From the NCBI RefSeq assembly GCF_000620505.1, contig NZ_JIBC01000011.1:1-64000 (forward strand): DNA of 64,000 nucleotides, given 5' to 3'. The notes below the pieces were generated by a model. It did no database searches. It was not told the DNA's origin and was given only the letters and a program-made list of their open reading frames with translations. The position numbers were made by a program, and so were the translations under genes. The DNA comes from Sulfitobacter sp. 20_GPM-1509m. Its GTDB lineage: Bacteria; Pseudomonadota; Alphaproteobacteria; Rhodobacterales; Rhodobacteraceae. This document shows positions 1 to 64,000 of this stretch, in pieces (positions within the stretch are counted from its first letter, which is position 1; the number at the start of each line of letters is the position of its first letter).

Positions 1-243
1 TAAAATATCGCGCTCCTCGGTGACGCGGGCCAATTCCTTCTTCACCCGACGGAGCTCGACGGCCAGATCCGCCTCCGCCTCTCGAGCCTTGGCAGGCTTC
101 GCAAACTGAGCCTTCCATGTGTAAAGCGACTTCGTGCTCACCCCTAGTCGCTCAGCCACTTCGCTGACCGCATAACCGCGGTCCACAACCTGCGCCACAG
201 CGTCCCTTTTGAACTCATCTGTAAACCGTTTTTGCGATGACAT
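1..243 (-). CDS. IS3-family transposase OrfA, partial (C-terminus outside window)
   Basis: The first 81 codons are visible, read from ATG at 243 down to base 1 with no stop. The protein opens MSSQKRFTDEF and carries the helix-turn-helix typical of IS3 OrfA (GYAVSEVAERLGVSTKSLYTW), followed by a heptad-rich segment (ELRRVKKELARVTEERDIL) that matches the leucine-zipper dimerisation region. OrfA binds the IS ends and is normally fused to the OrfB integrase by programmed frameshifting; OrfB would lie beyond base 1. Family assignment is firm; whether this copy is active cannot be judged. Confidence 0.85.
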   Translation of the reverse strand, partial: MSSQKRFTDEFKRDAVAQVVDRGYAVSEVAERLGVSTKSLYTWKAQFAKPAKAREAEADLAVELRRVKKELARVTEERDIL

Positions 244-305
244 CCGCGCTTCTCCTTGGTTCCAAAATTACCAAGCAAAGCGTCTACAAATCTAGGGGCA
301 CCTCA
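1..305 (-). mobile_element. IS3-family insertion sequence, one end (continues past the window)
   Basis: This is the orfA end of an IS3-family element. It holds the start of orfA on the minus strand plus about 60 bases of terminal sequence. The outer end, read on the minus strand from 305, begins TGAGGTGCCCCTAG, which resembles IS3-family terminal repeats starting TGA. The other end and orfB lie left of the window, so length and target duplication cannot be seen. A decayed copy of a related IS3 element lies near 37.4-37.9 kb. Confidence 0.8.
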
Positions 306-404
306 CAGGACAGATGGTAGCTCGCTTGCCGACGGAGTTGAGCAGCGGCAGCGCTCACATTGTGAGTTCTCTAAAGTGGCGCCTGAGATGACATCGGCCA
401 CCTC

Positions 405-1070
405 TCAACCAGATTTCAGAAGAATGCAGACGTCGTCGTGTGGCATCAAGATCGTCGTAGGCAATTTAGCCCTGGTAACGCTTACACGAAAATTCTGGCG
501 AGCTTGGGAAAGATCGCCGTCTTCGTTGCTCTCGCGGACGATCCGGGCTCGCCTTGACCTCCTTGCCGACCGGCACTGGCCATCCTTCGAAGATGATCGA
601 CTTCGTCGAACTGCCTTCCCTTTGCCTTGTGCATGTTCATCACAACGATACCCGTCTCGGGGGCGCTGCGTGGTGGCAAAGTGGTCCTGAACGAACGCAA
701 GCCGCGTGATGTCAAGCGCATCAGCATATCGACCTCGCTCTGGCCAGTTCTGTTCCAACGTATTGCGCAGCATATTGCCCCTCTCGAGCAGACCCACGTT
801 GCGGGCGTCGTTCGCAATCGCCCGTAGTCGGGGACACGCTCCATCAGCAAGCTTGGCGCGAATGGCGATCCAGTCCTTGCTAGGATCGTCGAGCAGGACG
901 ACTTGCTGGCTTTCGTAGAGTACGGCAGCGATGGGCTGGATGGCGCTTTTTGTATGTGGGATGCGTTCCGCGGTGATCCGCTGGCTCCATTTCGCCAGCG
1001 AGCTCTCCAATCTGATCGCATCTCCCAGATCACCCTTGCCTGGGTCAGCCCCCACGTCCGCGCTTAAAGC
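405..1070 (-). pseudogene. UvrD/Rep-type DNA helicase remnant, 5'-truncated and frameshifted
   Basis: Two overlapping minus-strand frames together give the C-terminal part of a superfamily 1 helicase. The first part (about 1055 to 660) reads an uninterrupted helicase-like stretch ending near FVQDHFATTQRP. The sense then shifts to the second frame for the motif VMNMHKAKGRQFDEV, close to helicase motif V. It returns to the first frame for RQNFRVSVTRAK and TTILMPHDD, the usual end of these proteins. At least two frameshifts are needed, and the ATPase N-terminus is missing: the remnant abuts the benE stop codon. The IS3 end lies just downstream. It is almost certainly non-functional. Confidence 0.7.
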
Positions 1071-1078
1071 ATACGCTT

Positions 1079-2248
1079 TCAGGGCTTATCTGACGGATCG
1101 AGAGCGCGAACGCCAGCGATCTTGTTCATCGAGAGGAGTGTTAGCCCTATAATCAGCCCCCAGAATGCAGATCCGATACCGGCAAAACTTGTGCCTGAAG
1201 CAGTGACAACAAAGGCAATTGTTGCAGGAAGATGATCATCCCTTGTCCAAAAAGACGTAGAAAGAGAGTTGACGAAGGAGCCAATGAGCGCAACGCCTGC
1301 AACGATTGAGATGAGCTCGGCCGGAAAGCTGGTGAATAGGGTGACCAAAGACGCTCCGAAAACCGCGAGGACACCGTATCCGACAGAATATACAGGCCCA
1401 CACATCCAGCGTTTTTGAGGATCCGGGTGCGCGTCTGGGCTGGTACAGATAGATGCTGTTATTGCGGCCAGGCTGGTCGTATGAGCCGAAAAGAAGCCAC
1501 TGAGAATTGAAGCTATACCGGTTGTTAGAAATATGGGCTTCGCTTGAATAGAGTAGCCGGAAGCTCTCAACACCGCAAATCCGGGGAGATTCTGGGAGGC
1601 CATGGTGACTAAGAATAATGGCAATCCGACACTGATTAACGCGGCCGGATCAAAGGTGGGTGTTACCCAAGCAAGGCCAGACACTTCAAGCTGGTGAATT
1701 GGGGTCATTCGGCCAAAACCCACTGCCATCAAAATTCCAAGCGCTAGGGTGCAAATTACCGCCCAAGATGGTGAAAATATCCGCACAACGATGAAAGTCA
1801 GGACGAGTGGAAGCCCAAACCACGGATCACTATTGACGCTTTGTGTGACCGCTAAAATGAAAGGGAATAAAACTCCAGCTAAGATTGCGGTTGCGATCGA
1901 TGCTGGTATTCGCTCAATGAGGCGACCGAAAGGTCCGATAAGTCCAGATAGTGTTATGAGTACCCCTACGAAAATAAACGCGCCAGTGGCCTGCTCTATG
2001 GATAAGCCAGATGATGTTGCGATGAGCGCAGCTCCTGGTGTTGACCATGCAGTGATCAAGGGTTTCTTGTACATCACGCTCAAAAGCGTTGACGTTATCA
2101 TGATAGAGATACAAAACATTGTAACCCATGATGACGTCTGCGCCTGTGTTGCACCAACGGCCTGAGCGGCCGCTATGACGATTGCGACAGAGCCCCCAAA
2201 TCCGACAAGTACGGCGACAAGTGCAGATACGATGATTGAGCTGCGCAT
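1079..2248 (-). CDS. benE: BenE-family benzoate/H+ symporter-like permease
   Basis: This is a 389-residue polytopic inner-membrane protein with about eleven or twelve hydrophobic segments and the BenE signatures PLITAWSTPGAAL (about residues 63-75) and MASQNLPGFAVLRASGY (about 216-232). BenE proteins import benzoate or related aromatic acids with protons. Length is normal for the family. It reads on the same strand as the downstream-facing PAP2, monooxygenase and P450 genes, which suggests uptake of an aromatic or similar hydrophobic acid, but a gap of about 560 bases separates it from them, so it may have its own promoter. The substrate is inferred from family only. Confidence 0.85.
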   Translation of the reverse strand: MRSSIIVSALVAVLVGFGGSVAIVIAAAQAVGATQAQTSSWVTMFCISIMITSTLLSVMYKKPLITAWSTPGAALIATSSGLSIEQATGAFIFVGVLITLSGLIGPFGRLIERIPASIATAILAGVLFPFILAVTQSVNSDPWFGLPLVLTFIVVRIFSPSWAVICTLALGILMAVGFGRMTPIHQLEVSGLAWVTPTFDPAALISVGLPLFLVTMASQNLPGFAVLRASGYSIQAKPIFLTTGIASILSGFFSAHTTSLAAITASICTSPDAHPDPQKRWMCGPVYSVGYGVLAVFGASLVTLFTSFPAELISIVAGVALIGSFVNSLSTSFWTRDDHLPATIAFVVTASGTSFAGIGSAFWGLIIGLTLLSMNKIAGVRALDPSDKP

Positions 2249-2810
2249 TCTACGGGATATCCCTTGACGATTTGAAGTCTGTTTTGTCTGACTTTACGAA
2301 TTTCTATTTTAAGAACGAGGCGCCACAGGGATCCACATATTTGGGTTTCTCAAGCTGAAATCGATTGCAGGCGCCGCTGAATCACGAGATGAAAGCTGTA
2401 ACATCGCGCTTCAAACGGCCGATAAAGGGTGTATTCGTTGAAGCCCTTGGAAGGGCCGAAACGGTCATGACCGCAGCTTCCGAAGGCTCTCAAGAAAGTA
2501 TCATATTTTTCTAGAAATCGAAATGGGAATCCGATCAAATCAAAGGCGCATCGCCGGAGCAAGGACGCCCGGGCATGAGGGACGTTTCGCTTCGTGCATT
2601 CGGGGTTCAAAGCCATTCAACGATCCTGGTATATATTCGTCTGTGAATTTCCCCCCTGGCGATCGGTCAGGAGCACGAACGGCCAACCGACAGACGGACA
2701 AAGCAAAAGCTTTCGCGTACATTGGCTCTTACTCTGTGCTTTAACGCTGGATCTCGACCCGTGATTGGTCTTTCCGGAAACGCGAACACTAGAATACTAA
2801 TGTTCGCATT
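2249..2810. other. Intergenic stretch without a recognisable gene
   Basis: About 560 bases lie between the start of benE and the end of the PAP2 gene. Short open frames exist on both strands (for example 2350-2616 minus and 2523-2744 plus), but they overlap each other, have no convincing ribosome binding sites and match no family I recognise. The stretch could hold the benE promoter region or the remains of a decayed gene. Confidence 0.4.
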
Positions 2811-3509
2811 TCACCTCTGTCGTTTGCCGAAGTCAAGGAGACTGTTGAGCAAGAGAGCTGAAATAAAAGTTGCAACACCTCCTACGATCCACCCAGCCAA
2901 GACATCACTTAACCAATGCCTTTCTACAATGACGCGCGACAAAGTTATCAAAAAAGCTAAGGAAGCAACGAAGAGCCGACTACTTGGGAAGCGTAAGGCG
3001 ATACAGCAGCAGATAGCCGAGATCGTTGCCGCCTGAGCTGACGGGAGAGATTCGTAGAGATGGGATCCTGAAAATGGAATCAGAATAAAAGGGTTTAACT
3101 CTGAATCAAATTGGGGACGCGCTCGACCTATCAAGGCTTTAAATATGAGCGAAAACGCAAGTGCGAGAACTGCACTACTTAGGCAAAGGCGTATTATCAT
3201 AATTGGCCGTTCCAATTTACGATATTTTACCACCAGGACGCTAGCAATTTCCATACACGACAGGAGGGGTATGATCAACGCTGGATCGGTCAACATTGTT
3301 GAGGTCTCGAAAAGAGTACGAATTTCCGGCGGAAATTTACGGATAAAAAGTATCGCGTCTTTGTCAAATAGGATTGCAATGAGTATCAGGAATGTGGCGC
3401 AAACAATGGATGCAAAGATGGATAAGTTGAGCTTAGGCAGCGAAATTTTCTGAAACAAGATATAAGCCCTCTTCTTTTGACATTGCCTAAACAATAGGAG
3501 TTTCGCCAA
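2811..3509 (-). CDS. PAP2-superfamily membrane phosphatase-like protein with altered core motif
   Basis: A 232-residue membrane protein with five to six hydrophobic segments and the arrangement of type-2 phosphatidic acid phosphatases. Motif C1 is KALIGRARP and motif C3 is SRVIVERHWLSD, both intact. Motif C2, normally PSGH, reads PSAQ (codons at 3033-3044), so the histidine thought to act in acid/base catalysis is replaced by glutamine. Family members remove phosphate from lipid or isoprenoid pyrophosphates at the outer face of the inner membrane. With this substitution the protein may be inactive or have another activity. It follows the P450 and monooxygenase genes on the same strand, 121 bases from the latter. 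Confidence 0.75.
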   Translation of the reverse strand: MAKLLLFRQCQKKRAYILFQKISLPKLNLSIFASIVCATFLILIAILFDKDAILFIRKFPPEIRTLFETSTMLTDPALIIPLLSCMEIASVLVVKYRKLERPIMIIRLCLSSAVLALAFSLIFKALIGRARPQFDSELNPFILIPFSGSHLYESLPSAQAATISAICCCIALRFPSSRLFVASLAFLITLSRVIVERHWLSDVLAGWIVGGVATFISALLLNSLLDFGKRQR

Positions 3510-3630
3510 TCAGGTTATTCGCTCTAGTCGGCTGTTCTTCATGATATCTGATGGATCTGCATACCGGAACGCTACTCACAATGTGTAATTTCGCAAGAGA
3601 GCCCTTTTGTTCAACAATTGAGCGAGAGGA

Positions 3631-4740
3631 TCAGATCAGTTTCATAAGAGGTTTATAGGATCGATGGTAAAGTCTGCTGCCGCCAATACGCAAAATCAGA
3701 TTGCGCGCAATTCTAGGCATGCGGCGCATTTTGTCGCGCGCACTGCATTGATTGTGAACCCAATTAACGCGCGCTTTTCGGCGGTCCTCATACCGTTCAA
3801 GCGCAAAGTCGACGCTCGTTGAGGTGGAAAGCTCATCTGCGAGTACGAGGGCATCTTCTATCGCCAGGCAAGCGCCCTGCGCCATGCTGGGCGGTGAAGC
3901 ATGGACGGCGTCACCTATCAGTACCACGCGATTCTTGCTCCAACCATCCATTTGCAAACGCATCAATTTGCCAAAAATTACTGTGACATTTTCAGGCACT
4001 TGAAGCATCTGTGCATATGGACCGGCAATATCATTAAACAGTCGATCAAGCGGTGTCGCGGCATCAAACTTTTCGACATCGGCTTCTTGGATCGACATAT
4101 CGGCATAAATGTAAACCTCTGTTGGGGACACGGCCTTTAGCAAAAGGCTTTTTTGAGTTCCCAACATCACTGTCCAATCTGTGAGACCCAGGGTGTTCGG
4201 TACAATGGCACGCCAGCAGATATTGCCGACATATTCTGGTTCAGGAGCATCAGGGAACACCTGATGCCTCAGGGTCGAGTTTATTCCATCGGCTCCGATG
4301 ACGAGGTCGTATTCATCGGTTTGTCCGTCCTGAAAAGTTACTTTGCAAGTTTCAGAATTATTGGCCAGGCTCTTGACCTGTCGGTATTGAATAGCTCCAT
4401 CGCCTAAACCCTTTGCCAGCATTTTCCATAGGGTCGCGCGTTTGGTTGCGCGGCAGGGAGCAACAGATTGCCACACCGCTTCCGTATCGATCAGATTGAG
4501 TAAATTACCGTTCTCGTCATAAAATTTTTGATAGGCAATCGCCTCGGACTGCTGCAAAATTTCATCGCCCAATCCGAGTTTTTGCATAGCCCTTACGCCA
4601 TTGCCGGGCAAAAATATTCCCGCCCCTCCCTGATCAGCATCAAGGTTGCGTTCGACGATGCAAGCATCATGGCCATTTTGCGACAAGGCTCGGTGCATCG
4701 CGAGCCCGGCAATTCCGGCCCCGACTATTAGAATACGCAT
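3631..4740 (-). CDS. FAD-dependent aromatic-ring monooxygenase (PHBH fold)
   Basis: A 369-residue group A flavoprotein monooxygenase. The N-terminus has the dinucleotide fold GAGIAGLAMHRAL (about residues 7-19), followed by the acidic end VERN. The middle has the DG motif LVIGADGINSTLR, and near residues 270-290 is the GD motif VVLIGDAVHASPPSMAQG, which contacts the FAD ribityl chain. These enzymes use NAD(P)H and oxygen to hydroxylate phenolic, nicotinate-like or other conjugated substrates. It lies 59 bases downstream of the P450 gene on the same strand, probably co-transcribed with it. The precise substrate cannot be read from the sequence. Confidence 0.85.
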   Translation of the reverse strand: MRILIVGAGIAGLAMHRALSQNGHDACIVERNLDADQGGAGIFLPGNGVRAMQKLGLGDEILQQSEAIAYQKFYDENGNLLNLIDTEAVWQSVAPCRATKRATLWKMLAKGLGDGAIQYRQVKSLANNSETCKVTFQDGQTDEYDLVIGADGINSTLRHQVFPDAPEPEYVGNICWRAIVPNTLGLTDWTVMLGTQKSLLLKAVSPTEVYIYADMSIQEADVEKFDAATPLDRLFNDIAGPYAQMLQVPENVTVIFGKLMRLQMDGWSKNRVVLIGDAVHASPPSMAQGACLAIEDALVLADELSTSTSVDFALERYEDRRKARVNWVHNQCSARDKMRRMPRIARNLILRIGGSRLYHRSYKPLMKLI

Positions 4741-4799
4741 TTTATTTCCAGTACACGCTTGGTTTTCATGGACTATCCATCACAAGAATTTTTACTACA

Positions 4800-5987
4800 T
4801 TACCAGCTGACATTGCAGTCTGTTGTACTACGTACAAAAATATGACCATGAAACTGAGGAGCGGTTTCCAAAACAAGTTCCGGCAACTGCGTGGTCAAAG
4901 CCCTAAGGGCCTCTTCCAGCTGGCATCGTCCAAAAGCTTCGGCGATGCATTGATGCGCACCGCCGCCAAATGCGAGGCGAGAGAGAGCGCTATTTTCGCG
5001 CGAAATATCGAAGCTATCCCCATCCCTAAATACCGTTTCATCTCGAAGAGCGGACATCGCCGAAAGGACCACAAGCTGACCAGCGGGCAGGGTCCAGCCA
5101 TCTACGTCTATATCTTCAACAGATAGGCGCGCGATACCTGCGATACCTGGCTCGATTCTCATTCCCTCGGCTACAGCGGCGGGCACAAGATTGGAATCGT
5201 TGCAAACGGCTTTCCACTGCTCCGGGTTTGAAAGTAAGTAGGAAGTCTGAGCCAAGATCGATGTCCGCACAGATTCAGTGCCGCCAATGATCATCTGTAT
5301 CAACTGCATCGCAATCTCGACGCGCGTGAGTCTTGAATCAGCATCCGAGAGCGCAAGATACCGCGCTAGAAAGCTTTCACCTTGGGCGAGGCGCTCACGA
5401 TCTATCAGATGTTCCAGATAGCATCGCACCTTGTGGCATGCGGCTTCGGCCTTTTTGACGGCTTCATCCGTCACATCAGGGCGGAAGAATGCGTTCATTT
5501 CATATATTTTTTCTATGAATGAGGGAAATTCATCATCCGAAACGCCCAACAACCATGCCAGAGTATGGACAGGCAGCTTATCGGCATATTCGCGCCCAAG
5601 CTCTAGCCTTCCCCGAGAGCGAAATTCTTTGATGAGCGTTGTGGCGGCACGACGGACTTCCAGGCGGAAACTATCCAAGGCGAGGATTGTCATCGCCCGC
5701 GATAGAGGTGCCCGGCGCTGCGCGTGAGTCGCATCGTTTGCTGTCAACATGCCATGTTGGAAAATATCGAATAAGGCACCCTCAGTGATACCGGCTTGTT
5801 GTGGAATCGCCGTTCCCGTCGCTTGCAGTCTTTTGTCCTTCGAGAGGCGGTTTACATCCTTGTGTCTCAGGACAATGTAACCTCCGGCCTCCAGACGGGC
5901 GATCGGGTGGGAAGCTCTGACTGTCTGAAAGGCGGCGTGCGCGTTCCGCTTTAGGGCCGTTGCTGGTATGGTGGGTACTTCGTTCAT
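4800..5987 (-). CDS. Cytochrome P450
   Basis: A 395-residue soluble bacterial P450 of normal length. The heme-binding loop FGGGAHQC places the thiolate cysteine at about residue 347. The I-helix oxygen-activation segment is IGGTES, with Thr preserved, and the K-helix ExxR motif is EGMR. It needs a ferredoxin and ferredoxin reductase; neither is encoded nearby, so electrons must come from elsewhere. It is first in a likely minus-strand operon with the FAD monooxygenase 59 bases downstream. Pairing two different oxygenases suggests stepwise oxidation of one compound, either catabolic or tailoring. The start codon lacks an obvious ribosome binding site. Confidence 0.9.
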   Translation of the reverse strand: MNEVPTIPATALKRNAHAAFQTVRASHPIARLEAGGYIVLRHKDVNRLSKDKRLQATGTAIPQQAGITEGALFDIFQHGMLTANDATHAQRRAPLSRAMTILALDSFRLEVRRAATTLIKEFRSRGRLELGREYADKLPVHTLAWLLGVSDDEFPSFIEKIYEMNAFFRPDVTDEAVKKAEAACHKVRCYLEHLIDRERLAQGESFLARYLALSDADSRLTRVEIAMQLIQMIIGGTESVRTSILAQTSYLLSNPEQWKAVCNDSNLVPAAVAEGMRIEPGIAGIARLSVEDIDVDGWTLPAGQLVVLSAMSALRDETVFRDGDSFDISRENSALSRLAFGGGAHQCIAEAFGRCQLEEALRALTTQLPELVLETAPQFHGHIFVRSTTDCNVSW

Positions 5988-6534
5988 TTGAAATAGGCCT
6001 GTCCTGGCTTTGAGGTGTCGCTGACCTGCGCGGCAATATGCGCAAGTTCTCGTTTAGGGTTTTGATGTCAGGTGGCTTTGATGTGCCAGTACTTTGGCTT
6101 TCTTCTCCTACCTGTTCATTGCTTAGGCAGCTGTGTTCGACTCCTTCGCTACCGTCTGTTTGTCGACTTAACTAACCGGAGTTTCAATTACAACGTTTTT
6201 ATCATTTCTATCACTTAAAGGTGAGGTAACGTCAGCAAACCTGTCGTTTCCAGTGTGTGTTTGTCCGCAGGAAGATTTCGTTTGAGGCTGTGTGGGGCGG
6301 GCAAATGTCACCCTAGCAACGTACGCGCGATCGCGCGTTTTAGTCGCTTTTTCCAATTGAAGTGGCCTGTGATTGGATCCGCTTGGGTCAAGCAGGGCGG
6401 CGCCGCTGAATTTCTGGCGTGGTCGGACTACACTGGCCCTCTGGGTAAGAGGGCCCCCTGAAAAGTTTCTGAGGGTCTACCAAATGACATTGTAAATTTG
6501 CAGGAAAGCCGTGGCAGTATGGGGGCCGATCAAA
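5988..6534. other. Intergenic stretch; likely P450 promoter region and a perfect hairpin
   Basis: About 550 bases lie between the P450 start and the end of the small secreted protein gene. No convincing gene was seen; the open frames at 6168-6356 and 6255-6461 have unremarkable composition and no family match. A perfect 8-bp inverted repeat (GGCCCTCT/AGAGGGCC, five-base loop) lies at 6435-6455, about 80 bases beyond the stop of the secreted-protein gene, and could end its transcript, although no long T-run follows. Confidence 0.4.
6435..6455. repeat. Perfect 8-bp inverted repeat (hairpin)
   Basis: GGCCCTCT at 6435-6442 and AGAGGGCC at 6448-6455 with loop GGGTA. It lies beyond the 3' end of the minus-strand gene ending at 6535. 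It may be a transcription stop or RNA-stabilising hairpin; the absence of a T-tract makes rho-independent termination uncertain. Confidence 0.45.
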
Positions 6535-6834
6535 CTATTGAAGTGGCCCAATCAACGATGAACCAAGTTCCACTTTTTTGGTGACCTTATCATAAACGCA
6601 AACCGATTTGCCATCTACGGAATAGATGACTGCAAGTCCGAAGTTTTCGCTTCCGAAAGGGTCAACCTCGATTAGCACATCCTCACTGACATTGGCAGCG
6701 AGGCGGCATTTTGAAACAACGTCGGCACGAAACTGGTCCCACGAATTTTCTGATGAGGCGATGCCGGGTGATCCTTGCATCAGCAAAATAAGCAGGCTTG
6801 CGATTGTAATTTGCAAAAGATTTGTAGTTCTCAT
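6535..6834 (-). CDS. Small secreted hypothetical protein
   Basis: I chose ATG at 6834, giving 99 residues; the open frame extends upstream to a GTG at 6918 but without a ribosome binding site. From 6834 the protein begins with a clear signal peptide (MRTTNLLQ, then a hydrophobic run and a likely cleavage site around PGIASS). The mature part is short and contains two cysteines (VSKCRL and SVCVYD) that could form a disulphide in the periplasm. I recognise no family. It lies upstream of an intergenic hairpin and is followed on the same strand by nothing obvious. Confidence 0.5.
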   Translation of the reverse strand: MRTTNLLQITIASLLILLMQGSPGIASSENSWDQFRADVVSKCRLAANVSEDVLIEVDPFGSENFGLAVIYSVDGKSVCVYDKVTKKVELGSSLIGPLQ

Positions 6835-7030
6835 TCTCTTAATCACGATCTGTTGGCGAAGAAGTTCACACGCGGGGATGCAACTTCTATGACGCGTTTT
6901 GTTCAGAGGGGCGCTCACGATGAAAGTGATCGCATTGTCATTGGCGAAGGGCTTTAAGGGTATAAAGAGACATTTTACTGGTGTTTTGGCTTAGCAAGTG
7001 ACCTCTTAGCCCGCTTGAGCTCGAATGATA

Positions 7031-8014
7031 TTAGGTTGGATTACAGTCCTTTCGATACAGCTCGTAGAGCTTTTTCACGTCCTCAAATCGCGCCAGAACT
7101 TCTGGTGTTTCAAGCGGTTTATAGCTAAAAAGCGTGCCGCCTTGACTGTCCGTTATGGAAAGCGTCAAGGTTTGATCAAGATCTGATGCGAGATGCTGCC
7201 AAGCAAATAGCTCGGCGATGTCCTCTGACAATGCCGCAGTAGCGTAGAATGAGACGAAGGGACTTTCTTGAAGCGCCTGGTAGACTTCTTGGGCATTTTT
7301 CAAGGGAATCGGAGGCGCGCCTCGAAAACGAGTTTTTGAGATGGGACTGGATGCGTGGGGCGCGGCAAGCGCTCGATTGTCCATCCAAATGCCGGAACGA
7401 AACGGGCTTTCGTCATTTTCACTGAGCCCTAAAACTTGATCAACGATATGTGTCGCCTCATGCAACAGGATATAGATAAGTGCGTCACTATCACCGGCAT
7501 CGAATGCAATTTGCACCCCCGACCCCTCATCGTTGAACAACCTAGCCTCCTTGGTGTTCAGAAACGTTGTCAAACTTTCGTCCAGCAGGCTGGCGCGTAA
7601 GGTTATGTCGAACTGAAGGGGTTCATCGCCTGTCTCTACTTTGCTTGTAAGCGCGCTTCCTGAACCAGGCTGGAGATCAAGAAAACTCAGTCGCCGCAGA
7701 TGGGTCTGAAGCACCTCACGATGCAGGAATGGCAGCCGCTCGAAGGCACTGTTCACCTGGGCCAATTCTGATTGTGTCAAAACATGCTCAGAAATATCAG
7801 AAGCGCCTGAGCCGGAAAATATTTCGATAACTTCCGGGGCGGGCGCCCCAATGCGGCTTTGCATTGAGAAGGATTCATTGCCTCGGCGTTCGCGGCAGGT
7901 AAATGAATGCAAAGCTGTTTCCGGCTCTTGAGCCAGACCATTAGTTGGGAAAGCAGGGATTGCGATGAGCATACTCAAAACTAGCGAAACGGCGGTCTTC
8001 ACATTACACCTCAC
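7031..8014 (-). CDS. Exported putative zinc metallopeptidase-like protein (HExxH motif)
   Basis: A 327-residue protein with an N-terminal signal peptide (positively charged MRCNVKTA, hydrophobic core, cleavage likely after NGLAQ). Around residues 185-189 it has HEATH in the context YILLHEATHIVDQVLG, a fit to the HExxH zinc-binding helix. About 75 residues later SEDIAELFAWQH offers glutamates that could supply the third ligand of a gluzincin-type site. It is therefore probably a periplasmic or secreted zinc peptidase or a relative that lost activity. I recognise no named family. The gene stands alone, downstream of the SDR operon from which a strong hairpin separates it. Confidence 0.6.
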   Translation of the reverse strand: MRCNVKTAVSLVLSMLIAIPAFPTNGLAQEPETALHSFTCRERRGNESFSMQSRIGAPAPEVIEIFSGSGASDISEHVLTQSELAQVNSAFERLPFLHREVLQTHLRRLSFLDLQPGSGSALTSKVETGDEPLQFDITLRASLLDESLTTFLNTKEARLFNDEGSGVQIAFDAGDSDALIYILLHEATHIVDQVLGLSENDESPFRSGIWMDNRALAAPHASSPISKTRFRGAPPIPLKNAQEVYQALQESPFVSFYATAALSEDIAELFAWQHLASDLDQTLTLSITDSQGGTLFSYKPLETPEVLARFEDVKKLYELYRKDCNPT

Positions 8015-8045
8015 TTGATTCCGTGCGACGGGCCTCCCCGCGCTA

Positions 8046-8072
8046 GGCGGCCCCAGCTAAACCAGGGCCGCC
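8046..8072. terminator. Strong GC hairpin behind the SDR operon
   Basis: GGCGGCCC at 8046-8053 and GGGCCGCC at 8065-8072 form a perfect 8-bp stem with an 11-base loop. It lies between the SDR stop (8137) and the start of the exported protein at 8014, on the transcript of the minus-strand SDR operon. No T-tract follows, so it may act as a pause or stability element rather than a classic terminator. Confidence 0.5.
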
Positions 8073-8136
8073 CGCGGATATTTACAGCCAGACATCATCA
8101 TTCTGCACTGATGGGATTGCGCCTTGAAGCGGCATC

Positions 8137-8916
8137 TTAAGACGTCGGCACTGTTCCGCCATCAATCACATATTCGGTGCCAGTGATCGTACCGGCCAGA
8201 TCGGACGCAAGAAATGCGACGAGGTTTGCAATCTCTGCAGGTTTTGACGGTCGGCCGATCGGCACACCACCTAAGGAGCGCATGATCATTCGTTTGCCCT
8301 CGTCAACGTCGACGCCATGTTCATCGGCAAGCCGCTGCGCCAAGTCTACGGACGATTCTGTCTCGATCCAACCTGGAGAGACCCGCACGACGCGCACCCC
8401 TCTGGGCGAAACTTCTTTTGAGAGGCTCTTGCTGTAAGTCGAAAGGGCGGCTTTTGCAGCGGCGTAGGCGGTGGTGGCCTCGGGCAATGGCAGTTCCCGT
8501 TGAATGGACGTTACATGGATCACCACACCCGATCCGCGTGTCACCATTTCAGGCAAAAGTTCGCGGTCCAAGCGAACCGCAGGCATGAGGTTCAGATCCA
8601 ATTCCTTTTGCCACTGGAGGTCGTCGAGAGCCTGATAACCACCAGCGGGTGCAGACGATCCACCAAGCATGTGAACGATAACATCCACCCCGCCCAGACG
8701 CTTGCGAACCTCGTCTGCAACTTTGGCACAACCTTCTGCGGTGGTCAGGTCCGAGGCGACGAATTTTGCATCGTCCATGTCAGACGGCTTGGTGCGGGCC
8801 GTTGTAAGCACGCGCGCTCCGAGCTGTTCGAACAGGCCAACCGTGGCGGCTCCGGCACCACGTGTGCCAGAGGTGATGAGGGCGCGTTTGCCCTCCAGGT
8901 CCAGGAAAGAAGTCAT
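8137..8916 (-). CDS. Short-chain dehydrogenase/reductase (SDR)
   Basis: I chose ATG at 8916 (259 residues, [15 protein letters not shown]). It overlaps the stop of the upstream gene as ATGA and has GGAGATC just upstream; the frame extends further 5' but that part is not protein-like. The Rossmann nucleotide site is [12 protein letters not shown] (variant of TGxxxGxG) and the catalytic region has VTSIQREL, then [15 protein letters not shown], giving the Tyr-x-x-x-Lys pair. The end IDGGTVPTS is typical of classical SDRs. It reduces or oxidises a carbonyl/alcohol with NAD(P)H. It is the last gene of an operon with the SnoaL-like and CutA-like genes, opposite a LysR gene that probably controls it. 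Confidence 0.88.
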
Positions 8917-9242
8917 ACAATGATCTCCAGTTCCGCAATCTTGTCGTCTTCGAGGGCAAAAAAATAACGAAGGTCCACCGGGCTGCCGGGGAAGTCTCCG
9001 ACGAGGTGGCTGCTGACGACGGTTTTCCCGCTCTCTGCCGTGATCGAAAACGGTTCGACCGTGTAACTGTATTTCGTAGAGGCATTTGCCATCCACTGCC
9101 GGATCGCATCACGACCCGTATAGGTGTTGCCCTCGTCAATAACGACAGCATCCTGGGTGAAGCATTCGGAGATGGCCTGTGCGTTGCCCTTTTTATCGCT
9201 GACAAAGTATGCTGCGATGACACTTGGAAGTTCGATAGACAT
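8913..9242 (-). CDS. SnoaL-like / NTF2-superfamily protein
   Basis: A 109-residue protein with the compact cone-shaped NTF2 fold pattern: an N-terminal helix-rich segment ([34 protein letters not shown]), the typical GRDAIRQWM, then alternating strands. Relatives act as isomerases, cyclases or dehydratases, or merely bind small hydrophobic molecules. Its stop overlaps the SDR start by four bases and it lies 27 bases after the CutA-like gene, so all three are translationally coupled. The specific reaction is unknown; in similar gene pairs the SnoaL-like partner is often an accessory in detoxification. Confidence 0.75.
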
Positions 9243-9269
9243 TGGTTTTTCCTTTCTGTTTTGTGGAAT

Positions 9270-9740
9270 TCAACGGCGGCCGCCAACGGGGCCGTCAGAG
9301 CTTTTGGTGCGGCTGGGGATTTGCGCCTTGGGCACGAAGGTCAGGGCGGCGACCGCGTCGACTGCCTCGGGTTTGGCCTGTGCGTCGCGACCTTCAAAGG
9401 ATGCATCGAGCAACAAACGCAGTGATCTGTTAGTCTCCATCGGAAGGAAGGAAATCATACAGACCTCTTCCAGTGACGCTGCCTCGGCAACTTCAATGAG
9501 CTCTTCCTTCAGATCTTCGCGTGTGTAGGTGATGATATACTTGTAATCCTGATCCAGGGTGTAAAGCTTGGGCTCTCGCATACTTTCGGGCACATCGCTG
9601 TCCTTGAAGTTCCAAAGGAACTTTGCAGGACCGCCGACGATCGGGCCGCCAAATACAAGTTGTTTGGCGATCAGTGCGTCGAGAATTCGGTATGCCTGAG
9701 CGGTTTGCTCGGCGCTGATGAAGGCTTGGTAGTATTGCAT
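9270..9740 (-). CDS. CutA1-like small trimeric protein, possible
   Basis: A 156-residue protein whose pattern resembles the CutA1 fold: an early helix for self-association (SAEQTAQAYRILDALIAKQLV), a loop and strand GGPAKFLWNF where CutA has its YxW segment, then YKYIITYTREDLKEELIEVA, where CutA has a strand followed by a helix. It differs by a C-terminal extension of about 50 residues rich in Ala and Pro. CutA proteins have been tied to copper tolerance, but the true function is unsettled. It is the first gene of the three-gene operon ending with the SDR and is divergent from a LysR gene at 9837. The family assignment is tentative. Confidence 0.5.
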   Translation of the reverse strand: MQYYQAFISAEQTAQAYRILDALIAKQLVFGGPIVGGPAKFLWNFKDSDVPESMREPKLYTLDQDYKYIITYTREDLKEELIEVAEAASLEEVCMISFLPMETNRSLRLLLDASFEGRDAQAKPEAVDAVAALTFVPKAQIPSRTKSSDGPVGGRR

Positions 9741-9836
9741 TTTTCAACTCCATTACTGTGTGCTTGTAATCTAGCCCCTTGAGTGTGTCCTGATAATGGG
9801 GATAGAAATGGATGAGGAATTTCGAATTTTGGGACA

Positions 9837-10745
9837 ATGATCAGCTACAGTCTCACAGATTTCGATGCGGTGATTGCGATCAGCCGCCGGGGGTCGTTCC
9901 GCGCGGCGGCGCTGGATCTCGGCATGTCAACCACTGCTTTGAGCAATGCGATAGCCAAGCTTGAGGGCCAGTTAGGTGTGCGTTTGTTCAACCGAACGAC
10001 GCGTAGTGTCTCGCTGACTGACGCGGGGCGCCGGTTTGTGGATCAGGTGACACCTGCACTAAAAGACATCTACCAAGCGCTCGATGCGGTCCGTTCCGAG
10101 CAGGAAACTCCATCGGGCACATTGCGCATCAATGCGTTTGCGACAGCAGCGCGTGAGATCATCGAACCATTGATCATCGAATTCCTGCGACGGTTTCCAC
10201 AAGTGCATGTCGATCTGGTGACCGAAGGCAATTTCGTCGACATCGTGGCCGAAGGGTTTGATTTCGGGATACGCAGCGAAAACCGTATCCCCGCGGATAT
10301 GATTGCGATCCCGCTTGGCCCTGCGCGGCGATATGCCGTGGTTGCAGCACCATCATATTTGGCCCATCGCGATCAGCCGCGCGTGCCATCCGACTTGCTG
10401 GCACACGCATGTGTCTGTACGCGTCTGCCCAATGGTTCCATGTTTCGCTGGCAATTTAAGGACAAAGATCAGGTTTTGCAGGTGGATGTGCGCGGCCCCA
10501 TCACCCTGGACGAAGCCAGTTTAGCACGCACCGCGGTGATGGGCGGGATGGGGATCGGCTTTTTCATGGAATCGGATGTGCTGCCCGACATTGAAGCTGG
10601 GCGATTGGTGCGCCTTTTGGAAGAATGGACGCCAACGATTTCGCCGCTGTGCTTGTACTACCCCAGCCGCCGAAATCCCCCTGCTGCCTTCAAGGTATTC
10701 GTCGATCTCGCCCGCGAGCTTGCACGTTCCTCTCGCAAGCGCTGA
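9837..10745 (+). CDS. LysR-family transcriptional regulator
   Basis: A 302-residue LTTR of normal length. The winged HTH occupies residues 1-60 ([27 protein letters not shown], then [27 protein letters not shown]). The C-terminal co-inducer domain has the [13 protein letters not shown] motif found in the subgroup that controls oxidoreductase genes. It is divergent from the CutA-like/SnoaL/SDR operon across 96 bases, the standard arrangement for an LTTR activating its neighbour and repressing itself. The effector is unknown. Confidence 0.92.
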
Positions 10746-10831
10746 GGGGTGTTCGAGCGTAAAATGTCTTCGCAGGACAGTCCCCGCAAAGACACGTTAG
10801 AAAGTGTTCGCGTCTGACTGCCTAAAGAAGC

Positions 10832-11254
10832 TCAGGAGACTGTAAGACGCACATCGGTCCCTTCGCGGGTGAGGTGCGAATAAGGGCACGTGGCATGCGC
10901 CTCTTCCACCAACCGCGTCGCCATTTTCGTGTCGAGACCGGGAAGGCTTGCGTTCAAAGCAACGTCAAGACAAAATCCGGCACCATCAGCACGCGGACCG
11001 ATGCCCACGCTGACGGTAACGCTGCTTTCTTCAGAGAGCGTTTGCTTGTGGCGACCCGCGATAAATCGGAGGGCGCTCAAGAAACAGGCGGCATAGCCTG
11101 ATGCAAACAATTGTTCAGGGTTGGTACCATCGCCGCCTGTTCCGCCCAGCTCCTTGGGGGTGGTGAGGGAAAGCGTCAGAGAGCCGTCGTCAACGGTGGC
11201 AGTGCCGGTACGTCCGCCCGTTGCGGTTGCACTGGTTTGGTAAAGAATTTTCAT
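10832..11254 (-). CDS. ohr: Organic hydroperoxide resistance protein Ohr (OsmC family)
   Basis: A 140-residue protein starting at ATG 11254. GGAG lies six bases upstream of this codon, which favours it over the ATG two codons earlier. Ohr is a thiol peroxidase that reduces organic and fatty-acid hydroperoxides using reduced lipoyl groups. The two redox cysteines are in YAACFLSAL and ATCPYSHLTRE, and the arginine that activates the peroxidatic cysteine is expected in the preceding half. Length and motifs are normal for Ohr. It stands alone between a LysR gene and a noncoding gap; its usual repressor OhrR is not adjacent, although a related regulator lies at 26757-27227. Confidence 0.92.
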   Translation of the reverse strand: MKILYQTSATATGGRTGTATVDDGSLTLSLTTPKELGGTGGDGTNPEQLFASGYAACFLSALRFIAGRHKQTLSEESSVTVSVGIGPRADGAGFCLDVALNASLPGLDTKMATRLVEEAHATCPYSHLTREGTDVRLTVS

Positions 11255-11598
11255 AGTCATCTCCACTTGCTTTGGACGATAATGTTGAGCGTTCGCTTTC
11301 AAGACCGCCGAGTTTTTGGATAGACCAAAGGAGCACGCGGTTGAACTTGGCGAGCCCTACGGACATCCACGAACAACGTTGGCTTGATCCCCCGGCAATT
11401 CACAATTTAGGTAAGAATGTCTCTATCGATAAGCTGGATAAAGCAGGATGCGTTATTCAGGTAAATAGGATAATATGGGCAAATCCCTCACACCGGATTG
11501 ACCGAAGGTTTTGCCGACCAGGAGATGAGCAATGCACGTACTGCCACGTCCGAATGTTTTCATTTCTGGGTACGTATTCAGCATCGCAAAGTAACCGG
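11255..11598. other. Intergenic stretch upstream of ohr
   Basis: About 340 bases lie between the ohr start and the end of a LysR gene. It probably holds the ohr promoter. A plus-strand frame (11498-11713) gives a plausible-looking peptide (EMSNARTATSECFHFW) but overlaps the LysR gene antisense and matches no family I know. No clear repeats were seen. Confidence 0.35.
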
Positions 11599-12504
11599 TC
11601 AACAAGCATCCTGCCCAGTCAAACCCTCACGTATTTTTAGCTCATTGATCAGGGCCTCGATCAGCAATGTGACTTTCGCGGGCGCGCGAGCGTCGGGCGG
11701 ACGCAGAGTATAGACACCGTACTCGGGCGACGGAAACTCTGTAAGAAGCGGGACGAGCTCGCCGCGTTCAATGTGGCGCAGGGCCATGAACTCAGGAACA
11801 TTTCCAATCCCAAGGCCCGCTGTCGCCCATTCTAAGATAGCTTCGCCACTGTCCGTCCGCAACCGGCCTTGCGGTCTGATTGAAACCCACCGACGCCCAA
11901 CGCGAAACCGCCAGTCGCCGCCGCCTGTGTACAAAAGACATTGGTGGTTTTCCAGGTCGCCAGGGACCTGCGGGACGCCCGCGCCATCGAGATATTCGGG
12001 GCTGGCAAACAGAACCGCACGGATCGGTGCGATTTTACGGCCGATGAGACTGGCCTCGCGTGGCTCGCCAATACGTATGGCAAGGTCGAACCCTTCTCCC
12101 ACCAAATCGACAACCCGGTCGGTATATATGGCATCGATCTGCAAGCGGGGATAATTCTTTGCAATCTTGCCAAGCAACGGCGTGACAACTCTGCGACCCA
12201 TCGCAAGTGGTGCCGTCAATCGCAGCTGTCCGGTCAGGTCGCCCTCCTTGCCGATCACGGCTTCGCGCGTTTCGGCTAAATCTGCCAGTATCCGCTCGCA
12301 GCGCCTCCGAAACTCCTGTCCGGCCTCAGTTGGCACAACACCCCGCGTCGAGCGCGAAAGCAGCTTGACACCAAGATCGTCCTCTATGGCAGAGATGCGA
12401 CGGCTGACGATAGACTTGGAGACTCCCAATCGGGAAGCCGCACGGCTAACACCGCCCGCGTTCGCAACTTCAACAAAGAAGCGCATGTCATCGAACCCGT
12501 TCAT
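11599..12504 (-). CDS. LysR-family transcriptional regulator
   Basis: A 301-residue LTTR with N-terminal HTH (DMRFFVEVANAGGVSRAASRLGVSKSIVSRRISAIEDDLGVKLL) and substrate-binding domain with VVDLVGEGFDLAIRIG. It is divergent from the azoreductase gene at 12618; the intervening 113 bases contain two copies of a 14-base direct repeat, which makes it the likely regulator of azoR. This LTTR subgroup commonly controls NAD(P)H-quinone oxidoreductases and reacts to quinones or other electrophiles; that is family knowledge, not shown here. Confidence 0.92.
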   Translation of the reverse strand: MNGFDDMRFFVEVANAGGVSRAASRLGVSKSIVSRRISAIEDDLGVKLLSRSTRGVVPTEAGQEFRRRCERILADLAETREAVIGKEGDLTGQLRLTAPLAMGRRVVTPLLGKIAKNYPRLQIDAIYTDRVVDLVGEGFDLAIRIGEPREASLIGRKIAPIRAVLFASPEYLDGAGVPQVPGDLENHQCLLYTGGGDWRFRVGRRWVSIRPQGRLRTDSGEAILEWATAGLGIGNVPEFMALRHIERGELVPLLTEFPSPEYGVYTLRPPDARAPAKVTLLIEALINELKIREGLTGQDAC

Positions 12505-12517
12505 TCCAGCGTTCCTC

Positions 12518-12574
12518 TTTTTGCAACACTATAGCGCATTTTGGAGGTCTATCGACGACGTTTTTACAACACTA
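12518..12574. promoter_or_regulatory. Direct repeats in the LysR/azoR divergent promoter
   Basis: TTTTTGCAACACTA at 12518-12531 and TTTTTACAACACTA at 12561-12574 differ at one base in 14 and are spaced 43 bases apart (about four helical turns). They occupy the region shared by the divergent LysR and azoreductase genes, so they are candidate binding sites for that LysR dimer pair. Confidence 0.5.
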
Positions 12575-12617
12575 GATAGGGATCGCAAGACAAGTGACCT
12601 TTACGGAGTTTTCTACC

Positions 12618-13244
12618 ATGACCAATCTTCTTGTTCTGAGAAGCAGTATCCTCGGTGCCGCTTCTGCCTCTAACCAACTCATCGACGAAACGATCATCAG
12701 CCTAAGCGCCAAGGATCCAAACCTTCAGATCACGGAGCGTGATCTGGCGTCCAATCCTGTGCCCCATTTTGACAGCGACGCAGCCAGTGGACTTCAGCAA
12801 GAGCCGTCCACAGCGGAACAGCGCGCGGCACGCGCCCTGTCCGACACGCTTATTGAGGAAGTTCAGGCGGCCGACATCCTTTTGGTCGGCGCACCTATGT
12901 ATAACTTCGGGATCCCGTCGACGTTGAAAAGCTGGTTTGACTATATTCTGCGCGCAGGTGTCACCTTTCGTTATTCCGAAGCTGGACCAGAGGGGTTGCT
13001 GACGGGAAAAACTGCGATCGTGGTATTGTCGCGTGGTGGATATTACAGCGAAGGCCCGGCCGCTGTAATGGACGCGCAAGCGCCCCATCTGCGTGCTCTC
13101 TTCGGTTTTGTCGGGATCACGGACCAGAAATTCGTGCTGGCGGAAAAGCTTGCTTTCGGACCCGAGGAACGCGAAGCGTCGTTGGGCAGCGCGAAAAACA
13201 AGATCAGAAAAGAGTTTGAAGCCTTACTGGGTGAACCTGCCTAA
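12618..13244 (+). CDS. azoR: FMN-dependent NADH-azoreductase / quinone reductase
   Basis: A 208-residue flavodoxin-like protein. I chose ATG 12618 (MTNLLVLRSSIL) because GGAG lies nine bases upstream; the frame continues 24 bases further. FMN-binding signatures are LRSSILGAASASNQL near the N-terminus, GAPMYNFGIPSTLKSWFDYI around residues 93-112, and SRGGYYSEGP around 137-146. AzoR enzymes transfer two electrons from NADH to quinones and azo compounds, protecting against thiol and electrophile stress. It is divergently transcribed from a LysR gene with repeated candidate operators between them. Confidence 0.92.
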   Translation: MTNLLVLRSSILGAASASNQLIDETIISLSAKDPNLQITERDLASNPVPHFDSDAASGLQQEPSTAEQRAARALSDTLIEEVQAADILLVGAPMYNFGIPSTLKSWFDYILRAGVTFRYSEAGPEGLLTGKTAIVVLSRGGYYSEGPAAVMDAQAPHLRALFGFVGITDQKFVLAEKLAFGPEEREASLGSAKNKIRKEFEALLGEPA

Positions 13245-13337
13245 TCTAACCGTCTTGGGCACGTGGTGCCTGCACCACCAAGGCAGTATCGGCTCCAGTC
13301 TGTCCGACTGTCTCCGGCACTGCCTTGGCATTTTGGC

Positions 13338-14300
13338 TCAATGCGCGATGCCGAATTGCTTGCGATAGGCCGCGGGTGGCATGCCGGTCAGCTTTTGGAA
13401 TAGTTTACGAAACGCCGCCACGTCTGAATACCCAACATCCCATGCGATGTTTTCTACAGGGGTCAGCGAACGCTCCAGTGCTTCGCGGGCTTTGGCGATG
13501 CGTACCTGCTGCAAATATTCCACGGGCGTAAAGCCTGTCGCCGCATGGAACCTGCGCAGGAATGTGCGTCCAGTCATTCCAGTTTGCTCGGCCAGTTCGG
13601 CCACACCCTGCATCGTCGGGGCATTGGCATGAATATACTGCTGTCTACCGCGAACGGCATCATCACCATGATCGAACTTGGGAACGAACTGTGCAAACGG
13701 GCGCTGGCTTTGCCGAGGCGGCTCGATCAGCAGAAACCGTGCTGTTGCGAGCATCGTGGCGGGACCAAGCAAGCGATCAACAAGCGTAAGACCCAAATCC
13801 GCCCATGCAAGTATACCGCCGGCGGTAATAATGTCTCCGTCATCCACCACCATATGCTCATCAGCCAGATGGATCTTGGGAAACCGATCCGCCAGTTGTT
13901 GGGCAAAGGCCCAATGAGTTGTCACGCTGCGCCCGTCGATCAACCCGGTTTCGGCTAAAACGAAAGCGCCTGCACAAACTGAACACAGCGTGGCGCCCTT
14001 TGAATGTTGATCCTGCATCCAGGCAGCCGCGACAGGCGCAGGGGTCATGCGTTCGGGCATAATGATGCTGGGCGGTGCGATTATATGGGTCAACTTGTTC
14101 GGGTTATCGGGGTGGCTGTCCCAGACACATGCCACGCCGTCATCGCCTGTCTCCCAGTGTGACACGCGTATTACTCGTGCCACTTCGCCCGTCCACTCCC
14201 CAGCTATGCGGAACAGATCCGTCAGCCCGTAAATCGCAGCCAGCTGACAGCCGGGGTACATCAACAAGCCAATATCCGCGACGATCACTTGTTTTGTCAT
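13338..14300 (-). CDS. GlxA-type AraC-family regulator (DJ-1/PfpI domain plus AraC HTH)
   Basis: A 320-residue protein starting at ATG 14300, with GGAGG five bases upstream; twelve codons of open frame precede it. Residues 1-190 form a class-I glutamine amidotransferase-like (DJ-1/PfpI) domain with the nucleophile elbow CSVCAGAFVLAETGL. Residues 220-320 hold the two AraC helix-turn-helices (VAELAEQTGMTGRTFLRRF and VENIAWDVGYSDVAAFRKLFQKLTG). Such regulators sense metabolites through the N-domain and activate catabolic or stress genes. It is divergent from the Tat-exported alpha/beta hydrolase gene across 86 bases and probably regulates it. Confidence 0.9.
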   Translation of the reverse strand: MTKQVIVADIGLLMYPGCQLAAIYGLTDLFRIAGEWTGEVARVIRVSHWETGDDGVACVWDSHPDNPNKLTHIIAPPSIIMPERMTPAPVAAAWMQDQHSKGATLCSVCAGAFVLAETGLIDGRSVTTHWAFAQQLADRFPKIHLADEHMVVDDGDIITAGGILAWADLGLTLVDRLLGPATMLATARFLLIEPPRQSQRPFAQFVPKFDHGDDAVRGRQQYIHANAPTMQGVAELAEQTGMTGRTFLRRFHAATGFTPVEYLQQVRIAKAREALERSLTPVENIAWDVGYSDVAAFRKLFQKLTGMPPAAYRKQFGIAH

Positions 14301-14386
14301 TTTTGCCTCCCTCTCTGTCATTTCCGCCACGTTCATGCGTTCACCAAGTCACATACTTTGTCCATATCGAAACGAAAGGCACCGCA

Positions 14387-15328
14387 ATGAAGACGACGAT
14401 CACACGACGGACGCTGATCACATCCGCAGCAGCGGCAGCCGCCCTGCTTATCCTGCAACGCAAAAGCACCAATGCACAAACCCAAGGAGATATCATCATG
14501 TCAACATTCGCCACCACCGACGGAACAAACATCTTTTACAAAGACTGGGGCCCCCGTGATGCCCAACCGATTGTCTTCCACCACGGCTGGCCGCTGTCGA
14601 GCGACGACTGGGACAACCAGATGCTGACCTTCCTCGAAGAAGGGTACCGCGTCATCGCTCATGACCGGCGCGGTCATGGGCGGTCGGATCAAACGGAACA
14701 CGGCAACGATATGGACACCTATGCGCAGGATGTTGTCGAACTGGCCCGCACTCTGGATCTCAAGAACGCCATCCACATCGGTCACTCGACCGGGGGCGGT
14801 GAAGCCACGCGTTATGCAGCCGTCGCCGAACCCGGACGTGTTGCCAAGGTTGTGCTGATCGGCGCGGTAACGCCGGTAATGGCGCAGACCGCCAGCAACC
14901 CCGAGGGCGTTCCACTTGAAGTGTTCGACGGTTTCCGGTCCGCTCTGATCGCTAACCGGGCACAATTCTTCCTGGATATTCCCTCGGGTCCCTTCTTTGG
15001 CTTCAACCGCGAAGGTGCGACCGTGAGTCAGGGCCAGATCCAGAACTGGTGGCGCCAAGGCATGATGGGCAGCGTCAAAGCCCATTATGATTGCGTCAAG
15101 GCATTCTCGGAAACAGACTTCACCGAAGACCTCAAGGGGCTGAACATCCCGGTCTTGATCCTTCACGGGGAAGACGACCAGATCGTTCCGATCGACAATA
15201 CAGCGCGCAAGGCGGTCAAACTGCTGAAAAACGGCACGCTGAAAACCTATCCGGGCCTGTCGCACGCTCCATTCGCGACCCATCCCGAATTGGTCAACGC
15301 AGACCTGCTGGCCTTTGCAAAGGCTTGA
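14387..15328 (+). CDS. Tat-exported alpha/beta hydrolase, non-heme haloperoxidase type
   Basis: 313 residues from ATG 14387. The N-terminus MKTTITRRTLITSAAAAAA has a twin arginine and hydrophobic stretch, so export by Tat is likely. The catalytic domain has the nucleophile in GHSTGGG (Ser about 134), the acid in HGEDDQIVP and the histidine in LSHAPF, plus the oxyanion segment HHGWPLSSDDW; it closely follows cofactor-free chloroperoxidases/esterases. A second ATG at 14498 has AAGGAG eight bases upstream and matches the usual start of the cytoplasmic family (MSTFATTDG), so two forms could be made. It is divergent from the GlxA-type regulator. Peroxidase activity in this family is usually a side reaction of an esterase. 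Confidence 0.88.
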   Translation: MKTTITRRTLITSAAAAAALLILQRKSTNAQTQGDIIMSTFATTDGTNIFYKDWGPRDAQPIVFHHGWPLSSDDWDNQMLTFLEEGYRVIAHDRRGHGRSDQTEHGNDMDTYAQDVVELARTLDLKNAIHIGHSTGGGEATRYAAVAEPGRVAKVVLIGAVTPVMAQTASNPEGVPLEVFDGFRSALIANRAQFFLDIPSGPFFGFNREGATVSQGQIQNWWRQGMMGSVKAHYDCVKAFSETDFTEDLKGLNIPVLILHGEDDQIVPIDNTARKAVKLLKNGTLKTYPGLSHAPFATHPELVNADLLAFAKA

Positions 15329-15443
15329 CCAGTGAAACGTCGGGGGGTGGGTCTGACCCTGCCCCTCGAACAAAGTTTCTCCACAATTCGCAGTTCGTTC
15401 ACCAAAAAAATGGACGAACATTATTACAAAAGGAAGACCCAAG

Positions 15444-15935
15444 ATGACTCTCACTTCAAGCGAATACACCAACGAACCGGTGGCGGCTTCTGTCTTAACC
15501 ATCCTACAGGCACGTCTATCGGACACACTCGATCTGCACGCCCAATTGAAGCAGGCACATTGGAACGTAAAAGGGCCGAACTTCATATCTCTGCATAACC
15601 TGTTCGACCAGATTGCCGAAGAAGTTGATGCAGCGTCAGATGAAGTGGCAGAACGCATTGTTGCTTTGGGCGGGCGCGCTGACGGGCGGATTGTTACGAC
15701 TGCGAAGAATAGCACCCTGCCGGAAGGACTTGAACTCGCCCAAGGTCAATCAAGTGTACTCGCTACAATTGCCAGTGCATTGACCATTCATGCCGAAGCT
15801 CTCCGTCATGCCATCGACCTTACTGCTGAGTTTGGCGATGCAGGCACTTCCGATCTGTTCACGAGCCAATCGCGGCTGGCAGATAAGCACCGTTGGCTGA
15901 TCCAGGCCCATTTCGAAGCTCCTCAGGAAGCATGA
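15444..15935 (+). CDS. dps: Dps ferritin-like DNA-protection protein
   Basis: A 163-residue ferritin-fold protein. The ferroxidase site residues are in LKQAHWNVKGPNFISLHNLFDQIAEEVD (His, then Asp and Glu about residues 33-60), the diagnostic Dps motif. Dps forms a hollow dodecamer that oxidises Fe(II) with hydrogen peroxide and stores iron, shielding DNA from hydroxyl radicals. The lysine-rich tail used for DNA binding by E. coli Dps is not evident, so DNA binding is uncertain. It lies 115 bases behind the hydrolase on the same strand and fits the oxidative-stress block. Confidence 0.93.
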   Translation: MTLTSSEYTNEPVAASVLTILQARLSDTLDLHAQLKQAHWNVKGPNFISLHNLFDQIAEEVDAASDEVAERIVALGGRADGRIVTTAKNSTLPEGLELAQGQSSVLATIASALTIHAEALRHAIDLTAEFGDAGTSDLFTSQSRLADKHRWLIQAHFEAPQEA

Positions 15936-16022
15936 GACTTATACGAATTGTTTCATTCTACTCGTGTTCGGTACAGCTATTCAGGGAGCGTGACCCCTTA
16001 GGTCAACTGGCCTGCTCCCATT

Positions 16023-16050
16023 GAGCCCGTCCTCAAGTTTGGCCGGGCTC
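16023..16050. terminator. Hairpin between convergent dps and HTH-GAF genes
   Basis: GAGCCCG at 16023-16029 pairs with CGGGCTC at 16044-16050, with a 14-base loop. It lies between the ends of two convergent genes and could serve as a two-way stop. No T-tract follows on the plus strand, so this is tentative. Confidence 0.4.
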
Positions 16051-16083
16051 TAATCATATCCAGAAGAAAGTTCCCGTGGCAGG

Positions 16084-17175
16084 TCATTGCTGCTGGTTCA
16101 AATCTCGTTCGAGCATTCGCAAGTTAACAAGACTTGAAACCGCATCAGCGACAGTCTCCAAAGCCTCGCGTTGTTCGAGGTTCAATCTTCTGGGACGAAC
16201 ATCAATTACACACATAGACCCAAGGATGTAACCGATTGGATCACGAACCGGAGCACCCGCGTAAAAGTTGAAACCAAAAGGCTTTTCGAGTGTGGGATTG
16301 GAACTGTATCTTCCCGATTTTTGCAGGTCTTCTATAATTGTGATCTGATTTTCATAAATTGTCTCATTACAAAACGCCCAATCTCTTGTTGTCTGATCAC
16401 CATCAAAACCTATCCGCGCTTTGAACCACTGCTCTTTCTCAGTGACGAGTGTAAACATTGCTATTGGGGTATTGGCTGTAAATGCAGCTAGCCTTACAAG
16501 TCTATCAAAGCTTTTGTCAGGCTCCGAGCCAACCAACCCTGATTTTTTTACGGCTTGAAGCCTTGCTTCTTCGTTCCAGACAGTCAGCGGCCCCGCAATC
16601 CTGTCGTTGCGAGGGGCCATGTCAAAGAGACTTTGAATAATACTGGCGCTAGTTGAGGAAACCTCGGGAGACATTTCAACCTCGATCATGCGAGGCTTCA
16701 CTGGCTGCTTCGTGAGATGTGTCTGCGTTTTTGCGACACTCACAATCTTAGTCTGATCAAACCGCGTTTCTGATGAAATTTTAGCTATCAGTTTTCTGCG
16801 ATCTGAGACGTCAGCTGCTTCGATGACAACGAGCGTTGGCGGCCCTAGCTCTAGCCAATCCTGAGCAACTTTGATGTCCTCAGTAACCTCTAAAAGTAAA
16901 CCCAGACCCGGCAGACCTACGTCGCGCCATTGATCGCCACGCCCTTGTCCGGCCAACACGATCGCATAGGCTCGCGTATCCGCCCCTTGTTTGTCGGAAT
17001 TGTGAACGAGATCAAGAACAGCCTGAAGTGGAATACGCCTATGTCCACCCGGTGTTTTCCAAGACGGGAGTTCTCCGCCCTCCACCCAAAGTTGAACCGT
17101 ACGGGTAGAGACGCCCAATATGCTAGCCGCCTTCGCTGAAGTTAAAATATCTTTGTGCTCATCCATGCCAAACAT
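16084..17175 (-). CDS. MerR/excisionase-type HTH plus GAF-domain regulator
   Basis: The protein has an N-terminal winged HTH with ILTSAKAASILGVSTRTVQLWVEGGELPSWKTPGGHRRI, a DNA-binding module of the excisionase/MerR type. A middle region of about 130 residues matches nothing I recognise. A C-terminal GAF domain follows (from FDRLVRLAAFTANTPIAMFTLV to CVIDVRPRRL), with the redox/ligand-pocket phrase DWAFCNETI. The start is uncertain: the frame is open to a GTG at 17220, and ATG codons at 17175 and 17166 lack good ribosome binding sites. GAF domains sense small molecules or light. It probably controls genes outside its own neighbourhood, since it is convergent with dps and unlinked to an operon. 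Confidence 0.75.
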   Translation of the reverse strand: MFGMDEHKDILTSAKAASILGVSTRTVQLWVEGGELPSWKTPGGHRRIPLQAVLDLVHNSDKQGADTRAYAIVLAGQGRGDQWRDVGLPGLGLLLEVTEDIKVAQDWLELGPPTLVVIEAADVSDRRKLIAKISSETRFDQTKIVSVAKTQTHLTKQPVKPRMIEVEMSPEVSSTSASIIQSLFDMAPRNDRIAGPLTVWNEEARLQAVKKSGLVGSEPDKSFDRLVRLAAFTANTPIAMFTLVTEKEQWFKARIGFDGDQTTRDWAFCNETIYENQITIIEDLQKSGRYSSNPTLEKPFGFNFYAGAPVRDPIGYILGSMCVIDVRPRRLNLEQREALETVADAVSSLVNLRMLERDLNQQQ

Positions 17176-17362
17176 GTAGGTCGAAAATTGGGATTTCACA
17201 AGAATTCTTGCCTCAAACACTGTCGATCAAGATGGTTTGCAGGACAGCTACCCGATATCTTCATAATGAAATTTTGGATGGTAAGTCTGTAGTTTAGAAA
17301 ATGTGGCAAAGAAGTTTGCCACATTTATTGTTTGCTGATCGAAGCCTGGGAGAGGTGTGGAC

Positions 17363-18982
17363 CTAGACAGCCTGATCAGCCAAGACCTGATGAGTGCTGT
17401 GCTGAGCCAAGATCATGTCTGCAGCCCGCTCGCCAATAACGACGCATGGCGCCATAGTGTTGCCCGAGGTAATACGCGGCATTATGGAAGAATCTGCGAC
17501 ACGCAAATTTTCGATACCGTAGACCCTAAGCTGTCCGTCAACCACAGAATCGCTGTCCTGCCCCATCTTGGCCGTGCATGACTGGTGCCAATAGGTAACC
17601 CCCGATTTCCGAATAAAGTCGATCATTCCCGCTTCGTCCCGCGCGCCGGGCGCTGTTTCATTTTGAACCAACGACCGAAACGCCGCATCATTTCCAACCT
17701 CGCGGCAGAGATTCACGGCGGCTAAGGCAGCTGCCATATCCTCGGGGTCGCTGAGGGTGTTCGGTTCAATAATCATAGGATCATTGACGCCTGGACCTGA
17801 CAGGCGAATACGCCCACGGCTCTTTGGTTGAGCTAGCCCTGCAAACATTGTCCACCCGTGCTCGGGCGTCTCAAGCTGAGTTTCTTCAGGGGACGGAACC
17901 GGAAACTCCAATTGACATTGTAAAATGTCAGGCTGGGTCAGGTGGGATTGGCTTTTCCAGTATAGTGTCGCCTCACAGCCGCCTGCTTGCGGCTCCTGTG
18001 CTTTCTTATACGCCCAAGTACATCCAAAGGCGATATGGTCCTGATGATTTCGTCCAACCCCTGGAAGATGCTGAACCACGGCGATCCCGTGTTTACTCAG
18101 TTCTTCCTGATCTCCAACGCCAGACTGCATCAGCACTTTTGGGGTGTTGATTGCCCCCATTGACAGGATGGTTTCGCAGCGCGCACGGTATTGTTGAAGC
18201 TCACCGTCTTTCGAAATCTCGACGCCAATGGCTTTCTTCCCTTCAAATAACACCCGCGTGACCATTGCGTGTGTGACGATTGTCAAGTTAGGGCGCAAAG
18301 GTGCCAGGCCAATGTAGGAATCGAATACCGTTTCCCTTTTCCCATCACGGATTCGCAGGTCGGCGATAGCCGCGCCTCCGGAGCCTTCCATCATCTCGCC
18401 GTTGGGGCTGTCAAAAACCGGAATACCGAGTGATTGAGCAGATTTGGTAAGTGCCAAAGCAGCGCTATGAGGTGACTTGGGCGGCGCAACGTAGACCGGG
18501 CCGTCAGTTCCCCGTCTTTTTTGATCCGGCGAACCCTGCCAATTCTCGATACGGCGGTAGTATCCCAGAATCGAGTCATAGCCCCATGCAGGATCCCCAG
18601 ACACGTGCGCAAAATAATCCCAGTCTGCTTTATGGCCGCGCGCCCAAACCATTACGTTAATGCTTGAGCCCCCGCCAAGCCCCTTACCCATATTCAACTG
18701 CAAACGTCGGCCTGCGAGTTCAGGAGTAGGTGCGCTGAGGAAACCCCAATCGCGTTCAGTTCCAAGGTTCAAGGGCCACATGGCTGGATTGGAAACCTTT
18801 TCGTCGTGATCCCCTCCACCGGCTTCTATTAACAGTACTTTTACACTTTCATCTTTGGCCAAGCGTGCGGCCACAACGGAACCGCTTGAACCGGCACCAC
18901 ATACAATGAAGTCAAAATCCCGCTGCTCTTCAGTCGACGAGCCCTGCTGTGGGTGCATCGTCTTACTCTTGGTATTTATCAT
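17363..18982 (-). CDS. GMC-family FAD oxidoreductase (choline dehydrogenase-like)
   Basis: A 539-residue glucose-methanol-choline oxidoreductase. The FAD dinucleotide fold is FIVCGAGSSGSVVAARL (about residues 25-41). The GMC signature 1 is MGKGLGGGSSINVMVWARG, and the active-site pair is the histidine of YWHQSCTAKMG and the asparagine of SGNTMAP near the C-terminus. It oxidises an alcohol to an aldehyde, passing electrons to oxygen or a quinone. Length is normal. On the same strand, a LysR gene lies about 330 bases upstream but faces the peptide importer operon, so that regulator may or may not also act here. The substrate is not predictable; many annotations as choline dehydrogenase in this family are wrong. 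Confidence 0.92.
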   Translation of the reverse strand: MINTKSKTMHPQQGSSTEEQRDFDFIVCGAGSSGSVVAARLAKDESVKVLLIEAGGGDHDEKVSNPAMWPLNLGTERDWGFLSAPTPELAGRRLQLNMGKGLGGGSSINVMVWARGHKADWDYFAHVSGDPAWGYDSILGYYRRIENWQGSPDQKRRGTDGPVYVAPPKSPHSAALALTKSAQSLGIPVFDSPNGEMMEGSGGAAIADLRIRDGKRETVFDSYIGLAPLRPNLTIVTHAMVTRVLFEGKKAIGVEISKDGELQQYRARCETILSMGAINTPKVLMQSGVGDQEELSKHGIAVVQHLPGVGRNHQDHIAFGCTWAYKKAQEPQAGGCEATLYWKSQSHLTQPDILQCQLEFPVPSPEETQLETPEHGWTMFAGLAQPKSRGRIRLSGPGVNDPMIIEPNTLSDPEDMAAALAAVNLCREVGNDAAFRSLVQNETAPGARDEAGMIDFIRKSGVTYWHQSCTAKMGQDSDSVVDGQLRVYGIENLRVADSSIMPRITSGNTMAPCVVIGERAADMILAQHSTHQVLADQAV

Positions 18983-19311
18983 GGCCGTCCTTTCTCTCTG
19001 GCTAATGAAATGAGCTAGTAGGCGGCTTTGGCTTCAATAACAATCGATTCTATCAGTTCTATCATTTTATCACGATTTTATGATTGAATCATAGCAAAGG
19101 GTTCAATCTGAAGTCGTGGTAGCGCCAGAGTTGACGCGCTTCAGTTCAAAAATGGGTTGTCTGTGGAAGGGGCCAATTTGTCCGTGCGAACGCCGATGCG
19201 CAGGCAGAAATGTCCAAATTCAAGTGAAAATGGGCGAGCCTGAGTTTTGCTAAGTGGCTTCATCGTTCCGATGATCAGGTTTACCGGCAGCGGTGCGAGA
19301 TCGCTTGCGGA
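18983..19311. other. Intergenic stretch, promoter of GMC gene, otherwise nothing recognised
   Basis: About 330 bases lie between the LysR stop and the GMC start. AT-rich sequence near 19040-19100 probably contains the GMC promoter. A short peptide-like frame near 19180-19310 (SFAKWLHRSDDQVYRQ) looks protein-like but has no start codon or family match; it could be a gene remnant. Confidence 0.35.
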
Positions 19312-20244
19312 TTATGCGTGGGGTCCTTGCGAATCCAGATCCAGCGTTCCGCAATGGCTCTTGAGAGCATCAATAAAGGCAGAGGTGAACTTTGAGGGAA
19401 GCCGGTTTTTTGGCATGTAAATGCAATAGTTATATTTGATCTCTGGGACAAAAGGTCGGGTGACGACGCCCGAGGCGCGCCAGTGGGCTGCCGAGAATGG
19501 CTCTAGTATCGAGATACCCAGTCCCTGTGCGACAAGGCTGTAAGCAACCGCCGATCTCTTAACGTGAAAGGCAACCAATGGTGGCGGATCGAAGAGTGCA
19601 AACAGCTCGTAATGCCCGCGCCAATCCAAGTCAGGCTCGGCGTCGAGCGCGATAAGCCGCTCATCGCGCAGGTCTTCGAGTGTCACGACGTACTTTTGGG
19701 TCAAAGGGTGGCCCTCGGGCAAAACACAGCGAAATTTTGCGGTGACCAATGGGATTTTTACCAAATCTCCTTCCGAGTGCATTTCGTTGCAAATCAAAAG
19801 GTCAATCTCGCCTTTCTCCATCATCCGCCGCGCCTCTGCCGGGCCGCAGACCTGGATCGACGCAGTGAAGTCCGGGTGATCCTTAGCAAATCGCGCGATC
19901 ACTTCTGGTATGAAAGCCTGCGCCAGTGCTGGATAACACCCAAGGTTCAAGCCTCTGTTTCGCTTGACTTTAATCTCCTGAACCCGCGTCGAGATACGCT
20001 CGAGCCCGATGTAACTTTTTAACATTTCATCATACAGCGCCTCGGCCTCTGCCGATGGGGACACGTGCCCTTTGCGCCGTTCGAACAGGGTTAGACCCAA
20101 GCGCCTTTCAAGGTTGGAAAGTGTCCGGCTGACGGTGGGCTGAGAGGTGTAAAGCTCGGCCGCCGCCGATGTCAGCGTGCCAAAGCGCATGACCTGAAAA
20201 AACACTTCGAGCTCTCTGAAGCTAAGTTTCATAGGTATATCCAT
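19312..20244 (-). CDS. LysR-family regulator of the deacylase/peptide-importer operon
   Basis: A 310-residue LTTR. The HTH is in LSFRELEVFFQVMRFGTLTSAAAELYTSQPTVSRTLSNLERRLGLTLFERRKG. The C-domain is of the type seen in regulators of amino-acid and opine catabolism (LICNEMHSEGDLVKIPLV). The start could be ATG 20244 or ATG 20232. It is divergent from the argE-like gene, and the space between them has a perfect 11-bp inverted repeat. It likely activates the argE-dpp operon when its substrate is present; the ligand is unknown. Confidence 0.9.
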   Translation of the reverse strand: MDIPMKLSFRELEVFFQVMRFGTLTSAAAELYTSQPTVSRTLSNLERRLGLTLFERRKGHVSPSAEAEALYDEMLKSYIGLERISTRVQEIKVKRNRGLNLGCYPALAQAFIPEVIARFAKDHPDFTASIQVCGPAEARRMMEKGEIDLLICNEMHSEGDLVKIPLVTAKFRCVLPEGHPLTQKYVVTLEDLRDERLIALDAEPDLDWRGHYELFALFDPPPLVAFHVKRSAVAYSLVAQGLGISILEPFSAAHWRASGVVTRPFVPEIKYNYCIYMPKNRLPSKFTSAFIDALKSHCGTLDLDSQGPHA

Positions 20245-20255
20245 TATGAATACCT

Positions 20256-20282
20256 TTTGTAAAAAAGGATATTTTTTACAAA
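20256..20282. promoter_or_regulatory. Perfect 11-bp inverted repeat, candidate LysR operator
   Basis: TTTGTAAAAAA at 20256-20266 and TTTTTTACAAA at 20272-20282 are perfect complements around GGATA. The site is 12 bases upstream of the LysR start and 50 bases upstream of the argE-like start, and it contains T-N11-A spacing typical of LTTR boxes. A weaker GGTAT/ATACC repeat overlaps the LysR start (20234-20254). Confidence 0.65.
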
Positions 20283-20331
20283 GTCAAGCATCTGTCAGAG
20301 TTGCGCTCAACGAAACCTGACGAGATGAATA

Positions 20332-21459
20332 ATGCAGAGCACCGATACCCTGGACGTTTTGGAAAAACTGGTGTCGCTCGATACGACATCGCACAAGAGC
20401 AACCTGGATTTGGTCGCATATATCGAAACCTATCTGAAAGAATTTGGGATCGACTCCCGTCGCGTTCCCAGTGCTTGCGGCGAGAAAGCCAGCCTCTTTG
20501 CGACTGTCGGGCCGAACATTGCCGGCGGCGTCGTTCTCAGCGGGCATACGGACGTTGTTCCCTCTGCCGCCGACGAATGGCTGAGCGATCCCTTTACGCT
20601 TGATGTGCGCGAAGGTCGTGCATACGGGCGCGGTACCACGGATATGAAAGGATTTCTGGCGGTCTGTCTGGCTGCGGTGCCAAAGATGTGTGCGGCCAAT
20701 CTGACCAAGCCGATCCATCTGGCCTTTAGCTACGACGAAGAACCGGGATGTATCGCAGCACCCGAGATGATCGCAGACATGCACAGCGTCCTGCCGGACG
20801 TAGACATGGTGATCGTGGGCGAGCCAACCGGCATGAAGATCGCCAACATGCACAAGGGCGTGTTGCTCCTGACAGTGACAGTCACGGGTCTGGAGGCGCA
20901 TTCCAGCCGCCCCGACATCGGTGTCAGTGCCATCGAGGCAGCGGCAGGCATGATCGCCGACCTCTACAAGATTGAAGACCCGTCGCTTGACGTGCAAACC
21001 CGCCCGACCCTGAACGTGGGGCAAGTGAACGGCGGCACCGCCAACAATATCATTGCGGGCACCTGCACCTTCTCCATCGGTCTGCGGTACCTGAAAGAAG
21101 GTGAGCTTGAAACGCACCGGACCCAAATTCTGGATATCCTGAACGCGACCGATGCGCGGCTGAAACGCATTAATCCTAAGCTGGGCGTGCGCTGGGACAC
21201 ACATTTCATTCCCTCTCTCGATCCCGAGAAAGACACATCCGCCGAGGTGCGGCTTAAAAACCTCGTCGGTGCCAATCAGGCCATTACCGTCCCCTTTGCC
21301 ACCGAGGCAGGCCAGTTCCAGCAGGTCGGCTGGTCCACGGTTGTAATGGGGCCTGGACATATCGACCAGGCCCATACCGTCGACGAATTCATCGACATCG
21401 AACAACTGGATAAGGCTATGGACGCCATCGAATTGGTGATTGCGCAGCAGTCCCAATAA
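20332..21459 (+). CDS. argE: M20-family deacylase, acetylornithine deacetylase-like
   Basis: A 375-residue M20 metallopeptidase-family protein with all zinc-site motifs: SGHTDVVP (about residues 64-71), GRGTTDMKG with the bridging Asp, DEEPG with the catalytic Glu, and the last ligand His in GPGHIDQAHTVDEF. The insertion of the lid/dimerisation domain sits between residues 180 and 290. ArgE removes acetyl from N-acetylornithine. As first gene of an operon with a peptide-type ABC importer, it more likely hydrolyses an imported N-acyl amino acid or small peptide than serving arginine biosynthesis. The divergent LysR and its palindrome probably control it. Confidence 0.88.
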   Translation: MQSTDTLDVLEKLVSLDTTSHKSNLDLVAYIETYLKEFGIDSRRVPSACGEKASLFATVGPNIAGGVVLSGHTDVVPSAADEWLSDPFTLDVREGRAYGRGTTDMKGFLAVCLAAVPKMCAANLTKPIHLAFSYDEEPGCIAAPEMIADMHSVLPDVDMVIVGEPTGMKIANMHKGVLLLTVTVTGLEAHSSRPDIGVSAIEAAAGMIADLYKIEDPSLDVQTRPTLNVGQVNGGTANNIIAGTCTFSIGLRYLKEGELETHRTQILDILNATDARLKRINPKLGVRWDTHFIPSLDPEKDTSAEVRLKNLVGANQAITVPFATEAGQFQQVGWSTVVMGPGHIDQAHTVDEFIDIEQLDKAMDAIELVIAQQSQ

Positions 21460-21500
21460 TCCGCGGAAAAAATAAAAAACGTCTCAACAAGGAGAAACCA

Positions 21501-23093
21501 ATGTACCTAAGCACCGCAACCAAAGCGCTGTTGGCCTGCGTGGCCATGGCCGCACCGGCCGCCGCCGAAAATTTCAAGTTTTCCTATCAGGGGGACATCT
21601 CGACGCTTGACCCGCACAGCCTGAACGAAGTGTTCACGCTTGGCATGATGAACAACGTCTACGAGGGTCTGGCCCTCTATGACGGCGAGATGAAACTTCA
21701 GCCCGGGCTGGCGGTCGGGTGGGAAACAACCTCGCCGACCACCTGGCGCGTCAAACTGCGCGAGGGCGTGACCTTCCACGAGGGTGGTACGTTCGACGCA
21801 GACGATGTGATATTTTCGTGGCAGCGCGGTCTGACTGAAGGATCCGACCAAAAAGGCCGCGCCGGGCTTATCAAGGCGATTGAAAAGCTGGGTCCTTACG
21901 AGATCAAGATAGAGACCCATGATCCCTATCCGATCCTGATGCAGGAAATGACCTCGTTCTTCATCATGGACAAGGAATGGTCCGAGGAGAACGGTGCGAC
22001 CGAAGCCTCAAGCATCAAGGATTCCTCCAACGTCGGCTATGCCGGTCAGCACACGAACGGCACGGGGCCGTTCCGGATCACCGCGCGTCAGCCCGGGGTC
22101 TCTACCACCTTTGACCGGTTTGATGGTTATTGGAACGACGACATCGCCACGAACGTGACCCATGCGGAGTTTGTCCCCATTCAGGAACCGGCGACCCGCG
22201 TGTCGGCCCTGATCTCTGGCGAGATGGATCTGATCTTCCCTGTTCCTGTTCAGGACTGGAGCCGCCTGGAAAGCGCCGAGGGCATTGCCCCGTTGTCCGG
22301 TCCGGAAATCCGCACCATGTATTTCGGTATGGACCAGTCCCGCGACGAGCTGTTGTTTTCGTCGGTCAAGGGTAAGAACCCGATGAAGGATGTGCGCGTC
22401 CGCGCGGCCTTTGCACATGCGATCAACGTACAAGCGATTGCCGACAAGGTTATGCGTGGCGCGGCCACTCCGGCGGGCATTATCATCGCTCCGCAGGTCA
22501 CCGGCTTTGACGAGACGCTGAACACACCTTTTGTCTATGACCCCGAACTGTCGAAAAAACTGCTGGCCGAGGCGGGCTATCCCGACGGGTTCTCGATCAC
22601 GCTGGATTGCCCGAACGACCGCTATGTCAACGACGAGAAAATCTGCGTCGCGGCGGCCTCGATGCTCAGCAAGGTGGGTATCGACGTCGATGTGGTCGCA
22701 GAAACCAAGTCGCGCTACTTCGGTCGTCTGTTTGCGCAGGGCGGTTACGAGACCAGTTTCTACTTCCTCGGTTGGACGCCTGCCTCGGTGGATGCCCACA
22801 ACTCGTTCTTCAACATCCTGACCTGCCGCAACACGGAAACCGGGGCAGGGGCCTATAACATCGGCGGCTACTGCAACGCGCGTGTGGCTGAAATCACCGA
22901 TATCATTGCCTCGGAAGTGGATCCCGACAAGCGTCAGGCCCTAATCAGCGAAGCCCTGAAGTTGTCGCGTGACGATGTGGCCTACATCCCCCTGTTCCAA
23001 CAGCCTTTGTCCTGGGGTGTGAGCGACCGGGTGACGGTCACGCAACGCAGCGACGATGTTCTGGACCTGCGCTCAGTGGTCGTCGGGAACTGA
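21501..23093 (+). CDS. Peptide-type ABC importer, periplasmic binding protein (SBP family 5)
   Basis: A 530-residue family 5 solute-binding protein with Sec signal peptide (MYLSTATKALLACVAMAAPAAA). Family phrases are DISTLDPHSLNEVFTLGMMNNVYEGL, GVTFHEGGTFDADDVIFSW, and GTGPFRI. It captures the substrate in the periplasm and delivers it to the DppB/DppC-like permeases that follow. The family binds di- and oligopeptides, opines, heme or sugars. It follows the deacylase by 41 bases. A hairpin (23111-23135) between this gene and the permease probably boosts production of the binding protein. Confidence 0.92.
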   Translation: MYLSTATKALLACVAMAAPAAAENFKFSYQGDISTLDPHSLNEVFTLGMMNNVYEGLALYDGEMKLQPGLAVGWETTSPTTWRVKLREGVTFHEGGTFDADDVIFSWQRGLTEGSDQKGRAGLIKAIEKLGPYEIKIETHDPYPILMQEMTSFFIMDKEWSEENGATEASSIKDSSNVGYAGQHTNGTGPFRITARQPGVSTTFDRFDGYWNDDIATNVTHAEFVPIQEPATRVSALISGEMDLIFPVPVQDWSRLESAEGIAPLSGPEIRTMYFGMDQSRDELLFSSVKGKNPMKDVRVRAAFAHAINVQAIADKVMRGAATPAGIIIAPQVTGFDETLNTPFVYDPELSKKLLAEAGYPDGFSITLDCPNDRYVNDEKICVAAASMLSKVGIDVDVVAETKSRYFGRLFAQGGYETSFYFLGWTPASVDAHNSFFNILTCRNTETGAGAYNIGGYCNARVAEITDIIASEVDPDKRQALISEALKLSRDDVAYIPLFQQPLSWGVSDRVTVTQRSDDVLDLRSVVVGN

Positions 23094-23110
23094 TCTGCCG
23101 CAAACCTGCC

Positions 23111-23135
23111 GGTCGGTGTCCTTCACCGGCCGACC
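23111..23135 (+). repeat. Intercistronic hairpin after the binding-protein gene
   Basis: GGTCGGTG at 23111-23118 pairs with CACCGGCCGACC at 23124-23135 with one bulged base. It lies between the abundant binding protein and the permease; such hairpins protect the upstream mRNA from 3' decay or partly stop transcription. Confidence 0.5.
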
Positions 23136-23156
23136 TCTCCAAGAGCGGGGCCAAAC

Positions 23157-24131
23157 ATGCTGAAACTCATTCTAAACAGGCTTGCCCACAGTGTCGTTGT
23201 GATGCTGGCCGTGGCGCTGATCGCATTCTCCATGGTCGCCTTTCTGGGCGATCCCATCTCGAACATGGTCGGTCAGGACACAACTGTCGCTGAACGTGCA
23301 GCGTTGCGTGAAAACCTGGGGCTGAACGATCCATTGCCGGTGCAATTCGTCCGCTTCCTAAGCCACGCCGTCCAAGGTGACTTTGGACTAAGCTACAGTC
23401 TGCGGGTGCCAGTCAGCGAACTTTTTGCCGAACGAATGCCTGCAACGCTTGAGCTGTCGATAATTTCTGCGATCTTCGCTCTGCTGATCGGGATACCACT
23501 GGGCATCCACACGGCGATCAACCGCGACAGCTTCACCACGCAGGCCATTCTCAGCTCGTCCCTTGTCGGCGTATCGCTTCCGACCTTCCTGATTGGTATC
23601 CTGCTGATCCTGATCTTTGGCGTGATGCTGCGCTGGCTGCCCACCTTCGGTCGCGGCGACGTTGTGATGATCGGCGGATGGAGCACGGGATTGCTGACCA
23701 GTTCGGGCCTGCGGTCGCTGGTGTTGCCGGTGGCAACCCTGACCATCTTTCAACTGACCCTGATAATCCGGCTTGTGCGGGCCGAGATGATGGAGGTCCT
23801 GCGCACTGATTTCATCAAGTTCGCCCGCGCCCGTGGGATCCGCCGCAAGGCACTGAACTATCGCCACGCGCTGAAGAACACGATGATGCCGGTGATCACC
23901 GTTGTTGGTCTGCAACTGGGCAATATCATCGCCTTTTCGCTGATCACCGAAAGCGTGTTTCAGTGGCCGGGGATGGGTCTGCTGTTCGTTCAGGCCATCG
24001 GGAACGCCGATATTCCGGTGATGGTGGCCTATCTGATGATCATTGCCCTCATCTTCGTGCTGATCAACCTGATCGTGGACCTGCTGCACTTTGTCCTCGA
24101 TCCCCGCCTGCACAGCTCGGGAGCAAACTAA
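23157..24131 (+). CDS. Peptide-type ABC importer permease (DppB-like)
   Basis: A 324-residue inner-membrane permease with six predicted helices, the N-terminal DppB signature (LAHSVVVMLAVALIAFSMVAFLGDP) and the EAA coupling loop VLRTDFIKFARARGIRRKAL around residue 220, which contacts the ATPase. It forms the channel with the DppC-like protein. The stop codon overlaps the next start by one base (TAATG), so the two are coupled. Confidence 0.92.
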   Translation: MLKLILNRLAHSVVVMLAVALIAFSMVAFLGDPISNMVGQDTTVAERAALRENLGLNDPLPVQFVRFLSHAVQGDFGLSYSLRVPVSELFAERMPATLELSIISAIFALLIGIPLGIHTAINRDSFTTQAILSSSLVGVSLPTFLIGILLILIFGVMLRWLPTFGRGDVVMIGGWSTGLLTSSGLRSLVLPVATLTIFQLTLIIRLVRAEMMEVLRTDFIKFARARGIRRKALNYRHALKNTMMPVITVVGLQLGNIIAFSLITESVFQWPGMGLLFVQAIGNADIPVMVAYLMIIALIFVLINLIVDLLHFVLDPRLHSSGAN

Positions 24132-25045
24132 TGTTCAAATCCTTCTCCCATTTTCTCCAGTCCGATCTGGTCTACAATTTCACACGCAGCCGCGTCGCAG
24201 TCGGCTCGGCCGTGGTGGCCCTGCTCATCATCGCGGCCAGCATGCTGGCGCCTGTACTATCGCCCCAGAACCCGTTTGATCTGATGTCGCTGGATATCAT
24301 GGAGTCCAACCTGCCTCCGGCTTGGGAAAGCGGTGGCGACCCAAAGTTTCTGCTGGGCACCGACGATCAGGGCCGCGACATGCTTTCGGCAACCCTTTAC
24401 GGCCTTCGGATTTCGCTGATCATCGGCGTGCTGTCGGTGGCCCTGTCGCTGCTGGTCGGCGTGACGCTTGGGCTGGTGTCGGGCTATCTTGGCGGGATCG
24501 TTGATACGCTCATCATGCGGGTGGCCGATGTCCAGCTGTCGTTCCCTGCCATCCTAATTGCACTGATCGTCGACGGCGCTTTCCGCATCCTGCTGGATAA
24601 GGAAATGCACGACCGTGCGGCGATCTACGTCATCATCCTGGCCATCGCGGCCTCGGGTTGGGTGCAATATGCGCGCACCGTGCGCTCTTGCGTGCTGTCC
24701 GAGAAGGGCAAGGAATACGTCGAAGCGGCGCGGATCATCGGGCTGGGTCCGGTCCTGATCATGGTGCGCCATATCCTGCCCAACGTCATGGGGCCGGTTT
24801 TTGTTGTGGCGACCCTGCACATCGCCATGGCGATCATCATCGAAGCGACGCTGAGCTTTCTGGGCCTTGGTCTGCCGCCGACGACACCGTCGCTGGGCAC
24901 GCTGATCCGCACCGGCAACGAATATCTCTTTTCCGGCGACTGGTGGATCACGATCTTTCCGGGGGCTGCGCTGATGATCTTCTCGCTTTCGGTCAACCTC
25001 TTTGGCGATTGGCTGCGTGACGCCATGAACCCCAAACTTCTCTAG
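24131..25045 (+). CDS. Peptide-type ABC importer permease (DppC-like)
   Basis: A 304-residue permease starting at ATG 24131; the longer open frame upstream is overlap with dppB. It has the DppC hallmarks: an N-terminal helix, a periplasmic loop with LLGTDDQGRDMLSATLYGLR, and the coupling loop SEKGKEYVEAARIIGLGP followed by HILPNVMGP. It pairs with the DppB-like subunit. The next gene starts nine bases on, with AGGAGG just before it. Confidence 0.92.
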   Translation: MFKSFSHFLQSDLVYNFTRSRVAVGSAVVALLIIAASMLAPVLSPQNPFDLMSLDIMESNLPPAWESGGDPKFLLGTDDQGRDMLSATLYGLRISLIIGVLSVALSLLVGVTLGLVSGYLGGIVDTLIMRVADVQLSFPAILIALIVDGAFRILLDKEMHDRAAIYVIILAIAASGWVQYARTVRSCVLSEKGKEYVEAARIIGLGPVLIMVRHILPNVMGPVFVVATLHIAMAIIIEATLSFLGLGLPPTTPSLGTLIRTGNEYLFSGDWWITIFPGAALMIFSLSVNLFGDWLRDAMNPKLL

Positions 25046-25053
25046 GAGGTTAC

Positions 25054-26730
25054 ATGCTGCTTGATATTTCAAATCTGACCGTCAAATACCCGTCCCGCCA
25101 CGGCGAGTTTACGGCGCTCAAGGATGTGACTCTGACGCTTGAAGCGGGCGAGATCCTGGGGCTGGTTGGTGAGTCAGGTGCAGGCAAGTCGACTGTGGGC
25201 AATGCCGTGATCGGTCTGCTGGCCAAGCCCGGCTTTGTCGACCACGGACGCATCACATTGACCGGTCAGCAGCTTGTGGGCCGCCCTGAGCCAGAGATGG
25301 AGCTGTTGCGCGGTGCGCGGGTGGGGATGATCTTCCAGGATCCGATGACCTCGCTCAACCCGCTTGAAACGGTGGGCTGGCAGTTGTGCGAAACCATTAT
25401 GCTGCACAAGCACTGCACGCGCCGCGCGGCCCGCACCCACGCGATCGACATGATGGAAAGTGTCGGCATTCGAGACGCCGGGGAGCGGTTCGACCACTAC
25501 CCGCATCAGTTTTCCGGCGGGATGCGGCAGCGGGTGGTGATTGCGCTGGCGATCTGCGGTGATCCGGACGTGATCATCGCGGACGAGCCGACAACCGCGC
25601 TGGATGTGTCTGTGCAATCGACAATTCTCGACCTGCTCAGGACAATCTGCCGCGAACGCGGGGTGGGGATGATCTTGGTAACTCACGACATGGGCGTGAT
25701 TGCCGAAGTCGCGGACCGCGTGGCGGTCATGTATCGCGGCGAGGTCGTGGAAGTGGGCAAGACCCGCGAGATCCTGACTGCGCCACAGCACAAATACACC
25801 CAAAGCCTGATCTCCGCCGTCCCGCGCGCGGACGTCAAAATCGAGCGGTTCCCGCTGATCAGCTATATCGAGGATGCAGGCACACCGGACCTTGCCCGTC
25901 TAAAAGCGCGCTGGACCAAACCTAAGGGCGCACAGTCCGATATCGCGCTCAGCGTACGCGATATGTCCGTCGAATTCATCACCCAACGCGCGTGGACCGG
26001 GCGCAAGTCGAAGGTGTTCCGTGCGGTCCAAAGCGTTTCCTTTGACATCCCGCGCGGCACCACGCTTGGCATCGTTGGCGAAAGCGGGTCTGGCAAGTCC
26101 ACCATCGCGCGCACCATCGCCGGAATTTACCAGCCAGCCGAGGGTGAAGTGACCTTGAACGGGATGTCCCTTACTAAGGCCAGCACCCGCGACGCCAAAC
26201 TGCGTCGTCGCGATCTTCAGATGATCTTTCAGGATCCCTATTCGTCGCTAAATGCTCGGATGCGAGTCCAGCAGATCATTGCCGAACCGATCCTGTTCCA
26301 AAAGGGCCGCGCCGCGCGAGACGAGGCGATGCGCACCGCTGACGATCTTCTTGACATCGTTGGCCTTGGCGGTGCTGCGGGGCGCAAGTTTCCGCACGAA
26401 TTTTCTGGAGGTCAGCGGCAGCGCATTTCAATCGCGCGTGCGTTGGCGACTGGGGCCAATTTTATCATTTGCGACGAACCGACCTCGGCGCTGGATGTGT
26501 CCATACAGGCGCAACTGCTAAACCTTCTGAAAGACCTCCAGCAGGAACTGGGCCTGACCCTTTTGTTTATCAGCCATGACCTGCCGGTGGTGCGACAGAT
26601 GTGCGATCGCGTCTGTGTTATGAAAAAGGGCGTGATCGTCGAGCAACAGGAGACAGAACAGCTGTTCGCCAGCCCACAGCACGCATACTCGCAACAACTT
26701 CTGGCGCTTGCCCCCAAACTGCTCAGATAG
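25054..26730 (+). CDS. Fused double ATPase of a peptide-type ABC importer (DppD-DppF)
   Basis: A 558-residue protein with two complete ABC ATPase halves. First half: Walker A GESGAGKST (about residues 40-48), signature FSGGMRQR, Walker B VIIADEPTTALD. Second half: Walker A GESGSGKST (about 347), signature FSGGQRQR, Walker B FIICDEPTSALD. In most peptide importers these are separate proteins; single-chain versions are known in alphaproteobacteria. The oligopeptide-specific C-terminal motif that normally ends each half is short here. It powers the import system encoded upstream. Confidence 0.93.
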   Translation: MLLDISNLTVKYPSRHGEFTALKDVTLTLEAGEILGLVGESGAGKSTVGNAVIGLLAKPGFVDHGRITLTGQQLVGRPEPEMELLRGARVGMIFQDPMTSLNPLETVGWQLCETIMLHKHCTRRAARTHAIDMMESVGIRDAGERFDHYPHQFSGGMRQRVVIALAICGDPDVIIADEPTTALDVSVQSTILDLLRTICRERGVGMILVTHDMGVIAEVADRVAVMYRGEVVEVGKTREILTAPQHKYTQSLISAVPRADVKIERFPLISYIEDAGTPDLARLKARWTKPKGAQSDIALSVRDMSVEFITQRAWTGRKSKVFRAVQSVSFDIPRGTTLGIVGESGSGKSTIARTIAGIYQPAEGEVTLNGMSLTKASTRDAKLRRRDLQMIFQDPYSSLNARMRVQQIIAEPILFQKGRAARDEAMRTADDLLDIVGLGGAAGRKFPHEFSGGQRQRISIARALATGANFIICDEPTSALDVSIQAQLLNLLKDLQQELGLTLLFISHDLPVVRQMCDRVCVMKKGVIVEQQETEQLFASPQHAYSQQLLALAPKLLR

Positions 26731-26756
26731 CATGTTACTTCCCGAGGAGACGGCGC

Positions 26757-27227
26757 CTAAAGCGCCGAGCCCCAAGTGCCGGTTTGGGCATAAATGCGGT
26801 CGCGCAAATCAATCAATTGGCGATTGAGGCGGCCGAGTTCCTCTGCAGTCTCACCGGAGGCCATCAAAAGTGCATCACCCAAGCATCCCGACCGTTGGCG
26901 GATCGCCCGACCCTGATCCGTCAATTCGATAATAACCTGACGTTCATTTGAAGGATTGCGGGTGCGTCGCAACAAATCGGCTGTCTCAAGCCGTTTTAAG
27001 ATCGGCGTCAGCGTGCTCGATTCCAAAGCAAGTCTAGACGCGATAGCGCCAACTGTGAGCGCGTCCTGGCCCCAAAGTACATTCAAAACCAGATACTGTT
27101 GATATGTCAGCCCAAGCTCATCGAGCAGCGGTTTGTACAGACGCTGAACAGCCATGCTTGACGTGTGGATGGCAAAGCAAAGTTGCTCGTCCAAGGGCAC
27201 CGCTGGGTTGTTTGGGATCTTTTTCAT
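26757..27227 (-). CDS. MarR-family regulator, OhrR-like with N-terminal sensor cysteine
   Basis: A 156-residue winged-helix repressor close to OhrR. The redox-sensing cysteine is present at residue 17 in EQLCFAIHTSSMAVQRLYKPLL, and the DNA-recognition region is LTVGAIASRLALESSTLTPILKRLE with wing RTRNPSNERQVIIELT. OhrR releases DNA when this cysteine is oxidised by organic hydroperoxide. Here the neighbour is not ohr but a divergent exported alpha/beta hydrolase, with two palindromes in the intervening region. The ohr gene of the window lies at 10832-11254. It is probably a repressor of the hydrolase and possibly of the distant ohr. Confidence 0.88.
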   Translation of the reverse strand: MKKIPNNPAVPLDEQLCFAIHTSSMAVQRLYKPLLDELGLTYQQYLVLNVLWGQDALTVGAIASRLALESSTLTPILKRLETADLLRRTRNPSNERQVIIELTDQGRAIRQRSGCLGDALLMASGETAEELGRLNRQLIDLRDRIYAQTGTWGSAL

Positions 27228-27269
27228 GATGACCTTACCTATCTTCTGTAAAATTTCTCGCTAAATCCA

Positions 27270-27281
27270 TTATCGCGATAA
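27270..27281. promoter_or_regulatory. Perfect palindrome upstream of MarR/hydrolase genes, candidate operator
   Basis: TTATCGCGATAA is a perfect 12-bp palindrome, extended by CA and TG on its flanks. It lies 43 bases upstream of the MarR start and just upstream of a TTGACA hexamer (27290-27295) reading toward the hydrolase. A related but imperfect copy, TTATCGCAATAA, lies at 27323-27334. Confidence 0.6.
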
Positions 27282-27327
27282 ATGATGGGTTGACAAGGCT
27301 TGCAGCGACGATTATCTAAAGATTATC

Positions 27328-27344
27328 GCAATAACAGTTATTGC
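27328..27344. promoter_or_regulatory. Second palindrome in the hydrolase promoter
   Basis: GCAATAACAGTTATTGC is a 17-bp palindrome around a central A. It sits downstream of the presumed -35 (27290-27295) and weak -10 (TATCTA, 27313-27318), 25 bases before the hydrolase ATG, a position where a bound repressor would block transcription. Confidence 0.55.
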
Positions 27345-27368
27345 CATATCAATGAAGGGAATTACGCC

Positions 27369-28163
27369 ATGACTTCGAAACTGAAAAACGCACTCGCAGC
27401 TACTGCAGCAGCCGGAGCAATCTGGGCAGCAGGTGTTGCTGGAGCTCAAGAGCAAATCCCCGCAGACCAGCAAATCCGCAGCATCGTTCTGGTTCACGGT
27501 GCTTTTGCCGACGCCTCTGGTTGGCGTGGTGTTTATGACAATCTGACGGCACGCGGTTACAAGGTAACAATGGTCCAGAACCCGCTGACCTCGCTTGCTG
27601 ACGATGTTGCTGCAACCAACCGCGCCCTTGACCGGGCCGAGGGCCCTACAATTCTGGTTGGCCATTCGTGGGGCGGCACCGTGATTACCGAGGCAGGCAT
27701 TCACCCATCGGTGGCTGGGTTGGTCTACGTTTCAGCGCTCTCGCCAGATGCGGGCGAGACAACCGGGCAGCAATATGACGGGTTTACCACGCCGCCGGAA
27801 TTTGTACTGGACGTAGGGCCGGACAACTATGGTTATGTGAAGCCCGAGCAATTCAAGGCGGGCTTTGCGAATGACACAAGTGATGAAGATGCCGCGTTTA
27901 ACCGCGACGCTCAAGTTCCGATCAACATGGATGTATTCGGCACCGTGCTGGAAAACGCTGCGTGGCGGACGAAACCCAGCTGGGCTGTCATCGCAACAGA
28001 AGACAAAGCCTTCGATCAAGCGATGCTGCACCACATGGCTGACCGCATCGGCGCAAAGGTGACTGAAGTTGCAGCAAGCCACTCTGTATTCATGACCCAG
28101 CCGGACGTCGTAGCTGACACGATCGACGACGCCGCACGCAATGCTCCGGTTCCTGCCAACTGA
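27369..28163 (+). CDS. Exported alpha/beta hydrolase
   Basis: 264 residues from ATG 27369, with GAAGGG upstream. A signal peptide (MTSKLKNALAATAAAGAIWAAGVAGAQ) points to periplasmic location. The hydrolase core has VLVHGAFADASGW, the nucleophile in GHSWGG (Ser about residue 100), an acid near VIATEDKAFD and the histidine in ASHSVFMTQP. Relatives include esterases and the EstA/salicylate-esterase-like group, which act on small esters. It is controlled most likely by the divergent MarR protein through the two palindromes between them. The substrate is unknown. Confidence 0.88.
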   Translation: MTSKLKNALAATAAAGAIWAAGVAGAQEQIPADQQIRSIVLVHGAFADASGWRGVYDNLTARGYKVTMVQNPLTSLADDVAATNRALDRAEGPTILVGHSWGGTVITEAGIHPSVAGLVYVSALSPDAGETTGQQYDGFTTPPEFVLDVGPDNYGYVKPEQFKAGFANDTSDEDAAFNRDAQVPINMDVFGTVLENAAWRTKPSWAVIATEDKAFDQAMLHHMADRIGAKVTEVAASHSVFMTQPDVVADTIDDAARNAPVPAN

Positions 28164-28177
28164 GCCAATTAACCGCG

Positions 28178-28426
28178 TCAATGCGGCGACCAGAGCATAT
28201 TGCTTTGGTCGCCGAGGAATATCAACCTCCTCAAAAATTCATCAATGCAATCTCTTTGATCTGTTAGATTGCAGAGCACGTCAGGAAAGGAGATCACCTT
28301 ACACGCATCAAGCCGGTTGAAGTTGGCCATTTCGGTCACCAAAATGCGCAAGACATATTCGAAACCACCGATGACCAGATCTAAATCAAGGATCGGCTCT
28401 GAGTTTACTTTTGCCGTTTCTAACAC
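28178..28426 (-). pseudogene. Lrp/AsnC ligand-binding domain remnant
   Basis: This 82-codon frame resembles only the C-terminal RAM domain of Lrp/AsnC regulators: ILDLDLVIGGFEYVLRILVTEMANFNRL, then CKVISFPDVLCNLT. The DNA-binding half is absent, and the frame begins with a GTG lacking a ribosome binding site, so it is most likely the 3' part of a deleted regulator gene. It could instead be a free-standing RAM-domain protein. It faces the hydrolase gene convergently. Confidence 0.45.
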
Positions 28427-28620
28427 TGCAAAAATTTAAGGTTTAGAAAACATTGAAAATGTGGCCGCCCCCAATGAACTCGATGTGCCAGAGTGAGTCG
28501 GCGATGGCTTCACAAAACTGGGACATAGCGTATCATGTCGTGGCGCACAGCGCGCTTATTGATTAATTCAAGAATTGTCTGTTCACTGGAAGCCATGCGA
28601 GATGATGGTAGAACAAGTGT

Positions 28621-29592
28621 ATGGATGTTGGTAAAATGTCGGCCAAGATTGTCAGTTCAGATTTCACGCCCCGCGAAATTGAAATCTTTGCGTCCGTAAT
28701 GTTGCACGGCACAACCACCAAAGCCGCCGATGCTTTAGACATAACTCAGCCCGCTGTCAGCAAAACCCTTCAACTTTTGGCGGAAAAAGCGGGCTTCCAG
28801 CTATTTTGCAAAACCCGTCAACGGTTGGTACCGACGCCCGAAGCTCATATGCTTTACGCTGAGGTGGAGCGAGTTTTTGAATCCGCACGCTCGATCTCTC
28901 GAGCGGCTCAAGAGATTCGTGAACTGCGAAACGGGCGTCTATCACTTTGCGCGATGCCTGCTTTTGGCCTGACTCTGCTACCCAGTCTGGTCGCCGAATT
29001 TTCGCGTGCGCATCCGGCGGTGTCGATTGCGCTGGATATTCGCAGTTCGACTACGGTGATTCAACGCGCGAGCCGAAACCAACTTGACATCGGCGTTGCC
29101 GTCACCGCGGAGGAGGAAGTACCATCCGTGTCGGTTCGCGCGCTTGTTGACACAGAGCCGGTCTGTGTGATGCGGGTCGGCCACCCTCTCGCCCAAAAGG
29201 CAATTGTCGATTGCAGTGACTTGGATGGGCAAGATTTCGTATCCATGGGATCCGCTGATCCGCTGCGGCGCCAACTTGACCCTTTGTGCGAGGCACAAGG
29301 CGTGCGACGTCGTGAAAGGGTTGAGGTTTTGCTGTCCAGCGCATGTCTGGATCTGGTAGCCGAAGGTGTAGGGGTGGCCGTTGTTGATCGACTTTCTGCC
29401 TGGGCGGCGCGGGACAAAGGAATCGTTATCCGCAAATTCGAACCCAAGCTTGATCTGAGACTTAGCGTTTATCGGCCTTGGGGGGTCATCGCATCGAGCG
29501 CCGCCGATGCTTTTCATGACATATTGCTACAGAAAACCCGCGCGTTCATGAAGGGCGTGGACGATTCAATTGCACGAGGCACTGTCGACTGA
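28621..29592 (+). CDS. LysR-family transcriptional regulator
   Basis: A 323-residue LTTR. HTH: FTPREIEIFASVMLHGTTTKAADALDITQPAVSKTLQLLAEKAGFQLF. The C-domain is similar to the regulator at 19312-20244, of the type paired with amino-acid and opine catabolism genes. ATG 28621 gives the full frame; ATG 28636 is an alternative. It reads toward a FAD oxidoreductase and a peptide-type ABC importer on the same strand, so it may activate them from a site in the 200-base gap downstream. Confidence 0.88.
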   Translation: MDVGKMSAKIVSSDFTPREIEIFASVMLHGTTTKAADALDITQPAVSKTLQLLAEKAGFQLFCKTRQRLVPTPEAHMLYAEVERVFESARSISRAAQEIRELRNGRLSLCAMPAFGLTLLPSLVAEFSRAHPAVSIALDIRSSTTVIQRASRNQLDIGVAVTAEEEVPSVSVRALVDTEPVCVMRVGHPLAQKAIVDCSDLDGQDFVSMGSADPLRRQLDPLCEAQGVRRRERVEVLLSSACLDLVAEGVGVAVVDRLSAWAARDKGIVIRKFEPKLDLRLSVYRPWGVIASSAADAFHDILLQKTRAFMKGVDDSIARGTVD

Positions 29593-29812
29593 CGAGGTTG
29601 TCCCGTCTAGAAACTTCATAACTTTGTCACACAACCCACTGCGGTCAGAGCAGTTGCCCGGACCAAGTCAGCGCGCGATAATACGATCAAGGCGTCCAAA
29701 GGGCACCTAACCGGAAGCCTTGTCTCAGAAGAGGCTAAGCGCCCCGGGGTAAAGTTGTGAGCCGGACTGGGAAACTCTGCTTTGGCTTTCTTTGGAAAAA
29801 GGGGGCTACAGG

Positions 29813-30925
29813 ATGCAGGTAATCGTCATCGGCGCTGGCATCGTGGGAAGCGCTGTGGCTTACGAATGCGCAAAGGCTGGGGCAAATGTCACAGTTCTTG
29901 AAGCGGGGCGCATCGCGGGGGCTACATCGACAATCAGTTTTGCTTGGACCAATGCCACAGCGAAGCGGCCGCGATCCTATTACGATCTGAATGTCGCTGG
30001 AATGCGTGCACATCTTGACCTGCGCCGCGAATTCGGGGGAGCCCCTTGGTTCACCCAGAGCGGCAGCTTTGAATGGCGCAACCAAGCTTCAGATCAGGCA
30101 ACCTATCTGGAAAATTTTCGCCAGATGAAGGAATGGGGCTACGGGATCGAATGGATTAGCCGCGCCCAACTTGCACAGATGGAGCCGGATGTGAATGTGA
30201 CGAGCATTGAGGATGGACCGATTTCGTATTTTCCCGAAGAGGGCTGGGTCGATCCAGCCCTTTATTGCGCCTGGCTCCTGCGGGTGGCGCGTGAGCGTTA
30301 TGGAGCGAAAGTACATGAATTCGCTCGCGTGAGCGCGATTCATGAAGAAAGCGGGCGAGTGCGGGAGGTGCAGATTGCTGAGGGCACCCGTTTTCTGGCC
30401 GATGCGGTGGTGAACTGCACCGGCGGGTGGGCTGACGCGAAACTGGGAGACGCAATAGGAATTCCGCTAGCCTCAACCATTGGTGTGCTTGGCCTCACCC
30501 CTCCCGTGGCGCTGACCCTGCGCAGCCAGTTGCACGCGGACGATCTTGATCTGCGTCCCGATGGTGCTGGGCGCATCATGATCCACAAAATAGGTGTCGA
30601 TGCTATGATGACAGGGGCTAACCTTTTGACACTTGGAGGCCCGCAGGCCGAGACCTTACTTCAGGCAGCACGACAGGTACTACCCGCGCTTGACACCGTC
30701 GGACTTGAGGCGATCCGCACCACCGTACGCCCTTATCCCGAAGACGGATATACCTGTGTGGGGTCGATGCCAGGGTTGGCAGGCCATTATATGGCCGTCA
30801 CCCACAGTGGAGTCACGATCTCTCCTTATCTTGGCCGCGCCGTCGCAGACGAGGTTGTACGCGGCGAGGCTCATGCCGATTTGGACGATTTCCGCCCTGA
30901 CCGCTTTTTTCAGATTGGGTTGTGA
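29813..30925 (+). CDS. FAD-dependent D-amino-acid dehydrogenase/glycine-oxidase-like enzyme
   Basis: 370 residues from ATG 29813 (a GGGGG run lies upstream; a TTG seven codons earlier is less likely). It has an N-terminal dinucleotide fold VIGAGIVGSAVAYECAKAGANVTVLEAG and the C-terminal DAO motif YPEDGYTCVGSMPGLAGHYMAVTHSGVTISPYLGRAVADEV. Proteins of this group oxidise the C-N bond of D-amino acids, N-methyl amino acids or opines, passing electrons to quinone or oxygen. It is a candidate first step for whatever the ABC importer at 31.8-37.3 kb brings in. It is distinct from the flavoprotein at 42373-43497. Confidence 0.88.
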   Translation: MQVIVIGAGIVGSAVAYECAKAGANVTVLEAGRIAGATSTISFAWTNATAKRPRSYYDLNVAGMRAHLDLRREFGGAPWFTQSGSFEWRNQASDQATYLENFRQMKEWGYGIEWISRAQLAQMEPDVNVTSIEDGPISYFPEEGWVDPALYCAWLLRVARERYGAKVHEFARVSAIHEESGRVREVQIAEGTRFLADAVVNCTGGWADAKLGDAIGIPLASTIGVLGLTPPVALTLRSQLHADDLDLRPDGAGRIMIHKIGVDAMMTGANLLTLGGPQAETLLQAARQVLPALDTVGLEAIRTTVRPYPEDGYTCVGSMPGLAGHYMAVTHSGVTISPYLGRAVADEVVRGEAHADLDDFRPDRFFQIGL

Positions 30926-31805
30926 GCCAATACTGCATGTCGAAGTCTGAACTTTACCCATAGACTTAAATCTGAACAGGGCTGCGTTGTGGGCTGCTGT
31001 TAACTTACGAAAAAGAAAACTTAGCTAAGCTAAAGATCATCCGTCACCATTTAACGAAAAGCTCAGTCGAAACCTTGTACCCTGTCATGCAGCCTATCTG
31101 GCGGGCCTAATAACCGCCGACCCGTCGCATGAGACAACGAGACAACGAGACAGACGAAACAAATCCTGCAAAGAGCAGATCCGCTACTGGCGGAAACCAG
31201 AACGAACCACAACATCATATTGCTGGCGCAGATCTACCTAGGTGACACCGCCGATTTCACTGTGAAGAACCTTAGGTGGATGAGCTGGTTTGACGGTGCG
31301 GCCCCACCTGTAGCGTGAACTTCGGCGGAGAATTTGCACTGTCAAACACTCGGCTAGAGATTCTGTTCACCACTGCCGTGGGACACCGAGTACGGCGCGC
31401 CATCCTTCGCATCGTCTGAAAGCTGTTGCCTGCCTTGCGCAGGCATTTTTTTAATCTGTCCCTAAAGCATTTCTCGGAAAACATGATACACAGCGCACCG
31501 CTTAACGCGTTGAAATCTATGATTTCAGGCAGCGTTACGTGATTCAGGTTTTATCGAGATACTACAAAGTACTATCAAGGCACCATTGATGAACGTTCAT
31601 TACATTTTGATATAATCTTAGCTGCCCAACTTTGTTGACTGATCAGCAAGAACGGAACACCCTGAAGTGAGACGCAGAGCCGGGACATTTCCCGGAACAG
31701 CCTCCAAGGAATGCTGCTGTCCGATTCAGCAGATATCCCTACTAAAAACAAACTAGACTAAGACGCCGAAGAGCGCCGCAAGTCCCACCCAACAGAGGAA
31801 AAGTA
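30926..31805. other. Noncoding stretch with short tandem repeat and a terminator
   Basis: About 880 bases lie between the flavoprotein and the ABC binding-protein gene. It contains a tandem GAGACAAC pair at 31131-31146 followed by a near third copy, a terminator at 31428-31452, and AT-rich sequence near 31500-31700 likely to include the importer promoter. A protein-like stretch near 31210-31310 (LLAQIYLGDTADFTV) has no start codon and no family match, possibly a gene remnant. No intact gene was seen. Confidence 0.45.
31428..31452 (+). terminator. Rho-independent terminator
   Basis: GCCTGC at 31428-31433 pairs with GCAGGC at 31439-31444 around CTTGC, followed directly by A and seven T residues. 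It lies about 500 bases after the flavoprotein gene and before the importer, insulating the two units. Confidence 0.7.
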
Positions 31806-33371
31806 ATGGACTCTCTCTCCCGTAGATCTGTAATTGCAGGCGCTAGTGCACTTGGTGCTGCGATGGCCTTTAACCTTTCAACACTCCCAGTCTTGGCACA
31901 GGATGGCAGCAAAACGCTGCGTCTGCCGCTTTTGCGTGGAAGCGGCAACCTGGATCCGCAACGCTATGTCGGTATATTTGCAGTTCAGGATATGATCTTT
32001 GACCCTTTAGTGCAATACGGCCCCGGCGGCAAAATCGAGCCAAGCTTGGCCGATAGCTGGGATGTGACACCCGACGACATCAGTATCACCTTTCATCTAA
32101 GGCCGGGCGTAAGTTTTACGGATGGTGTGCCTTGGGATGCCACCTCGATGGTTTGGAATTTGAACCGTTGGCTTCCCAATGAAGAGTATCGCTGGCTTCA
32201 GGTAGCCGCGAATTATAAGTCCATCGAAGTGATAGACGAGATGACCGTTGCCCTACACTTCACAAAGCCAACGCCGACAGCCCTGACCGAACTAGGCTAT
32301 GTGCGCCCCGTGCGCTTCCTCAGCCCTAATGCAGTTGATGAGACGGGGCTTTACAAAACTCCGATCGGCACCGGGCCTTGGATTGTTGAGCGAGAAGGTC
32401 CCAGCGGCACAGATTTAGTTCCGAACCGCAATTACTGGGGTCCCAAACCCGAGCTTGATCGGGTTTCCCTTGTGGTGATCCCTGATGGGATGAGCCGCAT
32501 CTCGTCGATTATCGGTGGAGAGATCGATGCTATAGGCGGCAAGTTTATCGCACCGATCAGCCCACAAGAGGCCAGTACTCTGAACAGAAACGGCGTGACG
32601 GTTGTCACTGAAACAGGCACGGACACCATGGTTCTCGGATTCAACCCACGCAGGGAACAGTTCAAAGACATTCGTCTGCGTGAAGCGTTCAACTTGCTCA
32701 TTGATCGTGAGGGTATCGCAAAGGTCGTAATGAAGGACTATGCCCAACCTACGATGAACCTTTACCCAGAAGTGATTCCATATTCCGGCACTCGCCACCC
32801 GGTGCCATCCCGAGATGTGGAGCGCGCCAAGGCCTTGCTTGAAGAAGCAGGATGGACGGGCGAAGGAACCCGCAATAAAGACGGAATGCCGCTGAACGTC
32901 GAGTTGGTGATCTCGGAAGACGCCGTTGCCGGATCCCGCGCACTGGGCGAAGTGCTTCAGGCTGGGTTCTTGGAGGCTGGAATTGGCCTAACATTGCGCA
33001 ATGTGGACCACGCTGCGCGTCACGGTGATATCCCTGAGTTCAAATATGATCTTTCACTGTTTGTAACCAACGGCGCACCCTACGATCCATACAACACGTT
33101 AGGGCTAATGTTCCTCTCTTCCGTCGAGCCAGGTACGGACGGCAAGATCTATGAAGACGAAGATCTGGACGCACTTATCCAGGCCGCACTAGGTGCGCGC
33201 GAGGGGGAGCGCCCGGCTGCTTTCCAAGCCGTTTCAGACTGGCTGTATGACAACTGGGCCATTGCGCCGCTGTTCCACGGCGACCGAATCTGGGCCCACA
33301 GTTCGCGGATCAAGAGCTTTACTATTCCGGCAACGGAATACGAAATGCCGCTGAAATCCCTCTCGCTATAG
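31806..33371 (+). CDS. Second peptide-type ABC importer, binding protein (SBP family 5)
   Basis: A 521-residue solute-binding protein. The N-terminus MDSLSRRSVIAGASALGAAM has twin arginines and a hydrophobic core, suggesting Tat export rather than Sec. Family motifs include LDPQRYVGIFAVQDMIFDPLVQYG, GVSFTDGVPWDATSMVWNLNRWL and IGTGPWIVE. It is followed by permeases and two separate ATPases, giving a full nickel/peptide-type transporter. Some phrasing resembles nickel-binding NikA-type proteins, but an opine or peptide ligand is equally possible. It differs markedly from the binding protein at 21501. Confidence 0.9.
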   Translation: MDSLSRRSVIAGASALGAAMAFNLSTLPVLAQDGSKTLRLPLLRGSGNLDPQRYVGIFAVQDMIFDPLVQYGPGGKIEPSLADSWDVTPDDISITFHLRPGVSFTDGVPWDATSMVWNLNRWLPNEEYRWLQVAANYKSIEVIDEMTVALHFTKPTPTALTELGYVRPVRFLSPNAVDETGLYKTPIGTGPWIVEREGPSGTDLVPNRNYWGPKPELDRVSLVVIPDGMSRISSIIGGEIDAIGGKFIAPISPQEASTLNRNGVTVVTETGTDTMVLGFNPRREQFKDIRLREAFNLLIDREGIAKVVMKDYAQPTMNLYPEVIPYSGTRHPVPSRDVERAKALLEEAGWTGEGTRNKDGMPLNVELVISEDAVAGSRALGEVLQAGFLEAGIGLTLRNVDHAARHGDIPEFKYDLSLFVTNGAPYDPYNTLGLMFLSSVEPGTDGKIYEDEDLDALIQAALGAREGERPAAFQAVSDWLYDNWAIAPLFHGDRIWAHSSRIKSFTIPATEYEMPLKSLSL

Positions 33372-33383
33372 GCAAACGCATCG

Positions 33384-33411
33384 GAGCCCGGACCATCGTG
33401 CTCGGGCCCCT
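33384..33411 (+). repeat. Intercistronic hairpin after the binding-protein gene
   Basis: GGAGCCCG at 33384-33391 pairs with CGGGCCCC at 33404-33411 with one mismatch and a 12-base loop. It sits in the same place as the hairpin in the first importer operon, between binding-protein and permease genes. Confidence 0.5.
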
Positions 33412-33440
33412 TAACACGATGTTGCAAGGTGCATACCCGT

Positions 33441-34379
33441 ATGTTTAGAATCGTTTTGAATCGCGCGATCTCGGCGGCAATCCTGATAGTCATCGCGTCG
33501 GTTTTTTCCTTCATGATCATCGCTGCGTTTCCAGGCAACGTCGCAGGATTGATCGCCGAAATGCGGGGCGGCTTTGTCAGCCAGGAAGTAGTTGACGCTG
33601 TAGCCGAAGAATTCCGCCTGAACGACCCGCTCGCCCTGCGATACTTACACTGGCTAGGTGACGTGCTACAGGGCAACCTAGGGGTGTCACTACGCACAGG
33701 CGAGAACGTTTCCACGGCGATGGCACAGCGACTTGAACCCACCATCGTCCTGGTATTGGGCGGCAGCGTTGTAACGCTGTTAATGGGTGTCATGATGGGT
33801 TTTGCTGGGGCAATGAGACCCAATGGTAGCATCGATCAGTTAATCCGCGTCATTGCCGTGTTCAACGTATCGCTGCCCAAGTTCTTTCTGGCTGCCATGC
33901 TGATCTATATCTTTGGCGTGCAACTGCAGATTCTGCCCACCTTTGGATTTCGCGGTCCACTTTCATGGATCCTGCCCTGTATCGCTGTGGGAGCGGTACC
34001 AGGAGCGCTGCTCAGTCGTTTGATCCGTGTTGCACTAGAGGAGGCAATGAGTCGGCCCTATGTAATCACAGCGAAAAGCAAAGGCTTTGGCCGTCGGCAT
34101 ATCCTGTTTCAGGATGCGCTGCCCAATATCGTACCTGTGTTCCTGACAACTTTTGGCATGAATATAGCTTTCGTAACTCAGTCATCGCTGATTATTGAAC
34201 CAATCTTTTCTTGGAATGGCATCGGGGCCTATTTTGTCGAGGCAGCGCGATTCCGAGATCTGCCGGTTCTTCAAAGCTGTCTCTTGATGTTTTCAATCCT
34301 GTTTATCCTGGTCAATCTGGCGGTCGACTTGATCGTCATGTTGGCCGATCCACTGCAACGCCGCGCAAGGGGAGCTTAA
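33441..34379 (+). CDS. ABC importer permease (DppB/NikB-like)
   Basis: 312 residues from ATG 33441; an in-frame GTG at 33429 is less well placed relative to AAGG. Six predicted helices, N-terminal LNRAISAAILIVIASVFSFMIIAAFPG and the coupling loop EEAMSRPYVITAKSKGFGRRHI. Directly followed by the second permease gene after one base. Confidence 0.92.
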   Translation: MFRIVLNRAISAAILIVIASVFSFMIIAAFPGNVAGLIAEMRGGFVSQEVVDAVAEEFRLNDPLALRYLHWLGDVLQGNLGVSLRTGENVSTAMAQRLEPTIVLVLGGSVVTLLMGVMMGFAGAMRPNGSIDQLIRVIAVFNVSLPKFFLAAMLIYIFGVQLQILPTFGFRGPLSWILPCIAVGAVPGALLSRLIRVALEEAMSRPYVITAKSKGFGRRHILFQDALPNIVPVFLTTFGMNIAFVTQSSLIIEPIFSWNGIGAYFVEAARFRDLPVLQSCLLMFSILFILVNLAVDLIVMLADPLQRRARGA

Positions 34380-34380
34380 G

Positions 34381-35256
34381 ATGATCTGGCTTCGGAAAAC
34401 TTTCCACATCGTAGGCTGGCCCACGCTTTTGCTGGTCTCATCTTTCGCCTTCATTGCTATTTTCGGCTCTGTCATTAGCCCTTATGACCCGACAATGCAA
34501 AACCTATCGCATTCAATGCAGTCTTTTAGCGGAGATCATTGGCTAGGCGCCGACAATCTTGGACGCGACACGCTGAGCCGTCTGATCGCCGGAGCACAGA
34601 CCACTTTGCTTGGCGTCGTCACCGTTTTATTGCTCGCCGGGACAGTGGGCATGATGCTAGGCACGCTGGCCGGCTACTTTGGAGGCTGGCTGGATGAAAT
34701 CGTGATGCGATTTTGCGATTTCGGCTTTTCTGTGCCCAGCCTCTTTGTGGCACTGGCCTTTGTGGGTGTCTTTGGCCCCAGTTACGGCAACATGATCCTC
34801 GCCCTGTCGATTGCTTGGGTACCTATTTATGCCCGCCTGACCCGTGGTGTCGTCGCCGCAGCTGCAAGCCAAGCTTATATCGAAAGTCTACGCGTACTGG
34901 GTGCCAGCCCTGCAAGGATCATCTTTCGCCATCTGGTTCCGGTCGCATTGGGGCAAGTGCTAGTCTATGCCAGCGCGGATGCGGGCTTACTGGCGCTCGC
35001 AATCGCTAACCTCAGCTTTCTTGGGCTGGGCGTGCAGCCGCCACAAGCCGAATGGGGACAAATGCTGGTATCGGCCATGCCCTATATTCAGGAAGCGCCG
35101 CGCCTAGTGATCCTGCCCGGCATTGCCCTGACGTTGCTCGTGATCGGCTTCAATCTCCTGGGGGAACGTATCGCACTAGCCAAGAACCCCCGAGCCATGA
35201 GCCGTCGCAAACTGACACTACGCCGTGCCATTTTCAAAAAGGAACTTGAAGCATGA
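34381..35256 (+). CDS. ABC importer permease (DppC/NikC-like)
   Basis: A 291-residue permease with the DppC loop WLGADNLGRDTLSRLIAG after the first helix and the coupling loop AASQAYIESLRVLGASPARI followed by HLVPVALG. It pairs with the upstream permease. Its stop overlaps the next gene's start (ATGA at 35253-35256). Confidence 0.92.
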   Translation: MIWLRKTFHIVGWPTLLLVSSFAFIAIFGSVISPYDPTMQNLSHSMQSFSGDHWLGADNLGRDTLSRLIAGAQTTLLGVVTVLLLAGTVGMMLGTLAGYFGGWLDEIVMRFCDFGFSVPSLFVALAFVGVFGPSYGNMILALSIAWVPIYARLTRGVVAAAASQAYIESLRVLGASPARIIFRHLVPVALGQVLVYASADAGLLALAIANLSFLGLGVQPPQAEWGQMLVSAMPYIQEAPRLVILPGIALTLLVIGFNLLGERIALAKNPRAMSRRKLTLRRAIFKKELEA

Positions 35257-36254
35257 ACTCGACCACCATGCCCCCGCTTGAGGTAGATGACTTCACAGTC
35301 ACACTGCACACGCCCACTCTCAGTGTGCGCCCGGTCGATGGCGTAAGCTACAGCGTACAAGCTGGCGAGGTTCTGGCCGTCGTTGGGGAAAGCGGGAGCG
35401 GCAAAACCATCCTTAACATGGCTCCTTTGGATCTGTTGCCAGTGGGCGTGGATGCCGAAATGAAGGGAAGTGTGCGGTTCGAGGGACGCGATCTCTTGAA
35501 CATGTCTACCTCTGAACTGGAAGCAGTTCGTGGCGGCGGCATCGGAGTAGTGTTTCAAGATCCTCTTTCCGCTCTGAACCCAGTACGCAAGATAGGGCGC
35601 CAGCTAACTGAAGGAATCGAGCGCCACCTCGGCCTCACGCCGACACAAGCTGAGAACCGCACCGCCGAGTTGCTGACCCTAGTAGGCTTGCCAGACCCCA
35701 AAAGCCGCATGCAACAATATCCGCACGAACTATCCGGTGGACAGCGTCAGAGGGTGGGTATCGCCATGGGCATATCTGGCGAGCCACGAGTGTTGATTGC
35801 AGATGAACCAACCACTGCATTGGACGTGACCGTCCAGGCGCAGATAGTAGAACTTCTAAAGGATCTACAGAAAAGGATGGGAATGGCCATCGTCATTATC
35901 ACGCATGACTTTGGCGTGGTATCGGGCTTGGCCGACAAAGTAGCCGTAATGTATGCAGGACGGCTGTCGGAACTGGGAAGTGTTCGCGACGTCTTGATTG
36001 ACCCAGCCCACCCTTACACCCGCGGTCTTTTGCAGTCGGTCCCATCGCTCACCGTTCCCATGGACACGAAATTCCTAGGCCTTCCCGGTCAGCCGCCAAA
36101 CATGGCATATCGGATCGAAGGCTGTGCTTTTGCTCCTCGTTGCATAGAGGCACGCGCCGACTGCCACGTGAATCGACCGAGCTTGCTGTCTGTCCCACAC
36201 TCTGCGTCCGACCGTCTTGCAGCCTGTCCAGTCATAGTCAATCAGTTTGCCTGA
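35253..36254 (+). CDS. ABC importer ATPase (DppD/OppD-like)
   Basis: A 333-residue ATPase: Walker A GESGSGKT (about residues 45-52), signature LSGGQRQR, Walker B VLIADEPTTALD, H-loop THDFG. The C-terminal oligopeptide/dipeptide domain with its cysteine-rich part (GCAFAPRCIEARADC) is present, which in related proteins holds an iron-sulphur cluster. One of two separate ATPases of this importer, unlike the fused one at 25054. Confidence 0.93.
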   Translation: MNSTTMPPLEVDDFTVTLHTPTLSVRPVDGVSYSVQAGEVLAVVGESGSGKTILNMAPLDLLPVGVDAEMKGSVRFEGRDLLNMSTSELEAVRGGGIGVVFQDPLSALNPVRKIGRQLTEGIERHLGLTPTQAENRTAELLTLVGLPDPKSRMQQYPHELSGGQRQRVGIAMGISGEPRVLIADEPTTALDVTVQAQIVELLKDLQKRMGMAIVIITHDFGVVSGLADKVAVMYAGRLSELGSVRDVLIDPAHPYTRGLLQSVPSLTVPMDTKFLGLPGQPPNMAYRIEGCAFAPRCIEARADCHVNRPSLLSVPHSASDRLAACPVIVNQFA

Positions 36255-36263
36255 GGAGGCTAA

Positions 36264-37253
36264 ATGCTAGAACCCATTCTTCAAATTACCGATCTGAAGA
36301 CGCACTTCCGCGACAGCCGTACTGGTGCAGATATCCGCGCCTGCGACGGAGTAACGTTACACCTGAATCCCGGTGAGATCGTCGGGCTTGTGGGTGAATC
36401 GGGCTGCGGAAAATCTACGCTAGGCCGTACAATTGTGGGGCTGGAGCGCGCTCGATCGGGAAGCATCATGTTCAAGGGCCAGGATGTACTTGCCCTGAAA
36501 GGCCGCGAAGGTGCCGCCACACGCCGCGAGATTCAATATATCTTTCAGGACCCCCTTTCATCGCTTAGCCCACGTCAGACCGTCGGAGAAGCCTTGAATG
36601 AGGCGTTGATTATTAACGGTGAAGGAAACAGCGCCGCGCGGAGAGCCCGCACGTTGGAACTTCTGGAAGAGGTCAGTCTACCGTCGCAATTGGTCGACCG
36701 CTACGCTCGAGAAATGTCAGGTGGGCAGCGACAAAGGGTCTGCATTGCCAGGGCGCTTGCGGCTGATCCCAAAGTGCTGGTTTGCGACGAACCCGTGAGC
36801 TCGCTTGACGTGTCAATACGTGCCCAAATCATGAACCTGTTTCTGAAGCTACGCGACGATATGGGCATGGCTTGTCTTTTGATCGCGCATGACCTTTCTA
36901 TTGTTCGACTCGCGGCACAGCGGGTTTATGTGATGTATTTGGGACAAATCATGGAAGAAGGCCAAAGTGCCAGCCTTTATCGCAAGCCAGCGCATCCCTA
37001 TACGCAGGCATTGCTAAGCGCGGTGCCTTTAACCAACCCTGATGAAGAACAATCGCGACGGCGTATTCTTTTGAGGGGCGAAGTACCTAGCCCGATCAAC
37101 CCACCTTCCGGTTGCCGCTTCCGCACCCGTTGCCCCGCAAAGCAAAGCGAGTGCGAAACGATGCCGCCCTTAATGCCCTTTGAGCCGGGACACGGCGCAC
37201 GGTGTCATTTCACCGGGAAGGTGGACATAGTCGCGAACGCTGCAGTTCCGTGA
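36264..37253 (+). CDS. ABC importer ATPase (DppF/OppF-like)
   Basis: A 329-residue ATPase: Walker A GESGCGKST, signature MSGGQRQR, Walker B VLVCDEPVSSLD, and C-terminal GCRFRTRCPAKQSEC cysteine domain typical of the oligopeptide subfamily. AGGAGG lies just upstream of the ATG. Last gene of the second importer operon; 190 bases later an IS3 remnant begins. Confidence 0.93.
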   Translation: MLEPILQITDLKTHFRDSRTGADIRACDGVTLHLNPGEIVGLVGESGCGKSTLGRTIVGLERARSGSIMFKGQDVLALKGREGAATRREIQYIFQDPLSSLSPRQTVGEALNEALIINGEGNSAARRARTLELLEEVSLPSQLVDRYAREMSGGQRQRVCIARALAADPKVLVCDEPVSSLDVSIRAQIMNLFLKLRDDMGMACLLIAHDLSIVRLAAQRVYVMYLGQIMEEGQSASLYRKPAHPYTQALLSAVPLTNPDEEQSRRRILLRGEVPSPINPPSGCRFRTRCPAKQSECETMPPLMPFEPGHGARCHFTGKVDIVANAAVP

Positions 37254-37439
37254 TTCATCTCATCAGATGCTTTGATAGCTTATGGCTAAAAACTCAACAT
37301 AATAGGGTTGTCCATTGTTATCTGAATGCCAAGTTTCAATTCTTCGCACTGTCATGTATGCGGGCGGAATAATAAATGCGACCAACATCATACATATTGT
37401 TTAGCCTGTCGCGATTCAGCTTGTCTGAAGCGTCCCGAA

Positions 37440-37855
37440 GTTGTCCGAGATCCCCAACTTAAGTAAGGATGAGCGTCTGGCCGAAGCCCGGATCGAGCCG
37501 TCAATACGCTGTATCGGCGACTCGCAAGATAAAGCCTTCGCTGAGACGATAAACGGTCTCTATAAAACAGAACTGGTCCATCGGCAGGGACCGTGGCGCA
37601 ACATGTAGGATCTGGAAATGGCCACACTCGGTTGGAATGATTAGTCGTTTAATCGCTTTACGCTGATCAAAGGGTTCAAGAACAGACGCGAGCTCAGACC
37701 CATCCATTGCCCGGCAATCGCTACTCGAAGCGATGAGAAGAGGAAACATCCCACCAGCAGAGGGCTGAGGACAACTTCTATGCACACTGCGACGTGCCGA
37801 TATGGTCTCATGAAATGAAGCTATAGGTTTCCAGTGAAACCCGGGCGATTCAGTC
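37440..37855 (+). pseudogene. Decayed IS3-family orfB 3' end with terminal repeat
   Basis: Plus-strand translation from 37441 gives ERLAEARIEPSIRCIGDS, AFAETINGLYKTELVHRQG and PWRNM then a stop, unmistakably the C-terminal integrase region of an IS3/IS51-type OrfB. After the stop and frameshifts, NIPPAE and AEDNFYA appear in different frames near 37745-37785. The outer end TTTCCAGTGAAACCCGGGCGATTCA (split here by position, ending about 37852) matches the typical right end of this group. The rest of the element is gone. No function is expected. Confidence 0.75.
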
Positions 37856-38008
37856 CACGATTAGGGATACTGACCGAAATCAGTCTTTTTCCAACGTCGA
37901 GGAAATCGAATTTCTCTCCCACATGTATCTCCTGATACCATTTCGCCGTGCTTTGTTTCATCATTACAGCAAAGGCGCCGATCCTTCAGGAAGTGAATAC
38001 TTTTCACT

Positions 38009-38944
38009 CTACGACCAACCACTAAATGATGCGTTCTGCACTGCTTTGATTTCAGTAGATAATAATTCTATAAATAGCTTTGTCGACAGGGATAACGGGC
38101 GATGTGCTGGTGTAAGAATAGATATATCTGTGCTAAGTTCTGGCTTGAAAGGTCGGAAGACGATCTGTGACTTGGCTGTATTCAATGGCCGATGACCATA
38201 CGCGGTAATTCTATCACAGATCATGTAGCACACGCCCTGTTCGACGAGCTTTAGCCCCGAACTAAATGTCTGCAGTTCAACTATCTGGCTGAAATGATAT
38301 CCACCTTCTTCGAAGGTCTCAACCAACTTCTTAGTGATAGGGTGTTTGTGGTATAGCGTCGCGGCCGCCATACCGTCGAGGTCGACAGGGCTGATCTCTG
38401 AAAGTTGAGCGAGAGGACTGTCAGCAGGAACCGCGCAAAGAAATTCAATATTAAACTTTTTCTGATTGACCGTTTCTCTAGGCGGTAAAGTTTCGGCAAG
38501 ACCAGCATCAAACTTTTGGGACGCAACAAGATCATATACTGAATTTGACGCGTGAGTAAGAATTGAGCTTCTAATACCGGGATTTTTATTCAGCAACTGA
38601 ACTAGGACGCTCGGGATGAGTTCATCAGATGCCGCTGGGTAGGTAGCGATTTTAAGGTGAGACAACTCCAGCGCCGAAATGCGTTTCAGAGTGCGGTTCA
38701 TCTGCTCGAGTCGGCCAAGTATTGCTTCGGCTTCTTCAAGGACAAAATGTGCCTCTGGTGTTGGGACGATTTTTCGCCCCTCTCTTTCAAACAAAAGGAA
38801 CCCCAGTTGCTCTTCTAGAGAAGCGATCATGGCGCTAACTGAAGGTTGAGCCCGCAGCAACGAACTGGCCGCCGCAGACATTGAACCAGTACGCATGACC
38901 TCTCTGAGGGTCTCGAGCTGCTTTATTGTTAATCCCTGACGCAT
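38009..38944 (-). CDS. LysR-family regulator of the TRAP/dehydrogenase operon
   Basis: 311 residues from ATG 38944; a TTG four codons earlier also fits the frame. HTH: LTIKQLETLREVMRTGSMSAAASSLLRAQPSVSAMIASLEEQLGFLLFEREGRK. The C-domain shares the style of the regulators at 19312 and 28621. It is divergent from the TRAP operon across about 100 bases that contain an inverted repeat. It probably senses the imported substrate or its first oxidation product. Confidence 0.9.
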   Translation of the reverse strand: MRQGLTIKQLETLREVMRTGSMSAAASSLLRAQPSVSAMIASLEEQLGFLLFEREGRKIVPTPEAHFVLEEAEAILGRLEQMNRTLKRISALELSHLKIATYPAASDELIPSVLVQLLNKNPGIRSSILTHASNSVYDLVASQKFDAGLAETLPPRETVNQKKFNIEFLCAVPADSPLAQLSEISPVDLDGMAAATLYHKHPITKKLVETFEEGGYHFSQIVELQTFSSGLKLVEQGVCYMICDRITAYGHRPLNTAKSQIVFRPFKPELSTDISILTPAHRPLSLSTKLFIELLSTEIKAVQNASFSGWS

Positions 38945-38963
38945 GCATAGGCTCAATCTATAT

Positions 38964-38986
38964 GATAAGCGATATTTCGAATTATC
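38964..38986. promoter_or_regulatory. Inverted repeat in LysR/TRAP divergent region, candidate operator
   Basis: GATAA at 38964-38968 and TTATC at 38982-38986 flank an inner CGA/TCG pair, giving an interrupted dyad of 23 bases just upstream of the LysR start. It fits a dimeric regulator site. Confidence 0.45.
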
Positions 38987-39037
38987 TTCTATTAATTTTC
39001 TGTGTCAATGCTGCCTGATACTGTCCGGCAGATCACA

Positions 39038-39047
39038 GGGGGGGGGG
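39038..39047 (+). promoter_or_regulatory. Ten-G homopolymer serving as ribosome binding region of dctQ
   Basis: A run of ten G residues ends one base before the ATG at 39048; there is no other Shine-Dalgarno sequence. Homopolymers of this length slip during replication, so the tract could alter translation or spacing, or it could be a base-calling artefact. Confidence 0.5.
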
Positions 39048-39515
39048 ATGGAAAATTTAGTAAAATATATTCTGACAGTGCTCATATGTGTCGTTGCATT
39101 AGGGCAGTTTGTTCAGGTGCTAACCCGATACGTTTTTCAGGTACCAATTATGGGCCTCGAAGAAACCATCATGTTTCCAACGCTCTGGCTGTATATCTTG
39201 GGCGCTGTGAATGCCTCTCGCGAGAACACGCATATTCGCGCCAATGTGCTTGAAATTTTTCTTACAACTGAACGTGCGCATATTATTCTAGCCATCGTAG
39301 GAGAGGTCGCGAGCCTGGTCATCGGGGTTTGGTTGCTAACTTGGGCATGGGATTTCACTGAGTACGCTTGGCGCGTTTGGCGTGAAAGCCCAACCCTCTA
39401 CATTCCAACCTTTTACGGTGACGTAGCGCTCTGTCTGGGGCTGTTCTTGATGATGTCTTACACAGCCATTCATCTTGTCGGACATCTCACACAACTCAGA
39501 CAGGAATCTGCATAA
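39048..39515 (+). CDS. dctQ: TRAP transporter small permease (DctQ type)
   Basis: 155 residues with four hydrophobic helices and the DctQ phrases TRYVFQVPIMGLEETIMFPTLWLYILGA and HIRANVLEIF. The first 35 codons of the longer open frame are not protein-like, so ATG 39048 is taken as the start. The small permease pairs with DctM in the inner membrane. It shares one base with the dctM start. Confidence 0.9.
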   Translation: MENLVKYILTVLICVVALGQFVQVLTRYVFQVPIMGLEETIMFPTLWLYILGAVNASRENTHIRANVLEIFLTTERAHIILAIVGEVASLVIGVWLLTWAWDFTEYAWRVWRESPTLYIPTFYGDVALCLGLFLMMSYTAIHLVGHLTQLRQESA

Positions 39516-40813
39516 TGGTCGAAATCGCACTTCTCGCAATTGCAATATTGGTTATTTTGCTCACCCTCGGCGTCCCACTTCCATATTGCTTCGGTGGCGG
39601 TCTGATGGTGATGTATTTCATTGGCGATACCACCATGAAAGGCAACATGCTTTGGGGGTATCAGCAGATGGGCAACCCTGTGATCCTTGCCATCCCCCTG
39701 TTTATCCTTGCCGGCACCATTATGGCGGAAAGTGGGATAGCGGCGGCGCTACTGCGGTTCGTAAACGCTTTCGTTGGACACATCAGAGGTGGTCTAGGTG
39801 TTGTCGCAACGGTGAGTTGCGCCATAATCGGCGCTATCTCTGGCTCTGGCTTGACAGGTGTCGCAGCGATCGGGCCATTGCTCATTCCTGAGATGGCCGC
39901 GAAAGGCTATCCGAGGGAATATGCAACCGCGTTGGTTGCCAATGCCTCTTTGCTCGGGCTTTTAATCCCGCCCTCAGTGACAATGATTGTCTATGGTTGG
40001 GTCACCGATACTTCGATCTTGGCCTGCTTCTTGTCCACGCTCGGACCAGGTCTGTTGGTCATGTTGTTCTTTTCGCTCGCGAACATCTGGATGTCACGTA
40101 AATTCGATCTGGTTTTGGACAAAAAACCTAGTTTCTCCAAACTGGTCTCCAATGTAAGCAAGCAGGGTTTCAATGCTGCGCCTGCATTGTTGATGCCCAT
40201 CATCATTTTAGGTGGCATCTACGGAGGTATCGTTACGCCGACCGAAGCAGCTGCAATCGCTGTGATCTATTCACTGCCTGTCGGCTTCCTCATCTACAAA
40301 GGCCTAACGATCAAAAACTTCTTAGTTATTGGTAAAGAAGCAGCGACCGCTGTTGGCGCTATAATGTTGATGATCTTGTTCTCTATGATTTTGAGCCAGA
40401 TGCTAACGCTCGAGAGCATCCCGCAAAAATTGGTACAGGCAATCTTCTCGATAACAGAGAATAAAATTGCGCTTCTGATTCTTGTGAACATCCTGCTGTT
40501 TTTCACCGGAATGATTGTAAATGACTTGACTGCCGTAATTCTGATCGGACCGCTGCTGCTGCCCTTAATGACGGCAATTGGCGTATCACCAGTACAATTT
40601 GCTGCAATCATGGGCGTCAATACTGCCATGGGGGGAGTCACACCCCCTTACGCTTCAGTACTTTATCTCGGAGCGCGTATCGGAAACGTCAAAGTAACTA
40701 AAGTCATTCCACCCGCGATGACGTTGATCGCTGTCGGGTATCTACCGGTGGTTGTCCTGACATCCGCATGGCCAGATCTGTCGCTCTTTTTGCCAAGACT
40801 ATTTGGCTACTAG
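39515..40813 (+). CDS. dctM: TRAP transporter large permease (DctM type)
   Basis: A 432-residue permease with about twelve helices. DctM signatures: GVPLPYCFGGG near the N-terminus, IIGAISGSGLTGVAAIGPLLIPEMAAKGYPREYATAL, and LLGLLIPPSVTMIVYG. It carries the sodium-coupled transport path, taking substrate from the DctP-like binding protein. TRAP systems move organic acids, and several members take amino acids, ectoine or sialic acid. Confidence 0.93.
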   Translation: MVEIALLAIAILVILLTLGVPLPYCFGGGLMVMYFIGDTTMKGNMLWGYQQMGNPVILAIPLFILAGTIMAESGIAAALLRFVNAFVGHIRGGLGVVATVSCAIIGAISGSGLTGVAAIGPLLIPEMAAKGYPREYATALVANASLLGLLIPPSVTMIVYGWVTDTSILACFLSTLGPGLLVMLFFSLANIWMSRKFDLVLDKKPSFSKLVSNVSKQGFNAAPALLMPIIILGGIYGGIVTPTEAAAIAVIYSLPVGFLIYKGLTIKNFLVIGKEAATAVGAIMLMILFSMILSQMLTLESIPQKLVQAIFSITENKIALLILVNILLFFTGMIVNDLTAVILIGPLLLPLMTAIGVSPVQFAAIMGVNTAMGGVTPPYASVLYLGARIGNVKVTKVIPPAMTLIAVGYLPVVVLTSAWPDLSLFLPRLFGY

Positions 40814-40872
40814 AAGCGATCTAAACAAACTTCATGTCACTAAAAAACTACAATCAACAGGAGAGACTCAAA

Positions 40873-41859
40873 ATGAAAAAACTGTTCATCTCAGCTATTG
40901 CTAGCTTTGCCATGTTAGCACCCATCGCTCAGGCTAAAGACTACAAAATCAGCCATGTCCGTCCGCAGGGAACTGCGGTCGATAATGACATTCGCGCAAT
41001 GGCGGAGGCATTAAATGGCGCTACGGACGGCCAAGTTAACCTAGAAATCTTTGCCGCCTCGGCGCTAGGGGACTACACGACAGTTCAGGAACGCATCACA
41101 GTTGGTGCAATTGACATGGCAGTTCAACCGGCCTCAGCTTCTGTCGACCGTAGGCTGCAATTAGCCACTTTCCCCTATATTGCGTCGAACTGGGATCAGG
41201 CGAGGGATCTATATGCAACCGGTGGTCCAATTGCGAATGTCGTTAAAGAACTTCTCGCAGATCAAGGTATCGCGGTTCTCGCAACCTATCCTGTCTATTT
41301 TGGTGGAATATCCTTAAACAGGGACGCGATCTCACCCGGCGACCCTAGTGTCAAGAACGGCATCAAAGTCCGCGTCCCGGGGATTAAGAGTTTCCAACTA
41401 ACTGGTGACGCACTTGGTTATATCTCGACACCTATCCCGTTCTCTGAGGCTTTTACGGCCGTTCAAACCGGCGTGGTTGATGGCGTAATCGGCTCCGGCG
41501 CCGAAGGATACTTCGCGTCTTTCCGCGATGTGACGAAGACCTACATTCCAGCGAATACCCACTTTGAGGCATGGTTCCTCATGGCTTCGCAAGAGACCCT
41601 AGACGGAATGGGTGACGATGATCGTAAGGCTCTGCTGGCCGCCGCATTGACGTTTGAAACGTCGCGTTGGGAAAATGCTGAAGCCGACCAAGAGTTGAAT
41701 GAACAGCGTTTGGTCGACGAAGCGGGCACAACAATTGTTGAGCTAACCGGCGAGCAACTGGCCGCTATGGCAGAAAAAGCCCGAGCCGAGATCTGGCCAG
41801 TCATTCTAAACGATGTTGGTGCTGAATGGGGTCAATCCATTCTTGACCAGATTAATTAA
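40873..41859 (+). CDS. dctP: TRAP transporter binding protein (DctP type)
   Basis: 328 residues from ATG 40873 (AGGAGA upstream); signal peptide MKKLFISAIASFAMLAPIAQA. DctP features include VQERITVGAIDMAVQPAS, KVRVPGIKSFQLTGDALG and the helix with PFSEAFTAVQTGVVDGVIG; the arginine of KVRVPG normally salt-bridges a carboxylate of the ligand, so the substrate probably carries a carboxyl group. A strong terminator follows at 41875-41904, so expression of the transporter can exceed that of the enzymes downstream. Confidence 0.92.
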   Translation: MKKLFISAIASFAMLAPIAQAKDYKISHVRPQGTAVDNDIRAMAEALNGATDGQVNLEIFAASALGDYTTVQERITVGAIDMAVQPASASVDRRLQLATFPYIASNWDQARDLYATGGPIANVVKELLADQGIAVLATYPVYFGGISLNRDAISPGDPSVKNGIKVRVPGIKSFQLTGDALGYISTPIPFSEAFTAVQTGVVDGVIGSGAEGYFASFRDVTKTYIPANTHFEAWFLMASQETLDGMGDDDRKALLAAALTFETSRWENAEADQELNEQRLVDEAGTTIVELTGEQLAAMAEKARAEIWPVILNDVGAEWGQSILDQIN

Positions 41860-41874
41860 AAACTTCCCTGAACT

Positions 41875-41904
41875 GAGGGCGGTTTAACCGCCGCCCTCCT
41901 TTTT
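41875..41904 (+). terminator. Rho-independent terminator or attenuator within the TRAP/dehydrogenase operon
   Basis: GAGGGCGG at 41875-41882 pairs with CCGCCCTC at 41891-41898, then C and five T residues. It separates the transporter genes from ridA and the dehydrogenase genes; partial read-through would lower enzyme production relative to the binding protein. Confidence 0.75.
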
Positions 41905-41925
41905 CGAGATCGAAAGAACATACGA

Positions 41926-42279
41926 ATGACGCTGATTATTGAAAGACTTGAGACCAACCAAAGAATGAGCAAGATCGTCAAACACAAGGGCGTTGTTTAT
42001 CTTTGTGGTCAGGTTGGATCCGGAGACACGGTCACGGATCAAACGACAGACTGTCTATCCAGAATTGACGCCCTTTTGAAGCAGGCCGGCACCTCGAAAG
42101 AGAATATTCTTCAGGCGACTATTTGGCTCGCTAACGCCGAGGACTTTAGCGAAATGAATTCTGTTTGGGACGCCTGGGTACCGTTGGGGGGCGCACCTGC
42201 ACGTGCCTGCGGCGAATGCAAACCGACGGCAAATCACCTGAAAGTCGAAATTCTGATCACCGCAGCTTATGGGGAATAA
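41926..42279 (+). CDS. ridA: RidA-family imine/enamine deaminase
   Basis: A 117-residue YjgF/YER057c/UK114 protein. The conserved arginine that holds the substrate carboxylate is at about residue 93 in GAPARACGE, and VYLCGQVG and ATIWLANAEDFSEMNSVW are typical. RidA trimers hydrolyse reactive 2-imino or enamino acids to keto acid and ammonia. Its place between an importer and a C-N-oxidising dehydrogenase strongly suggests that the dehydrogenase releases an imine which RidA clears. Confidence 0.92.
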   Translation: MTLIIERLETNQRMSKIVKHKGVVYLCGQVGSGDTVTDQTTDCLSRIDALLKQAGTSKENILQATIWLANAEDFSEMNSVWDAWVPLGGAPARACGECKPTANHLKVEILITAAYGE

Positions 42280-42372
42280 GTGCAACGTCTGGGGCAATAG
42301 TCTTCAAACCGTCAACACTTTGACCCATGAGATGCAGCGTTGACACGGTCAGTTTCATTTAGGAGCAAAGCA

Positions 42373-43497
42373 TTGTCAAACAACGGTAACAGCACTGAAG
42401 TTGAATTTACCGTCATTGGCGGAGGGGTCGTTGGACTATCCATCGCTTACGGCTTGCTTAGAGAAGGAAAAACCGTCCGGATCCTTGACGAAGGTGACTT
42501 GGATTTCCGCGCTTCACGGGGTAATTTTGCCTTGGTATGGTTGCAAAGTAAAGGCTTCGGTCTGAGCGATTATTCTGTTTGGACACAACGCTCTATCAGT
42601 CTTTGGCCGACGTTGTCCAATGCGCTGCTGCAAGAAACCGGTATTGATGTCGGCCTATCTCAAAAAGGTGGATTTCTACTGTATTTGGACGAGGATGGTC
42701 TTGAACAACATGTGAACCGCCTCACCATCTTGAACCAAGATCTTGCCAACCACCGAATTCCGTTCACCCAGATGGACAATGGCGAGCTCCAGAAGATGCT
42801 GCCGGGGCTGGGGCCCGATGTTGTTGGCGGAACATACTGTCCTTTGGATGGCCACGTTAATGCGCTGCGCCTATTTAACGCCCTACACAAAGCCTGCGTC
42901 AATCGTGGGGTTGATTACGTCCCAAATGCCTCTGTCACAAAGCTGGCGCGCGCAAACGGCGAATACGTCATCGAAACGCTAAAAGGTACTTTTGGGACAC
43001 CAAAAGTTGTGTTGGCAGCAGGCTTGGGAAACGCAAAGCTAGCTCCGATGATCGGCCTTAAAGCTCCGCTTTCTCCACAGCGTGGTCAAATCATAGTGAC
43101 TGAAAAGCTCGATAAGTTTTTAGATTATCCAATCGGCACAATTCGTCAAACAGATGAAGGGAGTGTGCTGATCGGAGCCTCCAAAGAAGACGCTGGCTTC
43201 GATGTAAGTACGTCCTCCAATGTCATGTCTGATTTGGCTGCCGAGGCGGTGAAAATGTTCCCTGTACTAGCACGTGCGCGCATCGTGAGGGCCTGGGGAT
43301 CATTGCGTGTCATGTGCCCTGACGGATTTCCGCTCTACGACGAAGACAGTTCCACCCACGACGCTTTCCTCGTGACTTGCCATAGTGGCGTAACGTTATC
43401 TGCTGCACATGCTCTTGAGCTTACGAAGGAAATTGCGGGCGGAAAGCTGTCTGATCAGTCCAGAAAATTTGGTCCGCAAAGGTTTGAAAATGTTTAG
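42373..43497 (+). CDS. Three-component amine dehydrogenase, DAO-type FAD subunit
   Basis: 374 residues from TTG 42373, with AGGAG seven bases upstream; a TTG at 42340 lacks this site. FAD fold: FTVIGGGVVGLSIAYGLLREGKTVRILDEGD. C-terminal DAO signature: CPDGFPLYDEDSSTHDAFLVTCHSGVTLSAAHALEL. It resembles the beta subunit of D-hydroxyproline, proline or opine dehydrogenases (HcnC/OoxB-like). It overlaps the ferredoxin-like gene by eight bases. Substrate oxidation at a C-N bond takes place here, electrons passing to the other two subunits. Confidence 0.88.
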   Translation: MSNNGNSTEVEFTVIGGGVVGLSIAYGLLREGKTVRILDEGDLDFRASRGNFALVWLQSKGFGLSDYSVWTQRSISLWPTLSNALLQETGIDVGLSQKGGFLLYLDEDGLEQHVNRLTILNQDLANHRIPFTQMDNGELQKMLPGLGPDVVGGTYCPLDGHVNALRLFNALHKACVNRGVDYVPNASVTKLARANGEYVIETLKGTFGTPKVVLAAGLGNAKLAPMIGLKAPLSPQRGQIIVTEKLDKFLDYPIGTIRQTDEGSVLIGASKEDAGFDVSTSSNVMSDLAAEAVKMFPVLARARIVRAWGSLRVMCPDGFPLYDEDSSTHDAFLVTCHSGVTLSAAHALELTKEIAGGKLSDQSRKFGPQRFENV

Positions 43498-43795
43498 GCG
43501 ACTCATAGCTCCCATCAAGACGATCACTATTATTGTCGACGGCGCCAAAGTTAAGGCTGGGTTCAACGATACTGTGGCAGTCGCTCTTTTAGACGCAGGT
43601 ATTTCTCGATTTAGGATATCCCAAGAGACCTCCGCGCCTCGGGGTTTGTATTGCGGCATGGGTGTTTGCTTCGATTGTTTGGTGACCATTGATGGGGAAG
43701 GCAACCAGCAGGCCTGTCTCACTCAGGTACGTGAGGGGATGGTTGTCACAACAGGCACAGGACGCCGGAACATTTCAAATGAGATAGGGGCATGA
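43490..43795 (+). CDS. Three-component amine dehydrogenase, [2Fe-2S] subunit
   Basis: A 101-residue plant-type ferredoxin-like protein. The cluster cysteines are 55, 60, 63 and 76 (YCGMGVCFDCLV, then ACLTQV). It resembles HcnA, the small subunit of heterotrimeric flavin dehydrogenases. The start at ATG 43490 lies inside the end of the preceding gene; its own stop overlaps the next start (ATGA). Confidence 0.88.
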   Translation: MFRRLIAPIKTITIIVDGAKVKAGFNDTVAVALLDAGISRFRISQETSAPRGLYCGMGVCFDCLVTIDGEGNQQACLTQVREGMVVTTGTGRRNISNEIGA

Positions 43796-45249
43796 GTACT
43801 GTGCGGGAAAAAAAACGGTATGATCTTATCGTTGTGGGCGCTGGTCCCGCGGGAATGGCCGCAGCGATTGCATGTTCCAAAAACGGCGCTCGGGTCTTGG
43901 TTCTTGATGAGGGCAAATCGCCTGGCGGACAAATTTACAGATCAGTAAGTACGAGCCCCTTTGCTGGTGACCGCTCCTTGTTGGGCGATGACTATTTCAA
44001 AGGTGAAAAACTGGTCACTGAGTTCTCTCGATCCAATTTGGAATATATATCGACGTGTTCAGTTTGGATGGTAGAGAGGGAGGCCGATGGCAGCTGCTTT
44101 GGTATCGGAGTTCAATACTCTGCCCACAGCTCAGGCGAGACCGCGAAGTCAGAGGTGTTTCAGGCCAAATCAGTATTGATCGCGACGGGCGCTCTGGAAC
44201 GTCCATTCCCTATTGCTGGGTGGACGTTACCGGGCGTTATCACTGCCGGTGCAGCCCAGACAATATTGAAATCCGCAGCCTTGGTGCCTGATGGCAAAGT
44301 GGTCTTAGCGGGTACTGGACCTCTTCTTTATTTACTTGCCGCCCAATTCGCGCGCAGCGGGGTGAAGATCGAGGCGTTGCTGGACACAACATCATTTAAC
44401 GGAATGCGCACGGCTTTGCCCTTTGCGTTTGAATTCATGCGGTCGCGCTATTTTTTCAAAGGTTTGACCATCCTCAAAGAGGTCTACTCAAAGACCAGAG
44501 TCGTCCGCGGCGTCGATACGCTCGAAGCTATCGGTCCCACGAAAATCACAGGTGTCACGTACCGCAAAGGGTCAAAGGCCCACACTATAAAAGCGGATTC
44601 ACTAGTGCTGCACCAAGGGGTGGTGCCCCAAGTCAATTTGACAATGGCGGCCGGCTGCGATCATCATTGGAATCAACTCAGACTGGCATTTGAGCCGCAA
44701 ACAGGTGATTTCGCAGAGAGCTCAATTCCCGGCATTTTTATTGCAGGCGATAATACTGGAATAGTTGGCGCGGATGCGGCAGAAGCTTCGGGGGCAATCG
44801 CAGCTGTCGGCATTTTGACCTATCTGGGGCTACCCAGCAATGGGATCGCCGTTGAAAGTCAGCGTTCAATTTGGAGCGCCGCTATGCTTGGCCGCGGATT
44901 TATCGACCGGTTCTATAAACCTGCGCCGCAGTTTCGAATGCCTGGTGATGATGTCATTGCCTGCCGATGTGAGGGGGTCACCGCAGGTACCATTCGCGAA
45001 ATAGCGAGAAATGGAGCTCAGGGACCAAATCAGGCCAAGACTTTTTGCCGGTCCGGCATGGGGCCCTGCCAAGGTCGTTTATGCGGACTGACAGTTAGCG
45101 AACTTATGGCAAACGAATTAAACCAGCCAGTTGCAGATACCGGACACTACAATATTAGAAATCCAGTCAAGCCAATTACTTTGGGTTCTCTTGCAGCGCT
45201 GCAAAAAATTAAGCCCGAGGAAGAAGTAAAAGCACAGCGTCTGTTTTAA
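43792..45249 (+). CDS. Three-component amine dehydrogenase, NAD/FAD-binding and BFD-like subunit
   Basis: A 485-residue protein with N-terminal FAD fold LIVVGAGPAGMAAAIACSKNG, a second nucleotide-binding region about residues 100-290, GIFIAGDNTGIVGADAAEASG, and a C-terminal BFD-like iron-sulphur domain with CRCEGVTAGTI and CRSGMGPCQGRLC. It matches the alpha subunit of HcnB/OoxA-like dehydrogenases. Together the three proteins form a complex; the oxidised amine is unknown. True hydrogen cyanide synthase seems unlikely given the different gene order and the TRAP/RidA context. Confidence 0.88.
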   Translation: MSTVREKKRYDLIVVGAGPAGMAAAIACSKNGARVLVLDEGKSPGGQIYRSVSTSPFAGDRSLLGDDYFKGEKLVTEFSRSNLEYISTCSVWMVEREADGSCFGIGVQYSAHSSGETAKSEVFQAKSVLIATGALERPFPIAGWTLPGVITAGAAQTILKSAALVPDGKVVLAGTGPLLYLLAAQFARSGVKIEALLDTTSFNGMRTALPFAFEFMRSRYFFKGLTILKEVYSKTRVVRGVDTLEAIGPTKITGVTYRKGSKAHTIKADSLVLHQGVVPQVNLTMAAGCDHHWNQLRLAFEPQTGDFAESSIPGIFIAGDNTGIVGADAAEASGAIAAVGILTYLGLPSNGIAVESQRSIWSAAMLGRGFIDRFYKPAPQFRMPGDDVIACRCEGVTAGTIREIARNGAQGPNQAKTFCRSGMGPCQGRLCGLTVSELMANELNQPVADTGHYNIRNPVKPITLGSLAALQKIKPEEEVKAQRLF

Positions 45250-45475
45250 CGGGTGGCAATTCTGGCACAGAGCAGTGGGGATTCGAGCGGCATCCGGCCG
45301 GCTATCTGTTCGGGCGACCAGCCAGCCTTCAGGCGGTATTCAACAGCGGCTTTCAAATCAGGGTGAATGATCATCTTGCGATGGATCGCGCGTCGCTGCT
45401 CATATTTATCCTGAGCGATAAGCGCGTGATACCCGTTTAACTCAGCCAGTTCGTCGTCTGTGTGTGAGCGATACC
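45250..45475 (-). pseudogene. IS30-type transposase fragment
   Basis: Minus-strand translation from about 45485 to the stop near 45250 reads FRYRSHTDDELAELNGYHA, then RKMIIHPDLKAAVEYRLKAGWSPEQIAGRM, a piece of an IS30-type transposase different from the intact one next to it. Both ends are missing. The intact IS30 element appears to begin where this fragment breaks off, so it may have inserted into the older copy. Confidence 0.65.
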
Positions 45476-46566
45476 TGAACCGCGACTCTTGTTGGGGTCA
45501 GGGTAGGGGCGTCATCGCATTTCCTCCAACATCTTTTCGCGAAAGACCTCGGCCGGCGTCTTCCATCCAAGGCTCTTGCGTGGCGTGTTATTGAGGCGAT
45601 CACAGATCACCTTCATATCGTGATCTGTGCATTGCCGGATGTCGCGTTTTCGGGGCAGCCACCTTCGAAGGCGTCGATTTGTGTTCTCGACAGTGCCTTT
45701 CTGCCAGGGGCTGGAGGGGTCGCAGAACCACGTTTGGGTTCCGATCTCGGCTTGTAGGTGTGGCCAACTGACAAACTCGGTTCCGCGGTCAAAAGTGTTG
45801 GACCGACGGGCGACGAGGGGAAGATCTTTGAGAGACCTTATGATTTTTCCCATGACCGGCTTGGTGCGCTTGTTGGGGTTTTTCAGGATCACGGAAAAGC
45901 GGCTGACGCGCTCAACCAATGAGGTAACGTTGGACTGGCCAAGCTTTTGTTTAAACAGCATCAAATCAGCTTCCCAGTGGCCAAATTGACGGCGATGAGC
46001 GACATCATCGGGTCGGAACAGGATACTGACATCGCGGTGGAATTTGGGTTCTCTGCGCCTTCTGGTGCGACGTGGTCTGCGGGCGACACGGTGGGTCGGC
46101 AGATACCACCACAGGTCTTCGCGCTGACCTTCCTTGGAATAGATGTAGCGATAGATGGTTTCCTGGCAGACCCTGAGGGGAGTGCGCTCGTGGATCATGC
46201 GGTTACTGATCTGCTCTGGTGTCCAACCTTTCTTGATACGCTCAATCACACGCTTGCGAAGGTCGGGATGTTTGATCAATTTGCGCTCCCGAGCACGACG
46301 TTCCGCTTGCATCAGGTGCGCGGCGGCGCCGTAATAGCCGTCGCATCCAGGCATGCTTTCATCCGAAAAATGGTTGCGCTTTAGCTCACGGAATATCGTG
46401 GATCTGCAGCGCTTCAAAACGCGCGCCATCTCATCTACAGGGACCTTTGCGTGTCTCCAGCGTTCTATCTTTCGTCGTTCTGTGATACTCAGTTGGCTGT
46501 AAACGGCTCCCATACCGACTCCTCTCACTAGATAAACTACTGTTTTCTAACAAGATTCGCACTTCA
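45476..46566 (-). mobile_element. IS30-family insertion sequence, apparently complete
   Basis: Imperfect terminal inverted repeats lie at 45476-45493 (TGAACCGCGACTCTTGTT) and 46549-46566, whose complement reads TGAAGTGCGAATCTTGTT; 14 of 18 bases agree. The element is about 1.09 kb with one transposase on the minus strand, normal for IS30. Exact ends and target duplication cannot be fixed by eye. Confidence 0.7.
45512..46513 (-). CDS. IS30-family transposase
   Basis: 333 residues from ATG 46513, AGGAG five bases upstream; a GTG five codons earlier is also open. N-terminal HTH region: LSITERRKIERWRHAKVPVDEMARVLKRCRSTIFRELKRN; GWTPEQISNRM follows; then the DDE catalytic core with HWEADLM (first Asp), TFDRGTEF (second Asp) and NNTPRKSLGWKTPAEVF at the end, plus WQKGTVENTNRRLRRW containing the Glu. 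All catalytic residues are present and no frameshift is seen, so it may be active. Confidence 0.92.
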   Translation of the reverse strand: MGAVYSQLSITERRKIERWRHAKVPVDEMARVLKRCRSTIFRELKRNHFSDESMPGCDGYYGAAAHLMQAERRARERKLIKHPDLRKRVIERIKKGWTPEQISNRMIHERTPLRVCQETIYRYIYSKEGQREDLWWYLPTHRVARRPRRTRRRREPKFHRDVSILFRPDDVAHRRQFGHWEADLMLFKQKLGQSNVTSLVERVSRFSVILKNPNKRTKPVMGKIIRSLKDLPLVARRSNTFDRGTEFVSWPHLQAEIGTQTWFCDPSSPWQKGTVENTNRRLRRWLPRKRDIRQCTDHDMKVICDRLNNTPRKSLGWKTPAEVFREKMLEEMR

Positions 46567-46908
46567 AGGTAGCGCGCGCCCCCTATAATGATTTCAATCC
46601 TATAATACGGATTATGTAATTTATGTTGCCTTTAAAAAGGCTATACTAACCCAGAACCGCCCCTAAACTTGAATTTAACCTGCTGATCGTTTCCGTGTGA
46701 AGGGTTTCCCAATGATGGCTCAGCATTCGCCAACCAGAAACTGAAGTCGCAAAAACTCAATTTTTGCCTGGTTGACCTTTAAAACTTCCCGCATTAATTG
46801 AACTTTTGTCTAACCCCTGGTATCTAAAGTATAGGTTTGACGTCATTGAATCGAGGCAGCTTCACGCGACCCATTTTCAGAGTCAGAAATTTTTGAGGTG
46901 GTCTAAAG
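46567..46908. other. Intergenic, AT-rich, no gene recognised
   Basis: About 340 bases between the IS30 element and a small plus-strand gene. AT-rich, with many short runs; no convincing open frame or repeat. It could be the junction between the catabolic region and the secretion locus. Confidence 0.4.
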
Positions 46909-47109
46909 ATGGTGACCAAGCAGATGGGCGTACCCTTTCAAGAGGGATACCTGTGGAAAGATGGTGAGTCTGTTCATGCCTTCACCGACTACCGCTGGAA
47001 CACAGGCCTAATAGAGCGCTCCTGGAAGATCGCCCCCTTTGACACAAATGGTTCAGACGTAGAATTGCGACCGTTCTTGATCACTTCAAGCTGCCACTCA
47101 AATCAGTAG
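46909..47109 (+). CDS. Small hypothetical protein
   Basis: 66 codons, starting at ATG 46909 with GAGGTGG eight bases upstream. Sequence is protein-like (GVPFQEGYLWKDGESVHAFTDYRWNTGLIERSWKIAPFD), with no signal peptide or membrane segment and no family I recognise. Its end overlaps the convergent next gene by seven bases. Confidence 0.4.
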   Translation: MVTKQMGVPFQEGYLWKDGESVHAFTDYRWNTGLIERSWKIAPFDTNGSDVELRPFLITSSCHSNQ

Positions 47110-47660
47110 AAAAACCATTCGGATTTGGACATGTTGCCTTCATAATCGCCAAACTCGATCATCACTCCGCGGCTATGAGTAGTGGGCCTCAGCACATCCT
47201 GACCATTTTCCGTTATGAAGGTGCCCCGCGGAAGGCCAGAGAAAAACACAGATTCAAGATCCCTGCAGTGCTCATTCTCCCCATCGCAAGACTTGATTGT
47301 CCAACTATAAGACACTCCTCCCTCGCGTTCGCCTACACGGGACATATGCCACCAGATGACACGCGTTCGGTTTAGCCAATTATATTCAGGTGAACTGGTG
47401 TCAATTTCACTCATCCCCCCTGTTCCCCCAAGCTGCACAGGAGCTGCAGCGAAGGTGCATACACCGAACGGTGGCAAACTCGGCCAGGGTGTGATTCGAC
47501 GAATCATTGTGCGATAAGCACGCGCACAAACCGCTCCTGGTGGGAAGCCACCCGCCATGCAAAGCATAATGGCGCAATCAATGTCATAAGCCTGAGCTTG
47601 TTGTGACAAACCCAGCCCGGAAACAGCACTCATCGTCGCGGCCAAGATCCGTTTGCGCAT
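47103..47660 (-). CDS. Exported hypothetical protein next to the type IV secretion operon
   Basis: 185 residues with a signal peptide (MRKRILAATMSAVSGLGLSQQAQA) and a cysteine-rich beginning of the mature protein (DIDCAIMLCMAGGFPPGAVC). The pattern CxxxLCMAGGFP...C...RITPWPSLPPFG.C recurs, as I recall, in small proteins encoded beside alphaproteobacterial conjugation genes, but no function is known. It is divergent from the secretion operon and may share its control region. Confidence 0.6.
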   Translation of the reverse strand: MRKRILAATMSAVSGLGLSQQAQAYDIDCAIMLCMAGGFPPGAVCARAYRTMIRRITPWPSLPPFGVCTFAAAPVQLGGTGGMSEIDTSSPEYNWLNRTRVIWWHMSRVGEREGGVSYSWTIKSCDGENEHCRDLESVFFSGLPRGTFITENGQDVLRPTTHSRGVMIEFGDYEGNMSKSEWFFY

Positions 47661-47766
47661 CTGCTATACCTCATCTGGTTGCCCCAGTTACCAACATTAT
47701 GTCTTTTTCTGCAATATGTCTTATTGACACTATATGACTTTATGAAGATGGTCAGGCCAAATAGAA

Positions 47767-47787
47767 GGACTCTCAAAGGGAGAGTCC
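47767..47787 (+). promoter_or_regulatory. Perfect hairpin covering the ribosome binding site of the first operon gene
   Basis: GGACTCTC at 47767-47774 and GAGAGTCC at 47780-47787 are perfect complements around AAAGG; the Shine-Dalgarno AGGGAG lies in the loop and 3' arm, four bases before the ATG at 47792. In RNA it could hide the binding site; as DNA it could be an operator for a dimeric repressor. A TTGACA hexamer is at 47724-47729, without a clear -10. Confidence 0.6.
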
Positions 47788-47791
47788 GAAC

Positions 47792-48106
47792 ATGCCGATA
47801 GCGCGCAACCAGATCCTGATCACCATTGATGGTGTCAAAGACTTGTCCGAAAAGGGCATTGCGTTCCGCTGCCGGTATGAACTCGTGGGGTTCACGGACG
47901 ATGGCAAGCCGCGCTACCAATGCATCTATCTGCGTGATGGCGAACCCGAAGCCATCCTGGTCTCGACCCGGATCACCCCACATGGGCCAGAACCGCGATA
48001 TTTCAACATATGGCCAGGGCTCTTTAAACATCATCACGAGTTCGGTGACGGGCGCGATTTGCGTTTTGGCTCTGACTACAGCCTCTCCCTCGAAGAGCGC
48101 AGCTGA
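47792..48106 (+). CDS. Conserved-looking hypothetical protein, first gene of secretion operon
   Basis: 104 residues, soluble, no signal peptide. AGGGAG precedes the start by eight to nine bases. Content such as ITIDGVKDLSEKGIAFRCRYELVGFTDDGKPRYQCIYLRDGE reads like a real protein. The antisense frame at 47630-48112 is judged spurious. It overlaps the transglycosylase start by about 60 bases, so the two are coupled. I recognise no family; position suggests a regulator or accessory of the secretion system. Confidence 0.55.
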   Translation: MPIARNQILITIDGVKDLSEKGIAFRCRYELVGFTDDGKPRYQCIYLRDGEPEAILVSTRITPHGPEPRYFNIWPGLFKHHHEFGDGRDLRFGSDYSLSLEERS

Positions 48107-48743
48107 CGTCATCGCATTCGCGCGAGACGGCTCGGCCAGAACATCAGGTTGGACGTTTCACGAGGGAAAGCCACCATGGGCGGGGCTGGGTGATGGCGCT
48201 GAGGACAATGTTGTGCTGGCCTCGCTGGACGCCACAGCGCCTTCCGGTCGCGACGACATCCTCTCGCTGATCCGCACCACCGCTGAACGCCATGCAGGCA
48301 ATCGCGCCTTGGGTCGCGTCGGTCTCAACACGCAGGACTGGCAGATCCTGCTCCGCGCGCTCGTCGAGGCCGAAAGCAGTTACATTCCGACCTCCGTCAG
48401 CCCCAAAGGCGCCTATGGCTTGGGCCAGTTGATGCCGGGCACCGCCCGTGCCCTCGGGGTTGACCCGCGTGACCCCTCCCAGAATCTCGACGGGGCGGCG
48501 CGCTACCTGCTCGCGCAGCTCGCCACGTTCAAAGACATCGACCTGGCGCTCGCGGCCTACAATGCCGGACCACATCGGGTGGTTGAGTACTCCGGCATCC
48601 CACCCTTCACCGAGACTCGCAACTACATCGCGCGTATCCACCGGATCCGATCCCGGCTGGCGGGCACACCCGTTTCCGCGCCGGACATCCGCGTCGCAGA
48701 CCGGGTGCCCGCCCGCGCGCCTGTACTCATCGATCTTCAGTAA
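48045..48743 (+). CDS. virB1: VirB1-like lytic transglycosylase
   Basis: 232 residues if GTG 48045 is used, which gives a short signal-like N-terminus (TGAICVLALTTASPSKSA). The SLT domain has its catalytic glutamate at about residue 110 in VEAESSYIPTSVSPKGAYGLGQLMPGTARALGVDP, and ARYLLAQLATFKDIDLALAAYNAGP and GIPPFTETRNYIARI follow. It opens peptidoglycan so that the VirB apparatus can span the envelope. The start is uncertain because it lies inside the upstream gene. A second SLT-containing protein is encoded at 52024-53136. Confidence 0.88.
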   Translation: MTGAICVLALTTASPSKSAADVIAFARDGSARTSGWTFHEGKPPWAGLGDGAEDNVVLASLDATAPSGRDDILSLIRTTAERHAGNRALGRVGLNTQDWQILLRALVEAESSYIPTSVSPKGAYGLGQLMPGTARALGVDPRDPSQNLDGAARYLLAQLATFKDIDLALAAYNAGPHRVVEYSGIPPFTETRNYIARIHRIRSRLAGTPVSAPDIRVADRVPARAPVLIDLQ

Positions 48744-48760
48744 AACAAGGGAACTCCCGC

Positions 48761-49042
48761 ATGCTCAGACATCGCCTCAGCCGCCTCTTGCCCGCCGCTA
48801 CAACCCTGGCGACACTCGCCACGCCAGCTCTCGCGCAAGACTTGTCTCCCATCCAGACCATGCTCGAGACCGTCGAGGCCGCGCTGACCGGTCCGATCGG
48901 GATTGCGGTCTCCACGCTCGCCGTCATTGGCACCGGTTTCATGTGCATGATGGGGCGGTTGAACTGGGGCTGGTTCGCATCCGTCATCATCGGGATCGTG
49001 CTAATCTTCTCGGCCGGCACCATCGTTGACGGCTTCTCCTGA
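48761..49042 (+). CDS. virB2: VirB2 pilin
   Basis: 93 residues: signal peptide ending TPALAQ, then a short mature part with two hydrophobic helices (ALTGPIGIAVSTLAVIGTGFMCMMG and WFASVIIGIVLIFSAGTIVDGF), the VirB2/TrbC pilin layout. It polymerises into the T-pilus. Confidence 0.9.
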   Translation: MLRHRLSRLLPAATTLATLATPALAQDLSPIQTMLETVEAALTGPIGIAVSTLAVIGTGFMCMMGRLNWGWFASVIIGIVLIFSAGTIVDGFS

Positions 49043-49174
49043 TGTGCCGGAGCATCACTGTGACAATCCCGCAAAACGGAATCCTGCGATCAACTCGAAC
49101 GCGTTGTGCTGCGCAAACGCTGCCTCGAGCCGACCTGCGGATTCACTTGCAACTCTAAGCAGGGACGCATCAAA

Positions 49175-49453
49175 GTGGCAGAACGATCCCCCCTCTTTCT
49201 AGGCCTCGCCCGACCGCCCAAGTATCTGGGCCTCCCTGTCGGATACCTCGTGGTGCTGGCGACCGGGGTCGTTCTGCCGTTCATCTGGACGAAGTCGATG
49301 GTCTTTTTCCTGATCGGGATCATTGCCTATCCGATCCTCTGGTTCGTCGCCGACCGCGAACCGCATTTCTTCGAAGTACTGCGGGTCTCCTACGGCTCGG
49401 TGCGCCCGACGAAGAACCGGGCCCTGCACGGAGGCGATAGCTTTGGCGCTTGA
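49175..49453 (+). CDS. virB3: VirB3 inner-membrane protein
   Basis: 92 residues from GTG 49175; the part of the open frame before it (CLEPTCGFTCNSKQG) is not VirB3-like. It has the VirB3 opening LFLGLARPPKYLGLPVGY, then one long hydrophobic region that can form two helices. VirB3 associates with VirB4 at the inner membrane. Its end overlaps the VirB4 start. Confidence 0.88.
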   Translation: MAERSPLFLGLARPPKYLGLPVGYLVVLATGVVLPFIWTKSMVFFLIGIIAYPILWFVADREPHFFEVLRVSYGSVRPTKNRALHGGDSFGA

Positions 49454-51821
49454 TGCGGGCACACTTTCCACTCACGGACCCGCCCTGCTTCAAGCGGGCG
49501 GTGGAGAGTTCGCGCGGGAGAGCTATCTCGCCGAACACTTGCCGTATTTCGCGCTCGCGGATGACGATGTCATGGTCCTGCGCGAGGGCGACCTTATGGC
49601 GACCCTGCGCCTCGATGGTCTGAACCCGATGACCAGCGAAGACGCCCGGCTCGATGCGCTCAAACGCGCGGTTGCGGCCATCGTCGCCCAGACCGGCAAT
49701 GCCTTCGGCTTCTACATCCACCGCATCTCCGTGCCACAGGATCTCGGGATGCGTGCAATTGAGGGCGACAGCTTCGCTGCCGCGATCGACGCGCGCTGGC
49801 AGTCACACGTGAAGGACCTGCGTCCAGCCAAGCGCCAACTCTATCTCAGCGTCATCCGGCGGCCCGATATCACCGCGCGCATCCCGCTCCTACGGGCGCT
49901 GGCCCGCAAGGCCTGGGTCAAGGACCGTGCGACCCGGATGCAGGAGCTGAATGAGGTCATGGGTTTCTTCGAAGTGGCGCTTGCCTCGGCCAATCCCTTA
50001 AGACTCACGAAGTCGGGCGGGGAATGGTTGGGCTATCTCAACACGCTGAACGCGGGCAGTTTCTCCCCCATCGCCTTCGGGCAAAGCGCCGTGCCGCTCT
50101 CGCACACGCTAAGCAATTGCCACGCTACCTTTGATGGCGACGTCGTCACCCTGACCGACGCCGTGACCGGTCAGGTCAAATACGGCGCGCTCTTTTCGAT
50201 GAAAACCTATCCGGCGCTCACCGACGTCACGCTGCTCGATGCGCTCGACCTGCCGCTCGACATCGTGCTGACGAATTCCTTCAGCCCGATCCCGAACAAC
50301 ATCATGGCCGAACGCATCCAGCGGATCATCCGTCAAATGCAGGCTTCCGACGATGCCGCCGTCTCCTTGCGGGAACAGCTCGGACAAGCCGCCGACGACC
50401 AGGAGGCGGGCCGCATTGCCTTCGGCGATCATCACCTCTCCATCGCGGTCTATGCGCCCGACCGCGACACGCTTGAGCGCGCTGCAGCCCAAATCAAGCG
50501 CGTCGGCCAGGAAATCATGTCAGTGGTCGTGCGCGAAAGCATGGCGCTGAAAGCCACCTACTTCGCGCAAAGCCCCGGCAATTTCGGCTACCGCGCCCGC
50601 AAGACGCCGATCTCCTCGATCAACTTCGCCGACTTCGCCGCCCTTCACGGCAGCGTCGAAGGGCGCGGTCCTGATCAGTCGCCTTGGGGCCAGACTATCT
50701 CTGTGCTGCCGACGGTCGGCACCTCAGGCTATCGCTTCAACTTCCACGAGGCGGGAAGCCTGGGCAAGGAACCGACCGTTGGCCACACCCTTGTGTTGGG
50801 TCGCACAGGCACCGGCAAGACGCTCACTACCGCCTTCCTCGCGACGCAGGCGCAGCGGGTCGGCGCACGGCTTTTCTTTTTCGATAAGGACCGTGGCCTC
50901 GAGATGGCCGTTCGCGCCCTTGGCGGCCGCTACAACGAAATCCGTGCCGGGGTGCCCTCGGGCTTGAACCCCCTCAATACCGAAATCGATGAACGTGGCC
51001 GCGCCTGGCTGTCGGACTGGCTTTCGACCCTACTTTCCCGGAGCGGAACCCTCACCGGCGAGCAATCCCGCCACATCCAGAGCGCGGTCGCGCAAAATGC
51101 TCATGCCGAGGGTTCGCTTCGGCGATTTGCGAGTTTCGAGACCCTGTTCCAGTCCCTTGATGACGATGGCGAGCTGCAGTCCCGTGTCGCCGAATGGGCC
51201 CCGGGCGGACGCTATGGCTGGGTGTTCGACGAGCCAGAATATGGCACGGGGCTTGAACTGGCCTCCGACATCATCGGCTTCGACATGACCGAGATCCTCG
51301 ACATGACCACCGAGCGCATGGCGGTGCTCTCCTACATCTTCCGGCAGATCGAACGCGTGGTCGAGGATCGCCGTCCCACCATCATCGTGCTCGACGAGGC
51401 CTGGAAGCTCTTGGACGATCCGTATTTTGGGGCAAGGCTGGAAAACTGGCTGGTGACCCTGCGCAAAATGAACTGCGTCGTGATCATGATGACGCAGTAT
51501 CCGAGCCAGTTGCGCGACAGCCGCGTTGGCAAGACCATCGTCGAGACGGTTCCGACCCAGATCCTCTTCCCGAACGATCGCGCCACAATTTCGGATTATG
51601 ACTTCCTGCGCGTAAATGCAAAGGAGGCCGCCCTCCTCGTCCAGCCAACTATCGGCCAGCGCATCGCGCTCGTCCGCTCGGCAGGTGACAGTGTATTCGT
51701 CGATGCGGATCTTTCCGCATTTGGTGACCTCCTCCCCATCCTTGGCGGCGGTGCCACCGGCGAAGCCCGCGTGCCTGCCGATTGGCGCTCCGATCCCGAT
51801 TTCTGGAGACATGTGACATGA
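49443..51821 (+). CDS. virB4: VirB4 ATPase
   Basis: 792 residues from TTG 49443, which has GGAGG eight bases upstream and gives the usual VirB4 length. Domains: N-terminal CagE/TrbE/VirB half, then the P-loop ATPase with Walker A GRTGTGKT (about residue 454) and Walker B IIVLDEAWKLLDDP (about 645), followed by the typical MTQYPSQLRDSRVG and PTQILFPN. VirB4 powers pilus assembly and substrate transfer at the cytoplasmic face. It overlaps both neighbours. Confidence 0.95.
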   Translation: MALDAGTLSTHGPALLQAGGGEFARESYLAEHLPYFALADDDVMVLREGDLMATLRLDGLNPMTSEDARLDALKRAVAAIVAQTGNAFGFYIHRISVPQDLGMRAIEGDSFAAAIDARWQSHVKDLRPAKRQLYLSVIRRPDITARIPLLRALARKAWVKDRATRMQELNEVMGFFEVALASANPLRLTKSGGEWLGYLNTLNAGSFSPIAFGQSAVPLSHTLSNCHATFDGDVVTLTDAVTGQVKYGALFSMKTYPALTDVTLLDALDLPLDIVLTNSFSPIPNNIMAERIQRIIRQMQASDDAAVSLREQLGQAADDQEAGRIAFGDHHLSIAVYAPDRDTLERAAAQIKRVGQEIMSVVVRESMALKATYFAQSPGNFGYRARKTPISSINFADFAALHGSVEGRGPDQSPWGQTISVLPTVGTSGYRFNFHEAGSLGKEPTVGHTLVLGRTGTGKTLTTAFLATQAQRVGARLFFFDKDRGLEMAVRALGGRYNEIRAGVPSGLNPLNTEIDERGRAWLSDWLSTLLSRSGTLTGEQSRHIQSAVAQNAHAEGSLRRFASFETLFQSLDDDGELQSRVAEWAPGGRYGWVFDEPEYGTGLELASDIIGFDMTEILDMTTERMAVLSYIFRQIERVVEDRRPTIIVLDEAWKLLDDPYFGARLENWLVTLRKMNCVVIMMTQYPSQLRDSRVGKTIVETVPTQILFPNDRATISDYDFLRVNAKEAALLVQPTIGQRIALVRSAGDSVFVDADLSAFGDLLPILGGGATGEARVPADWRSDPDFWRHVT

Positions 51822-52027
51822 GTTTGAAACCCCACTTCGTCCTTTGCGCCGCCGCTGGCCTCCTTTCGGCGTGTGAGACATACACCGAACAGACCTCGCC
51901 CTGCTTCGGACGCGATGGCGAACCGCAGGTCACGCGGGCCGCGCTTTCCTTCTCGACCATGGGCGAACCGGTTGAGGAGCCGTCCAAGCCCGACTGCAGC
52001 TTCGAGCCCCTGCCCCGTCCGGAATGA
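51818..52027 (+). CDS. Small lipoprotein of the secretion operon (possible VirB7 role)
   Basis: 69 residues with a lipobox LLSAC after a short hydrophobic segment (MSLKPHFVLCAAAGLLSAC), so lipid-anchored to the outer membrane. The mature part is short, with two more cysteines and many acidic and proline residues. Starts overlap the VirB4 stop (ATGA) and end overlaps the next start. Size and lipid anchor fit VirB7, which stabilises VirB9, although it lies earlier than VirB7 usually does and no clear VirB7 homology is visible. Confidence 0.65.
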   Translation: MSLKPHFVLCAAAGLLSACETYTEQTSPCFGRDGEPQVTRAALSFSTMGEPVEEPSKPDCSFEPLPRPE

Positions 52028-53136
52028 GCCGCGCCGCGATTATATCCGCCGGGCTCTGCCTTGGCCTCGGTGCCCTGCCTGCGTTCGCCCAAGGCGTGCC
52101 GACGCAGGACAATTCCGCGATCGGCCGCGCCATCGCGCGGGTGACAGCACTCGCCGAGGACCTGGGCGTCCAGCAGGACAAAAACGGCACCGAGACGACC
52201 CTGGCCGATGTCCAGGCCGACCAGCTACGCGTACTTGAGGAGATGACGGCGGCCATCTCCGGGCCCGGCTTCGATATCCGCGTGCTCGAGAGCAATGCGG
52301 ATTTCGGAGTGGCGGCCGTCTATCCCAGTACCGACCCGAACCCGATGAACAACCGCCTCTTTGGCGAGGGTCGCGAGACCGTCGAGATTATGATCGTCGA
52401 GGTCGCGGACGAGTTCGCAGGCGCCCCCGGCGTGGCCCGCACAGGCCTCTCAGCCACCCAATGGCGCTGCCTCTTCCAGGCCCTGATCAAGCAGGAAAGC
52501 CGCTTCAATGTCGCCGCACAAAGCCCGGTTGGAGCCTATGGGCTGACCCAGCTCATGCCCGGCACCGCCTCCGACCTTGGCGTCGACCGCTACAACGTGA
52601 AGGACAACCTGCGCGGCGGCGCGCGTTACATCACCACGCAACTGAATCGCTTCGGCAACATCCCCCATGCACTCGCGGCCTATAACGCGGGACCTGGCCG
52701 GGTCATCGAATACGGCGGCGTGCCGCCTTTCGCCGAGACCCAAGGTTACGTGCGCAACATCTCGAAGTTCTACAACGAATACCTCGCTGTCGTGGATGGC
52801 GCCGACGCGCTCGGCACGCTCTCGCCTTCGGACTTTGCACTCGCCGAATATGCCAGCATCTCCGAGGCGGGCGTCTATTACGCGGCCGACAGCTCCGCAA
52901 CCACGGAACAGGTGATCAACCGCCTGGTCGCGATCATCCTGCAGATCGACGCCCAGCCCAATGCCAAGGCGGCCTGGGAGCTCAACACCTATGCCAAGGC
53001 CGAGATCGGCCGCATCCTCAACCTCCGCGTCCGGCTGATGGCCGCAAACCAGCAGCGCGAGGCGGCCTATGCGCAGCACCTCGTCGCTGACCGGCTCACT
53101 GAGCGCGATTTCATGCAAATGGGAGTTCCCGAATGA
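52024..53136 (+). CDS. VirB5-like/lytic transglycosylase hybrid
   Basis: 370 residues. Signal peptide (SRAAIISAGLCLGLGALPAFA), then GVPTQDNSAIGRAIARVTALAEDLGVQ, which resembles the beginning of the next gene's VirB5-like protein. From about residue 140 comes an SLT domain with catalytic Glu about 158 (LIKQESRFNVAAQSPVGAYGLTQLMPGTA) and AYNAGPGRVIEYGGVPPF. The last 100 residues are alpha-helical and again VirB5-like (VINRLVAIILQIDAQPNAKA, LRVRLMAANQQREAAYA). So a peptidoglycan-cutting domain seems inserted in a VirB5-type frame. It is coupled to both neighbours by start/stop overlaps. The operon already has a separate VirB1 gene. Confidence 0.75.
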   Translation: MSRAAIISAGLCLGLGALPAFAQGVPTQDNSAIGRAIARVTALAEDLGVQQDKNGTETTLADVQADQLRVLEEMTAAISGPGFDIRVLESNADFGVAAVYPSTDPNPMNNRLFGEGRETVEIMIVEVADEFAGAPGVARTGLSATQWRCLFQALIKQESRFNVAAQSPVGAYGLTQLMPGTASDLGVDRYNVKDNLRGGARYITTQLNRFGNIPHALAAYNAGPGRVIEYGGVPPFAETQGYVRNISKFYNEYLAVVDGADALGTLSPSDFALAEYASISEAGVYYAADSSATTEQVINRLVAIILQIDAQPNAKAAWELNTYAKAEIGRILNLRVRLMAANQQREAAYAQHLVADRLTERDFMQMGVPE

Positions 53137-53900
53137 AACGACTTCTTCTGACCGCCGCCGCGGTTACAACGCTCGGGCTCTCAGGCCCCGCCACGGCCCA
53201 GGGTGTCCCAACCTTTGACGGCTCGGCGCTACAGCAGTTCGTGGCGCAGCTCGAACACATGGCCGAAGACTTGAACGTCCAGATGCAACAGCTGACCACA
53301 ATGCGGCTGGAGTTGGAAACCCAGCTGTCGCAACTGACGAACCTCGAAGCGCAACTGACTTCGTTGATCGAGGGCAGCGGCTTGGGCGAGCTCTTCGCAA
53401 CGGTCGAAGAATTCCGCGCGCTGCGCGGCAAGCTGGTGGCCCCGCTGAATACCGCGCAATCCTTGGCCAGCGGCGATTTCCTGAGTGGCTTCAATCCCGG
53501 CGCTGAGCTATCGGCCTCGGTCGAACGGGTGCTCTCCGGCAGTGGCTTCACCTCGGAACGGTTGACCACGCTGTCGGGATCGGATCAGCCCGCCGACAAC
53601 CGCATCGCGACCTCGGCCGGGGCCAGCGCCATGCTCTCCGTCGCCGCGCAGGAAAGCCACGAGGAGGCCGGCCAAAGCCTCGGGCGGCTCGAGACCATGG
53701 TCGGGCTGATCGACGATCAGGACGGGCTGAAAGCCGCCGTCGATCTCAATACCCGCGTCACCGCCGAGCTCGGCATCATCCTGACCCAGATCTGGCGGCT
53801 GGAAGCGGCCCAGGGTGTCAGCGCCGGTCAGCTCGGCGTCGTCGATGCCGCGACCCTCGCGGATGAGCGCAAGTTCCGGTCGATGGCGGTGGATCCATGA
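53133..53900 (+). CDS. virB5: VirB5-like minor pilus component
   Basis: 255 residues with a Sec signal peptide (MKRLLLTAAAVTTLGLSGPATAQ). It opens with GVPTFDGSALQQFVAQLEHMAEDLNVQMQQL and is mainly alpha-helical and glutamine-rich, with helices expected about residues 30-80 and 170-235, which fits VirB5/TrbJ. VirB5 sits at the pilus tip and aids contact with recipient cells. It sits between the transglycosylase hybrid and a small secreted protein with four-base overlaps. Confidence 0.82.
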   Translation: MKRLLLTAAAVTTLGLSGPATAQGVPTFDGSALQQFVAQLEHMAEDLNVQMQQLTTMRLELETQLSQLTNLEAQLTSLIEGSGLGELFATVEEFRALRGKLVAPLNTAQSLASGDFLSGFNPGAELSASVERVLSGSGFTSERLTTLSGSDQPADNRIATSAGASAMLSVAAQESHEEAGQSLGRLETMVGLIDDQDGLKAAVDLNTRVTAELGIILTQIWRLEAAQGVSAGQLGVVDAATLADERKFRSMAVDP

Positions 53901-54334
53901 AGATGAGATCGTTCCGCCACCTCCCCGAGTTTCGGTGCCTTGGTCTTGCAGCGCTTGTCGTGAGTGCCCTGCCCTGTGCCGCGCTGGCCCAGGCCCCGAC
54001 CACGGACCTGTCCAGCAATACGCCCTTCAGCACGATGGCCATCGCGCGGGACGAGGGCGACGCCTGCCGTGTCCCGAAACCGCCCGTCGAGCTGGCCGAG
54101 ACAGCCTATGTTCGGAATGGTTACCGCGCGATCATGAGACTGATGGCTGCAGAGAGATGGCAGAAGACAGGGTCGTGTGAATGCTTTTTGGAGACGATTT
54201 CTTGGGAGGAAGTCATCGAGCAGTCAGACGCATTCAAAGTTTCCGATGACCCCCGCCGACCTTTCGATGTGTCCGACCTGAGGCAACGAGCAGATGCCAT
54301 ACTGGCTCAGCGTGATCAGGCCTGCGTCGACTAA
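53897..54334 (+). CDS. Exported hypothetical protein between virB5 and virB6
   Basis: 145 residues with a signal peptide ending about AALAQAPTTD. The mature part contains a cysteine motif (GSCECFLETISWEEV) and two other cysteines. I recognise no family. In several conjugative systems the gene between virB5 and virB6 encodes an entry-exclusion protein or a VirB7-like component, so a similar role is conceivable. The second half (from about 54120) is less GC-rich than its surroundings. Confidence 0.6.
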   Translation: MKMRSFRHLPEFRCLGLAALVVSALPCAALAQAPTTDLSSNTPFSTMAIARDEGDACRVPKPPVELAETAYVRNGYRAIMRLMAAERWQKTGSCECFLETISWEEVIEQSDAFKVSDDPRRPFDVSDLRQRADAILAQRDQACVD

Positions 54335-55362
54335 TGGGCATCATACGCGATATCCTGAGTCAGGTCGATGTTGCTGTGAATACCGTGGCGCAGGACGGCT
54401 TTATCTCTTCGGCCGCCTCGGTCGGCAACGTCATCTCGGCGGGTGCGACACTGCTCCTCGTGCTTCTGGGCATCAACGCCGTAATGCAACTGCGCCCTCT
54501 GCCCTTCGGTACCGGTTTCGCCTTTGGCGTGAAGGTCGCGCTCGTGGGGATCTTCGCGCAAAGTTGGGCCAACTTCAGCGTCATCTATGATATCGTCACG
54601 GACGTTCCTGACAGCATAGGTGCGGCTATCCTCGACCTGACCGCAACTGGCGACGAAGCTGGGATCTATGAAAGCCTCGACAATATGGTCGCGCGTATCA
54701 CCGCCTATGGCGACACGATCGGCGACCGCGCGGGCTGGGTCTTCGGCGCGGTCCTGGGCGCGATCTTCTTCGTGCTTTCCGCCGTCTTTGCCGCCGTCAC
54801 CGCCGGGATCATCGCCTTTGCCAAAATCGTCTTCGCGCTGATGATCGTCATCGCACCCTTCATGATCATGACCTCGCTGTTTAAACCGACCCAATCCCTC
54901 TTCGAGGCCTGGACCCGCGCCACCATCGGCTATGCGCTCATGCCCGTCGCGGCCGCAGGCGCGGCGGGCATTATCGTTGCGATCGCAGAGGCCATCGGGG
55001 ATGCTTCCGCCGACCCCGGCGATGTCGAGACCGTCAGCCTCATCCTGCCCTTCCTCGTGATCTTGATCCTCAGCGCCGGGATCATGGCCTCGGTCCCCTA
55101 CATCGCGTCCAACTTGACCGGTGTCGTCGGCATTGCCTCCAACGCCGTGGGTCTGACCGGCCTCGCGCGGCAGGGTTTCGTGAACACGCGCCAATATGGC
55201 ACCGGCGCAACCGCGCGCCTCGTCACCGGCAAGTCCCCGCATGAGCTGAACCAGATGGCCAATGCGGGTGTGGTGAAGACCGGCGAGATGATCCGGCAAA
55301 GCCCCGGCGCGCTTCTCTCCGCCGCCAAGACCTTCCGCAAACCAGATTTGAAAGACGACTGA
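54334..55362 (+). CDS. virB6: VirB6 polytopic channel protein
   Basis: 342 residues with about six hydrophobic segments: VISAGATLLLVLLGINAVM, AGWVFGAVLGAIFFVLSAVFAAVTAGIIAF and further ones to about residue 270, then a soluble tail. The pattern and position match VirB6/TrbL. It forms part of the inner-membrane channel. Shares one base with the preceding stop. Confidence 0.9.
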   Translation: MGIIRDILSQVDVAVNTVAQDGFISSAASVGNVISAGATLLLVLLGINAVMQLRPLPFGTGFAFGVKVALVGIFAQSWANFSVIYDIVTDVPDSIGAAILDLTATGDEAGIYESLDNMVARITAYGDTIGDRAGWVFGAVLGAIFFVLSAVFAAVTAGIIAFAKIVFALMIVIAPFMIMTSLFKPTQSLFEAWTRATIGYALMPVAAAGAAGIIVAIAEAIGDASADPGDVETVSLILPFLVILILSAGIMASVPYIASNLTGVVGIASNAVGLTGLARQGFVNTRQYGTGATARLVTGKSPHELNQMANAGVVKTGEMIRQSPGALLSAAKTFRKPDLKDD

Positions 55363-55363
55363 C

Positions 55364-56044
55364 TTGAAGAAGCTTGTGACCAGTTCTCCCGCGCCCGACC
55401 GGGACGCATTTGAAGCGGATTTCATCTACGGGCCGAGGCGGCGCGAGCGCTTTGCCTGGTTCGTCGCGGCGGCGGGCGTGCTGGTCGGCGTGGCCGGACT
55501 GGTCGCAGGCGCGAGCCTCTTTCCCCTCAAAACGACCGAGACCTTCGTGGTCGTGGTCGACAAGGAAACCGGCGAGATGGACCGGGTGGCCGCGGTTCAG
55601 GCGCTGACCCTTTCCGAGAGCGACGCCATCATTCAGGCCAATCTCGTAGCCTATGTCGACGATCGCGAGACCTATGACCTGACCGATGGTGAGCAACGTA
55701 TCAATGGAGTGCTCGACCGTTCGGACGGCGATGCCGCCCGCACATTGCGCGATCTCTGGTCCTCGACCAATGAGGACTACCCGATTACCGTCTATGGCCG
55801 CGACGCCAAGATCGAAGTGGTGATCAAGTCGGTGAACCAGATCGAGCGCGGCGTGGCCCAGGTCCGCTTCACCCGCACGCTGCGCCGCCCGCGCGACACG
55901 CGCACTGTCACCCGGCCTTACGTCGCTACGGTCGGCTACGACTTCCAACCCGAAACCCGCCAGCGCCTTCAGGACGTCTGGGCCAATCCCTTGGGCTTCG
56001 TGGTGACCTCCTACCGCGTTGACGCCGAGACCCTGGAGAACTGA
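55364..56044 (+). CDS. virB8: VirB8 core component
   Basis: 226 residues from TTG 55364 (a GTG at 55376 is an alternative). One N-terminal membrane helix (AWFVAAAGVLVGVAGLVAGA) and a periplasmic NTF2-like domain with ETFVVVVDKETGEMDRV, YDLTDGEQRINGVL and DAKIEVVIKSVNQIERGVAQVRFTR. VirB8 nucleates assembly and contacts VirB9 and VirB10. Confidence 0.92.
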   Translation: MKKLVTSSPAPDRDAFEADFIYGPRRRERFAWFVAAAGVLVGVAGLVAGASLFPLKTTETFVVVVDKETGEMDRVAAVQALTLSESDAIIQANLVAYVDDRETYDLTDGEQRINGVLDRSDGDAARTLRDLWSSTNEDYPITVYGRDAKIEVVIKSVNQIERGVAQVRFTRTLRRPRDTRTVTRPYVATVGYDFQPETRQRLQDVWANPLGFVVTSYRVDAETLEN

Positions 56045-56049
56045 CCCTC

Positions 56050-56772
56050 ATGAAATCCCTGCCCGCGCTCCTCCTAACGCTTGCCTTCCCTATGACCGCA
56101 CTCGCCGAGGCCACGCCCCAGGGCGGGTCGCTCGACATCCGCATCCGAACCGCCGTCTATAACGAAAACCAGGTTTACCGGATCGAAACCGATCTAAGGC
56201 ATTCGACCACGATTCATTTCGGGGCAGGTGAGCGGTTCGAGGCGGTGATTGTCGGCGACACCGAGAGCTTCCAGGTCGATCCGATCCCCGAGCTTGGCAA
56301 CGTGCTGACCATCAAGCCGCATGTGGCCAAGGCTGAGACCAACATGACGGTGATCACCAACCGCCGCACCTATTCCTTCCATCTGCGCGAGGGCTCGATC
56401 CCAAACCGCACCGGCATGTTCTTCGAGGTGCGCTTCCGCTACCCCGATGAGGAACGCCGCGCGGCGGGTGCCACCCAGCCCAAGGGCTATGATGCGCCGC
56501 GCAACTACAACTACCGCGTCTCGGGGATCGGCGACTTCCGCCCCAGCCATATCTATGACGACGGGCGCTATACGTATTTCGTCTTCCCGGAGAACGGTCG
56601 ACAGCCAGCGCTTTTCAAGGCCGATGACCAGGGCCGTGAGCGCACGGTGAACTGGACCCAGCAAGGCAACACCGTCCGCGTGCTCGGGGTGAACACCTAC
56701 TGGACACTGCGCATCGGTGACGAAGCGATCTGCGCCTGGCGCGACGAAAGCGCGATCTACGTGAGCAACTGA
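56050..56772 (+). CDS. virB9: VirB9 outer-membrane core component
   Basis: 240 residues: signal peptide ending TALAEA, then DIRIRTAVYNENQVYRIETDLRHSTTIHFGAGE, TIKPHVAKAETNMTVITNRRTYSFHLRE and the C-terminal domain NYNYRVSG, DDGRYTYFVFPEN. These are characteristic for VirB9/TrbG. With VirB10 and a VirB7-type lipoprotein it forms the outer-membrane ring. GGAG of the preceding gene's end serves as ribosome site. Confidence 0.93.
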   Translation: MKSLPALLLTLAFPMTALAEATPQGGSLDIRIRTAVYNENQVYRIETDLRHSTTIHFGAGERFEAVIVGDTESFQVDPIPELGNVLTIKPHVAKAETNMTVITNRRTYSFHLREGSIPNRTGMFFEVRFRYPDEERRAAGATQPKGYDAPRNYNYRVSGIGDFRPSHIYDDGRYTYFVFPENGRQPALFKADDQGRERTVNWTQQGNTVRVLGVNTYWTLRIGDEAICAWRDESAIYVSN

Positions 56773-56774
56773 CC

Positions 56775-58199
56775 ATGGCCGATCAAACCCCTCCCGATCT
56801 GCAGGACCGCCTCGATCAATTCAGCCAGCGCGGCAAATCCAAGCGCCGGGGCAACAGCCTCGGGGTCGGCGCGCTCGCCGCTGCCCTCGCCCTGGGCGGC
56901 GCCGGGGTCGCGTATTTTCTGGCAACCGGCCTGCAGGAGAGTGACAGCGCCCTCGAGACTTCCGATGTCGAGACCTTCCAGGATCGCCGCCCCGGTACCG
57001 GTGGACGGTTGGAGTTCCCTCCCGACGAGACCGAGCAAAGGGTCAATGACGCGCTGATCGCCGTCGAGGAGGCCCTCGACGTGCCCGCCGCCCCTGCCCC
57101 GGAACCGAGCGCCGAGGTGCTGGCGGAGATCGCCAAACTGCGCGAAGCCCTCGCCGCCAGCCAGTCCACCCGCAATTCGGAAATACAGTCCGCCGTCGCG
57201 GACCTGCGCGAGGCCTTCGACGAGCAGAAGGCCGCGCTGGAAGCCACTCTGGCCGCAAAGGAGGTCGAGCTTGCCAATCTGCAGCGCCAGACCGAGTCCC
57301 GGTTAGAAGGGCTGCAATCCATGCTCGATGCCGAACGGGCGCAGCGCGAAGGGCTCGAGGCCGAACTTGACCGCGAAGGGCTGATCGCCGACCAACGCCT
57401 TCTTGAGGAACGCCGTCGTCAGGAAGAGGAACAACGACAACGCGAGGCCGAGAGGGTCGCCGAGGAGCTTCTGACCGCGCAGATCAAATCCCCCGCGGTG
57501 GTCTATGCCGATGGTCCCCGCGGGGGTGCGAATGGCGCGGCGGTGACCGACCCTGCTGCCACTGGCACCGGTGTAACGATGCTCTCGGGCAATGAGCGGT
57601 TCCTGCAGAGCGCGCCACCGCTCGAGGTGCAGGAGGCCGCCCGCCTCACCCATCCCGAGCGCACGCTGACCCAGGGTTCGGTCGTCCAGGCGGCCTTGCA
57701 GACCGCCATCAACAGCGACCTGCCCGGGTCCGTCGTCGCGGTGGTGAATGAACCGGTTCCGGCGTTTTCCGGGGACCGGATCCTGATCCCCCGGGGTTCC
57801 CGCCTTTTTGGCCAATATCGCTCCGGGATCGACATGCACCAAAAGCGTATCCTGATCCGTTGGACCCGCGTCCTGACCCCGGACGGCACCTCGATGGAGA
57901 TCGCCGCCGTGGGCGGGGACCAGCTGGGCCGCTCGGGCCTGACCGGCCTGGTCGACAACAAGTTCGCCGAACGCTTCGGCGGGGCAGCGTTGATTTCCGT
58001 GATCGGGGCGGCACCAGCCGTCGCGGCCGAGAGCAGCAACAATGAGACCACCAGCATCGTTCTGGGCGATGTCGGCAGCGACCTTCAGGATGCGGTCGGG
58101 TCGGTCATCGCCGACCAAGTCTCAATCGCGCCGACGATCTATGTCGATCAGGGCGCATCGGTGAGCGTACTCGTCGACCGGGATGTGGTGATCTATTGA
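56775..58199 (+). CDS. virB10: VirB10 envelope-spanning core component
   Basis: 474 residues: short cytoplasmic part, one membrane helix (GVGALAAALALGGAGVAYFLATG), a long coiled-coil/charged periplasmic region (about residues 90-240, many Glu, Gln, Arg), then the beta-barrel domain with LTQGSVVQAALQTAINSDLPG, RILIPRGSRLFGQYRSG and FAERFGGAALISVIG. It transmits energy from the inner-membrane ATPases to the outer-membrane pore. Confidence 0.95.
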   Translation: MADQTPPDLQDRLDQFSQRGKSKRRGNSLGVGALAAALALGGAGVAYFLATGLQESDSALETSDVETFQDRRPGTGGRLEFPPDETEQRVNDALIAVEEALDVPAAPAPEPSAEVLAEIAKLREALAASQSTRNSEIQSAVADLREAFDEQKAALEATLAAKEVELANLQRQTESRLEGLQSMLDAERAQREGLEAELDREGLIADQRLLEERRRQEEEQRQREAERVAEELLTAQIKSPAVVYADGPRGGANGAAVTDPAATGTGVTMLSGNERFLQSAPPLEVQEAARLTHPERTLTQGSVVQAALQTAINSDLPGSVVAVVNEPVPAFSGDRILIPRGSRLFGQYRSGIDMHQKRILIRWTRVLTPDGTSMEIAAVGGDQLGRSGLTGLVDNKFAERFGGAALISVIGAAPAVAAESSNNETTSIVLGDVGSDLQDAVGSVIADQVSIAPTIYVDQGASVSVLVDRDVVIY

Positions 58200-59179
58200 C
58201 CGAGGCCGGATCACCAGCGTCGTATCTCGAACGTTATCTCGACCCGTTCCGCGACCTCCTGAGGCGCGACGACGTGGTCGAGATCGCGATCAATCCGGAC
58301 GGCAAGGTCTGGCTCGAGGTGGCGGGCGACGCCACCATGCGCCACGAAGGCCAGACCGTGGACCGTACCACGGCCCTCAACATGGCCCAAACCATTGTCG
58401 GCGATGCCAAGGCCCGCGTCTCTGAAAAGAACCCGCTCGTCTCCGGCAAGGTGGAATATGCAGGCCGTCCGCTTCGGGTCCAGGTCGCTGTGCCACCCGC
58501 CATCGATCGCGGCGCATCGATCACGATCCGCCTCTTCGCCTCGGGCAGCGTCAGGGACTACGCCCCGACCTATCTGTTCGGCAAGGCCGTCTCGCTCGAC
58601 GCCCTCCGCGCTGAAAAGATGAAGAACATCGCCCAACTTGCCGAGGAAAACCTTGAGGGTGCACTTCAAACCTTGGTCGAGGCGCGATTGAACGTCCTGA
58701 TCAGCGGCGGCACATCGACCGGCAAGACCACCTTCGCACGGCACCTTCTGACCCATGTGGGCGAACACGAGCGGCTGATCACCATCGAGGACGCGTTCGA
58801 GCTCTTACCCAGCCAGCCGAACACCGTCGCACTTCTGGCCGACCGCGGAGCCGGTTCGCAACGCAGCTCCAACGCCCTCCTTCAGGCTTCCCTCCGCATG
58901 CGCCCCGACCGGATCATCGTCGGCGAGCTGCGCGGTGCCGAGGCCCTGACCTATCTCGAGGCAATCAACACCGGCCATGGCGGATCTGTCTCGACCATCC
59001 ATGCCGAGACCGCAGAACTCGCCATCGACCGGCTGGCAATCATGGTGCTTCAGGCCGGCACGCTGCTGACCTTCGCCGAGGTGCGGGAATACATTCGGAA
59101 GTCCATCGACGTGATCGTTCAGCTCGGGCGGGCCGAGGGAAGTCGCGGGATTACGGAGTTTTATTTGCCGGGAAAGTGA
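58196..59179 (+). CDS. virB11: VirB11 hexameric ATPase
   Basis: 327 residues from TTG 58196 (overlaps VirB10 stop). Walker A GGTSTGKTTF at about residues 170-179, Asp box ITIEDAFEL, Walker B RIIVGELRGAEAL and His box GHGGSVSTIHAET. VirB11 works with VirB4 and the coupling protein to drive assembly and transfer. Last recognisable virB gene; virD4 and a relaxase are not in this window. Confidence 0.95.
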   Translation: MTEAGSPASYLERYLDPFRDLLRRDDVVEIAINPDGKVWLEVAGDATMRHEGQTVDRTTALNMAQTIVGDAKARVSEKNPLVSGKVEYAGRPLRVQVAVPPAIDRGASITIRLFASGSVRDYAPTYLFGKAVSLDALRAEKMKNIAQLAEENLEGALQTLVEARLNVLISGGTSTGKTTFARHLLTHVGEHERLITIEDAFELLPSQPNTVALLADRGAGSQRSSNALLQASLRMRPDRIIVGELRGAEALTYLEAINTGHGGSVSTIHAETAELAIDRLAIMVLQAGTLLTFAEVREYIRKSIDVIVQLGRAEGSRGITEFYLPGK

Positions 59180-59364
59180 GACAGCTCGTCGTTCAGAAGC
59201 AATCAGGCAGAAACTGCGGCGCTGTGGCCATCACGGATTCTATCGTTCAGGGAAAACTCGACGACGCGCAGCAACAGGCGGCACGCACCGTCAATTTGTA
59301 TCTGTCAAAACGGGCTGATCAAAAATCAGATGCAAGTATGGACTTCCAGACTAACTTCCACTAA
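59176..59364 (+). CDS. Doubtful small ORF at the virB/dnd junction
   Basis: 62 codons starting at a GTG that overlaps the VirB11 stop. The product (VVQKQSGRNCGAVAITDSIVQGKLDDAQQQAARTV) matches no family. Codon use is intermediate between its neighbours. The end of the frame holds a tandem CTAACTTCCA (59351-59369). It may be a real coupled small gene, the remains of another gene, or chance. Confidence 0.25.
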   Translation: MRQLVVQKQSGRNCGAVAITDSIVQGKLDDAQQQAARTVNLYLSKRADQKSDASMDFQTNFH

Positions 59365-59384
59365 CTTCCGGCTAGGAGGTATCC

Positions 59385-60470
59385 ATGGCAAATGAACTGA
59401 CCTTTGAAGCGATCCGGGGTGTGCAGTCTCGCACTGCTTACTACACCGTAATGGTGCCGATGAAAATGGTTCCACGCCTATTCATCTTCGATGGAGACGG
59501 TTTGCCGCCTGATCTTCGTGCACAACGTGTACTTTCGAAAGCAAGGGTTCCCCAAATTGCGAACTATCTGGCGGAAAATTGGGATAATTACATCCTATCC
59601 TCCCTTTGCGCTTCTGTAGACGGAGACCTCACGTTCACGCCAGCTGGTAGCGATGGTTCACTAAGAAATGTCGGCACCCTCAGTTTTGCTATGGATGCAC
59701 GCATTATCTTGAACGACGGTCAGCATCGCCGCGCAGCAATCGAAGAAGCCCTGAAGACCCGGCCTGCGCTAGAGAACGAGACTATTTCGGTCGTAGTTTT
59801 TGCGGATCGCGGACTGGGAAGAAGCCAGCAAATGTTTTCTGATTTAAACATGAACGCAGTAAGACCCTCGAATTCACTCAATATACTTTACGACAAGCGC
59901 GATCCACTTGCGGGACTATCTGTTGACGTATTTCGTCAGGTCCCTTTCTTTAATCGTTTTCTCGAGCTTGAAAAAAAATCTCTCTCAAATCGGACGACGA
60001 AACTTTACACGCTGTCAAGTTTGCAACAAGCGCATGAGTGGATGGTCGGTCCTACGGGTGATCGCTTTGGCGCTTCAACCCTCGATCGCGTCGTACAATT
60101 CTGGAATGTGCTTTATAACATCATGGACGATTGGCAACGGCTGGACGGGGGTAGTCTGAATGCACATGACCTCCGACAGAACACCGTACACTCCCACGGT
60201 GTTTTGTTGCAGTCGTTCGGCGTTCTTGGAGGATCTTTAATTGATGCATTTCCGGAGACATGGCCCGAGAAACTCCAATCACTGTCATCCTTGGACTGGT
60301 CACGACGCAATGCGACACTTTGGGAAGGTAAAGTAATGAATGACGCGCGTATGAATGGCCAACGCAGAAGCGTTCTACTTGGTGCAGCGATTCTGTTTGA
60401 AACGGTCGGTTTACCATTAGAACTCAGAATGAAAGCTGCGATCGACGCGCAGGGCCAGGTTGCGGCATGA
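59385..60470 (+). CDS. dndB: DndB, regulator of DNA phosphorothioation (DGQHR domain)
   Basis: 361 residues, with AGGAGG before the ATG. The diagnostic motif DGQHR is at residues 111-115 within ARIILNDGQHRRAAIEEAL, and SDLNMNAVRPSNSLNILYD follows as in DndB. DndB is not part of the modification chemistry itself; in studied systems it dampens dnd expression and adjusts modification level. The stop overlaps the dndC start (ATGA). The gene is visibly less GC-rich than virB11. Confidence 0.92.
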   Translation: MANELTFEAIRGVQSRTAYYTVMVPMKMVPRLFIFDGDGLPPDLRAQRVLSKARVPQIANYLAENWDNYILSSLCASVDGDLTFTPAGSDGSLRNVGTLSFAMDARIILNDGQHRRAAIEEALKTRPALENETISVVVFADRGLGRSQQMFSDLNMNAVRPSNSLNILYDKRDPLAGLSVDVFRQVPFFNRFLELEKKSLSNRTTKLYTLSSLQQAHEWMVGPTGDRFGASTLDRVVQFWNVLYNIMDDWQRLDGGSLNAHDLRQNTVHSHGVLLQSFGVLGGSLIDAFPETWPEKLQSLSSLDWSRRNATLWEGKVMNDARMNGQRRSVLLGAAILFETVGLPLELRMKAAIDAQGQVAA

Positions 60471-61915
60471 ACACAGACAAAAATGCAAATGCGCTAACCG
60501 CGCCACTCACCTTTGACGCGCTAGAAGAACGGGTCCGGGTCGCCTATTGCAACGATAATCGGCCTTGGGTCATCGGATATAGTGGCGGCAAGGACTCGAC
60601 ATGCGCACTACAGATGATCTGGCGCGCGCTACAAGCGCTACCAGAATCGGAACGGCAGAAACCGATTTACGTATTAAGCTCAGACACATTGGTCGAAACA
60701 CCCGTGATTGTGGACTATATCGATGAGGCGCTCGCGAAGATCAATAGCTCCGCCAAGGCACAAGGCATGCCAATTACGGCACATAAGGTCGTACCCGATG
60801 TTGGCGATAGCTTTTGGGTAAATCTAATAGGACGCGGCTATCCTGCACCTTCGCGGCGTTTCCGGTGGTGTACAGAGCGTTTGAAAATTGACCCCGCGAA
60901 TGCATTTATAAAAAGTCGGGTCGCAGAGTTTGGCGAAGTAGTTATGGTCCTCGGTGTGCGGAGCGCAGAAAGCGCAACACGAGCACAGGTCATGGCGCTA
61001 CACAAATTGGAAGGGAGCCTTTTTTCACGCCATTCATCGCTACTGGGCGCTTTTGTCTTCACGCCTATTGAAGCGCTGTCAGTTGATGATGTCTGGGATT
61101 ACATACTGCAAACACCCGCCCCTTGGGGAGCGGACAACCGCCAGTTGCTCAAAATGTATCGGAACGCTCAAGCAGGCGAATGCCCACTCGTCGTAGACAA
61201 GAACACGGAGAGCTGTGGCAACTCGCGATTTGGCTGTTGGGTGTGCACTGTCGTGACTAAAGACAAGGCCATGGAAGCTATGGTCGACAATGGAGAAGAA
61301 TGGCTCGAACCACTATTGGACGTCCGTGATTTCTTGGCGGAAACACTCGACCCGGAACGTAAGAAAGTTGTGCGCGACTTCCGCAGGCGAACTGGGCGCG
61401 TGACACTCAATCGCACTGGCGACGGTTTGGTCCCTGGCCCCTACAAATTCGAGTTCCGCCAGGAAGTTTTGAAGCGGTTGTTGGGAGCACAGAAGGAGGC
61501 TTCCAACCTTGTTGTGGACGAGCCAGCGCCAACGCTTATTCATGAGGCTGAGATTCACGAGATCCAGCGCATCTGGCGCAGAGAACTAGGAGATTGGGGG
61601 AACACCGCATATAGGATCGTCAAAGAAGAACTTGGCAATGACCTCTACGCTCAGAAAGCGGACGACTTCGAGTTTTCGTCAAGAGACGGCGACATCTTAC
61701 GTCAGGTTTGCGATGAGTATGAAATCTCATTGCAATTACTGAGTGAACTGCTCGATGCTGAACGATCCGTTCAAGGCATGCGTCGCCGGACGTCCATTCA
61801 TAATCGGATCGCTAGCATTCTCGAAAAAGAGTGGCGTTCGGAAGAAGAAGTGCTGGCTGATTTGGCAATCGATACCGAAGAAGGCGAACCTTCGGAAGAA
61901 GGATTAGTCAGATGA
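60467..61915 (+). CDS. dndC: DndC, ATP-dependent sulphur-transfer enzyme of DNA phosphorothioation
   Basis: 482 residues of the PAPS-reductase/ATP-pyrophosphatase fold. The P-loop SGGKDST lies at about residues 39-45 (GYSGGKDSTCALQM). Cysteines expected to hold the [4Fe-4S] cluster are RFRWCTERLK, ECPLVVDKNTESC and FGCWVCTVVT. DndC activates the DNA phosphate or carries the sulphur from a cysteine desulphurase. No dndA is present in the window, so a chromosomal IscS-type enzyme probably supplies the sulphur. Overlaps dndD by four bases. Confidence 0.95.
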   Translation: MNTDKNANALTAPLTFDALEERVRVAYCNDNRPWVIGYSGGKDSTCALQMIWRALQALPESERQKPIYVLSSDTLVETPVIVDYIDEALAKINSSAKAQGMPITAHKVVPDVGDSFWVNLIGRGYPAPSRRFRWCTERLKIDPANAFIKSRVAEFGEVVMVLGVRSAESATRAQVMALHKLEGSLFSRHSSLLGAFVFTPIEALSVDDVWDYILQTPAPWGADNRQLLKMYRNAQAGECPLVVDKNTESCGNSRFGCWVCTVVTKDKAMEAMVDNGEEWLEPLLDVRDFLAETLDPERKKVVRDFRRRTGRVTLNRTGDGLVPGPYKFEFRQEVLKRLLGAQKEASNLVVDEPAPTLIHEAEIHEIQRIWRRELGDWGNTAYRIVKEELGNDLYAQKADDFEFSSRDGDILRQVCDEYEISLQLLSELLDAERSVQGMRRRTSIHNRIASILEKEWRSEEEVLADLAIDTEEGEPSEEGLVR

Positions 61916-63852
61916 AATTCCGTGAAATAGCTTTGGAAAATGTTGGCCTCTACGTAGGAAAACACACTTTCAATCTGGAGACTGCGCCCACGGAAGGAGC
62001 TAATGTCGTTGCCATTCTAGGGCACAATGGCGGCGGGAAGACCACTTTTCTCGACTCGATCCGACTGGCTCTATATGGCCGTAGATCACTCGGTCCAAGA
62101 ACCGCTCAATCGACATATGAAGATCATCTTCTAAGAAAAATCAGTGCAACCGCTTCGTCTCGTGAGGCTGCAATCACACTTTCATTTGTGAGAGTAGAGA
62201 ACGGACGGGATATTTCATACGAAATTACGAGGGCTTGGTCAGCAAGAGGCAAATCAATCGTTGAAACGTTAGACCTTGTCAGGGAAGGTCAGCCGATTTC
62301 CGATCTGGACCGCACTGAGTACGCCCAGTACGTAGAAGACCTTGTTCCATTTGGTCTCTCTCAACTGTTCTTCTTCGATGGAGAAAAAATTCAGGAAATT
62401 GCGGATGAGGACGGCAGCGTCGGACTGCGAGATGCCATTCGATCTCTTCTCGGGTTGGACATTATTGACCAATTGCAAACTGACTTGACAGTCTACACCA
62501 GCCGCAGGGCGGATCAAAAGACATCTGGCAATATAGAACGCCTACTCGCAGAAAAAGAAACTTTACAAAAAGAGCTCGCGGCAGAACAAGATCGCCGTGC
62601 CGAACTACAGAGCAGGTGCGATCAAGCAGCCAGGCGCGTTGAGCGATCAGAAGCGGCATACCGTAGCGAAGGCGGCCGACATGCCCTGTCCCGCGAAGAT
62701 GCCCTTGCAAGACTTCGTTTGGCCGAAGATGAGCAGGCCGAACTGAGCTCACAGTTAAAGCGCGCAGCAAACGAACTCTTGCCGCTAAGCCTAGCCCCAC
62801 TCTTGGTACAACAGCTCCATCATAGGGCCAGTGAGGCGCGTCAGGGAAATCACTCGAATGCCATCCGAGATTTCGTCGATGCATTCGAGAAGCGATGCCG
62901 CACCGACAGATCGAAAATGAATATTTGGTCTGACAATCACTTCGATGATCTGCGTTCGGATTTCGGCACCGATAGAGGGGGGCAGAACATACACCTCTTT
63001 GCCGAGCCTGATTGGATTCTTCAAAGACTCGGCTTGCTCTCTGACGGTCGCCAGAACCTCATGGCACAACTCGCCGCTAAATTTGACCGAAATCGGGAGC
63101 TTAGGGCCAAACTCAAGAGAGAACTGGAGGGTTTCGACACGGGACAAGCTGAAAAGGCACTTGCAGATCTGAAAGAAGCTGAGCGCACACTCGGCGGGTT
63201 AGAACGTGATCTGGAGTTCCGTGATGAAGCAATCGATCGAAAGTTGCGAGAGCTGGACACGGTTGAGCGTCGTTTCAAGCAGGAGGAAAACGCACTGAAA
63301 AAGCTAGCGCAGGAGGAGAGAGGTTCAGCTTTCGCTCTACGTGCTCAGAGCGCGCTCGCTTCTTTTGGCAGCGCATTGCTGAAGGATCGTATCAGCCGAC
63401 TGCAATCCGAATTCGTCGGATGTTTCAATCGCCTAAGTCGCAAGAAGTCCTTGGTTTCCAAAGTCGAGATCAACCCAACCGACTTTAGCGTAATCCTGAT
63501 AGGCAGTGACGGCGATACGATCGAGAAGAGCAGCCTATCAGCGGGCGAACGTCAGATATATGCGATCTCCATGCTTTGGGCGCTCGGTAAAACGAGCGGG
63601 CGTCAATTGCCGATCGTGATTGACACCCCGTTCTCGCGGCTCGACCAATCCCATCGGCTCTCGATCGTGCGAGATTATCTGCCAACGGCAAGCAACCAAG
63701 TGATCTTGCTTTGCACCGATACAGAGATGACGCCAACTCTTGCTGAGACCCTTACGCCACATATCGCCCGGACCTACAAACTGGAAGCGACGACGGACGC
63801 CAGGAGAACATCCGTATCATCAGTAAATGACCTGTACGAGGAACTCGTCTGA
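61912..63852 (+). CDS. dndD: DndD, SMC-like ATPase of DNA phosphorothioation
   Basis: 646 residues. Walker A GHNGGGKTTF (about residues 37-46), a long coiled coil with many Glu/Arg/Leu/Ala heptads (about 195-300 and 400-490), the ABC signature SLSAGERQIYAISMLWAL and Walker B LPIVIDTPFSRLD, in the RecF/SMC arrangement. DndD probably nicks or remodels DNA for sulphur insertion by DndC and DndE. Ends TGATG with dndE. Confidence 0.95.
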   Translation: MKFREIALENVGLYVGKHTFNLETAPTEGANVVAILGHNGGGKTTFLDSIRLALYGRRSLGPRTAQSTYEDHLLRKISATASSREAAITLSFVRVENGRDISYEITRAWSARGKSIVETLDLVREGQPISDLDRTEYAQYVEDLVPFGLSQLFFFDGEKIQEIADEDGSVGLRDAIRSLLGLDIIDQLQTDLTVYTSRRADQKTSGNIERLLAEKETLQKELAAEQDRRAELQSRCDQAARRVERSEAAYRSEGGRHALSREDALARLRLAEDEQAELSSQLKRAANELLPLSLAPLLVQQLHHRASEARQGNHSNAIRDFVDAFEKRCRTDRSKMNIWSDNHFDDLRSDFGTDRGGQNIHLFAEPDWILQRLGLLSDGRQNLMAQLAAKFDRNRELRAKLKRELEGFDTGQAEKALADLKEAERTLGGLERDLEFRDEAIDRKLRELDTVERRFKQEENALKKLAQEERGSAFALRAQSALASFGSALLKDRISRLQSEFVGCFNRLSRKKSLVSKVEINPTDFSVILIGSDGDTIEKSSLSAGERQIYAISMLWALGKTSGRQLPIVIDTPFSRLDQSHRLSIVRDYLPTASNQVILLCTDTEMTPTLAETLTPHIARTYKLEATTDARRTSVSSVNDLYEELV

Positions 63853-64000
63853 TGCATTTTACAAAACTCAGAGTATCCTCGGAGGCTACCGGTCGCCTGA
63901 GAATGCTGAGGCAACGCAGCGGCCTTACGCCAAACCTGTTATGCCGCATGGCGCTAACCTCATCTCTGGAGATGGGTCCAGTGGGCGGAATGGTTGCACC
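63852..64000 (+). CDS. dndE: DndE, N-terminal part (cut by window end)
   Basis: 49 codons from ATG 63852. The visible part FTKLRVSSEATGRLRMLRQRSGLTPNLLCRMALTSSLE matches the DndE beginning, which has RxxTGLTPNxLCR. DndE is a small basic tetrameric protein that binds nicked DNA in the modification complex. The restriction genes often linked to dnd (dndFGH or pbe) would lie beyond 64000, if present. Confidence 0.88.
   Translation, partial: MHFTKLRVSSEATGRLRMLRQRSGLTPNLLCRMALTSSLEMGPVGGMVA

Follow-up and report, generated by a model that had tools for sequence, protein, structure and literature searches.

A predicted DndBCDEA-PbeABCD phosphorothioation cassette in a cargo slot between virB11 and virD4 of a probable Rhodobacterales conjugative plasmid

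A dnd operon that begins directly behind the last gene of a VirB secretion operon raises the question of whether DNA modification and secretion are functionally joined or whether one merely travels with the other. In the 64,000-nucleotide stretch of Sulfitobacter DNA analysed here (hereafter the window; bases 1-64000 of the 165,998-bp contig C9), dndB follows virB11 on the same strand, and dndB/C, dndC/D and dndD/E are joined by ATGA, ATGA and TGATG overlaps. Rechecking of the coordinates confirmed both of these points, which had been made in an earlier note on this DNA, and added a further 4-base overlap joining dndE to dndA. The island genes beyond position 64000 were read on C9 (Table 1). 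We consider it highly probable that the locus is a complete phosphorothioate defence cassette lodged in an exchangeable slot between the convergent virB11 and virD4 genes of a Rhodobacterales conjugative plasmid.

Table 1. Features of the virB11-virD4 region and of the plasmid around it (positions beyond 64000 are those of C9)
Feature	Coordinates	Strand	Evidence or remark
virB operon (virB2, B3, B4, lytic transglycosylase, B5, B6, B8, B9, B10, B11)	48761-59179	+	
virB11	58196-59179	+	left arm of the cargo slot
Left slot edge	59173-59179	+	homology ends within the last virB11 codons, after ...EFYLPG
62-aa ORF after virB11	59176-59364		no Pfam match; not counted as a gene
Spacer	59180-59337		common only to G001 and G003 (same junction); absent from G002, G004 and G005
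Triple direct repeat	59341-59369	+	GACTTCC-AGACT-AACTTCC-ACT-AACTTCC; 16-44 bp before the dndB ATG
dndB	59385-60470	+	TIGR03233 400 bits, PF14072 372 bits
dndC, PAPS-reductase-like sulfurtransferase	60467-61915	+	TIGR03183 535 bits, PADLOC DndC 644 bits
dndD, ABC ATPase	61912-63852	+	TIGR03185 477 bits; without CxC hook
dndE	63852-64226 (window stops at 64000 inside the gene)	+	TIGR03184 86.5 bits
dndA, cysteine desulfurase	64223-65395, past the window end	+	PADLOC DndA 418 bits, Aminotran_5
orf5, GmrSD protein	65398-67224	-	Orf5 1384 bits
pbeD, 172 aa	67236-67754	-	position, size, conservation
pbeC, ATPase	67751-69691	-	CVC hook at residue 327; PbeC/DndD models 53-60 bits
pbeB, 67 aa	69672-69875	-	placed between pbeA and pbeC
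pbeA, HKD nuclease-helicase	69872-71848	-	PADLOC PbeA 647 bits; PF04851 ResIII, PF00271 Helicase_C; H-x-K motif
DGQHR protein gene, upstream of pbeA	72207-73466	-	TIGR04172 543 bits
Membrane protein gene (186 aa), upstream of pbeA	73463-74023	-	
virD4	74316-76247 on C9	-	
Relaxase	76244-78169 on C9	-	
repABC replicon	107-110.5 kb of C9		

The products of dndB, dndC, dndD and dndE all exceed the curated NCBIfam cut-offs, with PADLOC and Pfam concurring, while DndA falls under its NCBIfam cut-off (355 versus 480 bits) yet is a clear desulfurase by PADLOC. As dndA directly follows dndE, the plus-strand operon is dndBCDEA. A motif check found no CxC motif in DndD, which gave only weak Rad50 matches against the PDB; the same search returned no match for DndB or for PbeC. 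Judged by these homologies, dndBCDEA is a predicted DNA phosphorothioation system with all five genes present.

A second operon, orf5-pbeD-C-B-A, faces the dnd operon from the minus strand. The note had advised looking beyond the window's end for dndFGH or another restriction module; a scan of ten island proteins (59.4-73.5 kb) gave no match to DndF, DndG or DndH, and in their place PbeABCD and the GmrSD protein are the predicted restriction partner. The PbeB candidate lacks a Pfam match and is kept in all five related genomes G001-G005. The PbeD candidate, conserved as far as a Firmicutes MAG, matched no HMM and its hhalign comparison to DndE was not significant, so that its assignment draws on gene position, protein size and conservation. 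For this 172-aa protein and for the membrane protein of 186 aa, structure prediction from a single sequence gave models of too low quality for use (pLDDT 53 and 58). Given that gene order, domains and sizes correspond to PbeA-B-C-D and that DndF/G/H matches are lacking, the island genes are, by sequence criteria, a bacterial DndBCDEA-PbeABCD system, which is an already known kind. An identity as SspABCD-SspE was ruled out by the scores (Orf5 1384 versus SspE 77 bits for the GmrSD protein; DndC 644 versus SspD 41). The module on the pbeA side varies among close relatives: the DGQHR and membrane protein genes of C9 match those of Rhizobium L016 and Hyphomonas L017, while G001 and G003 have a 353-aa membrane/methyltransferase protein instead and G005 a related 382-aa protein.

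Among the closest known counterparts is the DndCDEA-PbeABCD system of Haloterrigena jeotgali (PMC6459918), which likewise combines dndCDEA with pbeABCD in the same internal order and whose Pbe proteins agree with those here in domain content and length (PLD-ResIII-helicase, 66-67 aa, AAA ATPase, 152-172 aa). Unlike it, the system described here is bacterial and plasmid-borne, possesses dndB (absent in the archaeal set), has its two operons converging, and includes extra genes for GmrSD (Orf5), DGQHR and membrane proteins. Excerpts of PMC10853773 report that 22% of Dnd-bearing taxa have a DndD system beside a CxC-type ATPase system; the PbeC of C9 likewise has the CVC hook of the CxC clade, and those excerpts of the tandem DndDE and CxC-ATPase systems do not describe this exact vir-slot setting. 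Both Dnd-Pbe systems and defence hotspots are known kinds, and the present dnd-pbe set is an ordinary member of its family.

The earlier proposal that the cassette is cargo of a conjugative element held up: beyond the cassette come virD4 and a relaxase gene, and C9 also carries a repABC replicon. With the virB set, virD4, relaxase and replicon all present, C9, a contig that is not closed, is probably a conjugative plasmid. The island measures 15.1 kb and fills the whole gap between virB11 and virD4. Its third-position GC is near 0.5 as against nearly 0.8 in the vir genes, a contrast that marks it as foreign to the plasmid backbone. Comparable modules have been described in Dinoroseobacter shibae, whose RepABC plasmids carry virB and virD2/virD4 modules according to excerpts of PMC4886583 and PMC9426580; transfer of the 191- and 126-kb plasmids was shown experimentally, and on the 102-kb plasmid virD2/virD4 (Dshi_6068-6069) and the run from VirB11 onward (Dshi_6080-6088) are separated by ten loci. 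These plasmids carry other cargo, and in the same excerpts the gap is not described as a cargo slot.

We examined the virB11-virD4 gap across related replicons. Each of the two flanking blocks, virB and virD4-relaxase, recurs at about 88-89% identity in more than 30 Rhodobacterales plasmids, and wherever both are found side by side, other genes stand between them. A sample of 41 gaps (26 from PLSDB plasmids, 12 from genomes, and those of the window, G003 and G005) contained cargo in every case, ranging from 2.7 to 24.2 kb with a median of 8.8 kb and sorting into 28 unrelated clusters; the gene adjoining virB11 in other plasmids may lie on either strand. Both edges of the slot are sharp: on the left, compared in 25 plasmids, the window, G001 and G003, homology ends within the last virB11 codons, and on the right it ends at the virD4 stop codon. 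With conserved flanks and many unrelated cargos at one site, the gap is a hotspot as judged from these alignments; our search of the open-access literature found no published description of it.

Annotation and HMM labels identify a recognisable defence system in 24 of the gaps and in half (14/28) of the clusters. These include Hachiman, three kinds of CBASS, Lamassu and Lamassu-like systems, a Druantia/DISARM-like set, SMC/Mre11 with TIR (with or without a SIR2-ATPase), a PaeR7I restriction-modification set, TIR/HET genes, dCTP deaminase with ubiquitin-like genes, ABC-three-component genes, an Aga nuclease pair and dnd-pbe itself. The non-defence cargo includes mercury/copper resistance, styrene and phenylacetate catabolism and benzoate catabolism. 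A small control, some 90 kb of two plasmids away from the slot, contained toxin-antitoxin and metabolic genes and no annotated anti-phage system.

Several cargo genes drew our attention in their own right. In ten slots whose other cargo differs (L044, L045, L046, L050, L054, L062, L125, L132, L133 and L137), a gene for a DUF2235/Tle1-like phospholipase, possibly an effector or a defence gene, adjoins the virD4 stop. The cargo at L130:1450-7723, mostly without a PADLOC match, combines a calcineurin-like phosphoesterase bearing a GTPase-associated adaptor domain with NTPase-like genes and is possibly an undescribed defence system. The smallest slot (2.7 kb) is nearly filled by the gene for a 733-aa protein for which neither Pfam nor PADLOC gave a match (L134:6684-8882).

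The histories of cargo and flanks can be compared. Plasmids with the same cargo are 92-97% identical across it, while, near-identical replicons excepted, their flanks are 86-92% (virB11) and 83-89% (virD4) identical and hence no more alike than those of plasmids with different cargo (medians 89.7% and 84.7%). Some different-cargo pairs have one flank 98-100% identical and the other only 80-87%, as in L047/L050 (virB11 100%, virD4 80%) and L125/L132 (virD4 99.7%, virB11 86.7%). Cargo and flanks therefore have separate histories, and slot cargo appears to have been swapped by recombination between the conserved vir genes, a mechanism that we infer from these patterns. When the window is compared with G003 (window 54334-64000 and C9 to 78884), identity is about 87% in virB, 98-99% from dndD to orf5 and again 87% in virD4; the rise within dndD-orf5 is a sign of recent exchange inside the cassette as well.

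The dnd-pbe unit itself recurs in several settings. In Pseudorhodobacter wandonensis (G001) and Jannaschia helgolandensis (G003) it stands at the same virB11 junction in the same orientation, while in an uncultured Roseobacter (G005; virB11 66% identical) it is inverted within the slot so that dndB is next to virD4. In Celeribacter (G002) and Aliiroseovarius (G004) an 88% identical unit is found in large, apparently chromosomal contigs, where its neighbours are a pet operon and genes of the TniB/TniQ type. The shared unit begins at position 59338, by the triple repeat, and extends to 71777, where pbeA starts; G002 and G004 have identical boundaries, and G005 has nearly the same ones.

The repeat at the left boundary, with CTTCC starting at 59343, 59355 and 59365 (spacing 12 and 10), has the general form GACTTCC-N5-AACTTCC-N3-AACTTCC. 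It occupies the same place, 16-44 bp ahead of the start codon, in each of the eight aligned dndB genes and again in two further genomes, with unrelated sequence farther upstream; in the G005 copy one base of the middle unit is changed. The chance expectation is 0.01 such repeats per window, and more distant alphaproteobacterial dndB genes are preceded by other sequences. We propose it as a candidate local DndB operator. The Salmonella DndB motif is TACGN10CGTA (PMC4507180), and an operator of that type was rejected as no such sequence occurs in 59001-59500.

These observations bear on the idea that dnd is tied functionally to the secretion operon, with the virB promoter transcribing dnd, as the earlier note had suggested might be so, and dnd marking DNA for transfer. 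The shared strand, the gap of only 205 bp and the recurrence of the junction in two other genera speak for it, as does the region between the genes, where neither a strong terminator nor a consensus promoter is apparent: a search for a sigma-70 consensus promoter ahead of dndB came up empty, scans for promoters and terminators at both slot junctions gave nothing above shuffled sequences, and a lone terminator-like match before dndB was at chance level. However, other plasmids hold unrelated cargo in the same place, often on the opposite strand; the unit has the opposite orientation in G005 and lies apart from virB in G002, G004, G006 and G007; and a near-identical virB11 accompanies dndC in just the present one of 16 sampled dndC-bearing Rhodobacteraceae genomes. 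The triple repeat, moreover, accompanies dndB whatever stands upstream and is independent of virB; taken with the inverted copy, this speaks against dnd transcription simply continuing that of virB. We regard the functional tie as very improbable and the view of dnd as an extension of the virB operon as unsupported, while noting that some read-through from virB11 into dnd may occur, given that no strong terminator was found.

The slot might be filled by a site-specific integrase or a targeted transposon recognising the 3' end of virB11, in the manner of Tn7 at glmS, instead of by a swap through flanking homology. The virB11 codons at which the junction falls are indeed almost the same from plasmid to plasmid, and the same cassette occurs as cargo beside Tn7-like genes in G002 and G004. 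Against this, no integrase or transposase common to the slots was found, the window's two slot edges share no direct or inverted repeats of at least 10 bp, and the one-sided flank identity better fits homologous recombination; we judge such targeted insertion unlikely. It is also conceivable, though we doubt it, that a neutral gap between convergent genes simply tolerates any insertion and that its dnd neighbour has no further meaning. About half of the 28 cargo types being metabolic, metal resistance or unclassified would agree with such neutrality, but the occupation of all 41 slots, the recurrent exchange, and the many unrelated defence systems as against none annotated in the small two-plasmid control point away from it. 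We lean slightly towards the virB11-virD4 gap being a dedicated exchange slot for defence cargo across Rhodobacterales conjugative plasmids, in which whole anti-phage systems, dnd-pbe included, would be swapped between genera by recombination in the vir genes; on this reading, the slots of further plasmids would yield new defence systems.

For the chemistry, restriction, regulation and behaviour on transfer of the cassette we can offer a model by analogy. DndA would, by homology, supply sulphur, and DndCDE would write sparse phosphorothioates into plasmid and host DNA, while DndB would restrain the dnd operon from the repeat that precedes its gene. PbeABCD (HKD nuclease-helicase, small protein, CxC ATPase and DndE-like partner) and GmrSD are predicted to block unmarked phage or plasmid DNA. 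Phosphorothioate-dependent antiviral action of PbeABCD is known for H. jeotgali only, where it is active only with phosphorothioate and non-toxic without it (PMC6459918). Should the bacterial proteins be equally inert and harmless in the absence of phosphorothioate, a naive recipient could receive the cassette and not come under attack. At the level of the plasmid, recombination in the conserved vir genes on either side could exchange the cargo with transfer functions left unharmed.

The interest of the locus, then, lies in the slot rather than in the virB-dnd junction, and the slot corrects the view of dnd as part of the secretion operon: related plasmids carry different gene sets at the same place, with anti-phage systems making up about half of the cargo types. 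A fixed site among the transfer genes of a widespread family of marine plasmids, filled again and again with unrelated defence systems, would explain the movement of such systems between roseobacter genera, and it offers a search address for new ones. Tn7-like transposons are a known safe-site vehicle for defence systems, with Dnd in 14 cases (PMC8649781), and TniB/TniQ genes adjoin the closely related dnd-pbe unit in G002 and G004; unlike such transposons, the window's slot is without Tn7-like genes and its swapping resembles homologous recombination.

Elsewhere on C9 we observed an OLD-type ATPase/nuclease gene with a UvrD-like helicase gene behind it, an arrangement resembling Gabija (C9:98928-103003), and an AbiEi/AbiEii pair adjoining a transposon with TniQ and a Mu-type transposase (C9:89017-94214). 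The contig that bears repABC and virB also carries flagellar-type genes (FliP-, FliI- and FlhA-like by eye) at C9:134067-145863.
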